Shown: positions 1-64,000 of the stretch, one piece after another
Position numbering within the stretch: position 1 is the stretch's first letter
Layout of the letters: every line of letters begins with the position of its first letter
Source: Candidatus Baldrarchaeum yapensis
GTDB taxonomy: Archaea > Asgardarchaeota > Baldrarchaeia > Baldrarchaeales > Baldrarchaeaceae
DNA: 64,000 nucleotides
Direction: 5' to 3'
Assembly: GCA_016840465.1 (NCBI GenBank)
Contig: JAEOSH010000006.1
Span: forward strand, 1 to 64,000
Position numbers and translations under genes: made by a program
The notes under the pieces: generated by a model
What the model was told of the DNA's origin: nothing
Database searches by the model: none
What the model saw: the letters and a program-made list of their open reading frames with translations, nothing else

Positions 1-217
1 TGAAGTGGAGGCCCTTTTGGCGGTGCGGGACTCCGGTTGAGTCTGCGACCGGGAGGTCGGGGCTTCCCGTGGCCTTTGCTGCGACCTCCATTGCCCATTC
101 CTTTAGCTTCACCCAGGCCTTGTGGATGGTTGCGGGGCTGGGGATGCGCCCACGATGAGTGGTGCGAGTTCCGCGGTTCTTTTGAAGGTTATGTTGAGGA
201 GTACCTTTATTGCGCAT
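1..217 (-). mobile_element. partial DDE-type transposase, cut by the window edge
   Basis: Reading the minus strand from an ATG at 217 gives 72 codons that stay open to base 1. The peptide contains a Lys/Trp-rich stretch followed by VADSTG near residues 58-63. This resembles the first catalytic Asp region of archaeal IS4/IS5-like transposases, where D-S-T-G is common. The stretch is clearly richer in GC than the neighbouring DNA, which fits a transferred insertion sequence. A stop lies in frame shortly upstream, so the N-terminus is probably as drawn. The other catalytic residues would lie outside the window, and no terminal inverted repeat can be tested. The family call rests on one motif and is moderate. 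Confidence 0.55.
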
Positions 218-315
218 AGTGCTGCGAGCCGCCCCTATAGACTCTCCCCTTTACATTTGTAAAATTATGAAACAGCCTCCCTTCTGGAACTAAAAATGGA
301 ACACAAATGCAGCCC

Positions 316-635
316 TTATTTTTGAGTATTTGTTTTTTCCGAGCATACATATTCGTGGAATCCTAGATCGATAATATACCCTTTCAATTGACTTTCTATT
401 TCGTCAAGATCGGGGTCACTACGAACAATATACTCTCCTGCCATCCTTCCTAGGAATTTTCGAAAAAATATCGGTTCCTATCTCCTCACCCCCTAAAAGA
501 ATTTGCTCCTCCTTCAACTCTATCCTCTCTTTCGAGCACCAGCACTTTCTTTCCTGAATATGCTAATAGGGCGGCAGAAGTCAATTCAACAAGCATATCT
601 CCGACTATTATTACATTAAAAGTAGTATTCTTCAT
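316..635 (-). pseudogene. decayed FAD-dependent oxidoreductase (phytoene desaturase-like) N-terminus
   Basis: The ATG at 635 opens a peptide with a Rossmann dinucleotide-binding start: beta strand NVIIVG, then SAALLAYSGKKVLVLE, the pattern of phytoene desaturase-type NAD(P)/FAD proteins (GxGxxG, 20 residues, acidic E). The glycine loop is damaged (GDMLVEL), and the frame stops at 486, just where the GGR motif is expected (EGGANSFRG). In another frame, an ATG at 444 opens 42 codons ending at 316 that contain GYIIDLGFH, matching the segment that normally follows that motif. The pieces therefore look like one gene broken by frameshifts and cut short to about 100 residues of a usual 450 or more. 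Family known, decay seen, exact enzyme unknown. Confidence 0.5.
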
Positions 636-887
636 GAAATTCACCATCCGGACTATTGCGTTAAGAAGTATTTCCCCTCCAAATATAAAAGGCGATCTGT
701 GACCTTGTGAGAAGATCTTGCACGTAACCGGGGTATAACTTTTGATATTGACAATGCGTGGATGCATGCCCATATATTGCGATCTGCGGGACGTTATGAT
801 GAAAATCATAAGGATAGCTTTTTTAGCAGAAAGTTATTTACGCACGGGCGCTATATACGGAGGGTGAAGTAAAGGGGGTAAGGTGGG

Positions 888-2885
888 ATGAAGGTCGAGG
901 ATATAAAGAAGATCGCAGTGATCGGAGCGGGCATTATGGGACACGGAATAGCTCAGATCGCAGCAATGGCAGGGTATGAGGTTCACCTTGTTGATATAAA
1001 ACAGGAGATTTTAGAAAAGGCTCTTGAGAAGATAAAGTGGAGCCTGAGCAAGTTCGTAGAAAAGGGGCGTATTTCTAAGGGGGCGGCAGATGCTGCGTTT
1101 AGTAGAATAAAAACGTTCTTGGATCTGAAGGAGGCCGTAAAAGACGTGGACTTCGTAATAGAGGCCGTAGTTGAGGACATAAATGTTAAAAAGCAAGTCT
1201 TTAAGACATGTGACGAAGCAACCCCGCCTCATACAATATTAGCCACCAATACAAGCACGTTGCCTATCACCGAGATTGCAGAAGCAACGAAACGTCCAGA
1301 TAAGGTCATTGGCATGCATTATTTCAATCCGCCTCAACTGATGCCTCTGGTCGAGGTTATAAGAGGGGACAAGACAAGTGATGAAACCACGAAGGTAACG
1401 GTCGATTTGGCGAAAAAATTCGGTAAGGAGGTTGTGATCTGCAAGAAGGATGTGCCAGGGTTCATTGTTAACAGACTATTGGGGCCGATACTACAGGAAG
1501 CCGCTTGGATGGTTCACAGAGGAGAGGCCAGTGTTGTCGAAATAGATTCCGCGGTCATTTACAAAGTTGGACTGCCTATGGGAATTTTTGAATTGGCAGA
1601 CTTCAGCGGGATAGACACGATTTACAAGGCGAGTCTTGCCGTAAGAGAAAGAGATCCGAGAGCCACACCTATATGTCCGGTTTTCGAGGAGTACTACAAG
1701 AAGGGATGGTACGGGCAGAAGAGTGGTAGGGGCTTCTATGAGTATAAGGGGGAGAAGTGGGAGAGGCCGGTAATTCCAAAGGAAGCAGGTGAAAAGATAG
1801 ACCCGATACAGATATTTGCACCAGCCATAAACGCGGCGGCTTGGATGATAAGGAATGACGTGGCATCCGTAGAAGATATAGATAAGGCGGTGAAACTTGG
1901 TCTCGGATATCCTAAAGGTCTGCTCGAAATGGCCGACGAATGGGGCATAGATAAAGTAGTAGAGGTGCTTAGAGAGAAGCAAAAGAAATATCCCGAGTTT
2001 AAAGACTACTATGAGCCGGACTCGCTTCTTGTAGAAATGGTAAACAAGGGAGAAACCGGTGTGAAGGCCGGTAAGGGATTTTATGAGTACAAGAAAGAGG
2101 AGTTAGCGTTTAAAACAATAATATTAAGAAAAGAACCGCCCCTTGCATGGATAATTCTCAATAGACCGCAAAGACTCAATGCTATATCTCCTGAGATGGT
2201 AGAAGAGCTTGACAAGGCGCTTGATGCTCTATGGGGAGATAAGGAGGTAAGAGTACTAATAATAACTGGTGCTGGTGATAGAGCCTTCTGTGCGGGAGCA
2301 GATGTAACATCATTCGTTGGCGCGACACCTGCAACGGTTATAGACTTTGTTATGAAGCTACATATGGTACTTGATAAAATAGAGAGATTTCCGAAGCCCG
2401 TGATTGCAGCAATAAATGGATTTGCGTTAGGAGGAGGTTGCGAAATAGCAATAGCATGTGATTTCAGAATTGCGAGTGATAGGGCGCAGATAGGTCAACC
2501 AGAAATACTTTTAGGCCTAATACCGGGCGCAGGTGGAACTCAGAGACTTGTCAGATTAGTAGGTCTCGGGAAGGCAAAAGAGATTGTAATGCTAGGAGAT
2601 AGGATCCCGGCAGACGAGGCGCAGAAGATAGGACTTGTAAATAAGGTTGTACCAGCAGACAAATTTGAAGAAGAGGTCAGATCATTTGCTTCAAGACTTG
2701 CTGAATATCCTCCGATTGCGCTGAAGATGGCAAAATATGCTACCACCTTTGGCTCACAGGTACCATTATCCATCGGAGGATTACTGGAAATGGGTCTGTT
2801 CAGCCTGTTATTCTCAACGAAGGACTTCATGGAAGGAGTTTCGGCGTTTTTATCGAAGCGAAAACCCAAATTCAAGGGAGAATAA
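888..2885 (+). CDS. fused 3-hydroxyacyl-CoA dehydrogenase / enoyl-CoA hydratase
   Basis: A bifunctional enzyme for two consecutive steps of acyl-CoA conversion: hydration of enoyl-CoA and NAD-dependent oxidation of the 3-hydroxyacyl-CoA. Residues 8-190 form the Rossmann domain (GAGIMGHG at 13-20) with the catalytic-His segment GMHYFNP. A first C-terminal dehydrogenase domain follows (VPGFIVNRLL). A second repeat of it spans about 300-400. Residues about 410-665 are a crotonase with both acid positions present (GGGCE and QPEILLG). The dehydrogenase-hydratase order with two C-terminal repeats is the common archaeal arrangement. It could serve beta-oxidation or run towards crotonyl-CoA in carbon fixation; the window does not decide which. 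It stands alone, with a purine-rich leader (GGGGGTAAGGTGGG) before the ATG. Confidence 0.93.
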   Translation: MKVEDIKKIAVIGAGIMGHGIAQIAAMAGYEVHLVDIKQEILEKALEKIKWSLSKFVEKGRISKGAADAAFSRIKTFLDLKEAVKDVDFVIEAVVEDINVKKQVFKTCDEATPPHTILATNTSTLPITEIAEATKRPDKVIGMHYFNPPQLMPLVEVIRGDKTSDETTKVTVDLAKKFGKEVVICKKDVPGFIVNRLLGPILQEAAWMVHRGEASVVEIDSAVIYKVGLPMGIFELADFSGIDTIYKASLAVRERDPRATPICPVFEEYYKKGWYGQKSGRGFYEYKGEKWERPVIPKEAGEKIDPIQIFAPAINAAAWMIRNDVASVEDIDKAVKLGLGYPKGLLEMADEWGIDKVVEVLREKQKKYPEFKDYYEPDSLLVEMVNKGETGVKAGKGFYEYKKEELAFKTIILRKEPPLAWIILNRPQRLNAISPEMVEELDKALDALWGDKEVRVLIITGAGDRAFCAGADVTSFVGATPATVIDFVMKLHMVLDKIERFPKPVIAAINGFALGGGCEIAIACDFRIASDRAQIGQPEILLGLIPGAGGTQRLVRLVGLGKAKEIVMLGDRIPADEAQKIGLVNKVVPADKFEEEVRSFASRLAEYPPIALKMAKYATTFGSQVPLSIGGLLEMGLFSLLFSTKDFMEGVSAFLSKRKPKFKGE

Positions 2886-2916
2886 AACAGAGATTTGCCA
2901 GATCCTGCAAATTAAC

Positions 2917-2924
2917 TTTTTAAA
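2917..2924 (+). promoter_or_regulatory. TATA-like box of the LysE-type gene
   Basis: The sequence TTTTTAAA lies 19-26 bases before the ATG at 2943 and no Shine-Dalgarno motif separates them. This spacing suggests a leaderless or nearly leaderless transcript, common in archaea. The call is by inspection only. Confidence 0.4.
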
Positions 2925-2942
2925 CCTAAACCTATTTTTCTT

Positions 2943-3617
2943 ATGATCAAATTAGTCGAGGAGATGAGAGTGCTACCAGCAGGCTTTATAGTAAAAGTTA
3001 TCGCAATAACGTCTTCGGGTGCGCTTTCTCCTGGCCCATTGACTGCGTCAACAATAGGTGTTGGCACGAAGGACGGGTGGAAATCCGGCTTCATGGTAAG
3101 CGTTGGTCACACAATTGTCGAATTTCCGCTCACGTTACTCATAGCATTAGGTTTGATTTCCTTCATGAATGTTCTCTATGTTAGGACTGTAGTAAGCCTT
3201 GCCGGCGGTGGTATTCTTCTCCTCCTGGCGTATCTTATGGGTAGGGACATTTTTGCGCCAGAGATATCGGAAAGCGGAAGTATGGGGATAAAAATAGAAT
3301 CGCCACTTGCGGTAGGGGTGCTTTTGTCCGCATTCAATCCACATTTCATAGTGTGGTGGATTTTCGTGGGAGGATCACTTGTGATAGAGGCATACACCTA
3401 TACGGGCATGTATGGCGTTGTTCTGATGTACATATTTCATGTATGGATGGACTATGCCTTCCTCATGGCGGTGGCTCACGCCTCGTTTAAAGGTAGGGAG
3501 ATTCTCAAATCTAAAGGATACAAGGTGCTACTCGGAATAATAGTCGCTGTATTGGTGATATTCGGAGTAGATTTGATATTTTATGGTCTAACAGGGTCAC
3601 GAATCCTTCCGCTATGA
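2943..3617 (+). CDS. LysE/RhtB-family membrane exporter
   Basis: A 224-residue membrane protein with about six hydrophobic segments. The N-terminal part has the LysE-type signature: a first helix ending in SPGPLTA, followed by GxxDGWKSGFMVSVGHTIVEF. In this family, proteins export amino acids or related small solutes from the cytoplasm. The later segment NPHFIVWWIFVGG also matches the family. Substrate cannot be told. The gene meets the convergent MFS/PhoU-like gene end to end, with stop codons at adjacent positions (3617 and 3618), so the two are transcribed towards each other. Confidence 0.82.
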   Translation: MIKLVEEMRVLPAGFIVKVIAITSSGALSPGPLTASTIGVGTKDGWKSGFMVSVGHTIVEFPLTLLIALGLISFMNVLYVRTVVSLAGGGILLLLAYLMGRDIFAPEISESGSMGIKIESPLAVGVLLSAFNPHFIVWWIFVGGSLVIEAYTYTGMYGVVLMYIFHVWMDYAFLMAVAHASFKGREILKSKGYKVLLGIIVAVLVIFGVDLIFYGLTGSRILPL

Positions 3618-5501
3618 TCACATAAAATGTTTCACTGCGATCATACGAATGAGATCACCCGCCTCCTCAGCCATGTCCGCACTCATCTCCATAGATTCAA
3701 CGAACTCCCACACCATCAAGTACTCTGATATTTTCATAACGTCGCTCAGGATTCTCATTTTCCTCAAAAGAGAATGATGGAGGTCGTCAAGGTTCCGCTC
3801 AGTTTCTTCGATATCTTTCACAATATCAAGGGTGACCTCTGGGTTTTCCCTTAGCGCTATAAAGGCATCTCTGACGAGCCTGCATATCCTCCTCACGCCA
3901 CTGGCGAAACTTACGAAATCCTCCTTTATTTCGGGAGGTACAGCGTATGGATCTACAAGGGTAAGTCTTCTGCTTCCCCCTATCAGGTATCCGGCAATTC
4001 TATCTACAACATCGGTTAGATTAACGAAGTCGCCGCGGTCTGGTGGCTCCAAAACGCTCTCAGACAGCCTTCTCATGATTTCTCTCTTTATCATATCGGC
4101 AGTTTCCTCCATTTTCTTTGCGGAGGCAATTTCTTCAATCATAGAATGCATATCGCATTGGGCAAAGAACGTAACCGCGGACTCCACTTTCTCAGCGACC
4201 TTCTCCACTGTGAGGATGTGATTCACCGATAGGGAAAAGGTTGGCCACCCAGGCCTCGTCTCTTTAACTCTCAATGAGAAGGCAATCATTCCCACAATTA
4301 AAGATACGGATATCAGTAAAAGGCTCGCCCTAAATCCAGCGGGGTCGTAAATTCCCCAGAAATCTATCAGGAATCCGAGTATTAATGGTCCCAATAACCA
4401 TCCCATATCTCTAAATGACCTATATAGGCCGAGAGCTGCACCCCGGTAGTGAGGTGCAGCGACATCCATCGAAATTACGGGCAACACAGGGTAATAGAGC
4501 CCCATTCCTAGTCCCGTACTCACAACTGCAATGAGAACAAACGGAAGGCTCGGTGGCGAGAATGCTACGGCTATTAGAGAAATGGCATTAATCAGAAGCC
4601 CTAACATACATGGGATCTTTCTACCAATCGCATCTGCAATCTTTCCACCAATGGGCATCATTAATGCCCATGCAAGTGTCAAACTCCCCGCTACGATCCC
4701 TATCTCAAAAAGTGATAGACCTAAGAAATTGTGAAGAAAAATAGGTAAGAATGCCCACATGAACCCGTCTCCGAACTTTGCAAGATGTCCGATTGCATAT
4801 ACTGTCATCAACCTTCTATTTTTTAGTATTCTGGACGAGAATGAGGCGATCTGCGATCTTCTTGAGTGCCCTCCGAAGCCCCTCGTTTCCCTCATAGTGA
4901 GCGAGACAACAAGAAAAAATAGAGACGTTATCGCTGCGAAGTATAATGCAACTCTTATTGAGAACTGTTGCGAAATAAAGCCGGCAGATATGGCCCCTAT
5001 TCCTAACCCTATATACACCGAGAACTCCATTTTCCCTATTGACTCTCCTTTTTCCTCCGTCCCAGCAATGTCTCCTAATGCGGTCATTGCAGCCACAAGA
5101 GACATTCCAGCACCAGTTCCCAAAAGTATACTTCCGAATAAGAGCTGAAAATAGGATGTAGAAACCGCGATAACAAAAGATCCGATCGCTGAAAGCAAAC
5201 TTCCAATAACAAACACACTCTTTCTTCCCATAAAATCTGTTAAAATCCCACTAGGCAGTCCAATAATTGCTTCAAATGCTGCAAATAGTGCTATTATAAT
5301 CCCTATTTGGAGTCCTATGGATACGAATTCACTGGCGTATATTGAAAGTATCGCGCGCTGGACACCTATCGCTATTCCCAAGAGGAAAATGGCAAGGAAT
5401 ATCAGGGCGGATGTGACAGCGAGGGGTTTGTAGAACTTTTCTCTTGATCTATTAACATCATAAACAGACGTTTTATTGTCGTAAACCACAAAAACCACCA
5501 T
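3618..5501 (-). CDS. MFS transporter fused to a PhoU/DUF47-like domain
   Basis: Residues about 25-420 are a complete 12-segment major facilitator: a GRKS loop after helix 2 (DFMGRKS) and a second half beginning near 235 with the cognate loop DAIGRKIP. From about residue 430 the protein continues as a soluble alpha-helical domain of about 200 residues. Its features (KKMEETADMIKREIMRRL, PDRGDFVNLTDVVDRI, long heptad-like helices) are those of PhoU-like/DUF47 proteins, which in many prokaryotes sit beside phosphate transporters. The fusion suggests that transport is gated or sensed through the tail, perhaps with an inorganic anion as substrate. That role is inferred. An MFS carrier alone would be about 400 residues, so the tail is a true addition. 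Domain family confidence is good; substrate is unknown. Confidence 0.82.
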   Translation of the reverse strand: MVVFVVYDNKTSVYDVNRSREKFYKPLAVTSALIFLAIFLLGIAIGVQRAILSIYASEFVSIGLQIGIIIALFAAFEAIIGLPSGILTDFMGRKSVFVIGSLLSAIGSFVIAVSTSYFQLLFGSILLGTGAGMSLVAAMTALGDIAGTEEKGESIGKMEFSVYIGLGIGAISAGFISQQFSIRVALYFAAITSLFFLVVSLTMRETRGFGGHSRRSQIASFSSRILKNRRLMTVYAIGHLAKFGDGFMWAFLPIFLHNFLGLSLFEIGIVAGSLTLAWALMMPIGGKIADAIGRKIPCMLGLLINAISLIAVAFSPPSLPFVLIAVVSTGLGMGLYYPVLPVISMDVAAPHYRGAALGLYRSFRDMGWLLGPLILGFLIDFWGIYDPAGFRASLLLISVSLIVGMIAFSLRVKETRPGWPTFSLSVNHILTVEKVAEKVESAVTFFAQCDMHSMIEEIASAKKMEETADMIKREIMRRLSESVLEPPDRGDFVNLTDVVDRIAGYLIGGSRRLTLVDPYAVPPEIKEDFVSFASGVRRICRLVRDAFIALRENPEVTLDIVKDIEETERNLDDLHHSLLRKMRILSDVMKISEYLMVWEFVESMEMSADMAEEAGDLIRMIAVKHFM

Positions 5502-5651
5502 GTTTTCATACGGTGTCTAATACTGTTTCTACATCTACAGACGTTAAGAAATACTCTTCGGCTATAAATGGATAATTAAATAGTCGCTCGGTTAGATGGT
5601 GTGAAATTATCTGTACCTTATACAAGGTTACTAGATACCTCTACATTTCCG

Positions 5652-6130
5652 TCATTGAGTGTAAAATGCCAAAAATCTTCCTATCCTCGTAGGCATGGGT
5701 CTAACAACCTCCATAACCCCAGAAACGGGATCATATCTTCGTGGAACCAAAAAGCCATATGGTATCTTTCTCACCTTAAATGCACATCCATTATCCTCGA
5801 GTTTTTGGTTTACCTCGGGAATAATGTTATGGAGAGCCTCGACGTTTTCTATTTGAGCATTTAAATTCATATCTGTCGAAAACCTTTGGAAATCATACGG
5901 CAAATATGATTGAACGCAAGAGTCTCTCTTCCATAAAACTAGCGTCTTGAACCTGAAATTACAACAAGAGTATCAGCTTGCAATATTGACAATTCTACAT
6001 GCTCTAACGACACTATGCCAGAAATCTCGGAACATTTACGCAGTACTGGTGGATGTAGCACTTCTGGATCCCACACTTTGAGTATTCTTCGTATCTTCAC
6101 CTCATCATCTGTTGAAAGAGGAAACTTCAT
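5652..6130 (-). pseudogene. unknown gene split by a frameshift
   Basis: Two minus-strand reading frames lie head to tail. The upstream one (6130-5939, 63 residues, ATG) ends in VVISGSRR. The downstream one (from a TTG at 5903 to 5652, 83 residues) stays open further upstream, so that it overlaps the end of the first in a shifted frame (FKTLVLWKRDSCVQSYLPYD). Read through with one frame change near 5940, the two make one protein of about 155-160 residues with a natural join at a hydrophobic strand. I recognise no family. The frames sit between the MFS/PhoU-like gene and the ECF component, both also separated by gaps. It may instead be two small genes. Bases 5502-5651 hold no gene I can support. 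Confidence 0.35.
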
Positions 6131-6265
6131 TAAAAATCATTGTTCCATTTTTGGAATGCACCAATAAATTGTTTCTTTTAAGGGGTTACATACTTTCGAT
6201 ACTCTCTCAACTGTTTGTTAGTAATCGTTAAAAGCAACTTCCCAGTCACTTTGAGAGGGAGTACC

Positions 6266-6919
6266 ATGAATGCTGGTGATGAACGCAGCCTTTTGGTAAT
6301 AAAAGTATCTCTGGCTGCGATCTTTGGAGCACTTGCCATACTTTTCACGAGAGTCTTTGTCCCGTTACCCTTCGGAAACCCCAACTTGGGGTCAACACCC
6401 GTTACGCTGGCAGCCGTGTTCTGTCCATTGTCAGTGGGAATGTTAACTGGCATCATCAAGGGAATAGGCGCTTCCATATGGACCGGGCAGGCCTTTATAG
6501 AGATGCCCGCGGGCATAGGAGATGCGATGATGGCGGCGTTCATATACTCACTTAAAAGGTCACGCATTGTCAAGCAATCGAAGCTCCCTGATAATGTGAA
6601 ACTCGCAATATGCGCAACTTTGGGACAGTTGAGCAGATACATATTCACGTCTGGTATGATAGCGCTTTACATCGGACTTGCGGCATCCTACGGTTTCGAT
6701 GAGGCGGCAAAGGAAAAATTTCTGCAAATAGCAGCAAAATACTCTGGCCTTATGGGAATGACTCTACACCCCGTACTCCTAAACATAGTAGTGGTTTGGC
6801 TGGCAATATTCGTGGCAGTGACGATATCAATAATCGTAAACGCAATAATTTCCTGTGCTATCATAGTGAGTGCGGGAAGATCAATTAAAAGGATGCTATC
6901 CCAGTTCGGGATCGAGTAA
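6266..6919 (+). CDS. ECF-type transporter substrate-binding (S) component
   Basis: A 217-residue membrane protein from the ATG at 6266, chosen over the frame's earlier start because GAGAGGGA lies just before it. It has about five or six hydrophobic helices. The segment VKVSLAAIFGALAILFTR followed by FGNPNLGSTPVTLAAVF resembles S components of energy-coupling factor importers, which bind vitamins or metals in the membrane. It lies end to end with the convergent cobN. This suggests cobalt or a corrinoid as cargo, but that is inference from context. No ECF ATPase or T component is in the window, so it would have to share a module encoded elsewhere. Confidence 0.6.
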   Translation: MNAGDERSLLVIKVSLAAIFGALAILFTRVFVPLPFGNPNLGSTPVTLAAVFCPLSVGMLTGIIKGIGASIWTGQAFIEMPAGIGDAMMAAFIYSLKRSRIVKQSKLPDNVKLAICATLGQLSRYIFTSGMIALYIGLAASYGFDEAAKEKFLQIAAKYSGLMGMTLHPVLLNIVVVWLAIFVAVTISIIVNAIISCAIIVSAGRSIKRMLSQFGIE

Positions 6920-6946
6920 GAACATATCCATGCTGAAGATAAAAAG

Positions 6947-9900
6947 TTAGGAAAACTTATCCTCTAATAATGCCTCAATTTCTTGGTATCTCTTCCTCAA
7001 TTTCTCTATTGTTTCACTTGATGCTCTCCAATAACCCCTTGAATGAGCCTCTAATAATCTTCCGACTATCTTCTGAAACGCCCACGGATTTTCCCTCTTT
7101 ATCCTGTCGGAAACTTCTCGATCAAAGACTATTCTCTCGGCAACCTTATCCCACATCCAGTCCTGAACGCCACCTACCGTCGCTGCAAGTCCCAGTAGGT
7201 ATTCCACCCTATCTGCAATCTTTGTTGACCCATTAAAGCCATGTTTGAGCATTTCATCTAGCCAACGCGGATTTAGAAGCCGCGTGGCTACGCCCCTCCT
7301 TATTGCCTCGTCGACATGCTCAACTTTCACTCTTTCTCTCGTACTATCCGCAACTAGAACTAGGGGTTTCTCACCTCTTACCTTCTCAACGCTCTTCGTC
7401 AATCCGCCTAAGAACTCATAATAGTGGTCGAGGTCGGTAATTTCGTAATCGATGCTGTCTCGAATCTGCGCAACTAGGTCCACTCTAGAGATAAGTTTAT
7501 TGAAAACATCATTTGCGTCTTTCCCTCTGATGTATTCCCCGTACCCGAATCTCATACTTTCCATATATGCATTCACAAGATCCGCCTCGCTCCTCCAAGA
7601 CCCGCTTTCAATGAGTGTGGTCAGCGTAGTTGCATATTCGCCCTCAGGTGGGCCGAATATCCTAATTATCGCATCCTCTCCCAATTTCTTATCCTCGAGC
7701 GTGTGGGCCTTTACGTAATTTAACTCCGGAGGCTCATCCAAGCTTGCAACTAATTTGAACGCTCTATCAAGAAGTTCAACTATGTTGTAAAACGTGTCCC
7801 TGAAAATTCCACAAATGGTGACAAGAACGTCTATTCGAGGTCTTCCCAATTCCTCTAATGGTATTACTTCCAAGTCACGGATGTATATCGACTTCCAGAT
7901 AGGCCTCACTCCCAATAACCTGAAAATGGCGGCAACGGTCTCCCCTCCCGTCTTCATTGTCTCAAAGCCCCAAAGCACAACACTAACAACCTTAGGATAA
8001 CGGCCATACTTCTCATAATACCTCCTAATGTACTCCTCCGCAATTCGCGCACCGCGCTCCATTGCCACTTCCGTTGGTATATTCGTGGGGTCAAGCTGGA
8101 ATACATTGCGCCCGGTTGGAAAGACCTCAGGCGATCGTATAGGATCCCCACCGGGTCCCGGAAGGATGTATTCTCCATTTAATGCGCGCAGTACGCCTTC
8201 AATTTCAGATGACTCTAATACTCTTTCCTTTACTGATTTGGCGTACTCCAATGATGTCCTCATCTCGTTTTTATCGACTCTTCCAAGTTTAAAACTCTTA
8301 ATGAGATCGTTTAACGATCTCTGCTCAAAGACGTACATCTTGATAATGTTACGAACGACTTTTTCGATAGCATCCAAAATGTCAGAATATCTCCTTCCAT
8401 CAGGTGTCATCAGAGAGGGCTTTTCAAGCAAATCATAGTAATTAAAGCCCATGGACTCAGCAATTATCCTATGGAGGCTCTTAATGGTCCCTCTATCGTA
8501 TCTTGCAACATAAGTCAGATAATCCAAGAGATCGTCCTCGGAAGGCGTCTCGCCAAGCACATGTAGTCCTTTCGGCACCAATGCTCTTTTATACTCGTAA
8601 ATTCTGTCATGAATTTTGTCAATGCTATCTCCTAAACCGTATTTTCTTCCCACATCGATGATCTTTTTCGCAATCGTTGCAGCCTTCTCCTTATCGTATT
8701 GTAATGTGTCATGATATTGGTTAAGAAGCCTTTCCAGTTCCAAAATGAAATCATGAGAGCCACTCACCATAACTGGAGGACTACTATGTCCTATAATGAC
8801 CGCATAACTCCTATGCTTTGCAATGGCAGCCTCCGACGAATTGACGACATGGTAGATGTAAATGTTCGGTAGGTCCCCTAGTAGCAAATCCGGAAAACAC
8901 TCTTCAGATAGCCCTGCATCCTTCCCCGGCAAAAACTCTAAGGTCCCATGAGTGCCGAAATGTACGACCGCATCTGCTCGAAACTCCTTCTCTAACCATT
9001 TATAAAACGCAATATACTGATGATGCGGCGGCAGATCTCGACTGTGGTATATTTTTGAGGGGTCCTCGTGTACACCTCTCGAAGGTTGTACTCCTATGAA
9101 CACATTTCCTAAAATGATCCCCGGAATTATTATCGTGTCTTGGAACACCATTATCTTACCTGGAGGCTCTCCCCATGCCTCTAGAACTCTTTTTCGTACA
9201 TTCTCGGGCAATTCATTAAACCACTTTATGTATTTTTGCTTATCCACTTTAGGCAATCTTCGGAGCGCATCAGCTGTCTGGACCCATTCTCCGGAATTTA
9301 CTGCTCCGCTTCTCAACATCAACTCCTTTAATTCGTCTGCACTTGGAATCTTATCAATAAAGTACCCATGCTCTCTCATCGAAGAGAGCAGTTTGGATAT
9401 GCTGGCAAACACGTCGAGATATGCAACCTTTCCGAGGTTTTCCTCGCCGGGCGGATAATTGAATATTATTATGGCAATTTTCTTATCCTTGTTCGGCTTT
9501 CTCTTTAAGTGAACCCATTTTAGAACTCTTCGTGCCAATTTCCTAATTCTGTCCTCTATTGCTATGTACTCCTCAAGAACAACTCCCTCCTTCTTAAAAT
9601 GAACGGGAGCATGTGTAACATGTGGTTCTATTCGCCCATCCAATTCGGGCAAAATTACCGACGTTACCATCTCTATTGGAGGAACCCCTGCGCGGGACTC
9701 TTTCCATTTCTCTGCAGTTACCGATGATAAATGAATCCCGTGAAGAACGGGCACATTCAACTTTGTCAGCACATCAAATGTAAATCTGTGATCCCCACCT
9801 ACAGGGCCTCCCGCGAACCTGAACCAAAGCAGATCAACTAAAGCATCGATAACGGGTCTGCCATTTCTCAGAAAGTACTTCTCGATCGCAAGATAATACC

Positions 9901-10711
9901 TCAGATCCTCACAAAAGACTGGTATTACTCCAAGTCCAAGGCGCTCAATCTCCTCGGCGAGGAGCTTAGCGGCGGGTAGAGATTGATCATAGTGGTGCCC
10001 TCCATAAAACAATATCCCGACAAGAGGTCTATTCCCATGTCTGTACTGCTTGAGGTACTCTTCTGTTGAATCGTATATTTGGCCAGTGTGGAAGTCCTCT
10101 ATCCCCATAGGCGGCATAACTTTTGGCTCCGGTATCTCAACATCTATCTTCACTTTGCCATACTCCTTTAACAATAACAGCAGCATCGCAACGTAGTTTT
10201 CTTCTGAGGGATGCTCATGGCACTTCAATACAAATGCGAAGTTTCGAGCATGCCTAAAGATACCTATAGGAATCTTAGAACCTAATTTCTCAAACCTCTC
10301 CCTCATTTTAACTATTTTGCCGTAATCTATCTCTCCTCTTCCGAATATTTTCCTGAGAATGGGCTTTTCTCGTAAAGACATAAACCTGTCGAGAGAAAAA
10401 CTTCCCATCCTAGTCAATCTTATCAGCTCAGGCGAGCCACCAACTAGAGTTATTATCGTTTTGTCTTTGGAATTTTTCAATGTTTCAACTAGCAATTTGC
10501 TGGTCCTATCTCCGCCTCTAACGTCAATTAACACTATATCGGCGGATAGCAACTCGTTGACCACCTTATCAGAAGAAAACGCCCCAGTCTCGATATCATA
10601 TGCGTTGAAGAACGAAAAGTCCAGTTTTCCACCAGTTATTTTATTAACTTTTTTAACGGCTTCCAAAAGCGCGGGCCGAAACTGATACCCTATCATCACA
10701 ACCTTTACCAT
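6947..10711 (-). CDS. cobN: CobN-type cobaltochelatase / magnesium-chelatase large subunit
   Basis: The 1254-residue protein has the full length of the CobN/ChlH family, the large subunit that binds the tetrapyrrole and inserts Co or Mg with ATP supplied by an AAA+ partner. Family features include GILFYGGHHYDQSLPAA near residue 230, the central GVQPSRGVHEDPSKIYHS and HFGTHGTLEFLPGKDAGLS blocks, a VVLWGFETMKTGGE segment, and a C-terminal VGGVQDWMWDKV. The partner AAA+/VWA protein is encoded divergently, 93 bases away. An ECF S component lies downstream. These point to cobalamin or another metallo-tetrapyrrole such as a reduced-porphyrin cofactor; metal specificity cannot be read from sequence by eye. 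The ATG start has GGTG 10 bases upstream. Confidence 0.93.
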   Translation of the reverse strand: MVKVVMIGYQFRPALLEAVKKVNKITGGKLDFSFFNAYDIETGAFSSDKVVNELLSADIVLIDVRGGDRTSKLLVETLKNSKDKTIITLVGGSPELIRLTRMGSFSLDRFMSLREKPILRKIFGRGEIDYGKIVKMRERFEKLGSKIPIGIFRHARNFAFVLKCHEHPSEENYVAMLLLLLKEYGKVKIDVEIPEPKVMPPMGIEDFHTGQIYDSTEEYLKQYRHGNRPLVGILFYGGHHYDQSLPAAKLLAEEIERLGLGVIPVFCEDLRYYLAIEKYFLRNGRPVIDALVDLLWFRFAGGPVGGDHRFTFDVLTKLNVPVLHGIHLSSVTAEKWKESRAGVPPIEMVTSVILPELDGRIEPHVTHAPVHFKKEGVVLEEYIAIEDRIRKLARRVLKWVHLKRKPNKDKKIAIIIFNYPPGEENLGKVAYLDVFASISKLLSSMREHGYFIDKIPSADELKELMLRSGAVNSGEWVQTADALRRLPKVDKQKYIKWFNELPENVRKRVLEAWGEPPGKIMVFQDTIIIPGIILGNVFIGVQPSRGVHEDPSKIYHSRDLPPHHQYIAFYKWLEKEFRADAVVHFGTHGTLEFLPGKDAGLSEECFPDLLLGDLPNIYIYHVVNSSEAAIAKHRSYAVIIGHSSPPVMVSGSHDFILELERLLNQYHDTLQYDKEKAATIAKKIIDVGRKYGLGDSIDKIHDRIYEYKRALVPKGLHVLGETPSEDDLLDYLTYVARYDRGTIKSLHRIIAESMGFNYYDLLEKPSLMTPDGRRYSDILDAIEKVVRNIIKMYVFEQRSLNDLIKSFKLGRVDKNEMRTSLEYAKSVKERVLESSEIEGVLRALNGEYILPGPGGDPIRSPEVFPTGRNVFQLDPTNIPTEVAMERGARIAEEYIRRYYEKYGRYPKVVSVVLWGFETMKTGGETVAAIFRLLGVRPIWKSIYIRDLEVIPLEELGRPRIDVLVTICGIFRDTFYNIVELLDRAFKLVASLDEPPELNYVKAHTLEDKKLGEDAIIRIFGPPEGEYATTLTTLIESGSWRSEADLVNAYMESMRFGYGEYIRGKDANDVFNKLISRVDLVAQIRDSIDYEITDLDHYYEFLGGLTKSVEKVRGEKPLVLVADSTRERVKVEHVDEAIRRGVATRLLNPRWLDEMLKHGFNGSTKIADRVEYLLGLAATVGGVQDWMWDKVAERIVFDREVSDRIKRENPWAFQKIVGRLLEAHSRGYWRASSETIEKLRKRYQEIEALLEDKFS

Positions 10712-10748
10712 TTAGCAACACCTGCCTGCTCTTACACCATCCGGTAAC

Positions 10749-10760
10749 ACTTATATATCA
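10749..10760. promoter_or_regulatory. shared divergent promoter between cobN and the chlID fusion
   Basis: The 93-base gap contains one clear AT-rich box, CTTATATATCA, which reads as a TATA-like element on both strands. It lies about 45 bases before the rightward ATG and 40 before the leftward one. This would place transcription starts about 15-25 bases before each gene. A single site serving both genes would give equal amounts of chelatase subunits. Inference from sequence only. Confidence 0.4.
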
Positions 10761-10804
10761 CTTTTTATTACCCCGATGAGAGGAAAAAGATCACGGGAGC
10801 CGCG

Positions 10805-12805
10805 ATGCCCCACCACGTCAGGCGTTTCGTATTTCCGTTCACCGCGATAGTTGGACAGGAAAAGATGAAGAAAGCGCTCATTCTCAATGCAATAAACCCA
10901 AGAATAGGAGGAGTCCTGATAAGGGGTCAGAAAGGAACCGCAAAATCGACCGCTGTAAGAGCGCTTGCCGACCTCTTACCCGAAATATATGTTGTTGAAG
11001 GATGTCCGTTCAACTGTAATCCGTTCGATCCCGCCGAGATGTGTGATATCTGCTACGAAAAGTATGAGCGGAGTGAGCAGCTACCCGCGGTGAAGAGAAA
11101 GGTAAGAATTGTGAACTTGCCATTAAATGCCACGGCGGACAGAGTTGTAGGATCACTGGATATAAAGAGAGCAATTAAAGAGGGAATAAAGGCTTTAGAA
11201 CCGGGGCTCCTCGCCGAAGCAAATCGAGGTATCCTTTATATTGATGAAGTAAATCTTCTAGACGACTACGTTGCAGATATACTCCTAGATGCCGCGGCAA
11301 GCGGGGTCAATGTCGTAGAGCGTGAAGGAATATCGGTCGCCCATCCGGCGAAGTTCATTCTCATCGGAACAATGAATCCCGAAGAGGGCGAACTCCGTCC
11401 ACAACTCCTTGACAGATTCGGACTACAGGTAGAAGTAGAGGAAATAAGGGACCCCCGACTTAGAGTAGAAATCATAAGAAGGGTCGAAGAGTTCGAAAAC
11501 GATCCTTTAAGCTTCCTGAAGAAGTATGAGCATAAACAGAGAGATCTGAGAGATAAAATAGAAAGAGCGCGCGAACTTCTGAAAAATGTTGAGATAAGTG
11601 AAGATCTCCTCCTAGCAATCGCAGAAATCTGTATAAAACTCGAAGTTGCAAGCCACAGAGCCGAGATAACAGTTACAAGAACAGCAAAAACTATAGCTGC
11701 TTTCGATGGAAGGAAAAATGTGCGCGAGGAGGATATCATTGAAGCCTTGGAACTTGCTCTTCCTCACAGATTAAGAAAACGACCGTTTGAAAGACCGCAA
11801 ATAAGGCAAGAGGATATAGAAAAGGTTTCTGAGGAAGTCTTTGGCTCTAAAAAGCTAAGATCAAGAAAGGATTTTGATAGCAACAATGACGACCAGGATG
11901 AAAAGACTAAGAGAAATTCCAATAATGATCGAAATTTTATCGTATTTGACATTGGAAGTGAACCGACGATAATCCTCCCAGGCAACACACCTCTGTGCTC
12001 GGGGCCCCGTGTCAGGCGTACAGGAAGAAGATTAAAAGCTAAGGGGAACGGCAAGCGAGGTGTATACGTGTCTTACACAATTCCAAGGAATGGGGATGTT
12101 GACGATATAGCAATAGATGCCACGATAAGAGCCGCCGCGCTAAAAAGTCCCGAAAGGCGCAAATATCGTAATGACGTTGCTGTAATCATCGAGGATGAGG
12201 ACATAAGAGAGAAAATCAGACGGCAAAAACTTCGTTCGCTGATACTTTTAGTCGTAGACGCAAGTGGGTCCATGGCTGCTCTTCGGAGGATGGAGGCAGC
12301 AAAGGGTGCGGCAATGGCAATACTGAGAGATGCATATATCCATAGGGACAAGGTTTGCTTCATAGAATTCCACGGAACCGACGCACAAGTGCTCTTACCG
12401 CCAACAGACAACCTAGAACTGGCCGCTGAAATTCTAAAGGAGTTACCAACTGGCGGAAAAACTCCCCTTTCCGCTGGGATTGCGAAGGCGATAGAGGTCA
12501 TAGAATTGGAGAGCAGAAAGTACGATCTGAGGCCCATAGTAATCATAATAACCGATGGCAAGGCAAATGTCCCATTAGGCATTGGCAGTAGCATCAAGTG
12601 GGAAATAATGACCCTTTCCAGACGATTAAAAGAATTAGGGGCTATCACTGTAGTTGTTGATACCTCACCTCCTCAAATGGACATCATGGGGATTCCCAGA
12701 TACATCAACGAAATTGTGGAAGCAGCATCGGCAAAACTCGTAAAACTTCCCGAACCTTCCGAATCCGCATTATATCAACTCATAACCGGAATATCGCGAA
12801 TGTAG
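10805..12805 (+). CDS. ChlI-ChlD fusion, AAA+ and VWA chelatase subunit
   Basis: This 666-residue protein joins the two small chelatase subunits. Residues 10-340 are the AAA+ motor: Walker [10 protein letters not shown] at 41-49, a Cys-rich insert after it ([19 protein letters not shown]), Walker [11 protein letters not shown], and sensor-type [19 protein letters not shown]. Residues about 350-400 are an acidic linker. A von Willebrand A domain follows, with an intact MIDAS DASGS at about 485. It powers metal insertion by the CobN-type subunit encoded divergently beside it. The Cys cluster in the N-terminal motor is common in the family. The fused form is the usual one in archaea and cobalt-type systems. 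Confidence 0.92.
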
Positions 12806-12815
12806 CACAAAGAAT

Positions 12816-13337
12816 TTATGAACGGTTCTTTGATGGTCTTTGTCCATATCGTTCGTAATGCACAACACTTTCCAGAGGCTTTCTGTGAGGAGCCTTTGGC
12901 CTTTCGTCCGGATATCCGAGCGGGATAACTGTAAGCAGATGTAAATCTTTAGGGATCCCCAAAATTTCTTTTGCTCGCTCCCTGTCCATTGTCCCAATCC
13001 AGCAAGTTCCTAGCCCCAGTGCGTGAGCCGCCAGAAGCAAGTTTTGAACAGCACATGCTCCATCAACCATGTGAAACGCGGGCGATTTCCTAGGGTCAGT
13101 AACTACTGCTATTACGACTGGCGCCTCAGCAATAAACCACCCAAACGGTGCCAGCTCGGCGAGTTTTCTCTTAGTGTCTTCATTTCTTATAATTATAAAC
13201 TCCCATGGCTGGCGGTTCTTGCTGCTTGGCGCCCATATCGCCGCCTCGATAACTTTAAGCACTAGATCATCGCTTATTGGTTCCTTCTTGTACTTTCTTA
13301 TAGATCTTCGCTCCTTAATAGCTTCAAAGACGTCCAT
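12816..13337 (-). CDS. nitroreductase-family FMN oxidoreductase
   Basis: A 173-residue protein starting MDVFEAIKERRSIRKY, the FMN-phosphate-binding Arg motif of the nitroreductase family. Further family blocks are AAIWAPSSKNRQPWEFIII (PSxxNxQPW) and the C-terminal LGTCWIGTM and VIPLGYPDE. Members reduce nitro compounds, quinones or flavins with NAD(P)H, or carry out special cofactor steps. The gene converges on the chlID fusion with about 10 bases between stops. The physiological substrate is not known. Confidence 0.9.
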   Translation of the reverse strand: MDVFEAIKERRSIRKYKKEPISDDLVLKVIEAAIWAPSSKNRQPWEFIIIRNEDTKRKLAELAPFGWFIAEAPVVIAVVTDPRKSPAFHMVDGACAVQNLLLAAHALGLGTCWIGTMDRERAKEILGIPKDLHLLTVIPLGYPDERPKAPHRKPLESVVHYERYGQRPSKNRS

Positions 13338-13492
13338 GCTTCAAACCTCCTTTATGCTCTTTACATGGTAGGGCCAAGTGAAAAATCGCCCTTGACACGT
13401 GAAAAACCTCTCTAAAACGCTAACGCTTCTGGCATCAGGTATTAAGCAGCATACTACTTCATATAAGGGCGAACACATGAGTGGTGATCTTG

Positions 13493-13867
13493 ATGACAAA
13501 ATTAAGAATCACGATAGATAGGAAGAACCGTGTAATCTGTGGAAATTGTGAGAGCGTATGTTCTGAAGTATTCGAACTATCTCCCGATGATGAAAAATCC
13601 CAAATTGTTGAACAATTCAGAGACGGCGGTGATTCGTCAACCGGTATGGTCGATGAAACCCTTGAGCAATGCGTCAGGACAGCAGCAGACGAGTGCCCTA
13701 TGAGCATTATAGAAGTAATGGAAAATTGGACTAAAGAACTGTTTATCATCACCAACCTCCGTTCTCCACATAAACTTTTTAAACTTCGGGATAAGAAGGT
13801 CCTCAGCTGGCCGATTCCTTATCATGCGCTTAAGATCATTTCATCTACTCAATTTGAACTACTATAA
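13493..13867 (+). pseudogene. single-cluster ferredoxin, damaged
   Basis: From the ATG at 13493 (GGTGATC upstream) the protein begins like an archaeal 4Fe-4S ferredoxin, with CGNCESVC, EVFEL and a late CP. The first cluster Cys is replaced by Arg13 (codon CGT, one transition from TGT). The Pro normally after the third Cys of the motif is Ser. Cys16, Cys19, Cys23 and Cys68 remain. Ferredoxins of this kind end about residue 75, whereas this frame runs on for about 45 unrelated residues to a stop at 13867. The next gene along is a broken CooC-like ATPase. It looks like a ferredoxin losing function. A 3Fe-4S or otherwise modified cluster is the alternative. Confidence 0.55.
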
Positions 13868-13969
13868 TATTGGTATGCCGAGAACAAGCCATAATTATTT
13901 ATGTGAGATTTAATACTGGAAATCTGGGAACCTTTCATCAATTCATCAATAACCTCCATAGGGTCGGGC

Positions 13970-14606
13970 ATGCGGAGAGATTGCAAAGTAATATCAATAT
14001 CGGGAAAAGGAGGGGTCGGAAAGTCCACAATCGCGACACTTATGCTAAGGTCTATTTTAAAGATGAAGAATGATGCCAGTATATTGATCATCGACGCAGA
14101 TTCGGCCTCTACACTTGCACACATGCTATGCCTCCCGGCAGAAAAGACGCTCGCGGACATCTTAGATTCAAAACTCCGAGATTTACCCCATCTGATGAAC
14201 CGTTATTGTTGGAGATGGAACTAATCGACGCCATTATTACTGGTAAGGGTTTTGACTTGTTGATTATGGGTATGATTGAAAGAGAGGGGTGCTTTTGTCC
14301 AATAAATGCCGCTCTAAGGTTTTCGCTTAACGCACTGACAAGGTACTACGATCTCATAATTATGGACATGGAAGCTGACTTAGAACATCCAATTCGCAGA
14401 ACAAGTCATGATGTTGATGTTCTTGTCATAGTCACCGACCTCTCAAAAATGAGTATGGAAACTGTAAGGATGAGAAAGTGCCGGAGTTTGATAAACCACC
14501 GGAAGGGTATGTTATTGTCACTTCTTATAGAATTCTCTGCAACGGCTGTATGAGGTGTGTGAAAGCCTGTCCTAAGGGAGCAATAACCGTAATAATGCCG
14601 AAGTGA
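13970..14606 (+). pseudogene. decayed CooC-like Ni-insertion ATPase joined to a ferredoxin remnant
   Basis: The ATG at 13970 opens a MinD/ParA-type ATPase: deviant Walker A GKGGVGKST and LIIDADSASTLAH. This frame stops at 14224. A second frame (about 14170-14553) continues with GFDLLIMG, GCFCPINAALR and YYDLIIMDMEADLEH, the order and wording of CooC, the ATPase that matures nickel CO dehydrogenase. A third frame (about 14440-14606) ends in a single 4Fe-4S motif, CNGCMRCVKACPKGAI, before the stop. At least two frameshifts are present. The CooC C-terminus and the front of a ferredoxin appear to have been lost in one deletion. No CO dehydrogenase genes are in the window. Confidence 0.65.
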
Positions 14607-14687
14607 TGAGTTTTGATGAATAAATATTCGCTGTCCCTAATAATTGCAGCGTGGTTCAATGCTTAAGGATATCTGACATTAAGGGGC

Positions 14688-15275
14688 GTGGAACTACCGG
14701 GGAAAAACCTTAAAATGGATGTCGTTGCAATCCGCCCTATTGTCCGTGAACTAAAAAGAAGATTAAAACATGGAGTACCACCTATTGGAATTTTACGTCA
14801 TCTGATGGATGGACAGTTCCATACCACAGAGGATCTCGCAAGAAAGGCGGGCATGGATGCGGAGGTGATTTCTAAAATTTTATCGCAGAAAACCGATAGT
14901 GGATGGATAGAACGCATTAATAAAAATGGGAGAACGCTCTGGAGGATTAAGGACTATAGAGTACCAGCAAAGGAAGTCATTTTCGTATGTTGTGATTATA
15001 GAAACCTGAATAAAATGGTACAAAAATTACAGCAGTGCACGACGTGCTGTAATAAACTTTACGCGGCGTTTCCATATGACATCGATAAGGAAACGACCGA
15101 AGCGCTAGGAAGAATGGGTATAGGCGTCTTAGTAATAAACCATAAGACGGGCGCCGTGAGGGAGGTGCAACCGCTGTTTCCTAGAAACTCCAAAGATATT
15201 AACATCGTAATGACGGTGTGCGAGATAGTAATCGCGGAGAATATTAGGCAAATGGCCCCAGCGCTTCTAGTTTAA
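14688..15275 (+). CDS. winged-helix protein with possible nuclease-like C-terminal domain
   Basis: A 195-residue protein from a GTG (an ATG at 14715 is an alternative start). Residues about 25-90 look like a winged helix: ILRHLMDGQFHTTEDLARKAGM, a recognition-helix segment, then the wing ERINKNGRTLWRI. The rest is a mixed alpha/beta domain with KEVIFVCCDYRN, LYAAFPYDID and MGIGVLVIN, a strand pattern that recalls restriction-endonuclease-like folds, although I see no convincing catalytic D...ExK. Two Cys pairs (CC and CTTCC) stand out. It sits 17 bases before sfsA on the same strand, so the two are probably co-transcribed. Function unknown. Confidence 0.55.
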   Translation: MELPGKNLKMDVVAIRPIVRELKRRLKHGVPPIGILRHLMDGQFHTTEDLARKAGMDAEVISKILSQKTDSGWIERINKNGRTLWRIKDYRVPAKEVIFVCCDYRNLNKMVQKLQQCTTCCNKLYAAFPYDIDKETTEALGRMGIGVLVINHKTGAVREVQPLFPRNSKDINIVMTVCEIVIAENIRQMAPALLV

Positions 15276-15292
15276 GATAACGTGGTGGTAAC

Positions 15293-16006
15293 GTGATACT
15301 GTTCGAGGTAAAACAACCGTTGGTCGATGCTGTGTTTAGACGTAGAATAAGCAGGTTCATGGCAGAAGTACAAGTTGGAGACGAGATTGTAACCGCTCAT
15401 ATCGGGAATTCCGGAAGGTTATCTGATGTTTTGATACCCGGTGCACCTGCACTCCTAAAAACTGTCACTCGCCCTGGAAGAAAATCGCGTTTTGATATGA
15501 TAGCGGTGAAACCCAGAGGATCTTGGATACTGGTAGACACTCATATGCACGGGGATATCGCAGAGAAAATTGTAGATTACGAGTTGGTACCCGAACTTTC
15601 GGGATATGAGATTCTGAAACGTGAAGTGAAGGTCGGGTCGCTGAAAATAGATTTTTTGCTCAAAAAGGAGGATACTTTGTGTTACATGGAGGTGAAGGGA
15701 TGTACGCACCTCAAAAGCGGAAACGTGGGTGTCTTTCCCGATGCACCCACCATACGCGGTAGGCGTCATGTTAAATATCTCCTTAAGGCAGTAAAGGAAG
15801 GGATCGCCGCCACTATTACTTTCTTGGTATTCAGAGAAGAAGCCGAGAGTTTTTCGCCAAATTGGGATGTGGATCCGGAGTTCTCACATCTGCTAAAAAC
15901 TGCTTACGAAAACGGAGTTTTAATAGTAGCGTGTAAAATATTATTTGATGGGAGGAGAGTATGTTTCGAGAAAACACTTCCCATAAACCTAGATGAACAG
16001 AAATGA
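15293..16006 (+). CDS. sfsA: SfsA-family DNA-binding nuclease-fold protein
   Basis: The 237-residue length and motifs fit SfsA throughout: an N-terminal OB-like domain (VTAHIGNSGRLSDVLIPGA), VDTHMHGDIAEKIV, and the C-terminal PD-(D/E)XK fold with KIDFLLKK, MEVKGCTH and FPDAPTIRGRRHVKYL. The Asp, Glu and Lys needed for a metal-dependent nuclease are present. In bacteria the name comes from an effect on sugar fermentation, but the fold is nucleic-acid related. Its start is a GTG with GGTGGT a few bases upstream. It follows a winged-helix protein in what looks like a two-gene unit. Confidence 0.92.
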   Translation: MILFEVKQPLVDAVFRRRISRFMAEVQVGDEIVTAHIGNSGRLSDVLIPGAPALLKTVTRPGRKSRFDMIAVKPRGSWILVDTHMHGDIAEKIVDYELVPELSGYEILKREVKVGSLKIDFLLKKEDTLCYMEVKGCTHLKSGNVGVFPDAPTIRGRRHVKYLLKAVKEGIAATITFLVFREEAESFSPNWDVDPEFSHLLKTAYENGVLIVACKILFDGRRVCFEKTLPINLDEQK

Positions 16007-16010
16007 GCGT

Positions 16011-16802
16011 TTAAGACAAATGGACTCGCTCCGGATATGTGTATAGGTTCATTCTATTTTCTCTCGCAAAGCATATTAGCGTCACTCCTGTTCTTTCGGC
16101 AGTAATTACACCGGAAAGCAAAGGCGCGGAAACGGACACGAGTATTGGGATTCCGGCCATGGCCACCTTCATAACCATATCGGCATTCTGCCTTCCCGAG
16201 CTTATCAACACACTTTTAGAGAAATCTGTCTTCAGGAAGACACCGGCACCAATAACCTTATCAACAGCATTATATCGTCCTGCATCTTCCGAAAAGGCAA
16301 CTAACTTGTTATCTGAGAATAGGGCGGCACAATGGGTGCCACCCGTTTCTTTAAAGATCTTGGCGTCCATACTGAGCACCTCCACCATTTTCATAATCAT
16401 ATTCGCGCTAATCATGTAATTAGATTTCACAAACGGATTCCCTAATTCTTTTAAAATCTCTGAAACATACTCCTCGGTGGTATGTACATGATTTGAAAGA
16501 TCAACCGCAGAAGCCGAAAGATCAATTTTTAGTGAGGTTTTTATGTCAACAAAAGACCCATTCAGCGAAATCTCGAGAATATCATTGGGTGATTTCAGAA
16601 TCCCTCTCGTTAACAGCCATCCTATCGCTAACTCCTTTACCTGAAGTGGAGTTGCAATGAGCATCCCTAAAACCTTCCCATTGACTCTTATGAAGACAGG
16701 CTGGTCCACTACCACAATCTCCTCAACGTCGTATACCGCATTTTTCGAAAGGTCTATCCTCTTAGCCCGAACTCTCCGTAAATATGAAGTAAACGCTCTC
16801 AT
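16011..16802 (-). CDS. fdhD: FdhD, sulfurtransferase for formate dehydrogenase maturation
   Basis: A 263-residue FdhD homologue. FdhD transfers sulfur from a cysteine desulfurase to the molybdenum or tungsten cofactor of formate dehydrogenases. Conserved segments visible are ETGGTHCAALF (one catalytic-type Cys), FSEDAGRYNAVDKVIG, LISSGRQNADMVMKVAMAGIP, SVSAPLLSGVITAERTGVTLICFAR. The single Cys is common in archaeal members. No formate dehydrogenase gene lies in the window. The NifS-like gene at 47009 is a possible but distant sulfur donor. It converges on sfsA with 4 bases between stops. Confidence 0.93.
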   Translation of the reverse strand: MRAFTSYLRRVRAKRIDLSKNAVYDVEEIVVVDQPVFIRVNGKVLGMLIATPLQVKELAIGWLLTRGILKSPNDILEISLNGSFVDIKTSLKIDLSASAVDLSNHVHTTEEYVSEILKELGNPFVKSNYMISANMIMKMVEVLSMDAKIFKETGGTHCAALFSDNKLVAFSEDAGRYNAVDKVIGAGVFLKTDFSKSVLISSGRQNADMVMKVAMAGIPILVSVSAPLLSGVITAERTGVTLICFARENRMNLYTYPERVHLS

Positions 16803-16828
16803 AAATGCTCACCCGCTAACTCACCGGG

Positions 16829-17404
16829 TTATTTAAGTTTCTCCTCTAAAAATTGTTTAATTGCAACCAAAGTATCAAGGATTCGCTCCTCTACAGATTT
16901 TCTGCGCTCCTTCGTCAGAACGCCGATTCTCTCCAAAATCATGTCTCTTATTTGATCAGCATTGCACACCTGGAATAACGTCACCTCGGCCTTTGGAACG
17001 CCCATGGCCGCGGTGTGTACACATACGTTATAAAGCCCAAACCTTCTCTGTAGAGGTCCCTGCGTTATTTGTACGAGATGTATCTTCGCAAAACTCACCT
17101 TACTGATCTTCCTCCAGAAAACACCATACTCGGCAACTACGCCCTCCTCATCGATCGCGAACCGGACCGACTCGTAGAACTTCGGAATCCACCATAAGGA
17201 ATATCCCACTGCTGCAACTATCACGGCGTTGATTATCATCATAGCAATAAATGCACCGATATCAGCTAACGAAACTATAATTAGGGGTATATCCCATGGC
17301 AGAACAAACGTGATCATGAACAAGAGAACATACGTCCTATAAAGGCTCTTCATCCTCGAGTCGGGTTTGAACTCGATAACTTTACTCCCGGAACTCACGC
17401 TCAT
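16829..17404 (-). CDS. membrane-anchored bacterial-type PH domain protein (DUF304-like)
   Basis: The likely start is the ATG at 17404, preceded by GGTGAAGA; a GTG four codons earlier is in the same frame. Two hydrophobic helices (about residues 25-45 and 50-75) are followed by a beta-rich domain: VRFAIDEEGVVAEYGVFWRK, ISKVSFAKIHLVQITQGPLQRRFGLY, then VTLFQVCNADQIRDMI. This strand and loop order, with ARI/KIHxVQI...GxLxRxFGLxxV, is the bPH2/DUF304 pattern. Members are small membrane proteins of poorly known role. It reads away from the protease gene at 17508. Confidence 0.75.
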   Translation of the reverse strand: MSVSSGSKVIEFKPDSRMKSLYRTYVLLFMITFVLPWDIPLIIVSLADIGAFIAMMIINAVIVAAVGYSLWWIPKFYESVRFAIDEEGVVAEYGVFWRKISKVSFAKIHLVQITQGPLQRRFGLYNVCVHTAAMGVPKAEVTLFQVCNADQIRDMILERIGVLTKERRKSVEERILDTLVAIKQFLEEKLK

Positions 17405-17507
17405 TCTCTTCACCAATCTTTAGTAAAAATAAGAAGCTTTAAACATTGGTTAACGTATGAAGGAACGGAAGCAAGCTATGTAACTAATTCGAGTATCATT
17501 AAGTTGT

Positions 17508-17942
17508 ATGGGAAACTTTGTGAAAAATAAGGTGTTAACCTTGGGATTTGCCAAAGCGAAGTTCAAGATTTCGGGTAGCAAGGGGAGTGTTGAAGGTAAT
17601 GCATTAGTTGATAGTGGTGCTTGGTATACGGTAATTGATGAGGAAATTGCGGAAAGAATAGGTGTGAGGTACACGGGGTTGACAATTACGTTAACCTCGT
17701 TTTCTGGGCATAAAGTTCCATGCCGAGAAGCCATTGTTGAGTTTATAACAATTGAGGAGAAAACTGCACCATCGGAGTTAATAGCAGTGTGTAAAATACC
17801 TCAACAGGTCAAAAAACTACTCGTAAGACAAAATGTTGAAGATTGGATAGTTATCGGAGTGCATACACTCGAAAGGCTGGGGTATGCCGTTGATGTAGTC
17901 TCTCACAGATTGGTGGAGTCTCCTGGAACTCTAATGATATAA
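17508..17942 (+). CDS. retropepsin-like aspartic protease (clan AA)
   Basis: A 144-residue protein with a single catalytic motif, ALVDSGAWYTVIDEE near residue 40, and a late hydrophobic IVIGVHTLERLGYAVD that matches the second conserved segment (ILG) of retroviral-type aspartic proteases. One motif per chain means the active enzyme would be a dimer, as in retropepsins. Short prokaryotic proteins of this type are widespread and mostly uncharacterised. No retroelement genes are near, so it is best seen as a cellular protease-like protein. Confidence 0.75.
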   Translation: MGNFVKNKVLTLGFAKAKFKISGSKGSVEGNALVDSGAWYTVIDEEIAERIGVRYTGLTITLTSFSGHKVPCREAIVEFITIEEKTAPSELIAVCKIPQQVKKLLVRQNVEDWIVIGVHTLERLGYAVDVVSHRLVESPGTLMI

Positions 17943-17956
17943 TTTCTCCGAGAATT

Positions 17957-19033
17957 TCACGCAATATTCTTCTCACTTATAAGCTTTTCAAACAGGTCTA
18001 TAAACATCCTTGCGATTTTCTTCGGATCTCTCTCCTTTACGAAATTTCTCGCTTTTTCAAGGGCCTCCCTTGTTCTCTCGCCCATATTTAAGGCGTCTAC
18101 AAGCAACTCCTTCAACTCGGCTCTATTGGTATACTTTAAAACCTCGCCGTTGAATGGCTCAAAGGACTCCGAAATTTTAGGAACCAGTAAAGGCCTCAAT
18201 GTGCCTATAAACTGATAAACGGCGGTGGAGGTCACCGCAGTCGGGAAGGGTGGCGCCATTATTTTGTGTAATATTATCGCGTCGGATGCAAAAGCATATT
18301 CGTCTAACTCCTGGTTCGTAAGCGGTCCTGTTTTCCGGATCTCCGTCTGAGGATACTTCCACTTGAAGTCCTTGTTTGTAATTACTAGGAAGTAGGTATC
18401 TTCCAGATCTTTATCCGGTAGGGCTGGAAGATATGGCATATACCCTCCTCTGGCATATACAAGGACGAGCTTCTTGTCTAATGGGAGCCCAAGCTTCTTA
18501 CGGCATTCCTCTTTGTCACCCCTCCTCTCGGGATAGCATGGAAACGGTATGTAGTGCGCCTTATCGCCATAGATTTTCTTAATGAACCATTCCTGTGTCT
18601 TCTCTATGTAAACAACGGCATCCCAGTCAAACGCATAAAACTCCGGAGGCTGTGGCGGTGGGTCGCCATAAATCGTGCTCTCATGCATTATGTGCACAAC
18701 AACCTTTGCCTTCCTCTTTATTATCGGGAAGATCAACGCAAGATTCTTCATCGGCAACATCTTAAGATCCTCTACGACAAATATATCATAATCCTCTAAG
18801 AGGAACGGCCTAGGATCCAGAAAGTTCGTCTTCACCGAAGTTCCGAAACACCTTGTAACATAAGGCTCATCCTCACCTATTATCACAGTCCCATGGAAGT
18901 CCTCCTTTATGAAGGTAAACACCCTGACCTCATAACCCATGTCGATCCATGTTTTAACGATGGGCTCCGCGTGCATGAACACTCCAGAATCCACATTCCA
19001 CGCCGTCATTATTGCAATACGCCGGAGTTCCAT
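17957..19033 (-). CDS. glycosyltransferase-like protein (GT4/GT-B type)
   Basis: A protein of about 358 residues. The ATG at 19033 is preceded by GGAGGA with good spacing; a GTG two codons earlier lies too close to it. The N-terminus RRIAIMTAWNVDSGVFMHAEPIVKTW resembles GT-B enzymes, where the first strand and loop open the acceptor site. A second Rossmann-like half starts near 195 (KKLVLVYARGG), with ASDAIILHK and a donor-type AVYQFIGTLRPLLVP region. Sugar and acceptor are unknown. It stands alone beside the nurA operon. Confidence 0.65.
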   Translation of the reverse strand: MELRRIAIMTAWNVDSGVFMHAEPIVKTWIDMGYEVRVFTFIKEDFHGTVIIGEDEPYVTRCFGTSVKTNFLDPRPFLLEDYDIFVVEDLKMLPMKNLALIFPIIKRKAKVVVHIMHESTIYGDPPPQPPEFYAFDWDAVVYIEKTQEWFIKKIYGDKAHYIPFPCYPERRGDKEECRKKLGLPLDKKLVLVYARGGYMPYLPALPDKDLEDTYFLVITNKDFKWKYPQTEIRKTGPLTNQELDEYAFASDAIILHKIMAPPFPTAVTSTAVYQFIGTLRPLLVPKISESFEPFNGEVLKYTNRAELKELLVDALNMGERTREALEKARNFVKERDPKKIARMFIDLFEKLISEKNIA

Positions 19034-19420
19034 GCTCACTCCTCCTGCGGCACTTCGATATTAAGCAACACTTCCAATATTAAATTAGTTGATCGGTACG
19101 CCGTACACGCATATCCACGAAAAACCACTTTAAAAGTAGAAGAATTACTACTGATGGTCAAGGAGTAGAATAAAAATAATGATGTCCTCGTCGAAAATCC
19201 ATAAAGCACCGCATAGGGGAGAAATCGTAAAAATAGTTCCTAAGCGAAAGTCTTGGATGTACGTACTGGCATCTCGTAATTTTTGAAATAAGCGAACTTT
19301 GAGTCGGAAATTTGCTCGCACCCGAATACTTTCTGTTATCTCTCTCCACGTACAGATAATATTCCCAAGCGTACTCCTAATTAGGAAATATTTATTTTTC
19401 GCAATAAATCAGACTAAAAG
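19034..19420. other. intergenic region before nurA, with a TATA-like box
   Basis: No gene that I can support lies in these 387 bases. The AT-rich box AAATATTTATT at about 19385-19395 is 26-36 bases before the ATG of nurA at 19421 with no Shine-Dalgarno motif, so it probably starts a leaderless message for the whole resection operon. Short open frames here have no coding character. Confidence 0.4.
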
Positions 19421-20689
19421 ATGAAGATTTCTCTGCTCGAAAGAGGGAGGCAAGTGGTACTTGATCCAATAAAGACGTGTCAGGTCGTGGAGCAGAAGCT
19501 TAATAACCTGAAGATGAGGGTTAGGACACGTAGGGAAGCGGACCTTTTAGAGGCTATTCGGTTCACTCGCTCAATGAACGACGTGAGGAGGGTTATAGAG
19601 AGCGATACAAGCATAAGTAAGAGGTTCCAAGAGTACGTTCTGCCAGTCGAGCAGGTACTCTTTAAAAGGATAACGGCGGACCCTGTAAACCCGCTACCTC
19701 GAAACGTTCCGCACGTTCGATTGATTGAGAATGTGGAGGAAATACCAGTTATAGGATGCGATACCAGCGAGATAAGACCTTCTGCACATTATCTTCCTTT
19801 ATTTATGCTAATAAACGTTGGAGTATTTGCAATGGGAGCAGAAGAGGGAGAATATTTCTCAGAGAGTGATCCTCACTTTTATACGTGGGAAGAGCTGACG
19901 GCACTGCATCCTCGCAGACTGAGGACTACCCTTAGAATAGACAGTCGGCGCATAGAAGCCCAATGTGAAACTATACTATCGGTGGTGGACAGAATAAGGG
20001 AGTCTGGGAACAGCAAGAGCATCATAGTGTTACTCGATGAAACACTATCCTTAGGCTATCTCGTTGGAAGATCGGCAGAAACTAGGGAGGAAACGGTAAC
20101 AGCATTACTTGAAATGATGGGAGAGTTGAAGAAAAAGAATTGCATTCCCGTGGGCGTCTTTTATACAATGAGTGCTGCGCTGACGGTATCCCTCATCCGG
20201 GGAGTTATGTGTAGGAACAAGCCCTCGTGTAGCGTATGCATAGAAGGCGCCCGTTCAGGAGGTAATATTAAAGACCTACCGTGTGAAAAGTACATGATGC
20301 GCGACGTGAAACTCGTGGACTTGCTACTCGATCCGGGATGTAGAACCTTCTGCTTTGAAGTAAAAAATGTGATAACAAGAGCCTTCTCTTATACCGTGCT
20401 TGCCTTCTACCTAAAAGTGTGGAAAAATGACGTACTGAGAGTGGAAATTCCGCAATGGGCATCTGATAAAGTTAATGAGATAGCGTCCGTAGTTTACTTG
20501 CAGTCGATAATGGGCGCAGGATATCCGTACGTGCTCGAGAGGGCTCATGAATACGCTGTTATAAGGTCAGGGGAGAGAGACTGGTTCATTTCTATGATCT
20601 CGCGCGTCCTTCGTGACATCCTCCACATCGACCTTCGGATGAGCCGCAAGGAGATAATGAAAAAGATGCTCGGTGGAGGAGTTGTATGA
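19421..20689 (+). CDS. nurA: NurA 5'-3' nuclease
   Basis: A 422-residue NurA-domain protein. NurA is the nuclease partner of HerA in archaeal DNA end resection. The N-terminal part carries a coiled helix region, then the conserved strand with a metal-binding Asp, VIGCDTSEIRPSAHYLP near residue 110. A second acidic strand is IIVLLDETLSLGYLVG near 205, and a later VEIPQWASDKVNEIASVV segment completes the pattern. It is the first gene of five that overlap or nearly touch, and its stop overlaps the next start (ATGA). The order nurA first, followed by an extra protein, is less usual than herA-mre11-rad50-nurA. Confidence 0.88.
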   Translation: MKISLLERGRQVVLDPIKTCQVVEQKLNNLKMRVRTRREADLLEAIRFTRSMNDVRRVIESDTSISKRFQEYVLPVEQVLFKRITADPVNPLPRNVPHVRLIENVEEIPVIGCDTSEIRPSAHYLPLFMLINVGVFAMGAEEGEYFSESDPHFYTWEELTALHPRRLRTTLRIDSRRIEAQCETILSVVDRIRESGNSKSIIVLLDETLSLGYLVGRSAETREETVTALLEMMGELKKKNCIPVGVFYTMSAALTVSLIRGVMCRNKPSCSVCIEGARSGGNIKDLPCEKYMMRDVKLVDLLLDPGCRTFCFEVKNVITRAFSYTVLAFYLKVWKNDVLRVEIPQWASDKVNEIASVVYLQSIMGAGYPYVLERAHEYAVIRSGERDWFISMISRVLRDILHIDLRMSRKEIMKKMLGGGVV

Positions 20690-21342
20690 GCATTTTTGAC
20701 ATGTTAAGAGCCAAGTACTCCAAGCCGGAAATGGCATTCGGGGAGGTAATAGAATCTTCAACAGTGAAATTCGATGTCTGCGCATATGATCATGAGCATA
20801 CGCCGCAACACGGCGCATTTGTTCTTGTAAATTGTGACCACATACTGGTCATGGGTGTCGTGATACACTCCGAGATGCGTGCGGCTCCCGGCCTTCCCCG
20901 AATCCCTCAGAGACTCAGAATGACCCGTGATGAACTGAGAAGACGGTATCCTGATCTCAGGGACAATATTCTTGACATTTATACGGCGGTTGTCGTGGGA
21001 TATTGTTCACGATCCGGCGTCGTACAAAGTCTTCCTCCCGAGAAGCCCCGCATCCACGACCTCGCCTTCATTTTAGATAAGGATCACATAATAGAATTTC
21101 TAAACCCACACGGCGAGTGCATTGAAATGAACTATCTCCCCCTCCTAACCGTGCCCGTTGCTGCACCCGAAGTTCCCTTCGTCATAGAACGTCACCTCAG
21201 ATTTCTTGCCGAAATCTTAGATCAAAGCTTCCGATCGGAACTATTTAGGGCGCTCTGTACATCGGTTAATGAACATTTTAAAGGTGATGCGGCAGCTATG
21301 TTGCTAAAAATAGGAAGGAAAACCCTATTGGAGGGGGTATAA
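20686..21342 (+). CDS. unknown protein coupled between NurA and HerA, possibly HAS-barrel-like
   Basis: A 218-residue protein whose start overlaps the nurA stop by 4 bases and whose stop overlaps the herA start by 1, so it is translated together with both. The first 60 residues (FGEVIESSTVKFDVCA, then HGAFVLVNCDHILVMGVVIHSEM) have the small-barrel rhythm of the HAS domain that starts HerA and ATP-synthase subunits. The middle and end are mixed helix and strand without motifs I know. By position it may be an assembly or regulatory subunit of the HerA-NurA complex. That role is inferred. Confidence 0.7.
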   Translation: MSIFDMLRAKYSKPEMAFGEVIESSTVKFDVCAYDHEHTPQHGAFVLVNCDHILVMGVVIHSEMRAAPGLPRIPQRLRMTRDELRRRYPDLRDNILDIYTAVVVGYCSRSGVVQSLPPEKPRIHDLAFILDKDHIIEFLNPHGECIEMNYLPLLTVPVAAPEVPFVIERHLRFLAEILDQSFRSELFRALCTSVNEHFKGDAAAMLLKIGRKTLLEGV

Positions 21343-23108
21343 TGAAATTAGAGGAAGAAAAGGACCCCACATTCGCATTCGTCGTACAAGGCTCCTTAGA
21401 TAAGGGAGTTATCGCGCAGCTAAGACGCGGATATCTAAGTGAGGATGTCCAATGTTCTTCTCTTACCACGATCAAGGGACGCAACTTTCTCTTCCTAGGG
21501 CTCATCTCAAATATCGAGGTTTCTCGAAAGAGCGTCGTAGATGAAACTGTTAGGCATGAAGGTATCGATAAAAGCGCCGATGAGGTGGAAAGAGAAGCCG
21601 TATTGCACGGGTTGATAAACACAGGTGAGGGTCGCCCAGAAATCAGAATAATACCAATAGCTGTGGCGAGGGAAATCGATGGACGAGTATGTGTGGAGGG
21701 CGCGGATACGATACCATACTACATGGCAGAGGTTAAGGTTCCCGATGAGAGCGAAATAAAGGCGTTCTACACCCCGCAAAGGGGTGAAGGATTCGTAATA
21801 GGATATCCCAAGAGCCCAATAGCAAGCCAACAGATATCATCCGGTGTGCTCATGGATCTTGAGGTGCTGGTTCGTGGGACCTTCGGAATATTCGGAAAAA
21901 GTGGGACAGGTAAAACTTTCTTGGGAAACTATCTCGCGTCTGGAATTGTACTATGGAACAAAAAGAATCTCTTCTCCAAGAAGGTAAAACTCCTAATATT
22001 TGACATGCACTCGGAATATGGAACCCAACTTTTCAGCTCCAGGGGAGATACTTACGGTCCAGGAGTTGCAAAAGCATTTCCCGAGGAGTTCCTAGTATTT
22101 TCCCCGGATCACCAATTTGCAAAGGAGCATTCTCTCGAACCCTTGCAGATAAATGCCGGGAATATAACAATAGAAGATCTGGCAGCAACAGCTGAAGCCT
22201 TAGGATTATCAGAAGCATATCTGAGCCACTTGGAAACGTTCAGGCGGATAGCAGAGGATATATTGGATAAATACCGGAGAGAAGCAAGTAACAGGGGGAT
22301 TACCAACTGGTTCCAGTTCATAACATCACTCGACGACGAACTTGGTCCTTCATTAACGAATCCACTAGAAGAGAGACTGAGAAGCATATCACCAGGTGCA
22401 AAATTCGCCTATACCAGCGGAAGGAGCAGGCTTCGGAGATTGAAGAGATACGAGTTCATAAACTGGTTCGGAACGGGAGCAGACTCAGTAGACACAATAA
22501 TATCCGAGTTGCTTGATGGAAAACGCAGCGTTGTAATATCGTTTGGAAGATACGGGGATGATAGAACTGCATACATGTTCATAGCAAACATAGTTGCGCG
22601 CAGATTATGGAGAGAATGCGTCGATAGAATAATGAGCGGAAGAGAGCTCCACTACAGGGTTGTAATTTTTATAGAGGAGGCGCACAAGTTCCTAGGACCG
22701 GATGTCTACTACATGAGCCCGTTCGGCGATATTGCTAGGGAATTGAGAAAACGCGGCGTTATTCTCTGCGTTATCGATCAAACTCCATCGCAGATATGTG
22801 ATGACGTTCGTGGAATGTTATGGAACAAATTTGTGATGTGTCTCGAGAACGAAAAGGACATAGAGGCCGCATCTATAGGATTACCCTTCCCACATCTCTT
22901 TAAACCGGTAATCCAGCGCCTACAGCGGCAGGAAGTGCTCGTATTTGGCGAGGCAATAAACGTCCCGGCTGTTGTTAAGGTTCCCGAATATAAGGAGAGA
23001 ATTAAGGAAATGAGAGCCCAGTATCTTGAAATAAAGGCAAAGGAAGCGGAAGAAGAAAAGGTGCGGGAAAAAGCATTCGAAGAACTCACGGGGCTACCGG
23101 TGGGATGA
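21342..23108 (+). CDS. herA: HerA DNA translocase/helicase
   Basis: A 588-residue HerA-FtsK-type ATPase, the hexameric motor that pumps DNA to NurA during end resection. The N-terminal HAS barrel covers about residues 1-150. Walker A is GKSGTGKT at about 185-192. LLIFDMHSEYG is a conserved strand. Walker B with its following His is VIFIEEAHKFLG near 442. The sensor-like CVIDQTPSQI and the C-terminal arm complete the family pattern. It is third in the five-gene operon, with one base of overlap with the preceding gene and 4 bases before mre11. Confidence 0.95.
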   Translation: MKLEEEKDPTFAFVVQGSLDKGVIAQLRRGYLSEDVQCSSLTTIKGRNFLFLGLISNIEVSRKSVVDETVRHEGIDKSADEVEREAVLHGLINTGEGRPEIRIIPIAVAREIDGRVCVEGADTIPYYMAEVKVPDESEIKAFYTPQRGEGFVIGYPKSPIASQQISSGVLMDLEVLVRGTFGIFGKSGTGKTFLGNYLASGIVLWNKKNLFSKKVKLLIFDMHSEYGTQLFSSRGDTYGPGVAKAFPEEFLVFSPDHQFAKEHSLEPLQINAGNITIEDLAATAEALGLSEAYLSHLETFRRIAEDILDKYRREASNRGITNWFQFITSLDDELGPSLTNPLEERLRSISPGAKFAYTSGRSRLRRLKRYEFINWFGTGADSVDTIISELLDGKRSVVISFGRYGDDRTAYMFIANIVARRLWRECVDRIMSGRELHYRVVIFIEEAHKFLGPDVYYMSPFGDIARELRKRGVILCVIDQTPSQICDDVRGMLWNKFVMCLENEKDIEAASIGLPFPHLFKPVIQRLQRQEVLVFGEAINVPAVVKVPEYKERIKEMRAQYLEIKAKEAEEEKVREKAFEELTGLPVG

Positions 23109-23112
23109 GTTC

Positions 23113-24342
23113 ATGGGGTTAAAGATGGTACATACCGGAGATATACATCTGGGAGCCGTAATACGTGGAATGACGTCCGGAACTGAGGTTTATAAGCGTC
23201 GAATAATGGATTTTCTCGAAAACCTGAAAAGAATCGCGGAGTTTTCCGTAAAAAATGAATGCGACTTTTTGTTGATCTCCGGGGATATATTCCACTCTCT
23301 GCACCCCAGCGCATTCATCCTCGACGAATTCGCGAAAATTCTGAGATTTGTTTCGAATAAAGGCGTAAAGGTCGTTGCAATTCCTGGAAATCACGACATG
23401 CCAAAGACCGCAGGCGTACCGTCCTATCTTGATGCAATATTTGACGCAGGCGTACCCAACTTCTACTACTTCTCACGCGCCGGAACGATAACTTTGAGCG
23501 GAAGAGATCCCACACGCACGGTAAAATTCATTTGCATACCATATCTTCCGCCGCAAATTGAAAGACAAAAGATGGAGGAAGCATTAGAAAGATTTGTCAA
23601 AAGAGAGGCATCTGACAGAGAAAACTCCGATTACATAGTTGTGTTATCGCACATTTTGGTACATGGTGCAATTCTAGACGCCTACGGCAGAAGAATGAAG
23701 GAAATGGGAGATGTAGAGTTTTCCACCTCCGCCCTTCTCACGAGTGAAGTAAGCTACGTGGCCCTTGGACATGTGCATCAACACCAGGAAGTCGCAAAGA
23801 AGGTTGTATACTGCGGATCGATAGAAAGAGTCGATTTCGGTGAGGAAGAGGGAGATAAGGGTTTCTATCTAGTAGAGGAAAGGTGCGGGGATCTTGAGTA
23901 CGAGTTCATAAAGCTACAAACACGGCCACTAATCACGATTCCTGGGAGAAGATCCGGAATAGGTGGTGAGTATTTGAATCTTGCGGTCAGCGATCAACCA
24001 TCCCGCGCGTTGCTTGAGTTTCTGAAAAATGCAAGAATAGAATCCGAATCGATAGTCAGAATAAGGTACCTGATACGGAGTGATCAAGTGCTTAACCTCA
24101 AACCCATAGAGGAGTTCCTAGAAGAGGTAAAGAGAGTCATGCATTATATACTTGACCCGACATATATCACAATTATTAGCCATAATGAAGTATATGAAGA
24201 CATTGCGGCGAAATCCCTGAGAGAATATTTCATAGAATATATTGACGCCCAAAATTTGCCACCAGAGATAAATAAAGAGAAATTGAAGGAGTTAGGTCTT
24301 GAATACATACAAAGGAAGATAGAAGAGGAGGAATACGGATGA
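23113..24342 (+). CDS. mre11: Mre11 nuclease
   Basis: A 409-residue Mre11 with the calcineurin-type metal motifs in order: HTGDIHLG (about 7-14), LLISGDIFHSLHP, VAIPGNHDMP, VLSHILVHG and LGHVHQHQ. Together these form the two-metal site for endo- and 3'-5' exonuclease activity. The C-terminal capping and Rad50-binding part extends to 409. It lies 4 bases after herA and overlaps rad50 by 4 bases (ATGA), so Mre11 and Rad50 should be made in matched amounts. GGTGGGA before the start supports the ATG at 23113. Confidence 0.95.
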   Translation: MGLKMVHTGDIHLGAVIRGMTSGTEVYKRRIMDFLENLKRIAEFSVKNECDFLLISGDIFHSLHPSAFILDEFAKILRFVSNKGVKVVAIPGNHDMPKTAGVPSYLDAIFDAGVPNFYYFSRAGTITLSGRDPTRTVKFICIPYLPPQIERQKMEEALERFVKREASDRENSDYIVVLSHILVHGAILDAYGRRMKEMGDVEFSTSALLTSEVSYVALGHVHQHQEVAKKVVYCGSIERVDFGEEEGDKGFYLVEERCGDLEYEFIKLQTRPLITIPGRRSGIGGEYLNLAVSDQPSRALLEFLKNARIESESIVRIRYLIRSDQVLNLKPIEEFLEEVKRVMHYILDPTYITIISHNEVYEDIAAKSLREYFIEYIDAQNLPPEINKEKLKELGLEYIQRKIEEEEYG

Positions 24343-26831
24343 ATAGTTGGGGATTTGTGCCAGAGAAACTCATTGCCGAGAACTTCATAACTTACGATAG
24401 ATTAGAACTGGATTTCACAAAACTGGGAAGAAGAGTCGCCGTACACGGTCCCACAGGTGCGGGTAAAACAACAGCATTCGTGGATGCCCTTACTTTCGCC
24501 TTATTTGGTGCAGCATACGAGAAATCTGGAGCCCAGTTCAGGGAAAAACTTGCAAAGGAGGCCGGAAGACCGGTAAAGGTAGAGTTGACATTCAGAGTTG
24601 GGGGTGAACGGTATAAAGTTATGAGAATGATAGATAGCAACGGTAAGTACATAAGGGTTGAATTAAGGAGATTGGAAGAGGGCGCAAAGCCAATAACGTC
24701 GCTGAGAGAGGTCAATCAGAGGATAGAGAAACTACTGGGCATGAATTATAAAATATTTCTCAACACGGTCGCAGTAAGGCAGGGCAATGTTGCTGAACTC
24801 CTACATGGCCTTACACCCTCGGAGTTCAGGCAAATGCTCCTCTTAGCTTTTGGAATCGATTTCAGAAAGATACAGGATGCAGTTAAGGATGACTACAGAC
24901 AGGCAGAAGTCGAATACTCGAAAATAACTTCTAGGATAGAAGACTTGCGGAAAAAAATAAAGGAGAAAGACAAGGTTTTGAGAGACCTGAACAACCTGAG
25001 AAAGGAACTCACGAAACTAAATGAAGATATCTCAAAAGTAAGAAGCAAACTCCAAGAAGTAGAACAAAAGCTTCAGGCGGTACATGAGAAATTATCCTCC
25101 GCACGTCAGGAGTATAAACTTATGGAAAAGGAGTATCAGAACCTCCAGGATAAAAGGAGGCACCTCGAAGAAAAAATGTCGGATAGAGAGAGGTTTATGA
25201 GGGAATTAAGCAAGTTATCCGAAATTGAGGAAGAATTGAAATTGCTAAGAGAGTCGATATCAAAACTGCGAAAAGCGACCGGAATCCTTGCTACCATTAA
25301 GGAGAAGAGAAGAGCTCTGAGCCGATATGAAAGAGAGTTGAGGGAGTTGGAAAGAAAGGAGAAGGAACTAAATGGGCTGAGAAAACGAATTGAAGATTTG
25401 TCATGTGAAATATCAGCTTTAGAAAGCACGGTTAAAAAGATTGAGGATATCGAAAGGAAAATAGACGAGAAAAAAGAACTAAAGAACAAACTTAGTGGAA
25501 AGAGGGAATATCTGGAGAGAAATTTAGCTGAAATAAAGGAAATGAAACAAAGATCATCAAACGGGGCAATAAAATGTCCGCTTTGTCTCTCCGAATTGTC
25601 CCCACAGAAAGTTGAGGAGGTCATGAGAAGCATAACTCATACACTCACGGAACTAAGAAACCAATTGGAATCGATAAGCAGAGAATTAGAAGAGCTATCT
25701 AGAGAGCGCGAAACTGTTAAGAAAGCTGAGGAAAAGCTAAATACGCTGTACAAAATGCTTATGAGATACGAGGGGCAAGCAAAGTCTCTTAGCGAATTTG
25801 TAAAAAAGAAGGTTGATTTGCAGGGCGAAAGGGAAAAATGTGGACAGGAATTAAAGAAAATGGAGGAAGAACTCTCGAAACTTATAGAGGGGATATGCTC
25901 TTACGATGAGGTCGAACAAAAGCTTGCAGAATTAGAAGCAAAGGAGCGGGCTCTCGAAGAGAAAGTCAGAAAGATAGCGGAAAGCAGAGGAAGAATATCA
26001 GAGTTGGAAAAGGAGATAGAGAGGTTAAAAAACGAGATTAGAGAATTGGAGCCTCTAATTTCAGAAGAAATGCTGAGAAGAAAGAAGATCGAGTTAGATG
26101 AATTAATGAAAATGGAAGATGAGTTAAAAAGGCGCAAAAAGGAAATAGAGTCAGAACTCGAGGGCCTGCAGGACAGAATGATAAAGGTCAGCGCGGACGT
26201 TAAAGCACTCGAAAGTAAGTTGAAAGAAATAAAAGATGCCGAAAATGAAATAAAAAGTCTCGAAATAGAGGAAAGAAAAGCACGAGAAAAACTCATTATG
26301 CTCAAAGTATTAAAGGAGAAGGTATTTCATGATCAAGGATTCCCGATGTTCCTACTAAGTCGCTTCATTACTAGACTTCAGGATTACGCGAACTATTACC
26401 TCAGTAGCATTCTTCCAAATTATCAGATCCGCCTCAAGAGGGTAAAAGAGGGAAGACAAGAGAAAATAAGAGCAACGGTCATGGATATTTCAAGGGGATA
26501 TGATCGCCCGTTATATACATACTCCGGCGGTGAAACCGCGATCCTGGGATTTGTACTGAGATTAGCACTAGCAAAAACATTACTAGAGGTAAAAGGTGCT
26601 AAATCGCCGAGAATTCTGATTTTAGATGAGGGATTTAGCTCTGCTAGCGAGGAATATCGTGCCCAATTGATGAAGTTATTAGCAACGCTATCCCAAGAGT
26701 TCGAAAATATTATTGTCATTTCACACGTTCCTGACATAAAGTTCAGCGAAATATTCGATAGAATTCTCGAAGTTCAGAGAGACAGAAGTGGAAGTCGCAT
26801 AAGGGACGTCACCACATCGGTGAAATCGTAG
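24339..26831 (+). CDS. rad50: Rad50 ATPase
   Basis: An 830-residue SMC-like protein. Walker A is GPTGAGKTT at 37-45. A long heptad-rich coiled coil occupies about 180-680, broken by the zinc hook CPLC (Cys413 and Cys416) at its midpoint. The C-terminal half-domain has the ABC signature [19 protein letters not shown] and Walker [11 protein letters not shown]. Rad50 tethers DNA ends with Mre11 and controls its nuclease. It is the last gene of the operon, and the frameshifted sir2 follows on the same strand. Antisense open frames across it come from the biased coiled-coil composition. Confidence 0.96.
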
Positions 26832-26959
26832 AATGGCAAATATATGGTAATAATTGCGATAAGAACTGGAAGGCAAAAGAGAAGGTCGTTTTGGAGCAAC
26901 TAGGAAAAGTCATTAAGGGAAAGCAATATAAGGAATATGCAAAGCATCTGGTGGCAGGC

Positions 26960-27753
26960 ATGAACGAGGATGAACTGTCAGAAAAGATATTTTCTGCGGC
27001 AAAGATAATAGTTAAATCAAAGAGAGTTGTTGCGCTCACTGGCGCGGGGATATCCGTTGAGAGCGGGATTCCTGATTTTAGGGGTCCTGTTGGACTCTGG
27101 AGAGTTTGCAACCCGATATAGCATCCATACACTATTTTCTCCCAAACCCCGAAGGATTTTGGAAAATGGCCAAAAGCTTGGCAAAAACCCTCTTTAACGC
27201 AAAGCCCAATCCCGCGCACATAGCTCTCGCCGAACTAGAGAAAATGGGAAAGCTTCGATGCATAATAACTCAGAACATAGATTCTCTTCACCAAAAAGCC
27301 GGAAGTAAAAATGTCATAGAAATTCATGGAACTGCTCGAACGGCCACTTGCCTCAGTTGCGGGAAAAAGTTTCGGGATGCGGACATACTGAAAATGCTGG
27401 ATGAAGGGCTCTTGGTTCCGGTTTGCGACAGATGCGGAGGGTTGATAAAAGTAGATGCAGTCTTCTTTGGTGAAAATCTCCCTCGGGACGCCCTTTCAAG
27501 GGCCATGGATGAAAGCATACATTGTGACGCAATGTTAGTCGTGGGTTCTTCTTTAGTCGTTTATCCGGCGGCATATATATCTTCCTCAATTGGCAAAGGA
27601 GCACGGGCAAACATAATTGTGGTGAACTTAGAGCCTACATGGTTCGATAGAATTGCGGATGTTGTAATACATGGTAAGGCCGGAGAAATCCTGCCCGAGC
27701 TCGTTGCAAAAGTCAAAGAGTTGTTGCTATCGGATAATAGCAACACAAGATGA
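26960..27753 (+). pseudogene. Sir2-family NAD-dependent deacylase with a frameshift
   Basis: The first frame carries the NAD-binding start [25 protein letters not shown], then stops at 27121. The second frame resumes at once ([21 protein letters not shown]) and keeps all later motifs: TQNIDSLHQKAGS, EIHG, a CxxC...CxxC zinc ribbon, and VVGSSLVVYPA. One shift near 27095-27105 separates them, and every catalytic residue (including the His of EIHG) survives. The ATG at 26960 with GGTGG upstream fits the N-terminus of the intact paralogue at 57531. The gene is either newly broken, a sequencing indel, or translated by frameshifting. Confidence 0.75.
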
Positions 27754-27829
27754 CGGTAAAAGGTCGTCTCTTCGTCCTACTCGATAATTTTTATCGACGT
27801 GAGATTTTCATCACCACTAGGATTAAAAA

Positions 27830-28657
27830 ATGAAGAATCCACATCATCAGCGGGAGGTGAAATTGGAACCGATAAGTTTGTTGATCTGTTTCTTGCTCGG
27901 TATTGTTACAGGAACGGTGGCCGCCTTTTTCGGCATAGGCGGCGGGATCCTCTTCGTACCCATATTGGTGCTCATCTTTCATTTAAAGCAACAAGAAGCA
28001 TCCGGTACGTCCTTATTAGCAATTTTTTTCACTTCAACATCCGCATCCATCGCTTACTTCAGGCAAAGGAGAGTACTTGTGAAAGTCGGCATATTCTTAG
28101 AGTCACTGACAATCCCAGGTGCCATAATTGGTGCGCTCTTCTCAAGTCAAGTTCCTGAGAAGACTCTGAGAATTCTCTTCGTAATCGGCGCGTTCCTAGT
28201 AGGAATAAACATGATAGTGAGAGGGAGACCAGCCCTTCTTCGAGAATTGCAAAGTGATATGGACGACCCTTCTCGGGCAATAAGCGTATACGAAATTAAG
28301 AAGACGCGAGTCCTCGCGGCCGGAGTTTTTTCCTTTCTTGCTGGCATGGTTGCCGGGGCAATCGGTATAGGAGGTGGCGTCATAAAAGTTCCAATAATGT
28401 ATTACCTGCTAGGCATCCCAATACATTTCGCCGTCGCAACATCCAGTTTCATGATAATGTTAACCTCGGCGGTTGCTGTACTTACACATTTCGAGTTACA
28501 ACAAGTCGTACCCGAGCTGGGGATAACTCTTGGAATTGGTGCAATACTTGGCGCTCAACTGGGTGCGCGGATAGGCAGGCGGGTTAAAGCCGCGGTACTA
28601 AGGAGACTCTTCGGCGTAATTTTGCTTATAGTCGGAGCAAGAATGTTGCTCCTGTGA
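27830..28657 (+). CDS. TauE/SafE-family (TSUP) membrane transporter
   Basis: A 275-residue membrane protein with two similar halves. Each half starts with a glycine-rich motif: GTVAAFFGIGGGILFVPIL near residue 25 and GMVAGAIGIGGGVIKVPIM near 170. Each is followed by GTS/ATSSF segments (EASGTSLLAIFFTSTSAS; FAVATSSFMIM). This internal repeat is typical of the TauE/SafE group, which export sulfite, sulfonates or organosulfur acids. Substrate is uncertain. The gene lies alone, 76 bases after the broken sir2. A small stem-loop (28684-28700) follows it without a T run. Confidence 0.85.
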   Translation: MKNPHHQREVKLEPISLLICFLLGIVTGTVAAFFGIGGGILFVPILVLIFHLKQQEASGTSLLAIFFTSTSASIAYFRQRRVLVKVGIFLESLTIPGAIIGALFSSQVPEKTLRILFVIGAFLVGINMIVRGRPALLRELQSDMDDPSRAISVYEIKKTRVLAAGVFSFLAGMVAGAIGIGGGVIKVPIMYYLLGIPIHFAVATSSFMIMLTSAVAVLTHFELQQVVPELGITLGIGAILGAQLGARIGRRVKAAVLRRLFGVILLIVGARMLLL

Positions 28658-28828
28658 GGTAAACTCAGTATCGGGTTGCTAAAAACCGCGCAGAGCGGTT
28701 CGATGAATGGCATCATGTTATAAAAAATCGATTTGAGGAGCTTGAATCGAAATACGATGAATGCTACCGGTTCGATCAACGGGAGAAAATGCCAGCAGAA
28801 AAAAACTAAAATTTTGAGATTGACTGTA

Positions 28829-29602
28829 ATGACACCAAAATATGTGAGGTATGAGGGATTGAGGGTCTGGGTCTCAGCATTCGTCCTACTTATATTGCTA
28901 TTCCCGGCACTTATGACATTAATTGCCAGTACCGCTTATGCGCAACCAATTTACCAAACGATAAGTGCAACTTCCGGAGGTGTTTACATAGAAGTCCTAG
29001 TATTTTCTCGGACACCAGCTTACGAGGGTCAGCATTTCTCCGTCAACCTATATCTTCAAAATTTAATCGTGTTTTCGCCCGAATGTACAAATATCACGTT
29101 ACTGCCATCCCCACAAGAAAAATCGATGGAAATCGTAATGATGTCATACGGCAGTTCGGCAACGGCTTCTCAGGTAATGGAAGGGTCTCCTGAGGAGAAA
29201 TACAGTGACGTGTATGTTGAGAACGAGGACGAGATCTTTACTACTACGGGTGTAAGCATCAGAAGAAGAGTGTTTAATGCGAGTCAGCCCATTATCGAAA
29301 AGGAACTAGGAGAGTTCTGGGGAATGGTAAGACATGGAACCGTAGGCAAGCAGATAAAACTGCATATCGACCTCTTATTTGAAGTGAGATATAAGAACGG
29401 CTCATCCACCATCCTAGAGGTAAAGAACGGGGATCCTATAACGATAATCGTGATGCCGGGATCGGTAACGATCCCAATGGAACTCATAATCTTCTTTGCA
29501 ACGGTTTCCATTCTCATGATACTATTCCCGATCGTAGTTTTAGTCATTAACAGGTGGAGAATGAAAAGGATAAAGGAGAGGAGGTTATTGTATGCACAGT
29601 AA
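28829..29602 (+). CDS. unknown exported, C-terminally anchored protein
   Basis: The frame opens at 28733, but the ATG at 28829 gives a better N-terminus: a few charged residues, then a hydrophobic helix (WVSAFVLLILLFPALMTLI) and a signal-peptidase-like ASTAYAQ. The middle part (about 140 residues) is predicted to lie outside the membrane and holds several Asn-X-Ser/Thr sites. A C-terminal helix (MELIIFFATVSILMILFPIVVLV) and a basic tail anchor it. No family recognised. It overlaps the next gene by 11 bases and leads a four-gene unit with an ABC ATPase and permease, so it is probably an outer partner of that transporter. Confidence 0.6.
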   Translation: MTPKYVRYEGLRVWVSAFVLLILLFPALMTLIASTAYAQPIYQTISATSGGVYIEVLVFSRTPAYEGQHFSVNLYLQNLIVFSPECTNITLLPSPQEKSMEIVMMSYGSSATASQVMEGSPEEKYSDVYVENEDEIFTTTGVSIRRRVFNASQPIIEKELGEFWGMVRHGTVGKQIKLHIDLLFEVRYKNGSSTILEVKNGDPITIIVMPGSVTIPMELIIFFATVSILMILFPIVVLVINRWRMKRIKERRLLYAQ

Positions 29603-30329
29603 TGAGCTAAGATGTGGAGGGATGCTTGTATTAGTAGTAATAATGATGGTTATAGCCTTCATTCCGCTCACCATCGTGGACGCTTACGGTGCAAGCAATA
29701 ATGTGGTACTGGCATATAAGGGCGAGGTCGGGAGGCCCGTTGAAGGTAAAAACATAACAACGTACCCCGCTCACGCATACATTACGATAAAGATGCAAGC
29801 AAATGGCACAATATTAGTCGAGGAGGTATCGGAAGGAATTCCTCCGGCAATATTGATGATCACCAAGAAGATATATTTGGTAGAGAGCAATAGCAGAAAG
29901 ATAGTTGGTACGGAAGAGTATGTACTTTGGTGGATCGATCCTCACGGCCTGAAAAATGGGGATAAGGTCAAGATACTGAATTTCACGTTCGAGGTTGTGG
30001 GAACATCAAGTTATTTCGTCATGAACATGCTAAGGAGAGTAGTTGAACTTCGGCATATTGACGAAAATGGTACAAAGTATGCGGCTAAATATGATGAGAA
30101 AAGCGGGGTTCTAATAGAATATAGGATCAAGAATTACGCGGAAAATTATTCTCTAGTCATTATACTGGAGTCGGCGTACGGGGTTGAATTGAGCGTTGAT
30201 ATTCTGTACTATGTGATGCTTGCCCTTCCGTTCATTATTGTTCCGGCGATAATAACTTATTTCATCACAAGGCCGCGCCTTCCGAAAGTGGGAGGGATAA
30301 GAAGTGAAGGAGGCGGTGATAAAGGTTGA
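29592..30329 (+). CDS. unknown exported, C-terminally anchored protein, second of the ABC unit
   Basis: A 245-residue protein with the same plan as its upstream neighbour: an N-terminal signal helix (MLVLVVIMMVIAFIPLTIV, cleavage near AYGAS), a beta-rich outside domain with Asn-X-Ser/Thr sites, and a C-terminal helix (YYVMLALPFIIVPAIITYF) with a basic end. It overlaps the upstream gene by 11 bases and the ATPase downstream by 26. No family recognised. The shared topology suggests a pair that works with the ABC ATPase and permease, perhaps as outside subunits or clients. Confidence 0.65.
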   Translation: MHSNELRCGGMLVLVVIMMVIAFIPLTIVDAYGASNNVVLAYKGEVGRPVEGKNITTYPAHAYITIKMQANGTILVEEVSEGIPPAILMITKKIYLVESNSRKIVGTEEYVLWWIDPHGLKNGDKVKILNFTFEVVGTSSYFVMNMLRRVVELRHIDENGTKYAAKYDEKSGVLIEYRIKNYAENYSLVIILESAYGVELSVDILYYVMLALPFIIVPAIITYFITRPRLPKVGGIRSEGGGDKG

Positions 30330-31245
30330 AGGTTTGGTGAAATTCTACGGGAAGATAAGGGCACTTGCTGGAGTGACATTTGAGGTAGAGCATGGGACGT
30401 GTTTCGGCTATCTTGGACCCAATGGGGCTGGGAAGACTACGACTATAAGAATTCTCCTAGGGTTAATAAAACAGGACGCAGGCAGGGCATTTATTCTTGG
30501 AGAGAAAGCAGGATCGAGGAAGGCTCTAAGAAGGGTGGGTTACCTCCCAGAAAGACCCGGATTTTACGATCATTGGACTCTCCTTGACTATATGAGGTAT
30601 ATAGGAACTCTTTATGGAATGGCCCTACGAGAGGCTAAGAGAAGGGCTGAAGAACTCTTAGAGTGGATAAAATTGGGCGATTGGGCATACGAAAAAATAG
30701 GTAATCTTAGTGCGGGCATGCGCCAAAGACTCGCTTTCGCGCAGGCCTTCATTAACGACCCAGACTTGCTGATACTTGACGAACCCACATCAAATTTGGA
30801 CCCAATGGCGCGCATCGAAATTCTTGATAAGATAAAGTCCGCGGTCAGGGAGGGGAGAACAGTCCTGTTCTCGAGCCATGTTCTTCCCGAGGTGGAAAGA
30901 GTTTCCGACCATATAGTGATTATCCACCGCGGGCTAATACTCGCCCAAGGGAGAATCGAAGACCTGCGGAGACTTCCTAACACCTACAGCATAAAAACCG
31001 ATAATCCTCAAATCTTAGTAAATGAATTAAAGAACCTGTCCTACGTGAAAAATGTAAGTATAAAAGATAGAGAGACGTTGTTTGTGGAAGTTGAGGATGT
31101 CAGCAGATTCGAAGGAGAGATTGCGAGAATTATCGCCAAATGCGGAGTTAAATTGAAGCGTTTTGAACCCGTAGGTGAATCCCTCGAAAACATTTATGTT
31201 AGAATTGTACGCGAGGGAGGGATTCCGGTTGGTGGACAGAGATGA
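30304..31245 (+). CDS. ABC transporter ATP-binding subunit
   Basis: A 313-residue nucleotide-binding subunit: Walker A GPNGAGKTT near 37-45, Q-loop region, signature LSAGMRQRLAFAQA, Walker B LLILDEPTSNLDP, and switch His in LFSSHVLPEVER. The extra 90 C-terminal residues are those of CcmA/NatA-type ATPases, which pair with ABC-2 permeases for export. It overlaps the anchored protein upstream and the permease downstream, so all four genes are likely one transcript. Confidence 0.93.
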   Translation: MKEAVIKVEGLVKFYGKIRALAGVTFEVEHGTCFGYLGPNGAGKTTTIRILLGLIKQDAGRAFILGEKAGSRKALRRVGYLPERPGFYDHWTLLDYMRYIGTLYGMALREAKRRAEELLEWIKLGDWAYEKIGNLSAGMRQRLAFAQAFINDPDLLILDEPTSNLDPMARIEILDKIKSAVREGRTVLFSSHVLPEVERVSDHIVIIHRGLILAQGRIEDLRRLPNTYSIKTDNPQILVNELKNLSYVKNVSIKDRETLFVEVEDVSRFEGEIARIIAKCGVKLKRFEPVGESLENIYVRIVREGGIPVGGQR

Positions 31246-32146
31246 ACTTAAAAACAAAATTGAAGTGTTTGGCAGGTTACTTTTGGAGGAAATGAGGATC
31301 TCGTATAGAAGCAAGAGGTTTTACATATACCTCATCCTATTCTTGCTTCCGCCGCTTTTCATGAGCCTGTGGTACTTCATCTTCCAGTATCACATCGACA
31401 TTCAGACAATCGACCTGAAAATATTCATGCAGGGAGAAGGAGCCAAGGAGGACATACTGACCGAAAGAGTGAATATCGTAAAGGGAATGAGGGGAATAAG
31501 TTCCGGGCTTTACATGAGTGGCCTGATGGGGCTCCTTATAGCGGTGATTTCATCCGAATGGGTTGCAGGTGAGCGGCATAGTGGAATGCACAACATAACT
31601 TTTTCGAAATTCATGAGCAGGAGCGGGATACTTCTTGCAAGGTACATCGCGTTCCTCATACACAGCGCCATTTTCGTAACCATAGCGATACTATGGGTGG
31701 GGGTGCTAGTATTGACGCCGTTAATAAATGTAGGCCTGTTCTTTGAAGCATTTAGCAAGACGGCCAACATACTGCTGATAATGATAGGTGTAACCATTCT
31801 ATGCATACTGGCATACACGTCCCTAGCAACTCTCTTCTCAGTGCTGTCTCCGCGGCCAATGATAGCGATCATCATGATGCTAATCTACACAATGGTGATT
31901 GTCAGCATTGTCAGCGTAATCGCCTTAATATTTGGACAACAAAACCCAGCTCTTTATAATCTCATGTACCTCTCATTAAGCAACGACGGAAGCGTCGTAA
32001 TGGAACACTTCATCCTCGGCGAGGAATTCTGGAAATCATACATAATTCCGCAGGACCCGTACGTTGCGCTATCGGTGCTGATCGCTGTATCGGTAGGTGG
32101 GCTTGTACTGGCATGCCTGTTGTTGGAGACTAGGGAATTTTCATAA
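31229..32146 (+). CDS. ABC-2 type permease subunit
   Basis: A membrane protein of about 305 residues with six hydrophobic segments, the first after a long amphipathic N-terminus (RFYIYLILFLLPPLFMSLW), and an outside loop of about 70 residues between helices 1 and 2. This is the NatB/ABC-2 plan. The start is probably TTG at 31229 or GTG at 31232, which lie 9-12 bases after GGGAGG inside the ATPase gene. Partner of the ATPase it overlaps; substrate not known. Confidence 0.8.
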   Translation: MVDRDELKNKIEVFGRLLLEEMRISYRSKRFYIYLILFLLPPLFMSLWYFIFQYHIDIQTIDLKIFMQGEGAKEDILTERVNIVKGMRGISSGLYMSGLMGLLIAVISSEWVAGERHSGMHNITFSKFMSRSGILLARYIAFLIHSAIFVTIAILWVGVLVLTPLINVGLFFEAFSKTANILLIMIGVTILCILAYTSLATLFSVLSPRPMIAIIMMLIYTMVIVSIVSVIALIFGQQNPALYNLMYLSLSNDGSVVMEHFILGEEFWKSYIIPQDPYVALSVLIAVSVGGLVLACLLLETREFS

Positions 32147-32211
32147 GTCACTGAAAGCTAAGTACATTTCAAGGGCAGTGTGCACAATGACATTTTATCC
32201 GGTGATACGAG

Positions 32212-34239
32212 GTGCCAATACTTTTCTTTATTGCTACTCACATGATGCTACTGCTCTTCGTAGTCCCAGTACTCATTCCGAAAACCTTCGGAATTCCCCC
32301 CTTAACTATAAAATTTTGGCGTAGAATCTTTCTATCTACTGCTATCCTCCTTGAGGTTCTTGTGAACATACAACTTTTACCACTTTACATATGGCATGAT
32401 GCCCCCTACGGTTCGCCAGAGTTGATCCTCAGATCTTCATTTTTGTTGCTTCTTTCACTCTCTCTCATGAAGTTTTCCTTCTCTAAGTATTACTCCGAAA
32501 AATTAGAAATCGCGGAAATGGCAAGACGTGAGGTTTTATTCCGAAAAATAAGTCCGTTCATTGTGTGGGGGGCCGTGGGATCGATAGTATTCATAATTCT
32601 GGCATTTGTCGTGGTATCGTTATTGCTTATTCCGGCGTACATGTGTTACTACTTCCTCGTATTCATAAGAACACTATTTGCTCCCGACATAATATCAAAA
32701 TTTGCTCCATTGCGTAAAAAGACAATAATGCAAGTGGTGTCGATGTTCTTCCTCATATATTTCGCCATAATTTCGACATTAGTTATATTTCCGCCTTACT
32801 GGCAAGCACAACACTTTAATAATACGGTTAAAATTGAAAGATCGTCACCTTTTACTTCAGAAGTATCTCCCGCAATGGTTCGCCTGATCGACAAGAATCT
32901 TGCCACGTCTATCATGAGCAGGTACATTTCGGAGTTCGGTTCAAACGCAAATCTTGGAACGCCTCATATAGCCAAAAATGGCAACTCTATTGTGTGGATA
33001 GCACCTGTTTACCCGGCTAATGTCTTTGCTCAGAACTACATAATTGGATTCATAATCATAAAAGCGAATGATCCTATGAGCCCTCCCGTGATTTTAAAGG
33101 AAAAATTCTACGTTGGTGATCTGCTTTACGGCGGTCACAATGTGCACATTAAGAACTTCTTAGAAGATACTACGGTGAGCCGTTCAAGCGCGTACTTCGC
33201 GTTTGATAAGGATGGCAAAATAGTTCTGGTGGTATTAAGAGTCCGTATGACACCGTTGACCTATGAGATCCCAGGAGAGGTCTTAATATACGACCGTAAC
33301 GGAAAAGTTATCGGAAGATATGATATTACAAACGCGCCCGACTGGGTACCGCAGGTTTATGACCAGAAACTCGTCGAAGCAACAGTCCACAATATTGGCC
33401 AGTATTATAGAGGGAATAAAGTGGATCCATTTGCCGGGGGGCTTCTTACAATACCCGCGTCAGAAGACCGATTCGAAATTACGGAATCCCCTCAGAACAT
33501 CATAAATCCCGACACAAATTGCGTTGAAACGATAATTTATGTTCATCCTCTCGGTAATGATAGAACTCTGGCAGGGATTTTCCGTATATTCAAGGGCGGC
33601 ATATACTTTTACGACTTCAGAATGCTCAGTTTAATTAGCGCTAGGGTTGCACATGATTATGCCGAATCCCTTTTTCCCAAACCAGCGGTAGGAGAATATT
33701 TCGCAACTGCGGGGATGCTTTATCCCGTTAAACATCCCCTCACCGGAGAAGCTGTGTGGACATGGTTTGTCCCAATTTATTGGAGGAAAAACGCGACTAT
33801 ATTACTAAGAGGCCTCGTTCTAATAAACGCTCACAACATGAGTTACTTTTATTACGGCATCATCAGGGAGAACGAACATGGTTGCGAGTTCGTTGCGCGA
33901 GTTCTTGAAGGTTACAAAAGAGTGTTGAAGCAGGCCATTAAATACGAATATATCATTAATTATGCGAACGAAACCCACATTTCTGGATACTTTAGAGTTT
34001 TGAACGTATCGAGGTATGTAAGTGGAGGGGAAACCCACATAGTCCTCTGGATAAACTACGAAAACGTATCCTTCGTTGAGGCAACTGCAAGTGACCTTAA
34101 GAACAAAACCGCGTGGTATGAACTTTTGTTTACGCGCCCCGGTGATGTTGTCCTCATAACCGCGGAGAAAGCAGATGGATACTGGGTCCTTAGAGAATTC
34201 GATAACCTTGAGATAACACCGGAAGGACGCGTGCATTAG
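32212..34239 (+). CDS. large membrane-anchored protein of unknown function
   Basis: A 675-residue protein from a GTG. The first about 195 residues hold five or six hydrophobic helices (for example ISPFIVWGAVGSIVFIILAF and a long one near 180). The remaining about 470 residues are soluble and beta-rich, with many aromatic residues and several Asn-X-Ser/Thr sites, and likely lie outside the cell. A C-terminal section from about 590 (GYFRVLNVSRYV then GDVVLITAEKADGYWVL) has an OB-like strand rhythm. It follows the ABC unit by 65 bases on the same strand and its stop overlaps the convergent RCK gene. I recognise no family. Confidence 0.65.
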   Translation: MPILFFIATHMMLLLFVVPVLIPKTFGIPPLTIKFWRRIFLSTAILLEVLVNIQLLPLYIWHDAPYGSPELILRSSFLLLLSLSLMKFSFSKYYSEKLEIAEMARREVLFRKISPFIVWGAVGSIVFIILAFVVVSLLLIPAYMCYYFLVFIRTLFAPDIISKFAPLRKKTIMQVVSMFFLIYFAIISTLVIFPPYWQAQHFNNTVKIERSSPFTSEVSPAMVRLIDKNLATSIMSRYISEFGSNANLGTPHIAKNGNSIVWIAPVYPANVFAQNYIIGFIIIKANDPMSPPVILKEKFYVGDLLYGGHNVHIKNFLEDTTVSRSSAYFAFDKDGKIVLVVLRVRMTPLTYEIPGEVLIYDRNGKVIGRYDITNAPDWVPQVYDQKLVEATVHNIGQYYRGNKVDPFAGGLLTIPASEDRFEITESPQNIINPDTNCVETIIYVHPLGNDRTLAGIFRIFKGGIYFYDFRMLSLISARVAHDYAESLFPKPAVGEYFATAGMLYPVKHPLTGEAVWTWFVPIYWRKNATILLRGLVLINAHNMSYFYYGIIRENEHGCEFVARVLEGYKRVLKQAIKYEYIINYANETHISGYFRVLNVSRYVSGGETHIVLWINYENVSFVEATASDLKNKTAWYELLFTRPGDVVLITAEKADGYWVLREFDNLEITPEGRVH

Positions 34240-35195
34240 ATCAAAAGTTTAAGGAAGTTCCTCAGCGCGCTTATATCCCCATATATAAACAGCACGTCAC
34301 CCTCTTTTACACATATGTTTCGATCCCACAACCATTCGCTTCCTCTTCGCACAGATAACACTTTTACACCTGTCTGATTTTCAATGTCAGCAATCTTCAA
34401 TCCGTTAATTTTGGCATGCCTGTGAATCTTGATCACGAAAGGTTTCGGAAATTCCGATATTATGTCAGTAAAACACCCGAGTATGTATTCTATTACGGCG
34501 ATTTTGCTCGTGCTGAGAATCTCGTCGGCAAATCCCCCTTTCTTCAAAATTTCCGCAATGTCATCGTTATAGATTCTAACGATGATCTTCGCGTTTGGAT
34601 TCAATTTTCTGATGCGCTCTGCAATCACCGGATTTACGTAATCATCATTAATCGATATAATGACCGCTCGTGCGTGTTCCACATTCGCTTCTCTTAAGAC
34701 AGATGTGAGAGAGGCGTCGCCGAATATCACCGGTACACCCTTACTGATCAAATTGCTCACAAATTCGTTATGTTCCCTATCTCTCGGAAGTACTATTAGC
34801 ACAAACGGTATTCCTAACTCGAGAAGTGCACTGACAACTCTACGCCCCAAGTGACCACATCCTATCACAACTATATGATCACGCATGTGCTGTGCCCTTA
34901 TTCTGGCTTTTTCATCGTAGTGCAATGTTCGAATTTCAACAAATGCCATTATAGGAGACATTTCTATCAGAAATATTATTAGGAGGCAAACACACTCCCC
35001 GATCGTGTGAGGCTCGTAGTTTAAAGAGAGAAACAGAACCAGGTTCTCGAATGTAAGCTCGACTCCAGAAGATAATGCTACCACCACGAACAGCACTGCC
35101 AATGTTGAGAAATATATCAATGCGGTTCTTATTAGTCTGAGAAAGTAGAGAATCTCAAGGATTAAAATGTAAATATTCCTTAGGAGGCTCTTCAT
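34236..35195 (-). CDS. TrkA-type RCK protein with an N-terminal membrane part
   Basis: A 319-residue protein with two N-terminal hydrophobic helices, then a Rossmann RCK/TrkA-N domain (VVIGCGHLGRRVV, the GxGxxG nucleotide site; DASLTSVLREANVEHA) and a TrkA-C domain (GLKIADIENQTG, then GDVLFIYGD). This is the plan of archaeal potassium channels. Between the helices, where TVGYGD is expected, the sequence reads LVLFLSLNYEPHTIG, so no selectivity filter can be seen. It may be a channel-derived sensor or subunit. Its last 4 bases overlap the end of the 675-residue membrane gene. Confidence 0.75.
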   Translation of the reverse strand: MKSLLRNIYILILEILYFLRLIRTALIYFSTLAVLFVVVALSSGVELTFENLVLFLSLNYEPHTIGECVCLLIIFLIEMSPIMAFVEIRTLHYDEKARIRAQHMRDHIVVIGCGHLGRRVVSALLELGIPFVLIVLPRDREHNEFVSNLISKGVPVIFGDASLTSVLREANVEHARAVIISINDDYVNPVIAERIRKLNPNAKIIVRIYNDDIAEILKKGGFADEILSTSKIAVIEYILGCFTDIISEFPKPFVIKIHRHAKINGLKIADIENQTGVKVLSVRRGSEWLWDRNICVKEGDVLFIYGDISALRNFLKLLI

Positions 35196-35228
35196 GTGTA
35201 CCCCCTGTTGGACATGGAAACGTTTCGA

Positions 35229-35951
35229 TCATCCTATTATCTTCTTTGGGTGGTAGCAATTCCCCCATATAAGAAGCGCCCTATTAACCTTATAAAATGG
35301 TCCGCTTGCAAGATTCTCATCGTACATTTTCAAAAACAGCCTTCTGACAATATTCGTCCCACTAACATAAGGGCTGATCGCGCCTGCGCCCTTAAGTTCA
35401 AGAATTAATGTACCTGCATAGGATCGCGGCAGACCCGAGAGTTCACATCCTTTCACTATCGCGTTTGCCGATATTAAACCAAATACCGAATTTTTGATAG
35501 CGTACTCAAATATTCGTGGCACATAACTGGCAAATTTATCTCCAATATCATCAAAATACCATACCAGTGCATCCCGGCAATCTAAGTACCCCTCGGTAAT
35601 AAGTAACCTCAGAAGGTATCTGATAATCTTAGGCATTGAAAATCGTTCGTTTACAGAACACCTAAATGCCACATTTTCCCACTCAAGGCAGTCTCCTGAA
35701 ATTCTCTCTTCGCTGAAGAAAGCGTTCCATTCCCATCCCAGGAAGATGATGGTATTAAATGCCTGAAGGACATTAAATTGTGAAACATTTTTGCGCACTT
35801 CCGTTAAGATTTGACCTGCGGTTAATGTTCCATTTTTCACAAAAAGATTGAGAACCTTGGCGAAAGTCACCTTAATGGGTTCTTCCTCCTCGCTCAAATA
35901 CTTCCTGCAGATTTCATTGTATATGATCTGGTGATTGTTTGAGGTCACCAC
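35229..35951 (-). CDS. unknown protein, helical, possibly with a winged helix
   Basis: A 240-residue protein from a GTG (GGTGA upstream). The central part (PKIIRYLLRLLITEGYLDCRD) and the segment ANAIVKGCELSGLPRSYAGTLILELKGAGAIS have the look of two helix-turn-helix units, the second ending in a wing-like strand. There is no clear motif and no known family. It lies 33 bases upstream of the RCK gene on the same strand, so the pair may be co-transcribed. A transcription regulator of the channel-like gene is possible but unproved. Confidence 0.55.
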   Translation of the reverse strand: MVTSNNHQIIYNEICRKYLSEEEEPIKVTFAKVLNLFVKNGTLTAGQILTEVRKNVSQFNVLQAFNTIIFLGWEWNAFFSEERISGDCLEWENVAFRCSVNERFSMPKIIRYLLRLLITEGYLDCRDALVWYFDDIGDKFASYVPRIFEYAIKNSVFGLISANAIVKGCELSGLPRSYAGTLILELKGAGAISPYVSGTNIVRRLFLKMYDENLASGPFYKVNRALLIWGNCYHPKKIIG

Positions 35952-36185
35952 TATTCACCAAGCTGGGTTAATCATCGGCAAATTCTCATCTAATAACCAA
36001 TTGAACAAAAATAAATCTCTTGTTTAAAGACTAATCTTCATGGAAATCGCAAATCTGCCATATGAGTTCTCTCGAACTACCTCCTAACACCGTGCAACAT
36101 TCTTAGATGGAATTATATGTCAAAAGACGGGAAAAATTATTATGACCGGCGCTAACAGGTGGTTAAAGGAGGCCAATGGCGGTAA

Positions 36186-38525
36186 ATGTACATAACCGAT
36201 AATATTGCCAAATTGGAAGGACTGTTGAGAAAGTGGGGTATTTCCGAGTTAAGGGAGGTACAACGCAAGGCCATAGACATGGGGCTACTCAGAGGAGAAA
36301 GTTTGATTGTATGTGCGCCAAGTGGCAGTGGTAAGACGTTAATCGGAGAGATAGCACTTGCTCTTAATGCAAATGATGGGATGGGCGTATATTTAGTGCC
36401 CTTTAAGGCTCTTGCTGACGAAAAATTTGAGGATTTCAGGAAGAAGTTTGATTGGAAGAAAGTGGGAATAACGACTGGTGATTATGACGTAGTTCCTGAA
36501 AGTCTTAGAAACTATGACATTTTAGTCACAACATATGAAAGATTCGACAGTATACTCAGAGCGGATCCTCCCTGGTTGCGAGAAATAAAGGTCGTAGTTG
36601 TCGATGAAATACACATGATCGGGGACAAAAATAGGGGTCCTCGACTTGAAAGTCTCCTTTTCCGCCTCTCCTCGAAATTAAAAGAATTTCAGTTAATAGG
36701 TTTAAGCGCTACTATTGCGAATCCGGAAGAAATTGCCGAGTGGCTGGGTTGTAAACTTGTAATGAGCAACAAACGCCCAGTTCCTCTCAAGTATCAGGTA
36801 GTTCTCTGTAAAAACAAAAGAAAGGAGATACTTGAATTATCGAGGAGATGTTTGGAGGAGGGAGGGCAGGCGCTTATCTTTGTTCTAACTAGGAGAGAGG
36901 CGGAAGACGTGGCGGTGATGCTGTCCGAAGTCAGTGAGGAATTTCTGAGTACAGATGATAGAAAAACTCTCGAAAATATTGCTAAAGACTTAGAAAAGGA
37001 GGATATGCCATCGATCTCAAAGAGGCTTGCGATGATTTTGCGGCTCGGCGCGGCGTTTCATCATGCCGGTCTTCCTCATAGGGATAGATCCTTAGTTGAG
37101 AAATTATTTAGGGATAAGGTGCTTAAGCTGTTGTCTTGTACAACAACGTTGAGTGCAGGGGTGAATTTACCCGCTCGGTACGTGATACTAAAAGATGTCA
37201 CTAGAAAGAGAGGAAAGAAGATATCAACAGCGTTAGGGGCCAACGAGTTTCACCAAATATTAGGCAGGGCCGGCCGTCCCGGCTTTGATGACATAGGGAT
37301 AGGTGTGGTATTAAGTTCGTCTCATAGGGAATTGCAATACATAAAGAGAAGGTACTTTTCCGGTGATGGGTTGGATCCAGTATACGACAATGTTTTAAGT
37401 GCCATGATGCACTTTGATGCGCTTACAGAGCAGGTGCTTCTGCGAATTTTCGAGGAAGAACCCACGAGTATAGACTCTCTAGTGCAGTACTTCTCTGGGA
37501 CATTCTGGGGTTGGAAAGTCGGCGGTCGCGAGGCGATTTCAAGAATTTTTTACTCAGAAGCAAAGGACGTTCTCAGAGGACTTAAGGAGATTTGTATGGA
37601 TGCCCGCACATTGGAAGTTGACATTTTAGAATTCAACGGCATTTCTGTAAAGGCTCGGGTGCAAAGCGAGTCCTCATCGAAATGGTATAGGGTTCAAATA
37701 GATGCAAGCGGTAATGCGCAGTGTTCATGTCCCGATTTCAAGTTTAGGAGGAGAAAAGAAGGAGAACTCTGTAAGCATCTTGCAACTCTAGTAAGATACA
37801 TTGTTGAAGAGGGGATCGGCGACGCAATACCAGTGGTGCTCGATTATATTCGTATTACAAGAAATGTTGAGGTATCTCCGATATCTTACTTAAGGATCGG
37901 GGGCTTCATCTCATCTTCCCGTGATGGAACCCTTCATTGCACGAAGTTCGGAAAAACCACAATACTCCTCTATATAAAGCCAAAAACTGCGCTGTTCCTT
38001 AGAGGTGGAATTATTCGCGTCGGAGATCCTTTAGAGAAATATCTTATTGAACTAGCCATACATGCTGCTCACTTAGAGGATAACGAGAAAATCGGGCCGC
38101 GCAGAATGAAAAGGTACGTGGATGCACTGCTTATGTGGATAGATGAATATCGAGAATCGGAGATTTGCGATAGTTGTAAAATAGATCCGGGAGATTTCCA
38201 AATGCTCAGGGATAGAGCAACATGGATGATGCATTCGATCTCCATACTGGCATCACTCTTTAATAGGGGGAACGTTGCAGAGACCGCAAGAAAACTGGAG
38301 GAGAGGTTGAAACACGGCGTCAGGGAGGAGTTATTGCCAATATTAAGAATGAGAGTCGAGGGCCTCGGTAGGGTGAGGGCAAGGATACTTTTCAATGCAG
38401 GGTTCAAAACCCCGGAGGATCTCAAGAATGCAACCTTAGAGACTCTTACAAGGTTGCCGAGCATAGGCAAGAATCTCGCGAGCAGAATACTCAGCCGATT
38501 GAAGCATAATACCATGGAACATTGA
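36186..38525 (+). CDS. Ski2/Hel308-like helicase with an inserted SWIM zinc finger
   Basis: A 779-residue superfamily 2 helicase: Walker A APSGSGKT near 47-54, VPFKALADEKF (motif Ia), DEIH box (VVVDEIHMIG), GLSATIANP (motif III), FHHAGLP and SAGVNLPAR, and QILGRAGRPGFDD (motif VI). At about 500-540 comes a SWIM finger (CSCPDF...CKHLATL), absent from ordinary Hel308. The C-terminus has paired helix-hairpin-helix units (VEGLGRVRARILFNAGF and LPSIGKNLASRIL), as in Hel308 and repair nucleases. It likely unwinds or remodels branched DNA at stalled forks. The gene has its own leader and no close partner. Confidence 0.9.
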   Translation: MYITDNIAKLEGLLRKWGISELREVQRKAIDMGLLRGESLIVCAPSGSGKTLIGEIALALNANDGMGVYLVPFKALADEKFEDFRKKFDWKKVGITTGDYDVVPESLRNYDILVTTYERFDSILRADPPWLREIKVVVVDEIHMIGDKNRGPRLESLLFRLSSKLKEFQLIGLSATIANPEEIAEWLGCKLVMSNKRPVPLKYQVVLCKNKRKEILELSRRCLEEGGQALIFVLTRREAEDVAVMLSEVSEEFLSTDDRKTLENIAKDLEKEDMPSISKRLAMILRLGAAFHHAGLPHRDRSLVEKLFRDKVLKLLSCTTTLSAGVNLPARYVILKDVTRKRGKKISTALGANEFHQILGRAGRPGFDDIGIGVVLSSSHRELQYIKRRYFSGDGLDPVYDNVLSAMMHFDALTEQVLLRIFEEEPTSIDSLVQYFSGTFWGWKVGGREAISRIFYSEAKDVLRGLKEICMDARTLEVDILEFNGISVKARVQSESSSKWYRVQIDASGNAQCSCPDFKFRRRKEGELCKHLATLVRYIVEEGIGDAIPVVLDYIRITRNVEVSPISYLRIGGFISSSRDGTLHCTKFGKTTILLYIKPKTALFLRGGIIRVGDPLEKYLIELAIHAAHLEDNEKIGPRRMKRYVDALLMWIDEYRESEICDSCKIDPGDFQMLRDRATWMMHSISILASLFNRGNVAETARKLEERLKHGVREELLPILRMRVEGLGRVRARILFNAGFKTPEDLKNATLETLTRLPSIGKNLASRILSRLKHNTMEH

Positions 38526-38685
38526 AATTAAGTGAAAATGCCATTTGTAGTTGATATTTTCGTAATTTATGGCCCAAGAAAGAGAAATAATGGAAACTCA
38601 CCTGAATTCTCAGCACCTTTATTTCACGGGATCGGATAGTATTGATGATGTTACGAAGCGATCAATCCGTGCGGTGAGAGTAACA

Positions 38686-40080
38686 ATGGACAAGTTAAGA
38701 GAGGTTCTTGACAAAATGTTTCATGCAAAATCCATAGCGATAATAGGGGCCTCTCCTCGCCCTGGAAGCGTTGGGAACCTTTTCCTAAAAAGATTAATGG
38801 ATTTCGGATATTCAGGAAAACTATTCCCGGTGAATCCCCGATATCAGGAGATATACGGGTTGAAGTGCTATCCCAGCGTAAGGGAAATACCAGAGGAAGT
38901 GGATCTAGCAATAATAACAATACCTGCAAATCTTGTTCTCAGAGCCGTCAAAGAGTGTGCGGAAAAGGGAGTGCCTGGAGTGGTTATAGTCAGTGGAGGA
39001 TTTAAGGAATTGGGAGAAGAGGGAAGAAGACTGGAGGAAGAATTGACGAGGATAGCGAAAGAAACGGGGATCAGAATAATCGGCCCCAATTGCATGGGGA
39101 TATACTGCCCGTCGTCTCAGATAACATTTCACGATAAGTTTCCAAAAGAAAGCGGGGATATAGGTTTCATTTCGCATAGCGGAGGCCTGTGTGAGCTATT
39201 TGTTCTGATGATGGGGGAAAGAGGCCTCGCGATGAGTAAGGTCATAAGTTGCGGAAACGAGTGTGATTTGAAGTTTGTAGATTTTCTAGAATATCTCGAG
39301 GACGACGAAGAGACACGTGTAATAACCGGATATGTGGAGCAAATACGAGAGGGAAGACGGTTTCTCGAGGTTGCGAAGAGAGTGACTAAAAAGAAGCCAG
39401 TGATAATATGGAAGGCCGGAAGGGGATCCGCGGGTCAGCGGGCCATCTTCTCTCACACTGGTGCACTCGGCGGATCCGATAAAATCTATAATGCCGTATT
39501 CAAACAGGTTGGTGTTCTGAGAGTCAATTGTCTAGAGGAGATTATCGACTTAGCTATGACATTCCATTGCTTATCCCCCAGAAAAGTGAGAAATGTTGCA
39601 GTGATTACTGGACCTGGAGGTTTGGGAGTTGCAATGGTCGATGCCTTCGAGTCCGCAGGCCTTCAGGTGCCTGAATTTTCAAAGGAAACGCAAGATCGCC
39701 TTAAGAAAATAATGCCACCCGTAGCGGGAGTAAAGAACCCTGCGGATCTGACTCTTGCGATTTTCGAGGATATAGATTTGACACGAAAGGCCATTGAAAT
39801 AATCAAAGAAGATGACAGGATTGACGCAATTGCGGTCGGAATAGCGGGCGCGATAGCATACCTATCTCCTGACGCGGTCAACAGAATACTAGGTGGAGTC
39901 TTAGAGGCATCAAAGGAGTCCGAAAAACCCGTTGTTGCCGTATGGCCTCATGTTGGCCGGCTATGGAGTTACGTTAGAGAATTCGTCAGATCAGGGGTTC
40001 CTGTATACACTTTCCCTGAAGACGCAGCAAGAGGGCTTAGAGCGCTTGACTGGTACTATACCCGTACATCTGCAAAATAG
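38686..40080 (+). CDS. ADP-forming acyl-CoA synthetase, alpha-type subunit
   Basis: The start is set at the ATG at 38686, which has GGTGAG eight bases before it and gives the usual N-terminus (LDKMFHAKSIAIIGASPRPGSVGN). The frame also stays open 39 codons further upstream. The 464-residue protein has the CoA-binding Rossmann domain, two ligase-CoA domains with ISHSGGLCELF, and the phospho-His region SHTGALGGSDK. These enzymes make ATP from acetyl-CoA or other acyl-CoAs with release of the acid. The ATP-grasp beta part is not in this window, so it must come from elsewhere. It could use an acid made by beta-oxidation of longer chains. Confidence 0.88.
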   Translation: MDKLREVLDKMFHAKSIAIIGASPRPGSVGNLFLKRLMDFGYSGKLFPVNPRYQEIYGLKCYPSVREIPEEVDLAIITIPANLVLRAVKECAEKGVPGVVIVSGGFKELGEEGRRLEEELTRIAKETGIRIIGPNCMGIYCPSSQITFHDKFPKESGDIGFISHSGGLCELFVLMMGERGLAMSKVISCGNECDLKFVDFLEYLEDDEETRVITGYVEQIREGRRFLEVAKRVTKKKPVIIWKAGRGSAGQRAIFSHTGALGGSDKIYNAVFKQVGVLRVNCLEEIIDLAMTFHCLSPRKVRNVAVITGPGGLGVAMVDAFESAGLQVPEFSKETQDRLKKIMPPVAGVKNPADLTLAIFEDIDLTRKAIEIIKEDDRIDAIAVGIAGAIAYLSPDAVNRILGGVLEASKESEKPVVAVWPHVGRLWSYVREFVRSGVPVYTFPEDAARGLRALDWYYTRTSAK

Positions 40081-40125
40081 TCGAAAGTTCCTCTTACACC
40101 CCTGTTTCTCAATTACGAAGAACGA

Positions 40126-40169
40126 ATTTCATAAACTCATAAGTTTATAAACTTATGAGTTTATGAAAT
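40126..40169. repeat. 44-base perfect palindrome before an archaeal ATPase gene
   Basis: The sequence is self-complementary over 44 bases with no spacer (centre between 40147 and 40148). Each half contains the 10-mer ACTCATAAGT or its complement ACTTATGAGT. It ends 14 bases before the TTG start at 40184. A second, similar element precedes the related ATPase gene at 63360. Confidence 0.9.
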
Positions 40170-40183
40170 CTTGGTGTTAAACG

Positions 40184-41770
40184 TTGTCCTACCTGTTACC
40201 AGTGACGGGCGAGGACTTCTTCGATCGGGAGCGAGAACTGGAGATCTTGGAAAGTGGGAAGAATATAGCACTTATAGGACCTAGAAAGTCGGGAAAGACA
40301 TCTATAATATTTGAATTTGTACGAAGACATCCCGAGAAGAGAATTGCTTACGTGTATGTTCTTTTCCAGGAAGACATCAATAGCTTAATTTCAAGAATGG
40401 CAAGATCGGTGCTAATGGTAATACTAAGAGTAAGGGATGAAGTGCCGGCGCTTGATGATCTGATATCCGCAGCTATGGACAAGGTGCCGGAAATATCGGC
40501 TCTCCTATATAATCTTATGCGACATATCAGGAAGCAAAGACATGAGGAGGCTCTCGAGGCATTAGCTAATGTTTGCGAGAAAACCGGAACCGTAATCGCC
40601 ATAGATGAGTTTCAGAACGTTTTTCAATTAGAGAAGTTCGTAGATATTCTGCGCATGATCTTACTCAAGTATAGAAAGGTACAATGGATAATAACTGGAT
40701 CCAGCATAGGAATCATGAAGGAACTGCTCATGGAACCATCATCTCCCCTTTTTGGGCACTTTGAGGTCGTATGGGTCGGCGCATTTGATATGCCCACGGC
40801 TTCAGAGTTTCTGGAGTTCTTACTAAGGCGTACCCAATTTTCGATGCCACCCGATGTGAAACAATACATTCTTGCAATTTCAGGAGGCTTCCCATTCTAC
40901 ATCTCAATCATTGTCTCAAAGTCCGTAGAGAAAGCCAAAACCAAACGAAAAGGGAAAATAGTCCCTTGGAGCGATGTCATGGAAACCTTAGAGGAAGAAT
41001 TGTGCCATCCGGAGGGCACTCTGTACAGGCATTTTATAGAAACTCTAGAGAAGGGTATGAAACGAAGAAATGTGGGGAAATATATAGACGTACTTTACTG
41101 GATCGCAAAAGGAGCGTCAGATTTAACGACCATATCCAAAAACACAGGATTCAGCCCGCAGCACTGTCTGAAAATACTCAGATTTCTCGAAAAAAGCATG
41201 TTAATAGAGAGAGTGGGGGATAGTTACTTTCTGAAGGACCCTCTCATGGACATATGGCTCAAGAGAATATATGAGTTGATGAGCCGAGAATACTCCCCGG
41301 TAAGGGACTTTACACAAATAAAACTGATGTTAAAAGAGTATTTGGACGAATTGAGAAAGCAGATTTCGATAGGTGCGGAGGCAAGGATCAGAGAATTGCT
41401 TAGAGCATTCGATGGAAGAAGGAAGATACCAATAGCTGGAGAAATTGTAAGGACCCCAACATTTCAAATGGTGTCGAGGATTACATGGAATGGTAATGAA
41501 ATAGATGTTCTCGCAATCGGGTCCGAGGTGTGGGTTTTAGAAGTAAAAACCGGGTCTGTGAAATATGAAGATCTGAAAACCTTCGCTAGGAAAATAGATG
41601 ACGCGATAAAATCCGGAGTTATTAAGCGTGTTGACAGAAGAATACTCGCATGCCTCGGTGATATTAAAGAGAATCTGGTAACAGAAGCAGATAAGCTCGG
41701 TATCAAGATTTGGAGAAAAGAGGAGATTAACAAAGCCATGCGGATTTTCGGTTATTATCCATTCCTGTAA
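40184..41770 (+). CDS. archaeal STAND-type ATPase with a C-terminal nuclease-like domain
   Basis: A 528-residue protein of the archaeal ATPase (PF01637-like) group: Walker A GPRKSGKTS near 30, Walker B VIAIDEFQNV, and sensor ITGSSIGIM. A winged helix follows near 310-350. The C-terminal part (EIDVLAIGSEVWVLEVKTGSVKY) has D...ExK spacing like the PD-(D/E)XK fold of DUF234 proteins. Such genes are multiplied in many archaeal genomes, and their role is not known; mobile or defence functions have been suggested. The TTG start follows an in-frame stop 4 bases upstream, and a long palindrome ends 14 bases before it. Confidence 0.82.
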   Translation: MSYLLPVTGEDFFDRERELEILESGKNIALIGPRKSGKTSIIFEFVRRHPEKRIAYVYVLFQEDINSLISRMARSVLMVILRVRDEVPALDDLISAAMDKVPEISALLYNLMRHIRKQRHEEALEALANVCEKTGTVIAIDEFQNVFQLEKFVDILRMILLKYRKVQWIITGSSIGIMKELLMEPSSPLFGHFEVVWVGAFDMPTASEFLEFLLRRTQFSMPPDVKQYILAISGGFPFYISIIVSKSVEKAKTKRKGKIVPWSDVMETLEEELCHPEGTLYRHFIETLEKGMKRRNVGKYIDVLYWIAKGASDLTTISKNTGFSPQHCLKILRFLEKSMLIERVGDSYFLKDPLMDIWLKRIYELMSREYSPVRDFTQIKLMLKEYLDELRKQISIGAEARIRELLRAFDGRRKIPIAGEIVRTPTFQMVSRITWNGNEIDVLAIGSEVWVLEVKTGSVKYEDLKTFARKIDDAIKSGVIKRVDRRILACLGDIKENLVTEADKLGIKIWRKEEINKAMRIFGYYPFL

Positions 41771-41773
41771 TGA

Positions 41774-42946
41774 TTACTTGCGGGCGACGATAATTACGCT
41801 TGCCACGGAAAATGGCCCGCCCAGATTGTGCGCAAACCCTATTTCAGCATCTTTGACCTGTAACCCTTCTGCTCTGCCTAAAACCTGTCGTGTGAGTTCT
41901 ACAACCATTCTACAGCCTGTCGCTCCAATTGGATGCCCGAAACACTTGAGTCCCCCATCAGGGTTTATAGGAAAGTCCCCGTGAATGGTCGTAACTTCCT
42001 CTCTTATGAGATCAGCACCCTCTCCAGGTTTACACAACCTCATATCTTGATAGTCCAACAGCTCCGTTATTGTAAAACAGTCATGCACAATACCAAAATC
42101 TAGTTCTTTACGCGGATCTTCAATCCCTGCCATCTTGTAAGCCATATCAGCAGCCTTTCTCGTCGATGGGAAGCCTAGGAAATCAAAATTCGGATCAAGC
42201 CACGGTGTTGCTGTTTCGACGGCAAGTCCTAGCCCCTTTATAACAGCATACTCATCACCTACCAACTTCCTAGCAATTTCGGGCCTTGTTAGAACGACGG
42301 CGGCAGCACCATCCGAAACCGCGCAACAATCGTACAACCCCAATGGATATGCAATTATGGGAGCCTTAAGCGCGGTTTCTATATCTATCTTCCTGCGAAA
42401 GTGCGCCTTGGGATGATAATAACCATTATAGTGGTTTTTAACCGCAACCTTTGCTAGGTCTTCTTTTGTCCAACCCCATACCTTAAACGCTCTGACCGCG
42501 CAAAGTGCAAACATTGCAGGAGCAGATAGACGCGGTAATACCGGTTGCGGATTCATTTCACCGACGCCAGGTAATCCTCTTGCTCCTTGATCGAGAATTT
42601 TCTCCACACCGCAAGCAATAACTATGTCATACAGCCCTGATGCAACTGCAATAGCAGCATTCCGAATAGCGTCCATTCCCGAAGCACAATAGTTCTCTAC
42701 TCTCGTAACTGGCTTGCCGAAGATCTTAAGGGGCTCGGAAAACGCAGTACCGCCAACTCCACTGAAAGTGTAGAACGTTGCAACCCATATCCCGTCAACG
42801 TCCTTAACAGGGTCTATATTAGCCTCGTTACACGCCTCATGTACCGCCTCTACTAACAAATCCTCAGCATCCTTATCCCATATCTCTCCAAACTTCGTGA
42901 CACCTGTACCTATAATCGCAACTTTATCCTTCAAACTGCCAATCAC
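41774..42946 (-). CDS. thiolase (acetyl-CoA acetyltransferase type)
   Basis: A 390-residue archaeal-type thiolase: the catalytic Cys is Cys87 in ENYCASGMD, followed by AAAVVLTRPE, HDCFTITELLDY, and the base His in FGHPIGATGC. It probably makes acetoacetyl-CoA from two acetyl-CoA for the mevalonate pathway, or cleaves ketoacyl-CoA. Its GTG start is 5 bases after the stop of the HMG-CoA synthase-like gene and GGGGGTGA spans the junction, so the two are a unit. This agrees with the known thiolase-HMGS-DUF35 complex of archaea. Confidence 0.9.
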   Translation of the reverse strand: MIGSLKDKVAIIGTGVTKFGEIWDKDAEDLLVEAVHEACNEANIDPVKDVDGIWVATFYTFSGVGGTAFSEPLKIFGKPVTRVENYCASGMDAIRNAAIAVASGLYDIVIACGVEKILDQGARGLPGVGEMNPQPVLPRLSAPAMFALCAVRAFKVWGWTKEDLAKVAVKNHYNGYYHPKAHFRRKIDIETALKAPIIAYPLGLYDCCAVSDGAAAVVLTRPEIARKLVGDEYAVIKGLGLAVETATPWLDPNFDFLGFPSTRKAADMAYKMAGIEDPRKELDFGIVHDCFTITELLDYQDMRLCKPGEGADLIREEVTTIHGDFPINPDGGLKCFGHPIGATGCRMVVELTRQVLGRAEGLQVKDAEIGFAHNLGGPFSVASVIIVARK

Positions 42947-42950
42947 CCTA

Positions 42951-44378
42951 TCACCCCCTCACCGGACGCGCTTTCCAGTAATAAAATCTATAATCCGATT
43001 TCTGGTGAATAAGCCTAAATGTAACTTCCACCGGCATATCAACATCCAACTCTCCCATAAGAACATCAGTTACCTCCAGTAGTACACGTGTTCCATCTTC
43101 AAGATCTATCACAGCCTTTATTCCGGGATATACGCCGTCTCCGGGATAGCCCCCAGGTCCTAAGAGAAAATCATACGTATACGTGAATATTTTCCCCCTT
43201 CTTGCAAGTTTAACAATCTCATACTTGTCCTTTGCGCCGCAAATCCTGCAAACACGGGCAACAGGGTATGTAATTCTTCCGCACTCCTTGCATTTCATCC
43301 CGTAAAACGGCAATTCGAAGATCTCATCTCTCCAATAAGTTACCACCGACGCCTTGGCAGGCTCGGGCCACCTGCGATCTCTAAGCCTCTTAAAGTCCAT
43401 ATACAGCTCATACGTCGGTAATAACTTTTTAGATCTTATGTGCCCCTTAACCCCACGTCTTTTCTCATTGATGCTCTCTATTTCATCTGTAACTTCTACA
43501 TAAAAAGCCTCACATCCGTCCCCATACCCGGCACACAATATTCTATCACCGGGTTTTGCATCCTCCAGCGCCGCGGCAAGTAATAGCAATGCATGAGCGG
43601 CACCGGTGACTCCTACATCAGCAAATAGAAAGTCCTGAAGTTGGCTTTTCACATCAATGCCAATCGCAGATGCAGCTCTCACGTACTGCCTGGGATCGTT
43701 TGCGTAAAATGCAATCTTGGAGAAATCTTTCAAACAGAGTCCGGCTTTCTCTAACAGCGCCTTAATCGTTTCACTGAGAACTCTAACATAAACAACATTA
43801 TCCGCTCTTGGGTCGAATTGCATAACGTACCTATCCTCAGACCTCCTCCATGTTCCAAGAATGGGCTCATTCAGCACATGAAACTCTTTAACTTCTGCAA
43901 TTCCACGCTCTTTCCCCAATAAAAACGCCACTCCTGCATCACCATATATCTGCTCCTGTGCAGAGCCCGGAACCGGCAACCGACAATCCGCAACAGTTAC
44001 TAATACCCTTTTGCATCTCCCGGACTTTATAGCGTCCACCGCAGCCCTTATAGCCGTGATCCCGCACCTCAACGAAGATGTAAAATCCGCAACCGACACA
44101 TCTCTCCTCAAATCGAGCGCAGATGCTATTATTGTCGCGTTTTGCTTCTCTATGTAGGGAGGTGTAGTCGTCGCAAAATGCAACGCGTCTACGCCCCTTA
44201 CGTCCAAATCAGAAATGCAATCTAGCCCCGCCTCGACCGCCATGGTGATGCTGTCTTCGTCCCAGCCCGCTACCGCTCTTTCGCCGCCCATTGATGGAAT
44301 GCCGGTGGCTCTGGAAAGTTCGGTTCTACTTATCCTCCATATCGGAATATATGCGCCATAGGAAAGAATACCTACCAT
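42951..44378 (-). CDS. HMG-CoA synthase-like protein fused to a DUF35 zinc-ribbon/OB domain
   Basis: Starting at the ATG 44378 (GAGAGGGG upstream) the protein is about 475 residues. The first about 340 form a thiolase-fold condensing domain (VGILSYGAYIPIWRIS; TSSLRCGITAI with a plausible acyl Cys; IYGDAGVAFLLG). The last about 120 form a rubredoxin-like zinc ribbon (CKECGRITYPVARVCRIC) and an OB fold, which is the DUF35 protein. In archaea the DUF35 partner is usually separate and bridges thiolase and HMG-CoA synthase. Here it is joined to the synthase. The thiolase follows at once, so the set fits the mevalonate route to isoprenoid lipids. Another condensation is possible. Confidence 0.85.
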   Translation of the reverse strand: MVGILSYGAYIPIWRISRTELSRATGIPSMGGERAVAGWDEDSITMAVEAGLDCISDLDVRGVDALHFATTTPPYIEKQNATIIASALDLRRDVSVADFTSSLRCGITAIRAAVDAIKSGRCKRVLVTVADCRLPVPGSAQEQIYGDAGVAFLLGKERGIAEVKEFHVLNEPILGTWRRSEDRYVMQFDPRADNVVYVRVLSETIKALLEKAGLCLKDFSKIAFYANDPRQYVRAASAIGIDVKSQLQDFLFADVGVTGAAHALLLLAAALEDAKPGDRILCAGYGDGCEAFYVEVTDEIESINEKRRGVKGHIRSKKLLPTYELYMDFKRLRDRRWPEPAKASVVTYWRDEIFELPFYGMKCKECGRITYPVARVCRICGAKDKYEIVKLARRGKIFTYTYDFLLGPGGYPGDGVYPGIKAVIDLEDGTRVLLEVTDVLMGELDVDMPVEVTFRLIHQKSDYRFYYWKARPVRG

Positions 44379-44627
44379 GACAACCCCTCTCATCCATACA
44401 TCGCCAGAAGACGAATATTTAAACATTTTCAGTTGACATGTGGTCTTAAATGGCAATAATGAAAAAATTTCCGGACAATATTTACAATTCTTGCGGGCAA
44501 ATCTCCGATGCTGTGAAATATCGAGGTAAAAATGGGGACATCTGAGATAAAAATTAAGTAATCGTAGAACAATAACTCCCTACTCACAAAATTTCCGTCA
44601 CGAGAAAAGATCTACGGAGCGATCACT

Positions 44628-45791
44628 GTGAAAGACAACGAAGGTATATTCCCATTGTATATCGGGCTCGCACTCGACTCCCTGGCTTGGAGCATCCTAT
44701 GGATATTTACCCCGTTACACGTATTTCTACTTGGGGGTTCGTTGTTCATCATTGGAGTGATCTGTGCGCTTCCGCCTTTCGCATCCGTGGTAACGACACC
44801 AATCTGGGGGCATCTATCCGATAAAACGGGAGTAAGAAAGCCCTTCATAATACTGGGAACCGCGACATCGGGGCTCCTAGCACTATTATACGCAATACTG
44901 ACAGAACCCTTCCACTTCCTAGTACTCACACTTGCCATAATACCGTTTAATGTTGCATACTTCCCCGCAACATACGCTCTTCTCACCGAAAGAGTGGAAA
45001 TGAGGGGTGAGAGCCTCGGAAAGTGTGAGGCCTACACATCAGCGGGGTGGCTCATAGGAAGTCTCGTGGGGGGACTATGCGCCGAATCCATGAACCTACA
45101 AGCAATCTTCATTATAGCGTCCGCCTCCGCAACCCTAGGTACACTGATAATACTATTCGGCCTCGAAGAACATCCAAAAAAGAGAAAACACAAAAACACC
45201 GAAAACATGACTTTCAAAGAAATACTAACCAGACCCCAGATGAAAACCCTATTCGCATTGCTGCTGATCATCTACACAGGAACAGCATCTTTTTCAACAT
45301 TCTTCTCAATTTACTTCACCGAGACGATTGGGGGCAATTACGCACTTTTAGGAATTTCAAACGCACTTGCCACACTCTTCGGCAGTATCGTGTCTGTACC
45401 CTTAGGAAAAGCCGCAGACAAGATAGGAAGAAAGCCTATCATCCTATACAGCACTTTAGGATACGTGATACTATTCATACTTCTCATAATCGTTCGTGAT
45501 CCATACGCCGTTGCACTATTATGGGCAATACCTTTCTATGTTGGGATATATGTGGGCTTTGGAGCAATGGTCTCGGATATCACCTCAGAAGAGGAAAGAG
45601 CCCGAGGGATGTCAATATTAAGTATCTCGGTTAGCATAGGAAGTGGCTTAGGCGCAATAATAGGCGGCGCCTTGGGCCAGAATTTTGGCATCGACAAAAA
45701 CCTGTACTTTGCAACACTCCTATCCTTATCTGCATTCCTGCTATGTACTACAATCTTAGAGGAAACATTAAAAACCCGTGCCGCCAGTTGA
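44628..45791 (+). CDS. MFS transporter
   Basis: A 387-residue, 12-segment major facilitator starting at a GTG. The two halves each carry the loop after helix 2: GHLSDKTGVRKPFIILG near residue 63 and LGKAADKIGRKPIIL near 260, with GxLxDKxGRKP form. There is no extra domain. Substrate unknown; the drug or metabolite exporter type is likely. It diverges from the HMGS-like gene and is followed by two decayed MaoC genes. Confidence 0.88.
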   Translation: MKDNEGIFPLYIGLALDSLAWSILWIFTPLHVFLLGGSLFIIGVICALPPFASVVTTPIWGHLSDKTGVRKPFIILGTATSGLLALLYAILTEPFHFLVLTLAIIPFNVAYFPATYALLTERVEMRGESLGKCEAYTSAGWLIGSLVGGLCAESMNLQAIFIIASASATLGTLIILFGLEEHPKKRKHKNTENMTFKEILTRPQMKTLFALLLIIYTGTASFSTFFSIYFTETIGGNYALLGISNALATLFGSIVSVPLGKAADKIGRKPIILYSTLGYVILFILLIIVRDPYAVALLWAIPFYVGIYVGFGAMVSDITSEEERARGMSILSISVSIGSGLGAIIGGALGQNFGIDKNLYFATLLSLSAFLLCTTILEETLKTRAAS

Positions 45792-45998
45792 TGATCCTTC
45801 AAATTCAAAATTATCGCGAAGCCCCCTGCACAACTTAAAGCAAAATGTTCATCTGCTAATAAAATGTAAATGTATTAGAATCTGTATTGCTAACCCTCAA
45901 CTTCTAACAAGAATCGACTTGGTGAGGTTGTTGATTTCCGATAATGTAAAAAGCAGAATCGAAACATCAAGAACGAAACAAAAAGAGAATTTTCCGGT

Positions 45999-46423
45999 AT
46001 GGAATTTCCCATTAAAACTCAAAGGGAGATCATATGTCAACTTTCTGAACTCATGGAAGAAGACGATTCCATCTACACTTCGGATGAATATGCAAGGAGA
46101 AGGGGCTTCGAAGCAGCAGTTGTCCCACCATCAATAATATTGTCCCTGCTGTCGTTGAAATTAAGGGACGCATTTTTAAAATACATGCAAAAACTGATGG
46201 GATGGGGGCGAAGGGATTAATACATGTAGGATCAAACGTTGAGTTCCACAAACCACTCATCGCGGACAAGGAGTATAAGGTACTTATGAAACTCAAGAAC
46301 TTAAACGAAAAATTTTGAAAGAAGGGAACTTACCTGCTAATGTCTCTCGAAATATCAATTTTCGATGAAAAAGAAGAGATCATGTTGCGTGATGACCATA
46401 AGTTCTTCATTAAAATAGAGTGA
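45999..46423 (+). pseudogene. decayed MaoC/FAS1-type dehydratase, first half
   Basis: The first frame (ATG 45999, stop 46220) reads SDEYARRRGFEAAVVPP, the substrate-side pattern of FAS1-like MaoC hotdog domains. A second frame starting near 46200 carries IHVGSNVEFHKPLIADKEYKV, then a TGA at 46316-46318, and continues in the same frame (YLLMSLEISIFDEKEEIML) to 46423. A one-base change near the G run at 46204 and the TGA together break it. The second MaoC half starts 12 bases downstream. The pair would form an (R)-specific enoyl-CoA hydratase. Bases 45792-45998 hold nothing I can support. Confidence 0.6.
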
Positions 46424-46435
46424 TGGGGAAAGCCT

Positions 46436-46861
46436 ATGGAAAGGGGATCTTATAAGGAAATAAGGGTCGGAACATCAATTCCCCCGCTTAAAGTTACAAT
46501 CGACAGGGATAAGTTGCTCAGGTACTGTGAAGTGACAAGAGAGGTAAACCCTATACATTTTGACGAAAATGCAGCAAAAATGCTCGGATTTGATGATATA
46601 GTTGTACAGGGAATTTTCACAATCGGCTTTTCCCGAAGATGCTTACTAGGTGGCTAGGAAGTCCGACATGTCTGAGAAGGATTGAAGTTCGCTTCACAGC
46701 ACCGGTATATGCGGGAGATACCATCATCTTTCATGGTATTGTCAAAAATATTCTGCAAGAGAAAGGAAAGACCCTGTTAGAATGTGAAATATGGGCGGAA
46801 AAGGAGAGCGGCAAGAGGGTCATTTGAGGGCGACGCGGAAGTGCTACTGGAAAAGCCTTGA
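46436..46861 (+). pseudogene. decayed MaoC-type hotdog dehydratase, second half
   Basis: The ATG at 46436 opens a frame with YCEVTREVNPIHFDENAAKMLGF, the MaoC motif with the catalytic Asp/His pattern (NPIHFDENAA). It shifts near 46638: the next frame has LTRWLGSPTCLRRIEVRFTAPVYAGD, the usual substrate-pocket strand. A second one-base slip (ATTTGAG near 46824) is needed to join the natural end (EGDAEVLLEKP) at 46861. So two indels break a gene of about 140 codons. The signs are the same as for the first half; the loss or the sequencing error affects both. Confidence 0.65.
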
Positions 46862-47008
46862 TGTAAGACCTATTGTATGCGTGAAAGTAATCCTCCAATG
46901 TACAAATAGTGCGAGAAATCTTGCATCACTTAGGGAATCCCTTAAAACTAAAAGTTCATGAGAATTACTCGACAGCGAAGGTGTTCCATACTCAAAGGTA
47001 GTGGTACC

Positions 47009-48244
47009 ATGGGGGCCGGAGATTTTAGAAGTGTGGAAGAACTCCTAAAGGCACATGGCAAACCTCCTAGAGAAGTATATCTCGATTGTGAGAATTCTCC
47101 TTGGGTCCCTCCCGAAGTCATTGACGCGATGCTTCCGTACTTTAATACCATCGGATATGGAAACCCCTTGATAACACATAAGGCCGGTTGGGAAGCTTAT
47201 GAGGCGTATAGAAGGGCCCTCATACAAATAGCTCGCCCGATAAATGCCGATCCCCAGCAATTCATCATCACCCACAGCGGGACTGAAGCAAACAATCTCG
47301 CAATCAAGGGGTATGTTCTCGCAAACAAAGATAAGGGAAGGAAAATAGTTGTATCGGAAATAGAGCATTTAAGCGTAATTTTCACAGCGGAGTACCTTAA
47401 AAACTGCGGATTTGAGGTCGTTAAGGTTCCGGTCGACGCAGAGGGTTTCATAGATCTCGAAAAACTGGCGGATATTGTCGATAGAGAAACCATTCTCGTG
47501 AGTATTATGTTGGTCAATCACGAAATAGGGACAATAGAACCCCTCAGGGAGGCCGTGGAAGTAGTAAAGGACAAAAACCCTGATGTGGTCTTCCACACGG
47601 ATGCTGCGGATGCGTACGGCAAAATAAAATTTGACGTGGAGAAACTTGGAGTTGATATGGTTTCACTAAGCGCCCGCAAAATTTATGGGCCAAGAGGAGT
47701 AGGTGCGCTTTATGTAAGAGAGGGAATAAGGTTGGAAAAACTGATACATGGCCAAATAAGTATAGAGGAATTATGGCCGGGGGTCGAGAACGTACCGCTG
47801 GTTATGGGTTTCGCAAAAGCAAGTGAACTTATATTCAAAGATTTTGACAGGAACGTCAGCCACATGAGAAAACTAAGGGACATGCTCATAGACGGCATAT
47901 TATCATCAATCCCGTACACTTTCCTTAATGGGCCAAAGGGGGATAGAAGAGCGCCGGATAACGTTAACATAAGCTTTCTCTACTGCGAAGGCGAGGCCAT
48001 GGTGATAGAGTTAAGCACGCACGGAGTTTATGTATCCAGTGGAAGCGCGTGTGCAAGCCGAATGTTGGAACCAAGTCACGTTCTCCTCGCCATAGGGCGA
48101 AAATTTGAAGAAGTGCACGGAAGTCTGCTGATGAAGGTGACGCCATATCACACAGTTGAAGATATAAAGTACGTATTAGAAGTATTGCCGAAGGCGGTAG
48201 AAAGAATAAGGAGTATAAGTGCACTTAAGCCCGAAGGTGATTGA
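47009..48244 (+). CDS. cysteine desulfurase-like PLP enzyme (NifS/IscS class), divergent
   Basis: From the ATG at 47009 the protein is 411 residues, with the class V aminotransferase fold. It keeps THSGTEANNLAIKG, the stacking His (IEHLSV), PLP Lys224 (SARKIYGPRGVGALYV) and the mobile-loop Cys348 (SSGSACAS). Three usual features differ. The His before the Lys is Arg223, the Gln of TDAAQ is Asp201, and the GGGQERGxRxGT block reads GQISIEELWPGVEN. It should release sulfur from cysteine for the IscU-like scaffold just downstream, but the changed residues make another substrate possible. First gene of an Fe-S operon. Confidence 0.85.
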   Translation: MGAGDFRSVEELLKAHGKPPREVYLDCENSPWVPPEVIDAMLPYFNTIGYGNPLITHKAGWEAYEAYRRALIQIARPINADPQQFIITHSGTEANNLAIKGYVLANKDKGRKIVVSEIEHLSVIFTAEYLKNCGFEVVKVPVDAEGFIDLEKLADIVDRETILVSIMLVNHEIGTIEPLREAVEVVKDKNPDVVFHTDAADAYGKIKFDVEKLGVDMVSLSARKIYGPRGVGALYVREGIRLEKLIHGQISIEELWPGVENVPLVMGFAKASELIFKDFDRNVSHMRKLRDMLIDGILSSIPYTFLNGPKGDRRAPDNVNISFLYCEGEAMVIELSTHGVYVSSGSACASRMLEPSHVLLAIGRKFEEVHGSLLMKVTPYHTVEDIKYVLEVLPKAVERIRSISALKPEGD

Positions 48245-48760
48245 ATGCCAACGAAAAGGATCCCACTTCCCTATAGCCCAAAGGTGTTAGAATACTTCAG
48301 AAACCCCAAAAATTTGGGCCCGCTCGAAGATGCAAGCGTTGTTGCGATGGCAGGTAGTCCCGCGTGCGGCGATATGATCGCAATATACCTCAAAGTCAAC
48401 GACGAAAGCGAAATCATAGAAAAAGCAACATTCGAAAGCTACGGGTGTGCAGCCAACATAGCGGCAGCGAGTGTCATGACAGAAATGATAACGGGCAAGA
48501 CGCTAAAGGAAGCTTGGAATCTTACATGGAAGGACTTGTCCGATGCATTGGGCGGCCTCCCCTCTATAAAGTTTCACTGTGGAATACTCGCGGTTGGGGC
48601 TTTACGCAGAGCAATAAGAGAGTACTATAGGAAAAAGGGTAAAAATCCCGACTGGTTGCCTGAGGATCTTACAAAAGAAGAAAAAATGGCGCTCGAGGAG
48701 GAAGAACTGGTAAAACGGTTGCAAAAACGATACGAGAGAATGCTGAAACGGGGTGAATGA
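48245..48760 (+). CDS. iscU: IscU/NifU-like iron-sulfur scaffold
   Basis: A 171-residue scaffold protein starting directly after the NifS-like stop (TGAATG). The three cluster Cys are present in SPACGDM, YGCAAN and FHCGILAVG, and the Asp of CGD is there too. The C-terminal 40 residues are an added charged helical tail (KEEKMALEEEELVKRL). It builds [Fe-S] clusters with sulfur from the neighbour and hands them to apoproteins. The two genes together indicate local Fe-S maturation for the ferredoxins downstream. Confidence 0.92.
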   Translation: MPTKRIPLPYSPKVLEYFRNPKNLGPLEDASVVAMAGSPACGDMIAIYLKVNDESEIIEKATFESYGCAANIAAASVMTEMITGKTLKEAWNLTWKDLSDALGGLPSIKFHCGILAVGALRRAIREYYRKKGKNPDWLPEDLTKEEKMALEEEELVKRLQKRYERMLKRGE

Positions 48761-48763
48761 CAA

Positions 48764-49036
48764 GTGGGCCTAGTGGACGAGTTTGTGAAGAATTACACGA
48801 AGAGTTGTACTGCGGAAACGACGTATACCGTTACGCTCAAGTGGGACAAGATTGATGACGCCTATCGGAGAATCTTAAGTAAGGGTAAGGTTATTTCAAA
48901 GATGCCCATGTTAACCCGCGTCGTCTACGAAGGTGTGGAGATAACGCTTTTCAGAACGGGAAAAATGGTTATTAAAAAACTTGGTGATCGCGATATAAGG
49001 GAATTTTTGGAGAATCTTCTCTCGGATAGCGGCTGA
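48764..49036 (+). CDS. small protein of unknown function in the Fe-S operon
   Basis: A 90-residue protein from a GTG three bases after the scaffold gene. It has helix-strand-helix-strand content: a polar start with one Cys (KSCTAETTYT), then VVYEGVEITLFRTGKMVIK, two strands and a turn like those in TBP-type half-domains, and a C-terminal helix. There is no catalytic motif. By position it may assist cluster transfer. I do not recognise a family. Confidence 0.65.
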   Translation: MGLVDEFVKNYTKSCTAETTYTVTLKWDKIDDAYRRILSKGKVISKMPMLTRVVYEGVEITLFRTGKMVIKKLGDRDIREFLENLLSDSG

Positions 49037-49091
49037 CTTTTCAAGAAATCATTAAATTATCCGTGGCGACTATTTCTCAGTGGGGAGAAGT

Positions 49092-49910
49092 ATGTGTGAC
49101 TGGTGCATTAAGCACGGAGAAGGTAAACTATGGTATTTAAACGCGAAAAACTACGCCAGAAAAATGTATCGAGAGAGAAAAAGAGCGGAACTTACCGGAA
49201 AGGTGGAATTTGATCCGCTCAAATTAATAATGGAGCAGCTTGAGAACGCACTTAAGTATTACGGCACCGAACGCTGGCCAACCATAAAAAAGCAAATAGA
49301 AAACTTCTGCCACGCGGTGCACTTTGGCCAGGTGGTGCCACTTGAAGACCTAAAAGCGATCCTTGACATCGCATGGCCTATTGCGAGAATAACATGCGCA
49401 TGTAGACGCATGGTTTATGGACTTGAAGATGAAGAGAACTTCTACTGTTTCGGGATAGGCGTCGGGATGTATAAGTGGGAGCGCTGGCCCGAAAATTACA
49501 GAGGTGGTGTGGAGTTCATATCCCCCGATGAGGCCAAGAGGCTTGTGGAGGAGTTCAACAAAAAGGGACTTGTGCACACAATTTGGGTTTTCGGAACTCC
49601 CTACATAGGAGGAATATGCAACTGTGAATACCCCGTTTGTCTCGGAATAAGAAACCGTGTGGACTACGGGATCAAAATATTACTAAAGGGACATTACGTA
49701 GCGGTTCTGGATCCGGAAAAGTGCAACGGTTGTAGAAGATGTGTAGCGAGATGCCAATTCGGGGCGATAAAATACTCCCCCAGCATGAATAAAGTTGTCA
49801 TAGATATGAAGAAGTGCTTCGGATGCGGGTTGTGTGTCACCGCCTGTCCTCGTGGAGCAATCAGACTTGAAAGGAGAGAGAAGTTCCCAGCAATAGCGAA
49901 TGACTGGTAG
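49092..49910 (+). CDS. two-cluster ferredoxin-domain protein with a Cys-rich N-terminal domain
   Basis: The ATG at 49092 (GGGGAG five bases before) gives 272 residues. The first about 200 carry scattered Cys in pairs: CDWC at the start, ITCACR near 110, and GICNCEYPVC near 185. The C-terminal 70 residues are an 8-Cys ferredoxin (CNGCRRCVARC and CFGCGLCVTACP). Such proteins occur in anaerobes beside oxidoreductases; the N-terminal Cys could bind a further cluster or metal. A single-subunit electron carrier or an oxidoreductase subunit is likely. It lies 55 bases after the small protein, on the same strand. Confidence 0.78.
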   Translation: MCDWCIKHGEGKLWYLNAKNYARKMYRERKRAELTGKVEFDPLKLIMEQLENALKYYGTERWPTIKKQIENFCHAVHFGQVVPLEDLKAILDIAWPIARITCACRRMVYGLEDEENFYCFGIGVGMYKWERWPENYRGGVEFISPDEAKRLVEEFNKKGLVHTIWVFGTPYIGGICNCEYPVCLGIRNRVDYGIKILLKGHYVAVLDPEKCNGCRRCVARCQFGAIKYSPSMNKVVIDMKKCFGCGLCVTACPRGAIRLERREKFPAIANDW

Positions 49911-49919
49911 GTGAACCGG

Positions 49920-50150
49920 ATGCCGATAAGGATAGAAGTGGACACCGAGAAATGTGGAAACGCAATGGAGTGCAAGATTTGTCTCAGAGTTTGTCCTCAG
50001 AGAGTTTTTATGATGTTCCCAAGCACCTATGAGAAGTACAAGTTATCAGAGAGGTTTTATATACGCCCGGTCCATGCAGTTGCCTGCGTGCTTTGTAATT
50101 TATGTGTGGAAAAATGTCCTAAGGGCGCAATAAGGATAATAACGCAGTAG
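49920..50150 (+). CDS. small ferredoxin
   Basis: A 76-residue protein from the ATG at 49920 (GGTGA upstream). One cluster motif is CKICLRVCP with an N-terminal CGNAMEC, and the other is CVLCNLCVEKCPKGAI. The first motif has an extra spacing from the usual CxxCxxCxxxCP (CGNAMECKICLRVCP), so the first cluster may be bound by a shifted set of Cys. A 30-residue insert lies between the motifs. It directly follows the larger ferredoxin, and an ATC-hydrolase-like gene follows it. Confidence 0.8.
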   Translation: MPIRIEVDTEKCGNAMECKICLRVCPQRVFMMFPSTYEKYKLSERFYIRPVHAVACVLCNLCVEKCPKGAIRIITQ

Positions 50151-50159
50151 GTGAGACAT

Positions 50160-50732
50160 ATGACCACAGAGGGGGAATTATACGACTATTATCTGCCGGA
50201 TGAGTTATTAGCCACAATAAGGGAAAAATTCGACGTGAAAACTCTGGTGAGGGAACTTGTGGAAAAATGCAGAGGAAAAGACCCAACGGAGATCGAAAAA
50301 CTGGCATCTCAAATTTTAGGCGAAAGGTTGAAGGAATCCATTAAGGCGGCGATAGAGGTGGGGGAAAAGGTACTGGACAGGACCGCAGAGTGGATTTACA
50401 AGGTGGCCCAGAAGACCGGAATAAGGTTTCCGAGTGTACCTCAAAGATTCATAGAAGCCCATTTTATGGCAGCAAGAAAAAATGATAAATATGAAATACG
50501 CGCCAGTACACCATCTTTTATGGAATTTGAAGTCAAAAGATGTGAAATTTTTGATTTGCTGAGAAAATCTCTTGGCGATGATGCAATGAGGTCAATGCCT
50601 TGTCGCTATGGATGCATATTAGCATCAAAAACGTTATTCGAAGCGCTAAAATTTGATGTAGAGATACTAAGACATTCTGAGATGTCCAAGGACGGAAAAT
50701 GCAGAATAGAAATTAAGTTGAAGAGTGGTTAA
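50160..50732 (+). CDS. protein with a C-terminal ATC-hydrolase-like domain
   Basis: The ATG at 50160 with GGTGA upstream gives 190 residues. The N-terminal half is helical and charged. The C-terminal half (FEVKRCEIFDLL, then MPCRYGCILASKTLFEALKF, then SKDGKCRIEIKL) matches the Cys-containing pattern of L-2-amino-thiazoline-4-carboxylate hydrolase-like proteins, whose characterised members lie on a route to cysteine. A related domain also occurs as a sensor-like fold. Last gene of the Fe-S operon. The link with a NifS-like enzyme in the same operon is suggestive but not proof. Confidence 0.5.
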   Translation: MTTEGELYDYYLPDELLATIREKFDVKTLVRELVEKCRGKDPTEIEKLASQILGERLKESIKAAIEVGEKVLDRTAEWIYKVAQKTGIRFPSVPQRFIEAHFMAARKNDKYEIRASTPSFMEFEVKRCEIFDLLRKSLGDDAMRSMPCRYGCILASKTLFEALKFDVEILRHSEMSKDGKCRIEIKLKSG

Positions 50733-50754
50733 AAAGAAAGGAGCAAATAACAAT

Positions 50755-52395
50755 TTACTCCAACTTTAGTGTCTTGTACTGCTCTATAAGTTTCATTACA
50801 TCTATTTTTCCGGTTCCGGTTTTTGGAAGTGACTCAACGAATATGAATCTATCAGGTATCCACCACTTCGCGACTTTGCCCTCTTCCGACAGTTTCAGCA
50901 TGAAATTCCTCATCTCATCCTCAGTTATCTTATCTTTATATTCGGGCTTCGGAACTATTACTGCAATAGGCCTTTCTCCCCATTTCTCGTGAGGTACGGG
51001 AATCACCGCTACCTCAGAAACCGCAGGATGTGTGCTTAGCAGGTCTTCTAATATCAATGGAGATATCCATTCTCCTCCACTCTTTATCACGAACTTCAAT
51101 CTTCCAACTATCTGTATGTATCCATCCTCGTCCCAGACACCAACGTCACCCGTATGCAGCCATCCGTCCTTCCATAACTCTCTCGTCTTTTCAGGGTCCT
51201 TATAATACTCGCGTGTGCACCATGGTGCCCGTACTACAATCTCTCCGACAGTCTTTCCATCTTTAGGTACTTCTTCTCCCTTCTCATTCACAACCCTTAC
51301 CTTTACTAATGGGAATGGAATTCCCGTCTTAAGTGTGACTTCAAATTTCTTATCCTCCGGCCATTCAAGCATGTGTTCCTTATATCCGGCAATTGTGAGT
51401 GCTGGGCACGTTTCAGAGAGTCCGTATGCGGAAATTACCTTCATTCCCAGTTCTCTAGCCCGCTTGGCTAATCCTCTTGGAAGGGCTGCACCTCCAATTA
51501 TCATTTTCAGTCTTGAGAACACGTCTCTATATTCTTCGGCTTTTGGATGATAAACTAGCGCATGTAGGATTGTTGGTACGCCATATGTATAGGTGACGCC
51601 TTCCTTTCGCATAAGCTCGAGTATTAAGTCCCATTCGTATCTACCAGGTAAAACGAACTTTACTCCCATAAAGGCCGCGGTGTATGGCATACCCCAAGAG
51701 TGTACATGGAAGAACGGTACAAGTGGCATTACTACATCTTGAGAAGTCAGATTAAATTCTCCGGGGAAGAGCGACGCAAGTCCAAGAGCCAACGAATGTA
51801 ACGTTATTTGTCTGTGCGTGAAGATGACTCCCTTTGGAAGTCCCGTGGTTCCTGATGTGTAGAAGAGTGTAGCATCGGTGTTTTCATCCAAATCAGGGAA
51901 TTCATAGTCAGGCGATGCTTCCTTAACAAGTGATTCATAATCATAAGCGGGTTCTAGCTTAGTTTCCGGAAACGTTCCAGTATCCGATGTAATTATAAAT
52001 GCTTTCAGGCTCTTGGGAAGCATATCCTTTACTCTTTCGACTATTGGCAGGAATTCGTCCCTTATTACAAGAACATCATCCTCGGCATGCTTCATGGTAT
52101 ACAGGAGGTGTTCTGGGGGCAAACGCAGGTTTATGGTGTGGAGTATAGCGCCCATCATAGGAACCGCAAAGTACAACTCAAGGTACCTATGTGTGTCCCA
52201 GTCGAGTACTGCTACTTTCGTCCCTCTTTTAACCCCGATCTCCTCGAGTGCGTTTGCAAGTCTCTTTATTCTCTCGTAAAACTGGGACCAAGTATACCTA
52301 ACAAGGTCTCTATATACAACCTCTTTATTTGGTGCCCGATTAATACCCCACTCGAGGAGGTTTTTTATTATCAACTGGTAGTTGTACGCACTCAA
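50755..52395 (-). CDS. long-chain or medium-chain acyl-CoA ligase (AMP-forming)
   Basis: A 546-residue ANL-superfamily ligase: P-loop YTSGTTGLPKG near 190-200, YGLSETCP, DGWLHTGDVG, and the C-terminal catalytic Lys region TGTGKID. It activates fatty acids to their CoA esters through an acyl-AMP. The TTG start has GAGGGAG upstream. It converges on the Fe-S operon. Together with the fused dehydrogenase-hydratase and thiolase it fits fatty-acid or related acid use, though chain length cannot be read from sequence. Confidence 0.92.
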   Translation of the reverse strand: MSAYNYQLIIKNLLEWGINRAPNKEVVYRDLVRYTWSQFYERIKRLANALEEIGVKRGTKVAVLDWDTHRYLELYFAVPMMGAILHTINLRLPPEHLLYTMKHAEDDVLVIRDEFLPIVERVKDMLPKSLKAFIITSDTGTFPETKLEPAYDYESLVKEASPDYEFPDLDENTDATLFYTSGTTGLPKGVIFTHRQITLHSLALGLASLFPGEFNLTSQDVVMPLVPFFHVHSWGMPYTAAFMGVKFVLPGRYEWDLILELMRKEGVTYTYGVPTILHALVYHPKAEEYRDVFSRLKMIIGGAALPRGLAKRARELGMKVISAYGLSETCPALTIAGYKEHMLEWPEDKKFEVTLKTGIPFPLVKVRVVNEKGEEVPKDGKTVGEIVVRAPWCTREYYKDPEKTRELWKDGWLHTGDVGVWDEDGYIQIVGRLKFVIKSGGEWISPLILEDLLSTHPAVSEVAVIPVPHEKWGERPIAVIVPKPEYKDKITEDEMRNFMLKLSEEGKVAKWWIPDRFIFVESLPKTGTGKIDVMKLIEQYKTLKLE

Positions 52396-52530
52396 GCGAA
52401 CTCCCTCACTCTGTGATTCATGACGATGTAAAGCTAATTATGAATTATAAATTTTCCGGGGAAAACATAATATACGGATTTAGCTAACGCCATGCGATCT
52501 ACAACATAATATTGTCGAAGAACTATCAAT

Positions 52531-52956
52531 CTACTGGAGGAAGTCTTTGAGCACCTCTCGTATTCTTTCTGCGTACTTCTCTCTTTCTTCAAGGCTTATC
52601 TTCTCCCTATTGACAATCTTGAGACTAACACCCCTATATCTGGGTATTACGTGGAAGTGGAAGTGAAATACCTCCTGCCCACCACCCCTCTCATTCGTCT
52701 GGAAGAAACTCAATCCATCAGCGTTAAGAGCCTTACGCGCGGCCATTCCTATTCTTTTCGCCATTACAATGACATATGCGAGAAGGTCATCAGGAACCTC
52801 ATATATATTCTCATAATGTTGCTTTGTCACAACAAGCAGATGACCGGGTGATGCTGGTGCCATGTCCATAAATGCAACTATTTTATCGTCTTCGTAGACG
52901 AATGCAGCCTCCGCCTCTTTCCTTACTATTTTACAGAAGATGCAACCCTCCGACAA
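52531..52956 (-). CDS. HIT-family nucleotide hydrolase/transferase
   Basis: A 141-residue histidine-triad protein. It begins CIFCKIVRKE (a Zn-type CxxC plus the HIT start), has PGHLLVVTKQHY, and ends with the triad HFHFHVIPRY. Members hydrolyse adenylated substrates such as AMP-lysine or dinucleotide polyphosphates. TTG start, with GGTGAT upstream. It lies between two enzymes of acyl activation and lipoylation, which both make AMP intermediates, so a clean-up role is possible but not shown. Confidence 0.92.
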   Translation of the reverse strand: MSEGCIFCKIVRKEAEAAFVYEDDKIVAFMDMAPASPGHLLVVTKQHYENIYEVPDDLLAYVIVMAKRIGMAARKALNADGLSFFQTNERGGGQEVFHFHFHVIPRYRGVSLKIVNREKISLEEREKYAERIREVLKDFLQ

Positions 52957-52977
52957 CTACATCACCCGCACAAAATC

Positions 52978-53823
52978 CTAAACGTACTTAGAAAGATCCC
53001 TTAAAAACCCAACCTTTCTCACGCAACCGTGAAACGTCCATTCGTGATTCCCGTACTTCCTTTTCTCTAATTCTGTAGCAAACTCTTCCTCTTCATCCTT
53101 TAATTCTGACTCTACAAATTCTACATTAAGCGCATCGGAAAATCCCCGTATTAATGCTTTAAGCACAGTATCCGTGTCAACATCTACCCCTAAGTCCTTA
53201 AGCGATACTATGCTTTTCTTCAAATCGTCTAAAGTCGTCCCACTGGGGACTTTTATGACCTCATACCAATCTTCGGGCCTGAAGCCGATAAGCAAAGTTC
53301 CGTGTTGCAACAAAGCTTTATGAAGTCTTCGCTGCGCACTTCCCGAAATTTTTCTCCCTTGCACCTTAATATCGCTTTGTGCTTCTCTGAAATAGCAAAG
53401 AGCATATTTCCTTGTACCACTAAAGCGTGTTCCATGAGATGCATTGATACCTAACCTTTTGAGTGCACTTATTATTCCCCTCGTAATAAAAGTAGCAGAA
53501 CCGACCACATCATTAGGCATACATGGAAAGTCTAACGGCAGAATCACACTATATGTGATTTCGAGATCCTCTGCATGTAAAAGCGCTCCTCCGCCGGTTG
53601 GTCTTCTAACGAGTTCAAAACCCTTCAATCTTATTTTTTCAATATTCACGGAATCCTCTAACTTTTGATGAAAACCTATGCTCACAGTACTCGGTCTCCA
53701 CATGTAAAACCTAATGATCGGCATGTGCTTTTCTGGTTGATAGAGTAAGAGAAGGGCTTCATCGACCGCCATGTTCCTTCGTCCCGGCATTTTGTCATGT
53801 ACTATAAGCCGAGCTTTCAGCAT
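52978..53823 (-). CDS. lplA: lipoate-protein ligase A family
   Basis: A 281-residue protein of the LplA/LipB/BirA fold. It has the lipoyl-AMP loop RRPTGGGALLH, the catalytic-Lys motif GRKISGSAQRR, and FxxHGTLL. It attaches lipoate (or octanoate) to E2 or glycine-cleavage H proteins. In archaea the family sometimes needs a second small subunit; none is seen here. It reads in the same direction as the HIT gene, 21 bases apart, so they may be co-transcribed. Confidence 0.9.
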   Translation of the reverse strand: MLKARLIVHDKMPGRRNMAVDEALLLLYQPEKHMPIIRFYMWRPSTVSIGFHQKLEDSVNIEKIRLKGFELVRRPTGGGALLHAEDLEITYSVILPLDFPCMPNDVVGSATFITRGIISALKRLGINASHGTRFSGTRKYALCYFREAQSDIKVQGRKISGSAQRRLHKALLQHGTLLIGFRPEDWYEVIKVPSGTTLDDLKKSIVSLKDLGVDVDTDTVLKALIRGFSDALNVEFVESELKDEEEEFATELEKRKYGNHEWTFHGCVRKVGFLRDLSKYV

Positions 53824-53863
53824 CTTATCACCGTAAACTGATGCGAAAGCAATCGTCGGGAAA

Positions 53864-55255
53864 TTAAACGATCTCGAGCAATTTTAAATCTAGATACTCA
53901 TGCTGGGGATCAAAATAAGCATTGTATATCGGTGTCCTAGGTCTTGTTCCGTAAAGGAACACGTATCCGTGCCTATAAAAGACCCTTATTCCTCGATCCG
54001 CCATGTCTCTGAATATTTTCCTCGATTTAGAACTCTCATGTGCGAATGCAACTATTATATCATTCATTTTCCTGCCCTCGGATAGTATCCTCGTGCCCGC
54101 ACGGACACCATCTTCCATGCCAAACGTGTGTTCGAGAGCGTCGATCGAGAACATGATGGCCACATGAGGACTACGAACTTTCGCTCTCTCCGTAATGAAC
54201 GCTCGCACAAACATCTCAACATCTTCAACATCCAAGGACATCATATTCACACGATCATAAATGCTCTTTCCGAAAATCAATTCAAGTTGACGCAATGGGA
54301 ACTCCTTGTCGACATACTCGGGTGGTATGTATATTACGTCTATATTGCGTGATAGAAAACCTCTCATGTGAACCTCGGTGAGGGCGGTGAGAACACCAAC
54401 CGGGACATAAGGTCCTATTTCGTAAAATAGAAAGTTCCCGTATCTGAATAGTCCTATTGCTCTATCCAACGATAGTGATCCTGTTGTGCACCTCTCGTGC
54501 GGAATCTTCATCTTAGAAAGTACGTCTACGATCCTTTTCCCCTTTTCCTTTATTTCGCTCATACTTGGATATTTAAATCGTGTCAGCATCTCGAACCTTC
54601 CGCCACTAAGCGTAAACGCAACAACTGGATTGTTTATCTTAACGGATCTTAACTTTTCAATGACCATCTCGCGATACATGCGCCCATTTATTAACTCGTA
54701 CGTAAGACTTACAACTCCATCAGCGAGGTAATCGAGTTTCGAACTTTTCATCCGTTCGGTTATTATAACGGTCTTGATGTTCGATTTCCTTGCAAAATCG
54801 GAAAACACGTGCATGAATTCTATCTCAGAAACCTTTATGGCATCACATATTGCATCCAGCGAGTCTATGACTACTAAGGAGCGATCAACATGAGCAGTTC
54901 CACCGATTTTCGTATACAACCCTCTCAGAAAGTCAGGAAATGATGAAAACTCTAAAGCCTCATACATGCTATGTGCTCGAGGGAACGGCGTGCGTACGGC
55001 ATCTATGATGTTCTCGGGCGGAAGATATTCGCTTATATGAGGATATTGGCTCAATACAACGTCCGGGTCGACTCTCGTTGAGAGATAATAACCATATCCT
55101 CTTTCAGCAAACTCTAATAGGCACTCCATCGAGAAAAGTGTCTTCCCAGATCCGGCCTTACCTTTAACAAGCAGAATATTGTTCCCCTTTACAGAAAAGA
55201 ACCGTCTTATCTCCTCTGGCACCCTACTCATCTGATTCCCCATCCTTCCGACCAT
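53864..55255 (-). CDS. GvpD/KaiC-like RecA-fold ATPase with a degenerate second domain
   Basis: A 463-residue protein with two RecA-like halves. The first has Walker A GKAGSGKTLF near 32-41 and Walker B SLVVIDSLDAI. The second, from about 250, keeps strands and DALE-type acidic positions but has no P-loop: where a Walker A should be it reads FYEIGPYVPVG. This is the plan of KaiC-like and gas-vesicle regulator GvpD-like proteins in archaea. A regulatory or signalling ATPase is likely. No gas vesicle genes are near. Several in-frame ATGs lie near the start, so the exact N-terminus is open. Confidence 0.75.
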   Translation of the reverse strand: MVGRMGNQMSRVPEEIRRFFSVKGNNILLVKGKAGSGKTLFSMECLLEFAERGYGYYLSTRVDPDVVLSQYPHISEYLPPENIIDAVRTPFPRAHSMYEALEFSSFPDFLRGLYTKIGGTAHVDRSLVVIDSLDAICDAIKVSEIEFMHVFSDFARKSNIKTVIITERMKSSKLDYLADGVVSLTYELINGRMYREMVIEKLRSVKINNPVVAFTLSGGRFEMLTRFKYPSMSEIKEKGKRIVDVLSKMKIPHERCTTGSLSLDRAIGLFRYGNFLFYEIGPYVPVGVLTALTEVHMRGFLSRNIDVIYIPPEYVDKEFPLRQLELIFGKSIYDRVNMMSLDVEDVEMFVRAFITERAKVRSPHVAIMFSIDALEHTFGMEDGVRAGTRILSEGRKMNDIIVAFAHESSKSRKIFRDMADRGIRVFYRHGYVFLYGTRPRTPIYNAYFDPQHEYLDLKLLEIV

Positions 55256-55557
55256 AACAGATGCGTATCGTCAAATTCTGAAACGACCCGTAAATAAATA
55301 TTGTTCGTGGAAATTTAGATTTTACTGGGAGAATAATACTCTGTTGCAGAGAACGGCCAGCATTGATCCGTACCACCGAGATGTTTTAGAAAACGCCGGA
55401 TCCTGACTTTTCGAAATATTAAGGCCGAGTACGGAGTTGTAATAGCAATTACGAGAGAATGTACACGAATGAGGGAAATTTGTAAAACTGTTGTCAAGTG
55501 CATATAAATTGGGTAACAAGAAAGTGTGAATTCCCCTTGAGATAAATTAAAAAATTA
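55256..55557. other. intergenic region without a supported gene
   Basis: This 302-base gap separates two divergent genes. I see no RNA gene. One plus-strand frame (about 55385-55506) stays open for about 39 codons and contains three Cys near its end (ECTRMREICKTVVKC), but it lacks a standard start and has no recognisable fold. An AT-rich run just before 55558 (GATAAATTAAAAAATTA) could act as a leaderless-type promoter region for the plus-strand gene. Confidence 0.3.
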
Positions 55558-56361
55558 ATGTCTCAACTTATAACGACATCTCTCTTTACTGAAGGAGAGG
55601 AGTCGGGATTGCCAATTGCGATCCTCATACTCCATTCAAACGGCATCCTTCTATTTGACCGCATATATGGCGAAATGCAAATTGGAAAGAGAAAGGAACT
55701 GTTCTCGGGACTCATCTCTGCAATCGTGTCCTTTATGAAAGAATTAACATCGTCCGAAATAAAATACCTCATGACGGAGGATCATGAAATATTCATTGCC
55801 CGCGGAGACAGCATTGTTGTCGCTTTAGTCGCTTATGGAAAATATGATAAGAAAACTCTCGAAAAAGTGTTACGAGAACTTGTAGATAGTTTTGTTAAAC
55901 GTTATAGCCATGCGGCATCGCTAGAGGGACTCGTAGAATTATCGGTATTCAGAAAGTTCTCAGAAGAAGTTGACGCTATTTTCCTAAGAAACGGTCTTAT
56001 ATCGGAGAAAGACATAGTTGCAATAAGGACGCGCGAGATTCTTGAAAGAGTGTCCAAAGGCGAACTATCGCCGGACCAAGCAATGGGCCTGATTTCCGAT
56101 ATAAAGGAGAACGTGAAATTTTATCGCGTATACGCACCGTCAACACCACACGTCCTCAAAAATGCAGTAATAAGAATGTCAACGGATCCTGTGACGGTCA
56201 CAATTTTAGAAAACATAGGGCGCGGAATGAGTGTCATCGAAATGACCGACGCTTTGAAAAAATCCGGATATAATGTAACCCCTGATCGCATACTTGAGAT
56301 ACTTGAAAGCTTAAGGGCTAGGGGAATTGTGAAACTCGATAAGTACAGAATCCCGGCATAA
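55558..56361 (+). CDS. longin/roadblock-like domain protein with a C-terminal winged helix
   Basis: A 267-residue protein. Residues about 15-115 (PIAILILHSNGILLFDRIYGE, then a long helix, then HEIFIARGDSIVVALVAYGK, helix) follow the alpha/beta order of longin or roadblock-type domains, which in eukaryotes and some archaea regulate small GTPases. The end (about 205-265: VTVTILENIGRGMSVIEMTDALKK...ILESLRARGIVKL) is a winged helix. No GTPase gene is near. A sensor that links a small-molecule or GTPase signal to transcription is a possible role. The domain call is by pattern, not alignment. Confidence 0.5.
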   Translation: MSQLITTSLFTEGEESGLPIAILILHSNGILLFDRIYGEMQIGKRKELFSGLISAIVSFMKELTSSEIKYLMTEDHEIFIARGDSIVVALVAYGKYDKKTLEKVLRELVDSFVKRYSHAASLEGLVELSVFRKFSEEVDAIFLRNGLISEKDIVAIRTREILERVSKGELSPDQAMGLISDIKENVKFYRVYAPSTPHVLKNAVIRMSTDPVTVTILENIGRGMSVIEMTDALKKSGYNVTPDRILEILESLRARGIVKLDKYRIPA

Positions 56362-56513
56362 AAAGATAGGAGCGAGAATCTCTAAACAAAATTACTATGA
56401 GTATTAAGATCCGATGTCAGTAGTCGAGGTATTCATCATCAGGTCAGAGGGTAGTCCCTAGCCATCATCCGCATCTAATGGTATAATTGCAGAAAATAAA
56501 CTTAATGGTGAAG

Positions 56514-57269
56514 TCATAGTAACAAATCACCCCGACGATATTCCTCAATATCACCAATGATTCCCTTTACTCTTTCGAGTCTCTCCTTCATCTGGAGGAT
56601 TCCACTGTCAACGTTAACCCTCAAACTTCTTCTTAAAACTGAAGATACTACCTCCACTCCTCCCAGAAAGCTTTTTATCTCATGATATGCTTTTTCGGCT
56701 GACCTCTTATCAAGAGATCCAGAAGCTATTCTGACCATCAACATATCTATGAGCTTGTCTATTTTCTTTATCCGCGACTCCAGTTGTTCTTTGAACATGT
56801 TCCGAATTATTTTATGCATCCAGTCCTCTAGTGGTCTCAGCTTTGAAAGTTTGAAACACTTTCCCCCCTCACTCTTTATGAGCATGACTATCTCTCCTGG
56901 AGTTACTATCTTGGGGTGCATTCTCTTCTTCACATATGCGAACAGGTATGTGGACTTTGCGATTCTTATTGCGGGTGCATACCACATCATTCTCTGGAGG
57001 CGTTTTCTCAGTTTAACATTAGATTGGGGCAGATCAGAATACGTCACAAGACTGAGACTTCCAACGTTAACGTCATCGCCGCTGACATGGGGTTTTTCAA
57101 CGCTCCTGAATTTCTTAAGAACAATATAGGAGTTTTCTGGGAGCACGATGTCACCCTTCGGGACGATCCACACCCGCCGCCCTATTCTTCGCGCTCCTTT
57201 GATCTCAAGCAACTTCTGTATCCGTTGCCTTCGGGAGGAACTCCCATCGATCAGAATTACTATCTGCAC
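56514..57269 (-). CDS. unknown protein with a possible Cas2/ChrB-like N-terminal fold
   Basis: A 251-residue protein from a GTG (GGGTGAT before it). The first 60 residues (QIVILIDGSSSRRQRIQKLLEIKGARRIGR then RVWIVP) follow the ferredoxin-like beta-alpha-beta order seen in Cas2, PaaX and ChrB-type proteins. The rest is basic and helical, with no known motif and a long heptad-rich stretch at the end. It is not part of a CRISPR locus: no repeats or cas1 are seen. Function unknown. Confidence 0.45.
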   Translation of the reverse strand: MQIVILIDGSSSRRQRIQKLLEIKGARRIGRRVWIVPKGDIVLPENSYIVLKKFRSVEKPHVSGDDVNVGSLSLVTYSDLPQSNVKLRKRLQRMMWYAPAIRIAKSTYLFAYVKKRMHPKIVTPGEIVMLIKSEGGKCFKLSKLRPLEDWMHKIIRNMFKEQLESRIKKIDKLIDMLMVRIASGSLDKRSAEKAYHEIKSFLGGVEVVSSVLRRSLRVNVDSGILQMKERLERVKGIIGDIEEYRRGDLLL

Positions 57270-57530
57270 ATCATCACCCGGCTCATACTCTCATCATGCA
57301 CAAGCATCTGTCACTATTAGCACTTTGTACTTAATGCGTATTATTTCCTGCCATCTAAAAATATTATCTTGGGTATATAGTCTACAGATGGGCACTCATT
57401 ACCACTTATGAATAAAGAAGGTAGGCGGTCATCGATATTGCTCCACTGACTATTGTTCTCAATAATAGTTATTGTCGTTTCAGGGGATTGCTTTTTTAAT
57501 CCTTCTATGGAAACTTATTTCTAGAGCGTG
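57270..57530. other. intergenic region before the intact sir2, with a TATA-like box
   Basis: No gene is supported here. The box CTTTTTTAAT at 57491-57500 is 31-40 bases before the ATG at 57531. No Shine-Dalgarno motif comes between, so the sir2/RNase J-like message may be nearly leaderless. Confidence 0.35.
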
Positions 57531-58334
57531 ATGCAGATGAGCGGTGAAAGGGAACTCATGGAGGCTGTGAGATCCGCTGCGGAACTCATAGTATCATCGG
57601 AGTACGTAATTGCCCTCACAGGTGCTGGAATTTCTGTGGAAAGTGGAATACCTCCATTTAGGGGTCCCGGTGGAATATGGACAAAGTACGGTGAGCCACC
57701 GCCAGATCAGTATCAGGAGTTTCTTCGGGATCCAAAGGGTTGGTGGGAGAGGAGGTTAAAGAGAGAGCTAGAAGGGCCGACAGGTGAGATGGTGAGAAAA
57801 ATTTACGAGGCGAAGCCGAATCTTGCGCATAAGGCTCTTGCCGAGTTAGAAGAAATGGGAATATTAAAATCGATAATTACGCAAAACATAGACGGTCTGC
57901 ATCAAAAGGCCGGGAGCAAAAACGTGATAGAGATCCATGGCAACATTTACAAACTCAGGTGCATTTCGTGTAATGCCAGATTTGATAGAGACAAGTTTGA
58001 GATAAAAGAACTTCCACCGCTGTGTCCCAATTGTGGTGGATTGGTAAAACCAGACGTAGTATACTTCGGGGAACCCATTCCACCGGATATGCTAAATGCG
58101 TCCCTCCTAGAGGTATATAAGTGCGACTGCATGCTCGTCGTTGGAACATCCGCAGTCGTCTACCCAGCCGCAGGTTTTCCGATAGCCGCAAAAAGACGCG
58201 GGGCCTTTCTTATAGAAGTGAATCCGTATGAAACCTCAATATCACATATATGCGATGTGGTCTTGAGAGAGGCCGCAGGAAAAGCTCTACCACTGGTCGT
58301 CCAGGAGGTTAGGCGTTTGCTTGCCAGAAGGTGA
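57531..58334 (+). CDS. Sir2-family NAD-dependent protein deacylase, intact
   Basis: The start could be ATG 57531 or 57537; a GTG at 57528 precedes them. The protein is about 267 residues and has all sirtuin motifs: [31 protein letters not shown], the catalytic His in EIHG, the zinc ribbon (CISC...CPNC), PDVVYFGEP and VVGTSAVVYPA. It removes acetyl or other acyl groups from lysine with NAD. It is a paralogue of the frameshifted gene at 26960. Its end touches the RNase J-like gene, so they form a unit. Confidence 0.95.
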   Translation: MQMSGERELMEAVRSAAELIVSSEYVIALTGAGISVESGIPPFRGPGGIWTKYGEPPPDQYQEFLRDPKGWWERRLKRELEGPTGEMVRKIYEAKPNLAHKALAELEEMGILKSIITQNIDGLHQKAGSKNVIEIHGNIYKLRCISCNARFDRDKFEIKELPPLCPNCGGLVKPDVVYFGEPIPPDMLNASLLEVYKCDCMLVVGTSAVVYPAAGFPIAAKRRGAFLIEVNPYETSISHICDVVLREAAGKALPLVVQEVRRLLARR

Positions 58335-58339
58335 AATCT

Positions 58340-59716
58340 ATGGGTCAAGTGAAGATAACGTTCTACGGCGGTGTTGGTGAAATAGGCGGAAATAAAATAC
58401 TGGTAGAAGATAAAGGATACGATGTACGGCTTCTCTTAGATTTTGGTAAATCCTTTAAAATAGCATCACAGTATTACCAATTTCCGATCGATTACCCTTC
58501 AAGCCTAGATGAGTTGCTCGATCTTGGTGCAATTCCACAGATAGAAAACCTTTATACGAGAGAGTTTTTGGCACGAAGGAATGGAGATGTCGGGGGAGAG
58601 GAGGAGCCTCCGGTTGACGCGTGTTTGATATCCCACGCACACATGGATCACGCACAATACATATCTCTCCTAAATAGAAAAATACCGGTATATGTGAGCG
58701 AGTGCTCATACAGCATTCTCACTGCGGCAGATCAGATATGGCGAACACGGCTAGAGACAAATTTTTCCGGAATAAAATTTGAAGTATTCAAAAATGGCCA
58801 GAAAATAAAAGTTGGAAATTTAGAGATAAAGGCTCTTTACGTCGATCATAGCATTCCTGGGGCGTCCGCGTTCATACTCTACACCAGTGAGGGGCCATTG
58901 GCGTACACGGGCGACTTCAGACTTCATGGAACTTTTGAAACTCTAACAAGCGCTTTTATTGACGCTTTGAGAATGGAGGAGAAGATAATTGCGCTAATAT
59001 TTGAATCTACGTCGATATTTCGAAGCAGGATGCAAAGTGAAAGGAACGTCGAGGACTCCGCGGGGATACTTGCAAGTGCGTGTAGAGGGCTCGTAATAGC
59101 AGATTTCTCATCAACCGATTTCTTCAGATTCCAGACATTTTACAAGGTTGCACGTAAATGTGGAAGAGAGATTGTAATTACTGAGAGGTTTGCAAAGATT
59201 GTAGAGGCAATAAACCAGTACCCCGAGTACAGGTGGCCGGGTTTAAGATCCTCCGGAGACATAAGGATAATCCCAGATGCGCAACGGAGGGAAAGATGGA
59301 GAGAGGAGATGCGTAGAAGATTTCCCGACCTATATATAAATTGGGATGAAGTGCGCAAAAATCCACAAAAGTACATATTTTGTACATCTTATAACAGTGT
59401 TCGCGACCTGAGAACAATAAAACCGGAGCCAGGATCAATTTACATACTGAGTTCGAGCGAACCCTTCAATGAGGAGCGCGAACTTGCGTTTGAAAAGTTG
59501 TTAAACTGGCTGGAAAAGTTAAATGTGCCGATGTACCGTATTCACGCCAGTGGCCATGCAACACCTCACGAAATCCAACAACTTGTGCACGAGACCCGTC
59601 CTAAAGTGATAATACCAATACATACCGAGTATCCTGCCGTCATTGCAGGATTTCTGCAAGGCCTTTCCGAGAAATCTCTTATACCCGAAAAGGGAATAAC
59701 ATACGAAATACAATAA
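58340..59716 (+). CDS. RNase J-like metallo-beta-lactamase/beta-CASP nuclease
   Basis: The ATG at 58340 has GGTGA just upstream inside the sir2 end, giving 458 residues. It has the metallo-beta-lactamase motifs: GGVGEIGGNKILVE, SHAHMDHAQ, a third His in VDHSIPG, and YTGDFRLHG. The beta-CASP part ends in HASGHATPHEIQQ and VIIPIHTEYP, as in RNase J. Archaeal members act on RNA 5' ends, some as 5'-3' exonucleases. Pairing with a sirtuin in one operon is unusual and could point to control by deacylation. That is inference. Confidence 0.88.
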   Translation: MGQVKITFYGGVGEIGGNKILVEDKGYDVRLLLDFGKSFKIASQYYQFPIDYPSSLDELLDLGAIPQIENLYTREFLARRNGDVGGEEEPPVDACLISHAHMDHAQYISLLNRKIPVYVSECSYSILTAADQIWRTRLETNFSGIKFEVFKNGQKIKVGNLEIKALYVDHSIPGASAFILYTSEGPLAYTGDFRLHGTFETLTSAFIDALRMEEKIIALIFESTSIFRSRMQSERNVEDSAGILASACRGLVIADFSSTDFFRFQTFYKVARKCGREIVITERFAKIVEAINQYPEYRWPGLRSSGDIRIIPDAQRRERWREEMRRRFPDLYINWDEVRKNPQKYIFCTSYNSVRDLRTIKPEPGSIYILSSSEPFNEERELAFEKLLNWLEKLNVPMYRIHASGHATPHEIQQLVHETRPKVIIPIHTEYPAVIAGFLQGLSEKSLIPEKGITYEIQ

Positions 59717-59717
59717 T

Positions 59718-60005
59718 TCATCGCTTCAAATTGCCATTTAATGCTCTACTCTTTATTACCCTTACCCCCAATGGGGTTCTCTTTAGAAATATTTTCTCCC
59801 CATCGCGCTCCGCAACCACGTACATCTCATTACAGTCAAAGACCTCCTTCATCTTGTTGAACAGAGCCTCTATAAATATCGCAAGCATTCTTAGATCCTG
59901 GTCATCGGTGCTTTCTGTTATGAAGGGAAACTCTTCCACCCCATTCTTTTGTGGCTTGGATGATTTGTCCGACACCGCTGGTATCCCCAACAGATCGTTA
60001 ATCAA
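59718..60005 (-). CDS. small protein of unknown function
   Basis: A 95-residue protein. The first 30 residues are polar and probably disordered. The rest (ESTDDQDLRMLAIFIEALFNKMKEVF, then MYVVAERDGEKIFLKRTPLGVRVI) is one long helix followed by a pair of strands. This is compatible with a small roadblock-like or ferredoxin-like fold, but no motif decides. It converges on the RNase J-like gene with 1 base between stops. Low to moderate certainty that it is real. Confidence 0.45.
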   Translation of the reverse strand: MINDLLGIPAVSDKSSKPQKNGVEEFPFITESTDDQDLRMLAIFIEALFNKMKEVFDCNEMYVVAERDGEKIFLKRTPLGVRVIKSRALNGNLKR

Positions 60006-60107
60006 TAACCCGTTATATCCATATTCCTAATTTGCTAAGGTGGCATATCTGATGTTCCACCCGCTATTGCATCATTCCATCGACAAAAAGTGTAAGGGTG
60101 AATGCGG

Positions 60108-62072
60108 ATGGTTACGGATGTTGATAGTATTTTCTCGACATTATATGGTGAAATTTCCGGGATAAGGGCGAAGGACTTCGTCTCCGAAATTTCTAGGTAT
60201 CACAGAATACAGGCGTCGCCGGGATATCGAAAAGCCGCAGAATTCATCCTAGATACGCTTAAAAAGCACGGAATAGACACAAAAATTCTGAGTTTTGAAT
60301 CCAACGGGCGAAAGAAATATTTAGAGTTTCTATCCCCCATGGGCTGGGAAGCCACTCATGCAATTCTGGAAATGGTTGAACCTAGGAGAGAGAAACTCGT
60401 TGATTACACCGAACATCCGATATCTCTGGTTGCGTTTTCGGGAGGAACGCCAAAAGGTGGGGTGACAGCCGAGGTCACTTACGTGGGACCTGGTATAGAA
60501 GATAGGAATTATGACGGGATTGATGTTAAAGGGAAGTTCGTCTTGGCATATGGCGAGCCCCGTAGAGTCTTTAAAAAGGCCGTTATTGAGCGAGGAGCCA
60601 TCGGGCTTATATTTTTCAGGAGAGGGGTTGCTGAGCAGGACGCTATTCCATATAGATCCCTATGGCCGTCGGCCGACGAGATTTACAAATTAGTCCCCGC
60701 ATTCTCCGTATCTAAAAGGACAGCTGAGAGGATAATATCACTAATAGAAAGAGGAGAAAGGGTGAAAGTGAGGGCGGAGGTGAATGTTAAGTTTTTCGAA
60801 AGTAGCCTAGACATCATTACTGCCGTCCTGCCAGGCGAGGTGGAAGAGGAAGTTGTTCTGATAGCACACTTATGTCATCCTAAACCTTCTGCAAATGACA
60901 ACGCTTCCGGGTCAGGACTGCTACTTGAGATCGCGTGCACATTAAAGAGGCTCATGGACGCGGGATTATTGAAACTTAAACGGGCGGTAAGATTTTTCTG
61001 GGTACCAGAATATACAGGAACGGCAGCCCTTCTTTCGGAGGGCATAAAAAATATTGGAAAAATCAGAGCAGTGATAAATCTTGATATGGTCGGAGAAGAT
61101 CAGTCGCAATGCGGATCGGTTCTCTCAATAGTCAGTTCGCCAATGTCTGTCCCGTCGTTTCTAACATTCCTTATAGAATCGCTGGTGGAACGTTCCGCAA
61201 AGGAGAAATTAAAACAATTTGGCGCTGTAGATTCGTTATATTCGTTCAGGTTCAAGAGGACGCCGTTTGTTTGGGGAAGCGACCACGAAGTTTTCTCGTG
61301 TTCGGACTTCAAAATACCATCTGTTGCGCTGATATGCTGGCCGGACAGATACTATCATTCGAGTTTCGATACTGCGGACAAGGTCGATCCGCAAATTTTG
61401 AAGCATATTGGCGCCGCAGTAGCAACAGCGACCATCATCTGCGCATCGTCATCACAAGAAATAGGCCTCTGGGTGCTACCACGTGTGATGAGAGGTATTA
61501 TGAGCGTATTGGGATCCATCGAGGAGAAAGCGCTGGCAATAAAGGATCCGAAGACGTACCGCCTGATGTATGAATCACTTGATGTTTACGAAAAGTGGGC
61601 ACTTGGAACCTTACACTCGATCTTGACAATGTTCGATGGTGAAGTTTTAAAGAAATGCGTTATGGAGAGCGAAACTGAAATTAAGAATGCAATTTCGAAA
61701 ATCAGGAGAAGGTTTCTAATAGTAGCCGAGGGGCGGGGATGGCCCATCACGGATGTGGAACTTACAGAGGAGGAACGTGAGGCATTAGAACGTGTCTACA
61801 TCAAGAAATTCAGGGGACCTCTGCCTTTAAGATATTTGAGAGAGCACCCTAAGGATGGAAGAGCCCTATGGTATCTGAGAAAAATAGAATCTGATGACCC
61901 GATAATTTCCCAGATATCAGAAATGCTAAACCTCATGGACGGCACAAAGTCGCTCTACGACATCTATGTGACGCTAATAGCAGAATACGGAAAATCAAAC
62001 CTGAGAGAATTGATCGAAATATGTAACGATCTCGAAGAACTGGGACTCATAGAAAAAGTTGGGAAGAAGTAG
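60108..62072 (+). CDS. M28-family aminopeptidase-like protein with a C-terminal winged helix
   Basis: The ATG at 60108 has GGTGA six bases before it; one two codons earlier is also in frame. The 654-residue protein has a PA-type insert (about 130-220) and the zinc-peptidase site: AHLCHPKPSANDNASGSG, FFWVPEYTGT, NLDMVGEDQ and WGSDHEVF. Metal His, Asp and Glu positions are present. The last about 80 residues look like a winged helix (LNLMDGTKSLYDIYVTLIAEYG...LEELGLIEKV), which is not usual for the family. Cytoplasmic (no signal peptide) and likely a peptidase; a DUF4910-type aminopeptidase is an alternative label. Confidence 0.8.
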   Translation: MVTDVDSIFSTLYGEISGIRAKDFVSEISRYHRIQASPGYRKAAEFILDTLKKHGIDTKILSFESNGRKKYLEFLSPMGWEATHAILEMVEPRREKLVDYTEHPISLVAFSGGTPKGGVTAEVTYVGPGIEDRNYDGIDVKGKFVLAYGEPRRVFKKAVIERGAIGLIFFRRGVAEQDAIPYRSLWPSADEIYKLVPAFSVSKRTAERIISLIERGERVKVRAEVNVKFFESSLDIITAVLPGEVEEEVVLIAHLCHPKPSANDNASGSGLLLEIACTLKRLMDAGLLKLKRAVRFFWVPEYTGTAALLSEGIKNIGKIRAVINLDMVGEDQSQCGSVLSIVSSPMSVPSFLTFLIESLVERSAKEKLKQFGAVDSLYSFRFKRTPFVWGSDHEVFSCSDFKIPSVALICWPDRYYHSSFDTADKVDPQILKHIGAAVATATIICASSSQEIGLWVLPRVMRGIMSVLGSIEEKALAIKDPKTYRLMYESLDVYEKWALGTLHSILTMFDGEVLKKCVMESETEIKNAISKIRRRFLIVAEGRGWPITDVELTEEEREALERVYIKKFRGPLPLRYLREHPKDGRALWYLRKIESDDPIISQISEMLNLMDGTKSLYDIYVTLIAEYGKSNLRELIEICNDLEELGLIEKVGKK

Positions 62073-63002
62073 TTAGGTGGGAGAAGGAAGAATAACTCGC
62101 ATGCCAACGGTGCTCAGCACAAATTTTTCCCTAAGTTCCGTTGAAATTCTACTTATGGCCTTAAAGCCGGTGCAATGCATCGGTATTATGTAAGTTGGAT
62201 CTATCTCCCTGAACATCTCGATGGTCTTATTAATCGTAGTATCTGGAGCCCCGCTCAGATGGAATCCTCCTATCACCGCATACACCTTTTTAGTTCCCGT
62301 AATTTTTTGCGCGTGCAATATCGTATTTATTATGCCAGCGTGCGCGCATCCCGATATTACAACCAATCCCTCCTTCCTTAGGCGTATCACTAAAGATTGG
62401 TCGTCAAGTATTTCATCCCTTACAAGTTTATCGTCCTTTATCGTATACATCACTGGAAATCCTTTCTCAAAATCGGTGGTCCGTTCAACTTCCCCTGTTG
62501 TTGTTGTTCCGGGTGCAAGTTGTACGGGGGACTTTGTTATCATCAATTTTGCCCCCAAGGACTTCAACTTCTCGGGGTCGAGTATCATGGGTCCTCGGGT
62601 ATTCCCGTTCGGAAGTATTACGTACTTTGGCAAGAAAACATCCGGATGCGCAACAAAGGTGACGGGCTTACCTATTTTCTTAAGCACATCCTCTAACGCG
62701 CCATAGTGATCTAAATGTCCATGACTGAGAAAGAAGAAGTCGACCTCTCTGAAGTTAACGCCTAACTTCTCAGCATTATATGGGACCCCTACTCTCGTGA
62801 GCCCTGCGTCCATGAGTATAGTTCGACATCTATCCCCCCTGAACACCTTAATTAGTAGTGAAAGTCCGTGCTCTGCAATCAACTGTTCTGAGAGCTCAGC
62901 CACGTATCTTTTCACTGGCGGAACGCTTGGAACCAGAACATCCGCGTAGTTATCCATTAAAACAAGTATTTCTACCCTATCGGCATCTCCCAGCAACAAC
63001 AC
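62073..63002 (-). CDS. metallo-beta-lactamase fold enzyme, dihydropterin-ribofuranosylaminobenzene phosphate synthase-like
   Basis: A 309-residue metallo-beta-lactamase: SHGHLDHYGAL (HxHxDH), HPDVFLP, SGCAHAGIINT, and GGFHLSGAP with a late PMHCTGFKAI. This set marks the family often labelled as a methanopterin-related ribofuranosylaminobenzene phosphate synthase, though members differ in role. The start is probably GTG at 63002, five bases after GGAGG; another GTG two codons up abuts that motif. A 16-base palindrome lies upstream. The gene converges on the M28 peptidase with touching stops. Confidence 0.85.
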   Translation of the reverse strand: MLLLGDADRVEILVLMDNYADVLVPSVPPVKRYVAELSEQLIAEHGLSLLIKVFRGDRCRTILMDAGLTRVGVPYNAEKLGVNFREVDFFFLSHGHLDHYGALEDVLKKIGKPVTFVAHPDVFLPKYVILPNGNTRGPMILDPEKLKSLGAKLMITKSPVQLAPGTTTTGEVERTTDFEKGFPVMYTIKDDKLVRDEILDDQSLVIRLRKEGLVVISGCAHAGIINTILHAQKITGTKKVYAVIGGFHLSGAPDTTINKTIEMFREIDPTYIIPMHCTGFKAISRISTELREKFVLSTVGMRVILPSPT

Positions 63003-63032
63003 CTTCACCTCCTCTCAAGAAGTCAATTATTT

Positions 63033-63048
63033 TTGAGCATATGCTCAA
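63033..63048. promoter_or_regulatory. 16-base palindrome over the likely start of transcription
   Basis: TTGAGCATATGCTCAA is a perfect 16-base palindrome. On the minus strand it follows the AT-rich TATTTTAAAT-like box (ATTTTAAA at 63049-63056) and comes before the Shine-Dalgarno motif GGAGG. This is where an archaeal repressor or activator would bind, so it is probably an operator of the metallo-beta-lactamase gene. Confidence 0.5.
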
Positions 63049-63298
63049 TTTAAAATCTCCACCCAGATGTCGCTGGTATTCAAACTCCTGAGTCGCACAT
63101 TACAAAGAATGTGTAATGCTCGGACAATCATGCACCAACAGATGTGACTCGCAATAATGAGAGCAACATGCTTAAGAATAGAATTAAAAATCGTTTTTTA
63201 AGCAATTTGACGTAAAAATTGTACGCTAAGACCGATTAAAAGGTCTGATGATTTTTGACGCAATCCGCCGCAAACAACGCATCATTAAGAAAATGCAT

Positions 63299-63350
63299 TT
63301 ATCTACTTATGAGTAGTCTACTATAAAGTAGACTACTCATAAGTAGATAA
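63299..63350. repeat. long inverted repeat before the second archaeal ATPase gene
   Basis: Two arms of 24 bases (63299-63322 and 63327-63350) are exact reverse complements, with a four-base loop (ATAA). Each arm contains ACTTATGAGT or its complement ACTCATAAGT, the same core as in the palindrome at 40126-40169. It ends 9 bases before the ATG at 63360. Confidence 0.9.
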
Positions 63351-63359
63351 GGGGATGAC

Positions 63360-64000
63360 ATGCAGAATCACGCTTTTATCAATAGAGAGAAGGAACTCTC
63401 CGTTCTGCATGAGCGGTTTAAAACATCCCGTGCTGAGCTCATAGTGGTGTACGGAAGAAGACGCGTGGGGAAGACCACAATACTAAAGGAGTTCCTGAAA
63501 AGAGTAGGTGGAGTGTATTTCCTCGGCAGACAAGAATCGGAATTAGATCAGTTGCGCAGGTTTTCCTCGATACTTGCAAGATACTTCGGAGACAAGTTCT
63601 TAGAAAAGAGTCCATTTACGAACTGGGATGGACTTTTTGAGTACCTTGCCAGCAAGGCTGAGAATCAACGAGTAGTGGTGATATTCGATGAGTTTCCGTA
63701 TATGGTTTCTAGTTGCCCTAAACTGCCATCAATATTGCAGGACTTCTGGGATAACAGATTATCATATACGAAGATCTTCATAGTACTTTGCGGCTCCAGC
63801 ATCGGAATGATGGAGGAGATAATCGGTGGTAAAAGCCCACTTTACGGTAGAAGAACCGGACAACTACGTATAGGTCCCCTTAAATTCTCTGATGTCCGGA
63901 AGTTTTTTCCTAAGTACACATTTAGAGACCAAATAACTGTATATGCCGTTTTGGGCGGGACTCCCGCATATCTCGTCCAATTTGATACTCAAAAGAATAT
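63360..64000 (+). CDS. archaeal STAND-type ATPase (DUF234 group), cut by the window end
   Basis: The ATG at 63360 follows GGGGATGAC and opens a frame of 213 codons that is still open at 64000. It has the family start INREKELSVL, Walker A GRRRVGKTT, Walker B VVVIFDEFPYMV, sensor LCGSSIGMM, and GPLKFSDVRKFFP, typical for the DUF234-linked group. The C-terminal nuclease-like part lies beyond the window. It is related to, but clearly different from, the ATPase at 40184. It has the same upstream palindrome type. Confidence 0.88.
   Translation, partial: MQNHAFINREKELSVLHERFKTSRAELIVVYGRRRVGKTTILKEFLKRVGGVYFLGRQESELDQLRRFSSILARYFGDKFLEKSPFTNWDGLFEYLASKAENQRVVVIFDEFPYMVSSCPKLPSILQDFWDNRLSYTKIFIVLCGSSIGMMEEIIGGKSPLYGRRTGQLRIGPLKFSDVRKFFPKYTFRDQITVYAVLGGTPAYLVQFDTQKN

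Follow-up and report, generated by a model that had tools for sequence, protein, structure and literature searches.

The 44-nt perfect palindrome directly upstream of an ATPase gene of Candidatus Baldrarchaeum yapensis is very probably a gene-specific operator through which the encoded AAA+ winged-helix ATPase regulates its own gene, as comparison of sequences suggests. The dyad array overlaps the core promoter of the putative regulator, and its sequence co-evolves with the encoded DNA-binding domain. The gene belongs to the "archaeal ATPases" (PF01637 ATPase_2 and PF03008 DUF234), a family with multiplied copies in numerous archaea and with members in many bacteria, whose role is an old open question. 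An operator bound by the encoded ATPase was among the possibilities raised in the preliminary description of the window (the whole stretch of 64,000 nucleotides analyzed here). Such binding, predicted from sequence, is strongly supported by the promoter-embedded position of the array, its occurrence at one place of the genome, and covariation with the recognition helix. The features of the window are as follows.

40126-40169, no strand: 44-nt perfect palindrome, putative operator array of the ATPase gene starting at 40184 (sequence analysis).
40126-40131, no strand: outer arm ATTTCA, pairing with TGAAAT at 40164-40169 (sequence).
40132-40147, no strand: dyad 1, TAAACT-CATA-AGTTTA, half-sites 6-4-6 (sequence).
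40144-40151, plus strand: TTTATAAA, TATA-box-like, at the palindrome centre, presumed promoter element (sequence and inference).
40148-40163, no strand: dyad 2, TAAACT-TATG-AGTTTA, 16 bp after dyad 1 (sequence).
40164-40169, no strand: outer arm TGAAAT (sequence).
40173-40176, plus strand: GGTG, putatively Shine-Dalgarno-like, between the palindrome and TTG (sequence and inference).
40184-41770, plus strand: ATPase gene P0001, 528 aa, TTG start, with PF01637 ATPase_2 (residues 12-240), a winged helix and a PD-(D/E)XK-like C-terminus (profile match, sequence, structure model).
41156-41194, plus strand: recognition helix of the P0001 winged helix, residues 325-337, in which K330 is the equivalent of position 277 (model helix, alignment).
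63299-63350, no strand: 52-nt near-perfect palindrome with one mismatched pair, putative operator array of the second ATPase gene (sequence).
63303-63316, no strand: dyad CTACT-TATG-AGTAG (sequence).
63318-63331, no strand: dyad CTACT-ATAA-AGTAG, with a TATA-like centre (sequence).
63333-63346, no strand: dyad CTACT-CATA-AGTAG (sequence).
63360-64000, plus strand: second ATPase gene (L001 protein), 473 aa, running past the window, with PF01637, a winged helix and DUF234; recognition helix 272-284 with K277 (profiles, model).

As described beforehand, the palindrome at 40126-40169 has no spacer: its arms of 22+22 nt are paired throughout, and 14 nt lie between its end and the TTG at 40184. The span of 40126-40184 that had been noted for it contains the palindrome but ends too far downstream, as it also covers the intervening bases and the initial T of the TTG. 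That such a structure is very unlikely by chance was confirmed, as base composition predicts ∼5e-9 perfect zero-spacer arms of 22 nt per window and ∼2e-7 per genome. The palindrome is composite, with two tandem 16-bp dyads (TAAACTn4AGTTTA) enclosed by the outer arms ATTTCA and TGAAAT, and the TTTATAAA at its centre resembles an archaeal TATA box and may act as one. In the genome of 2.27 Mb, the exact dyad sequence was found solely at these two places; sites with one mismatch were few and no more frequent than those of the reversed control pattern.

The product of the adjacent gene, P0001, matches PF01637 with 59.8 bits (cut-off 33.2) and contains the Walker A and B motifs GPRKSGKT and IAIDEF. 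Its PD-(D/E)XK-like motif (EIDVLA at 439, EVK at 453) lies in a confident part of a structure model that is moderate as a whole (pLDDT 72.5). DUF234 (PF03008) was not matched by P0001 at E ≤ 1e-3, whereas the L001-L004 proteins of the same genome do match it. Homologues of P0001 are distant, with most matches at 22-33% identity and the few higher ones restricted to short stretches. Because close relatives are lacking, the evidence for the 16-bp array variant of P0001 comes from its own sequence and from analogy.

The array upstream of the second ATPase gene, at 63299-63350, consists of three tandem CTACTn4AGTAG dyads with a period of 15 bp. The core ACTCATAAGT/ACTTATGAGT of the first palindrome is found again at 63305-63344, before this PF01637 gene starting at 63360. 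The recurrence of the core motif 23 kb away therefore holds as originally noted, but not as that of a copied element, since what recurs is the shared half-site xxACT plus the spacer CATA/TATG. Elsewhere in the genome, no copy of the tandem array at 63303 was found with up to three mismatches allowed. A three-dyad array with similar spacers (TATG, TATA, CATA) and other half-sites (ATAAA) is present at L041, in a genome of the same order. The L001 protein matches PF01637 with 117.9 bits (cut-off 33.2). Its AlphaFold model is confident (pLDDT 92) and comprises an AAA+ domain, a winged helix (244-309; recognition helix 272-284) and a mixed alpha/beta domain with an EID...E.K motif. The best structural matches were PABY2304 (2QEN) and SSO1545 (2FNA), both solved members of PF01637/DUF234, and ORC/Cdc6 proteins. 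Among viral contigs, no relative of L001 was found.

Palindromes were surveyed in 702 kb (about 680 ORFs) of the 2.27-Mb genome. The five strongest short-loop palindromes, which include all with a score of at least 14, each lie just before a PF01637 gene; the sixth-ranked one precedes a transposase and was set apart as a different thing. The genome has 22 matches to the PF01637 profile, several of the weak ones being Cdc6-like or fragments. With the tandem dyads modelled freely, 9/13 full-length members (L001-L013) beat all of their own shuffles, and L008 has a 34-nt palindrome farther upstream; for L002, no array was seen with this model. Copies of the ATPase gene without palindromes had been named as evidence against a common element, and the result is that most PF01637 copies in this genome do have arrays. 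The array sequences vary from gene to gene (CTACT, TAAACT, AGTCATA-ggggg-TATGACT with a 20-bp period, ACTTT, TACACCA, and others). On contig C89, a perfect 31-nt palindrome (L095:8317-8347) is retained over the start of a PF01637 gene that is split into two ORFs (8326-8706 and 8946-10280).

Comparable arrays were found across the family. The sample comprised 80 DUF234-type relatives from bacterial and archaeal genomes and was extended by paralogues from the genomes of eleven relatives, by Thermococcales and Lachnospiraceae, and by relatives from the phylum of the window. Among 127 non-redundant long members, 40% had a direct repeat at lag 15 (at least 11 of 14 matches) in the upstream region, versus 1.1% of dinucleotide shuffles (the number of shuffles per sequence or column was modest, 3-80); lag 16 reached 8.7%, and all remaining lags from 8 to 25 at most 4.7%. 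The fitted structure H5-n4-H5'-n1-H5-n4-H5' scored at least 18 of 20 in 51/127 long members versus 0.08% of shuffles. A further 44/66 Thermococcales genes had the array, and none of the shuffles did. Overall, 99/212 long PF01637/DUF234 members passed the strict threshold, about half of the long homologues falling below it. On the same contigs, a score of at least 18 of 20 was obtained for 37/78 DUF234 genes, 4/256 neighboring genes and 1/75 downstream regions (Fisher p=6e-23). Equally long palindromes before unrelated genes had been named as contrary evidence; arrays are almost never seen there, and at least two of the four array-positive neighbors appear to share the array through divergent transcription. 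Scoring for a single palindrome understates the arrays (23-27/78 homologues pass), and the tandem-dyad structure with its 15-bp period is needed to recognize them. Variation of the spacer within a dyad has no discriminating power, because all registers score at period 15; the period itself does discriminate.

Shorter members (at most 430 aa, with AAA+ and winged helix only) have a different array design, with a period of 19-20 and often a G-run spacer. In a set of nuclease-less short ATPases (L268, L269, L274, L279, L282, L283, L292, and L005 and L006 of the window's own genome), half-sites of 5-7 bp, a G-run spacer and a 17-20 bp period were observed. At least 12 PF01637 paralogues starting with FFDREKEK or FFNREREK, several of them in tandem, are encoded in an Altarchaeum genome (G234, e.g., L294-L297). 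No array was apparent in the FFDREKEK group, and these paralogues apparently form a subfamily that lacks or has lost the operator array. An orthologous DUF234 group (L002, L023, L066, L072, L074) is likewise devoid of a dyad array and shows a conserved GGTGTC immediately preceding the start codon.

The half-site letters of 115 arrays were compared with every protein column over 49 clusters, which were cut at 60% identity, so that shared ancestry partly remains and was addressed by a tree test. For half-site base 4 (C or A), K277 ranked first, T281 third and Y278 fourth of 424 columns, all of them within the predicted recognition helix (272-284). The same test gave no clear pointer to the recognition helix for half-site positions 1-3. 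Arrays of the type xxACT pair with GKYLxVL, those of the type xxAAT with TPYLRNL or SVYLKNL. Over the 49 clusters, the counts for C4 versus K277 were 20/1 versus 4/24 (p=7e-9). On a tree built without the winged-helix domain, base 4 and residue 277 changed jointly seven times, each time on one and the same branch and with matching direction; no column had more such changes (p=5e-6). Residue 277 is Lys (55) or Arg (2) in 57/57 strong C-type arrays; the exceptions to the code are five strong A-type arrays with Lys at 277. A basic side chain is expected to contact the guanine opposite C. P0001 fits the code with half-site AAACT and K330, its recognition helix (model helix 325-337) carrying CLKILRFLEKSMLIER, where the equivalence of K330 and K277 was obtained by realignment by hand on LxxL..IxR. 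By these comparisons, the predicted DNA-reading helix of the encoded protein is evolving together with the array in its own promoter.

The arrays also keep to the promoter. In archaea, a TATA-like TTAAATA is located just upstream of the array, and the median distance from array end to start codon is 4 nt. In bacteria, the arrays lie over -35/-10 and the corresponding median is 28 nt. Of the bacterial regions, 71% had a sigma70 promoter (score of at least 9.5), compared with 7% of shuffles, and the -10 box tended to share register with the repeats (offsets -1, 11, and 26). With +1 taken as about 6 nt after -10, 16/34 bacterial arrays are located entirely upstream of the predicted start of transcription. 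The different distances to the start codon, together with the promoter match, indicate that the array tracks the promoter and not the ribosome site. Mismatches within the arms were G-T in 16 and A-C in 12 cases (p=0.57), i.e., a preference for wobble pairs is absent. Promoter placement and the lack of a G-U bias favor a DNA operator over an RNA hairpin. In several Thermococcales loci (L304-L309, L325, L331, L397), the second dyad very often has GGTG as its spacer. This GGTG could double as a Shine-Dalgarno sequence, and operator and ribosome site would then share bases.

The most satisfactory explanation is that the protein acts on its own promoter. The product would consist of an ORC/SSO1545-like AAA+ ATPase, a winged helix that binds DNA and, in this case, a PD-(D/E)XK-like nuclease domain. 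Winged-helix dimers would read short half-sites (TAAACT at the window palindrome, CTACT at 63303) in the dyads that follow one another across the core promoter. Two or three neighboring dyads would be occupied, probably cooperatively, which would cover the TATA box and the start site, so that transcription of the own gene would most likely be repressed. Autorepression is probably the direction of control, judging from where the array lies. With a half-site of its own for each paralogue, cross-regulation among paralogues would not be required. What we infer from the sequences is the binding itself, its cooperativity, a repressing and not an activating effect, and any influence of ATP or a ligand. 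A regulon was considered and rejected, as the window operators have no exact tandem-array copies elsewhere in the genome.

The same binding evidence would also serve an operator read for activation or switchable control by a ligand-activated, STAND- or IniR-like ATPase, and not for simple autorepression. In mycobacteria, IniR, which has an SSO1545-like AAA+ domain, binds to a promoter and activates it (PMC5760070), and ATP-driven switching between states is possible for AAA+ ATPases. However, arrays over the TATA box and start site, or over -35/-10, occupy the usual place of a repressor and not of an activator, and activation seems unlikely, if worth keeping in mind. It is conceivable, though doubtful, that the array is an operator and an assembly platform at once, each paralogue being a self-repressed, nuclease-bearing defense switch. 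ORC-like AAA+ subunits would assemble on the tandem 15-16 bp dyads at their own promoter and thereby restrain the nuclease-bearing ATPase, and invading nucleic acid or a nucleotide change would lead to release and derepression. If this were true, the many paralogues would be insulated, self-repressed defense switches, each with its own DNA address. The hairpin envisaged earlier, which would form in the leader RNA and block ribosome entry or be bound by the protein in translational autoregulation, is very improbable. Archaeal arrays, including that of the window, lie a short way before the start codon, and part of each would enter the transcript, and a 44-nt palindrome is expected to fold strongly as RNA. 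Yet neither zero-loop dyads nor tandem periodicity are needed by an RNA, and the position of the bacterial arrays, often upstream of +1 and far from the start codon, the absent G-U preference of the arm mismatches and the covariation with the recognition helix all argue against it.

The idea that the palindrome is a site at which the nuclease domain cleaves or inserts, as part of a selfish or homing-like element, has likewise been weakened to a very slim chance. DUF234/PD-(D/E)XK domains do occur in many long members, paralogues are numerous, and relatives figure in PADLOC among the candidate anti-phage defense proteins (PDC-S27). Nevertheless, nuclease-less PF01637 members of 350-380 aa have arrays that are equally clear, as seen for L005, L006 and L011 and for paralogues of Thermococcus and Pyrodictiaceae, which places the array with the AAA+/winged-helix part of the protein. 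Moreover, the dyad is absent elsewhere in the genome, the arrays coincide with promoters, and a matching repeat is absent downstream of the genes. A transposon or selfish element was rejected as well, a partner repeat at the other gene end being present in 1/75 downstream regions. Of the "selfish or regulatory system" suggested at the outset, the regulatory half is supported by the promoter-embedded operator array, whereas no sign of selfishness was found. The tandem repeats also recall iterons, and the fold resembles ORC/Cdc6 and SSO1545, as might be expected if an ORC/Cdc6-like protein used the array in replication or partition. Such an origin-like function can hardly be credited, because each genome has many chromosomal paralogues, their array sequences differ, and the array is always in the promoter of the own gene.

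Autoregulation through such an array has a counterpart in AbiEi, a self-regulating antitoxin/repressor with an operator of multiple inverted repeats (PMC7319586). Tandem inverted repeats in the own promoter, presumably bound cooperatively, are common to both. Unlike in AbiEi-type systems, the DNA-binding domain of PF01637 proteins is on one polypeptide with an AAA+ ATPase and often a nuclease, and the operator keeps its 15-bp period across two domains of life while its sequence varies between paralogues. IniR shares an SSO1545-like AAA+ domain in a promoter-binding regulator (binding being predicted from sequence here) but differs in activating another operon, in its MalT-like sensor and SdiA-like DNA-binding domain, and in lacking a PD-(D/E)XK domain (PMC5760070). 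ORC1/Cdc6 initiators, whose fold matches, also have an AAA+ domain followed by a winged helix for repeated DNA sites, but their sites are origins and not their own promoters, and a nuclease domain is absent. The PADLOC model PDC-S27 is matched by the DUF234-type L001-L004 (E 1e-28 to 2e-58) and weakly by P0001 (2.9e-5), PDC models being candidates. That PF01637/DUF234 ATPases are self-repressed candidate defense genes is a reasonable guess. In the literature searched, which included few subscription papers, there was no report of an operator or regulatory role for the PF01637/DUF234 family. A family-wide operator in the own promoter, with a residue-to-base code of the winged helix, would give the family its first defined, predicted DNA ligand, which is directly testable by biochemistry. 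It would also provide a case from nature in which numerous self-regulating paralogues of a single cell appear to be diverging in DNA specificity.

Three further repeats in the genome concern other genes. A GC-rich 33-nt palindrome with one mismatch (L102:14205-14237; contig C12:78205-78237) directly precedes a transposase-like ORF that is truncated where the contig ends, and is probably an insertion-sequence terminus. A 22-nt palindrome, GAACATGTACATGTACATGTTC (L116:2027-2048, contig C50), sits immediately ahead of an AbrB-like ORF, after which comes a PIN-like ORF; the palindrome looks like the operator of an antitoxin-toxin pair. Finally, a 26-nt inverted repeat (L105:3017-3042, contig C68) separates two chloride-channel-like genes that are closely related and divergently oriented (957-2780 on the minus strand and 3643-5502 on the plus strand).
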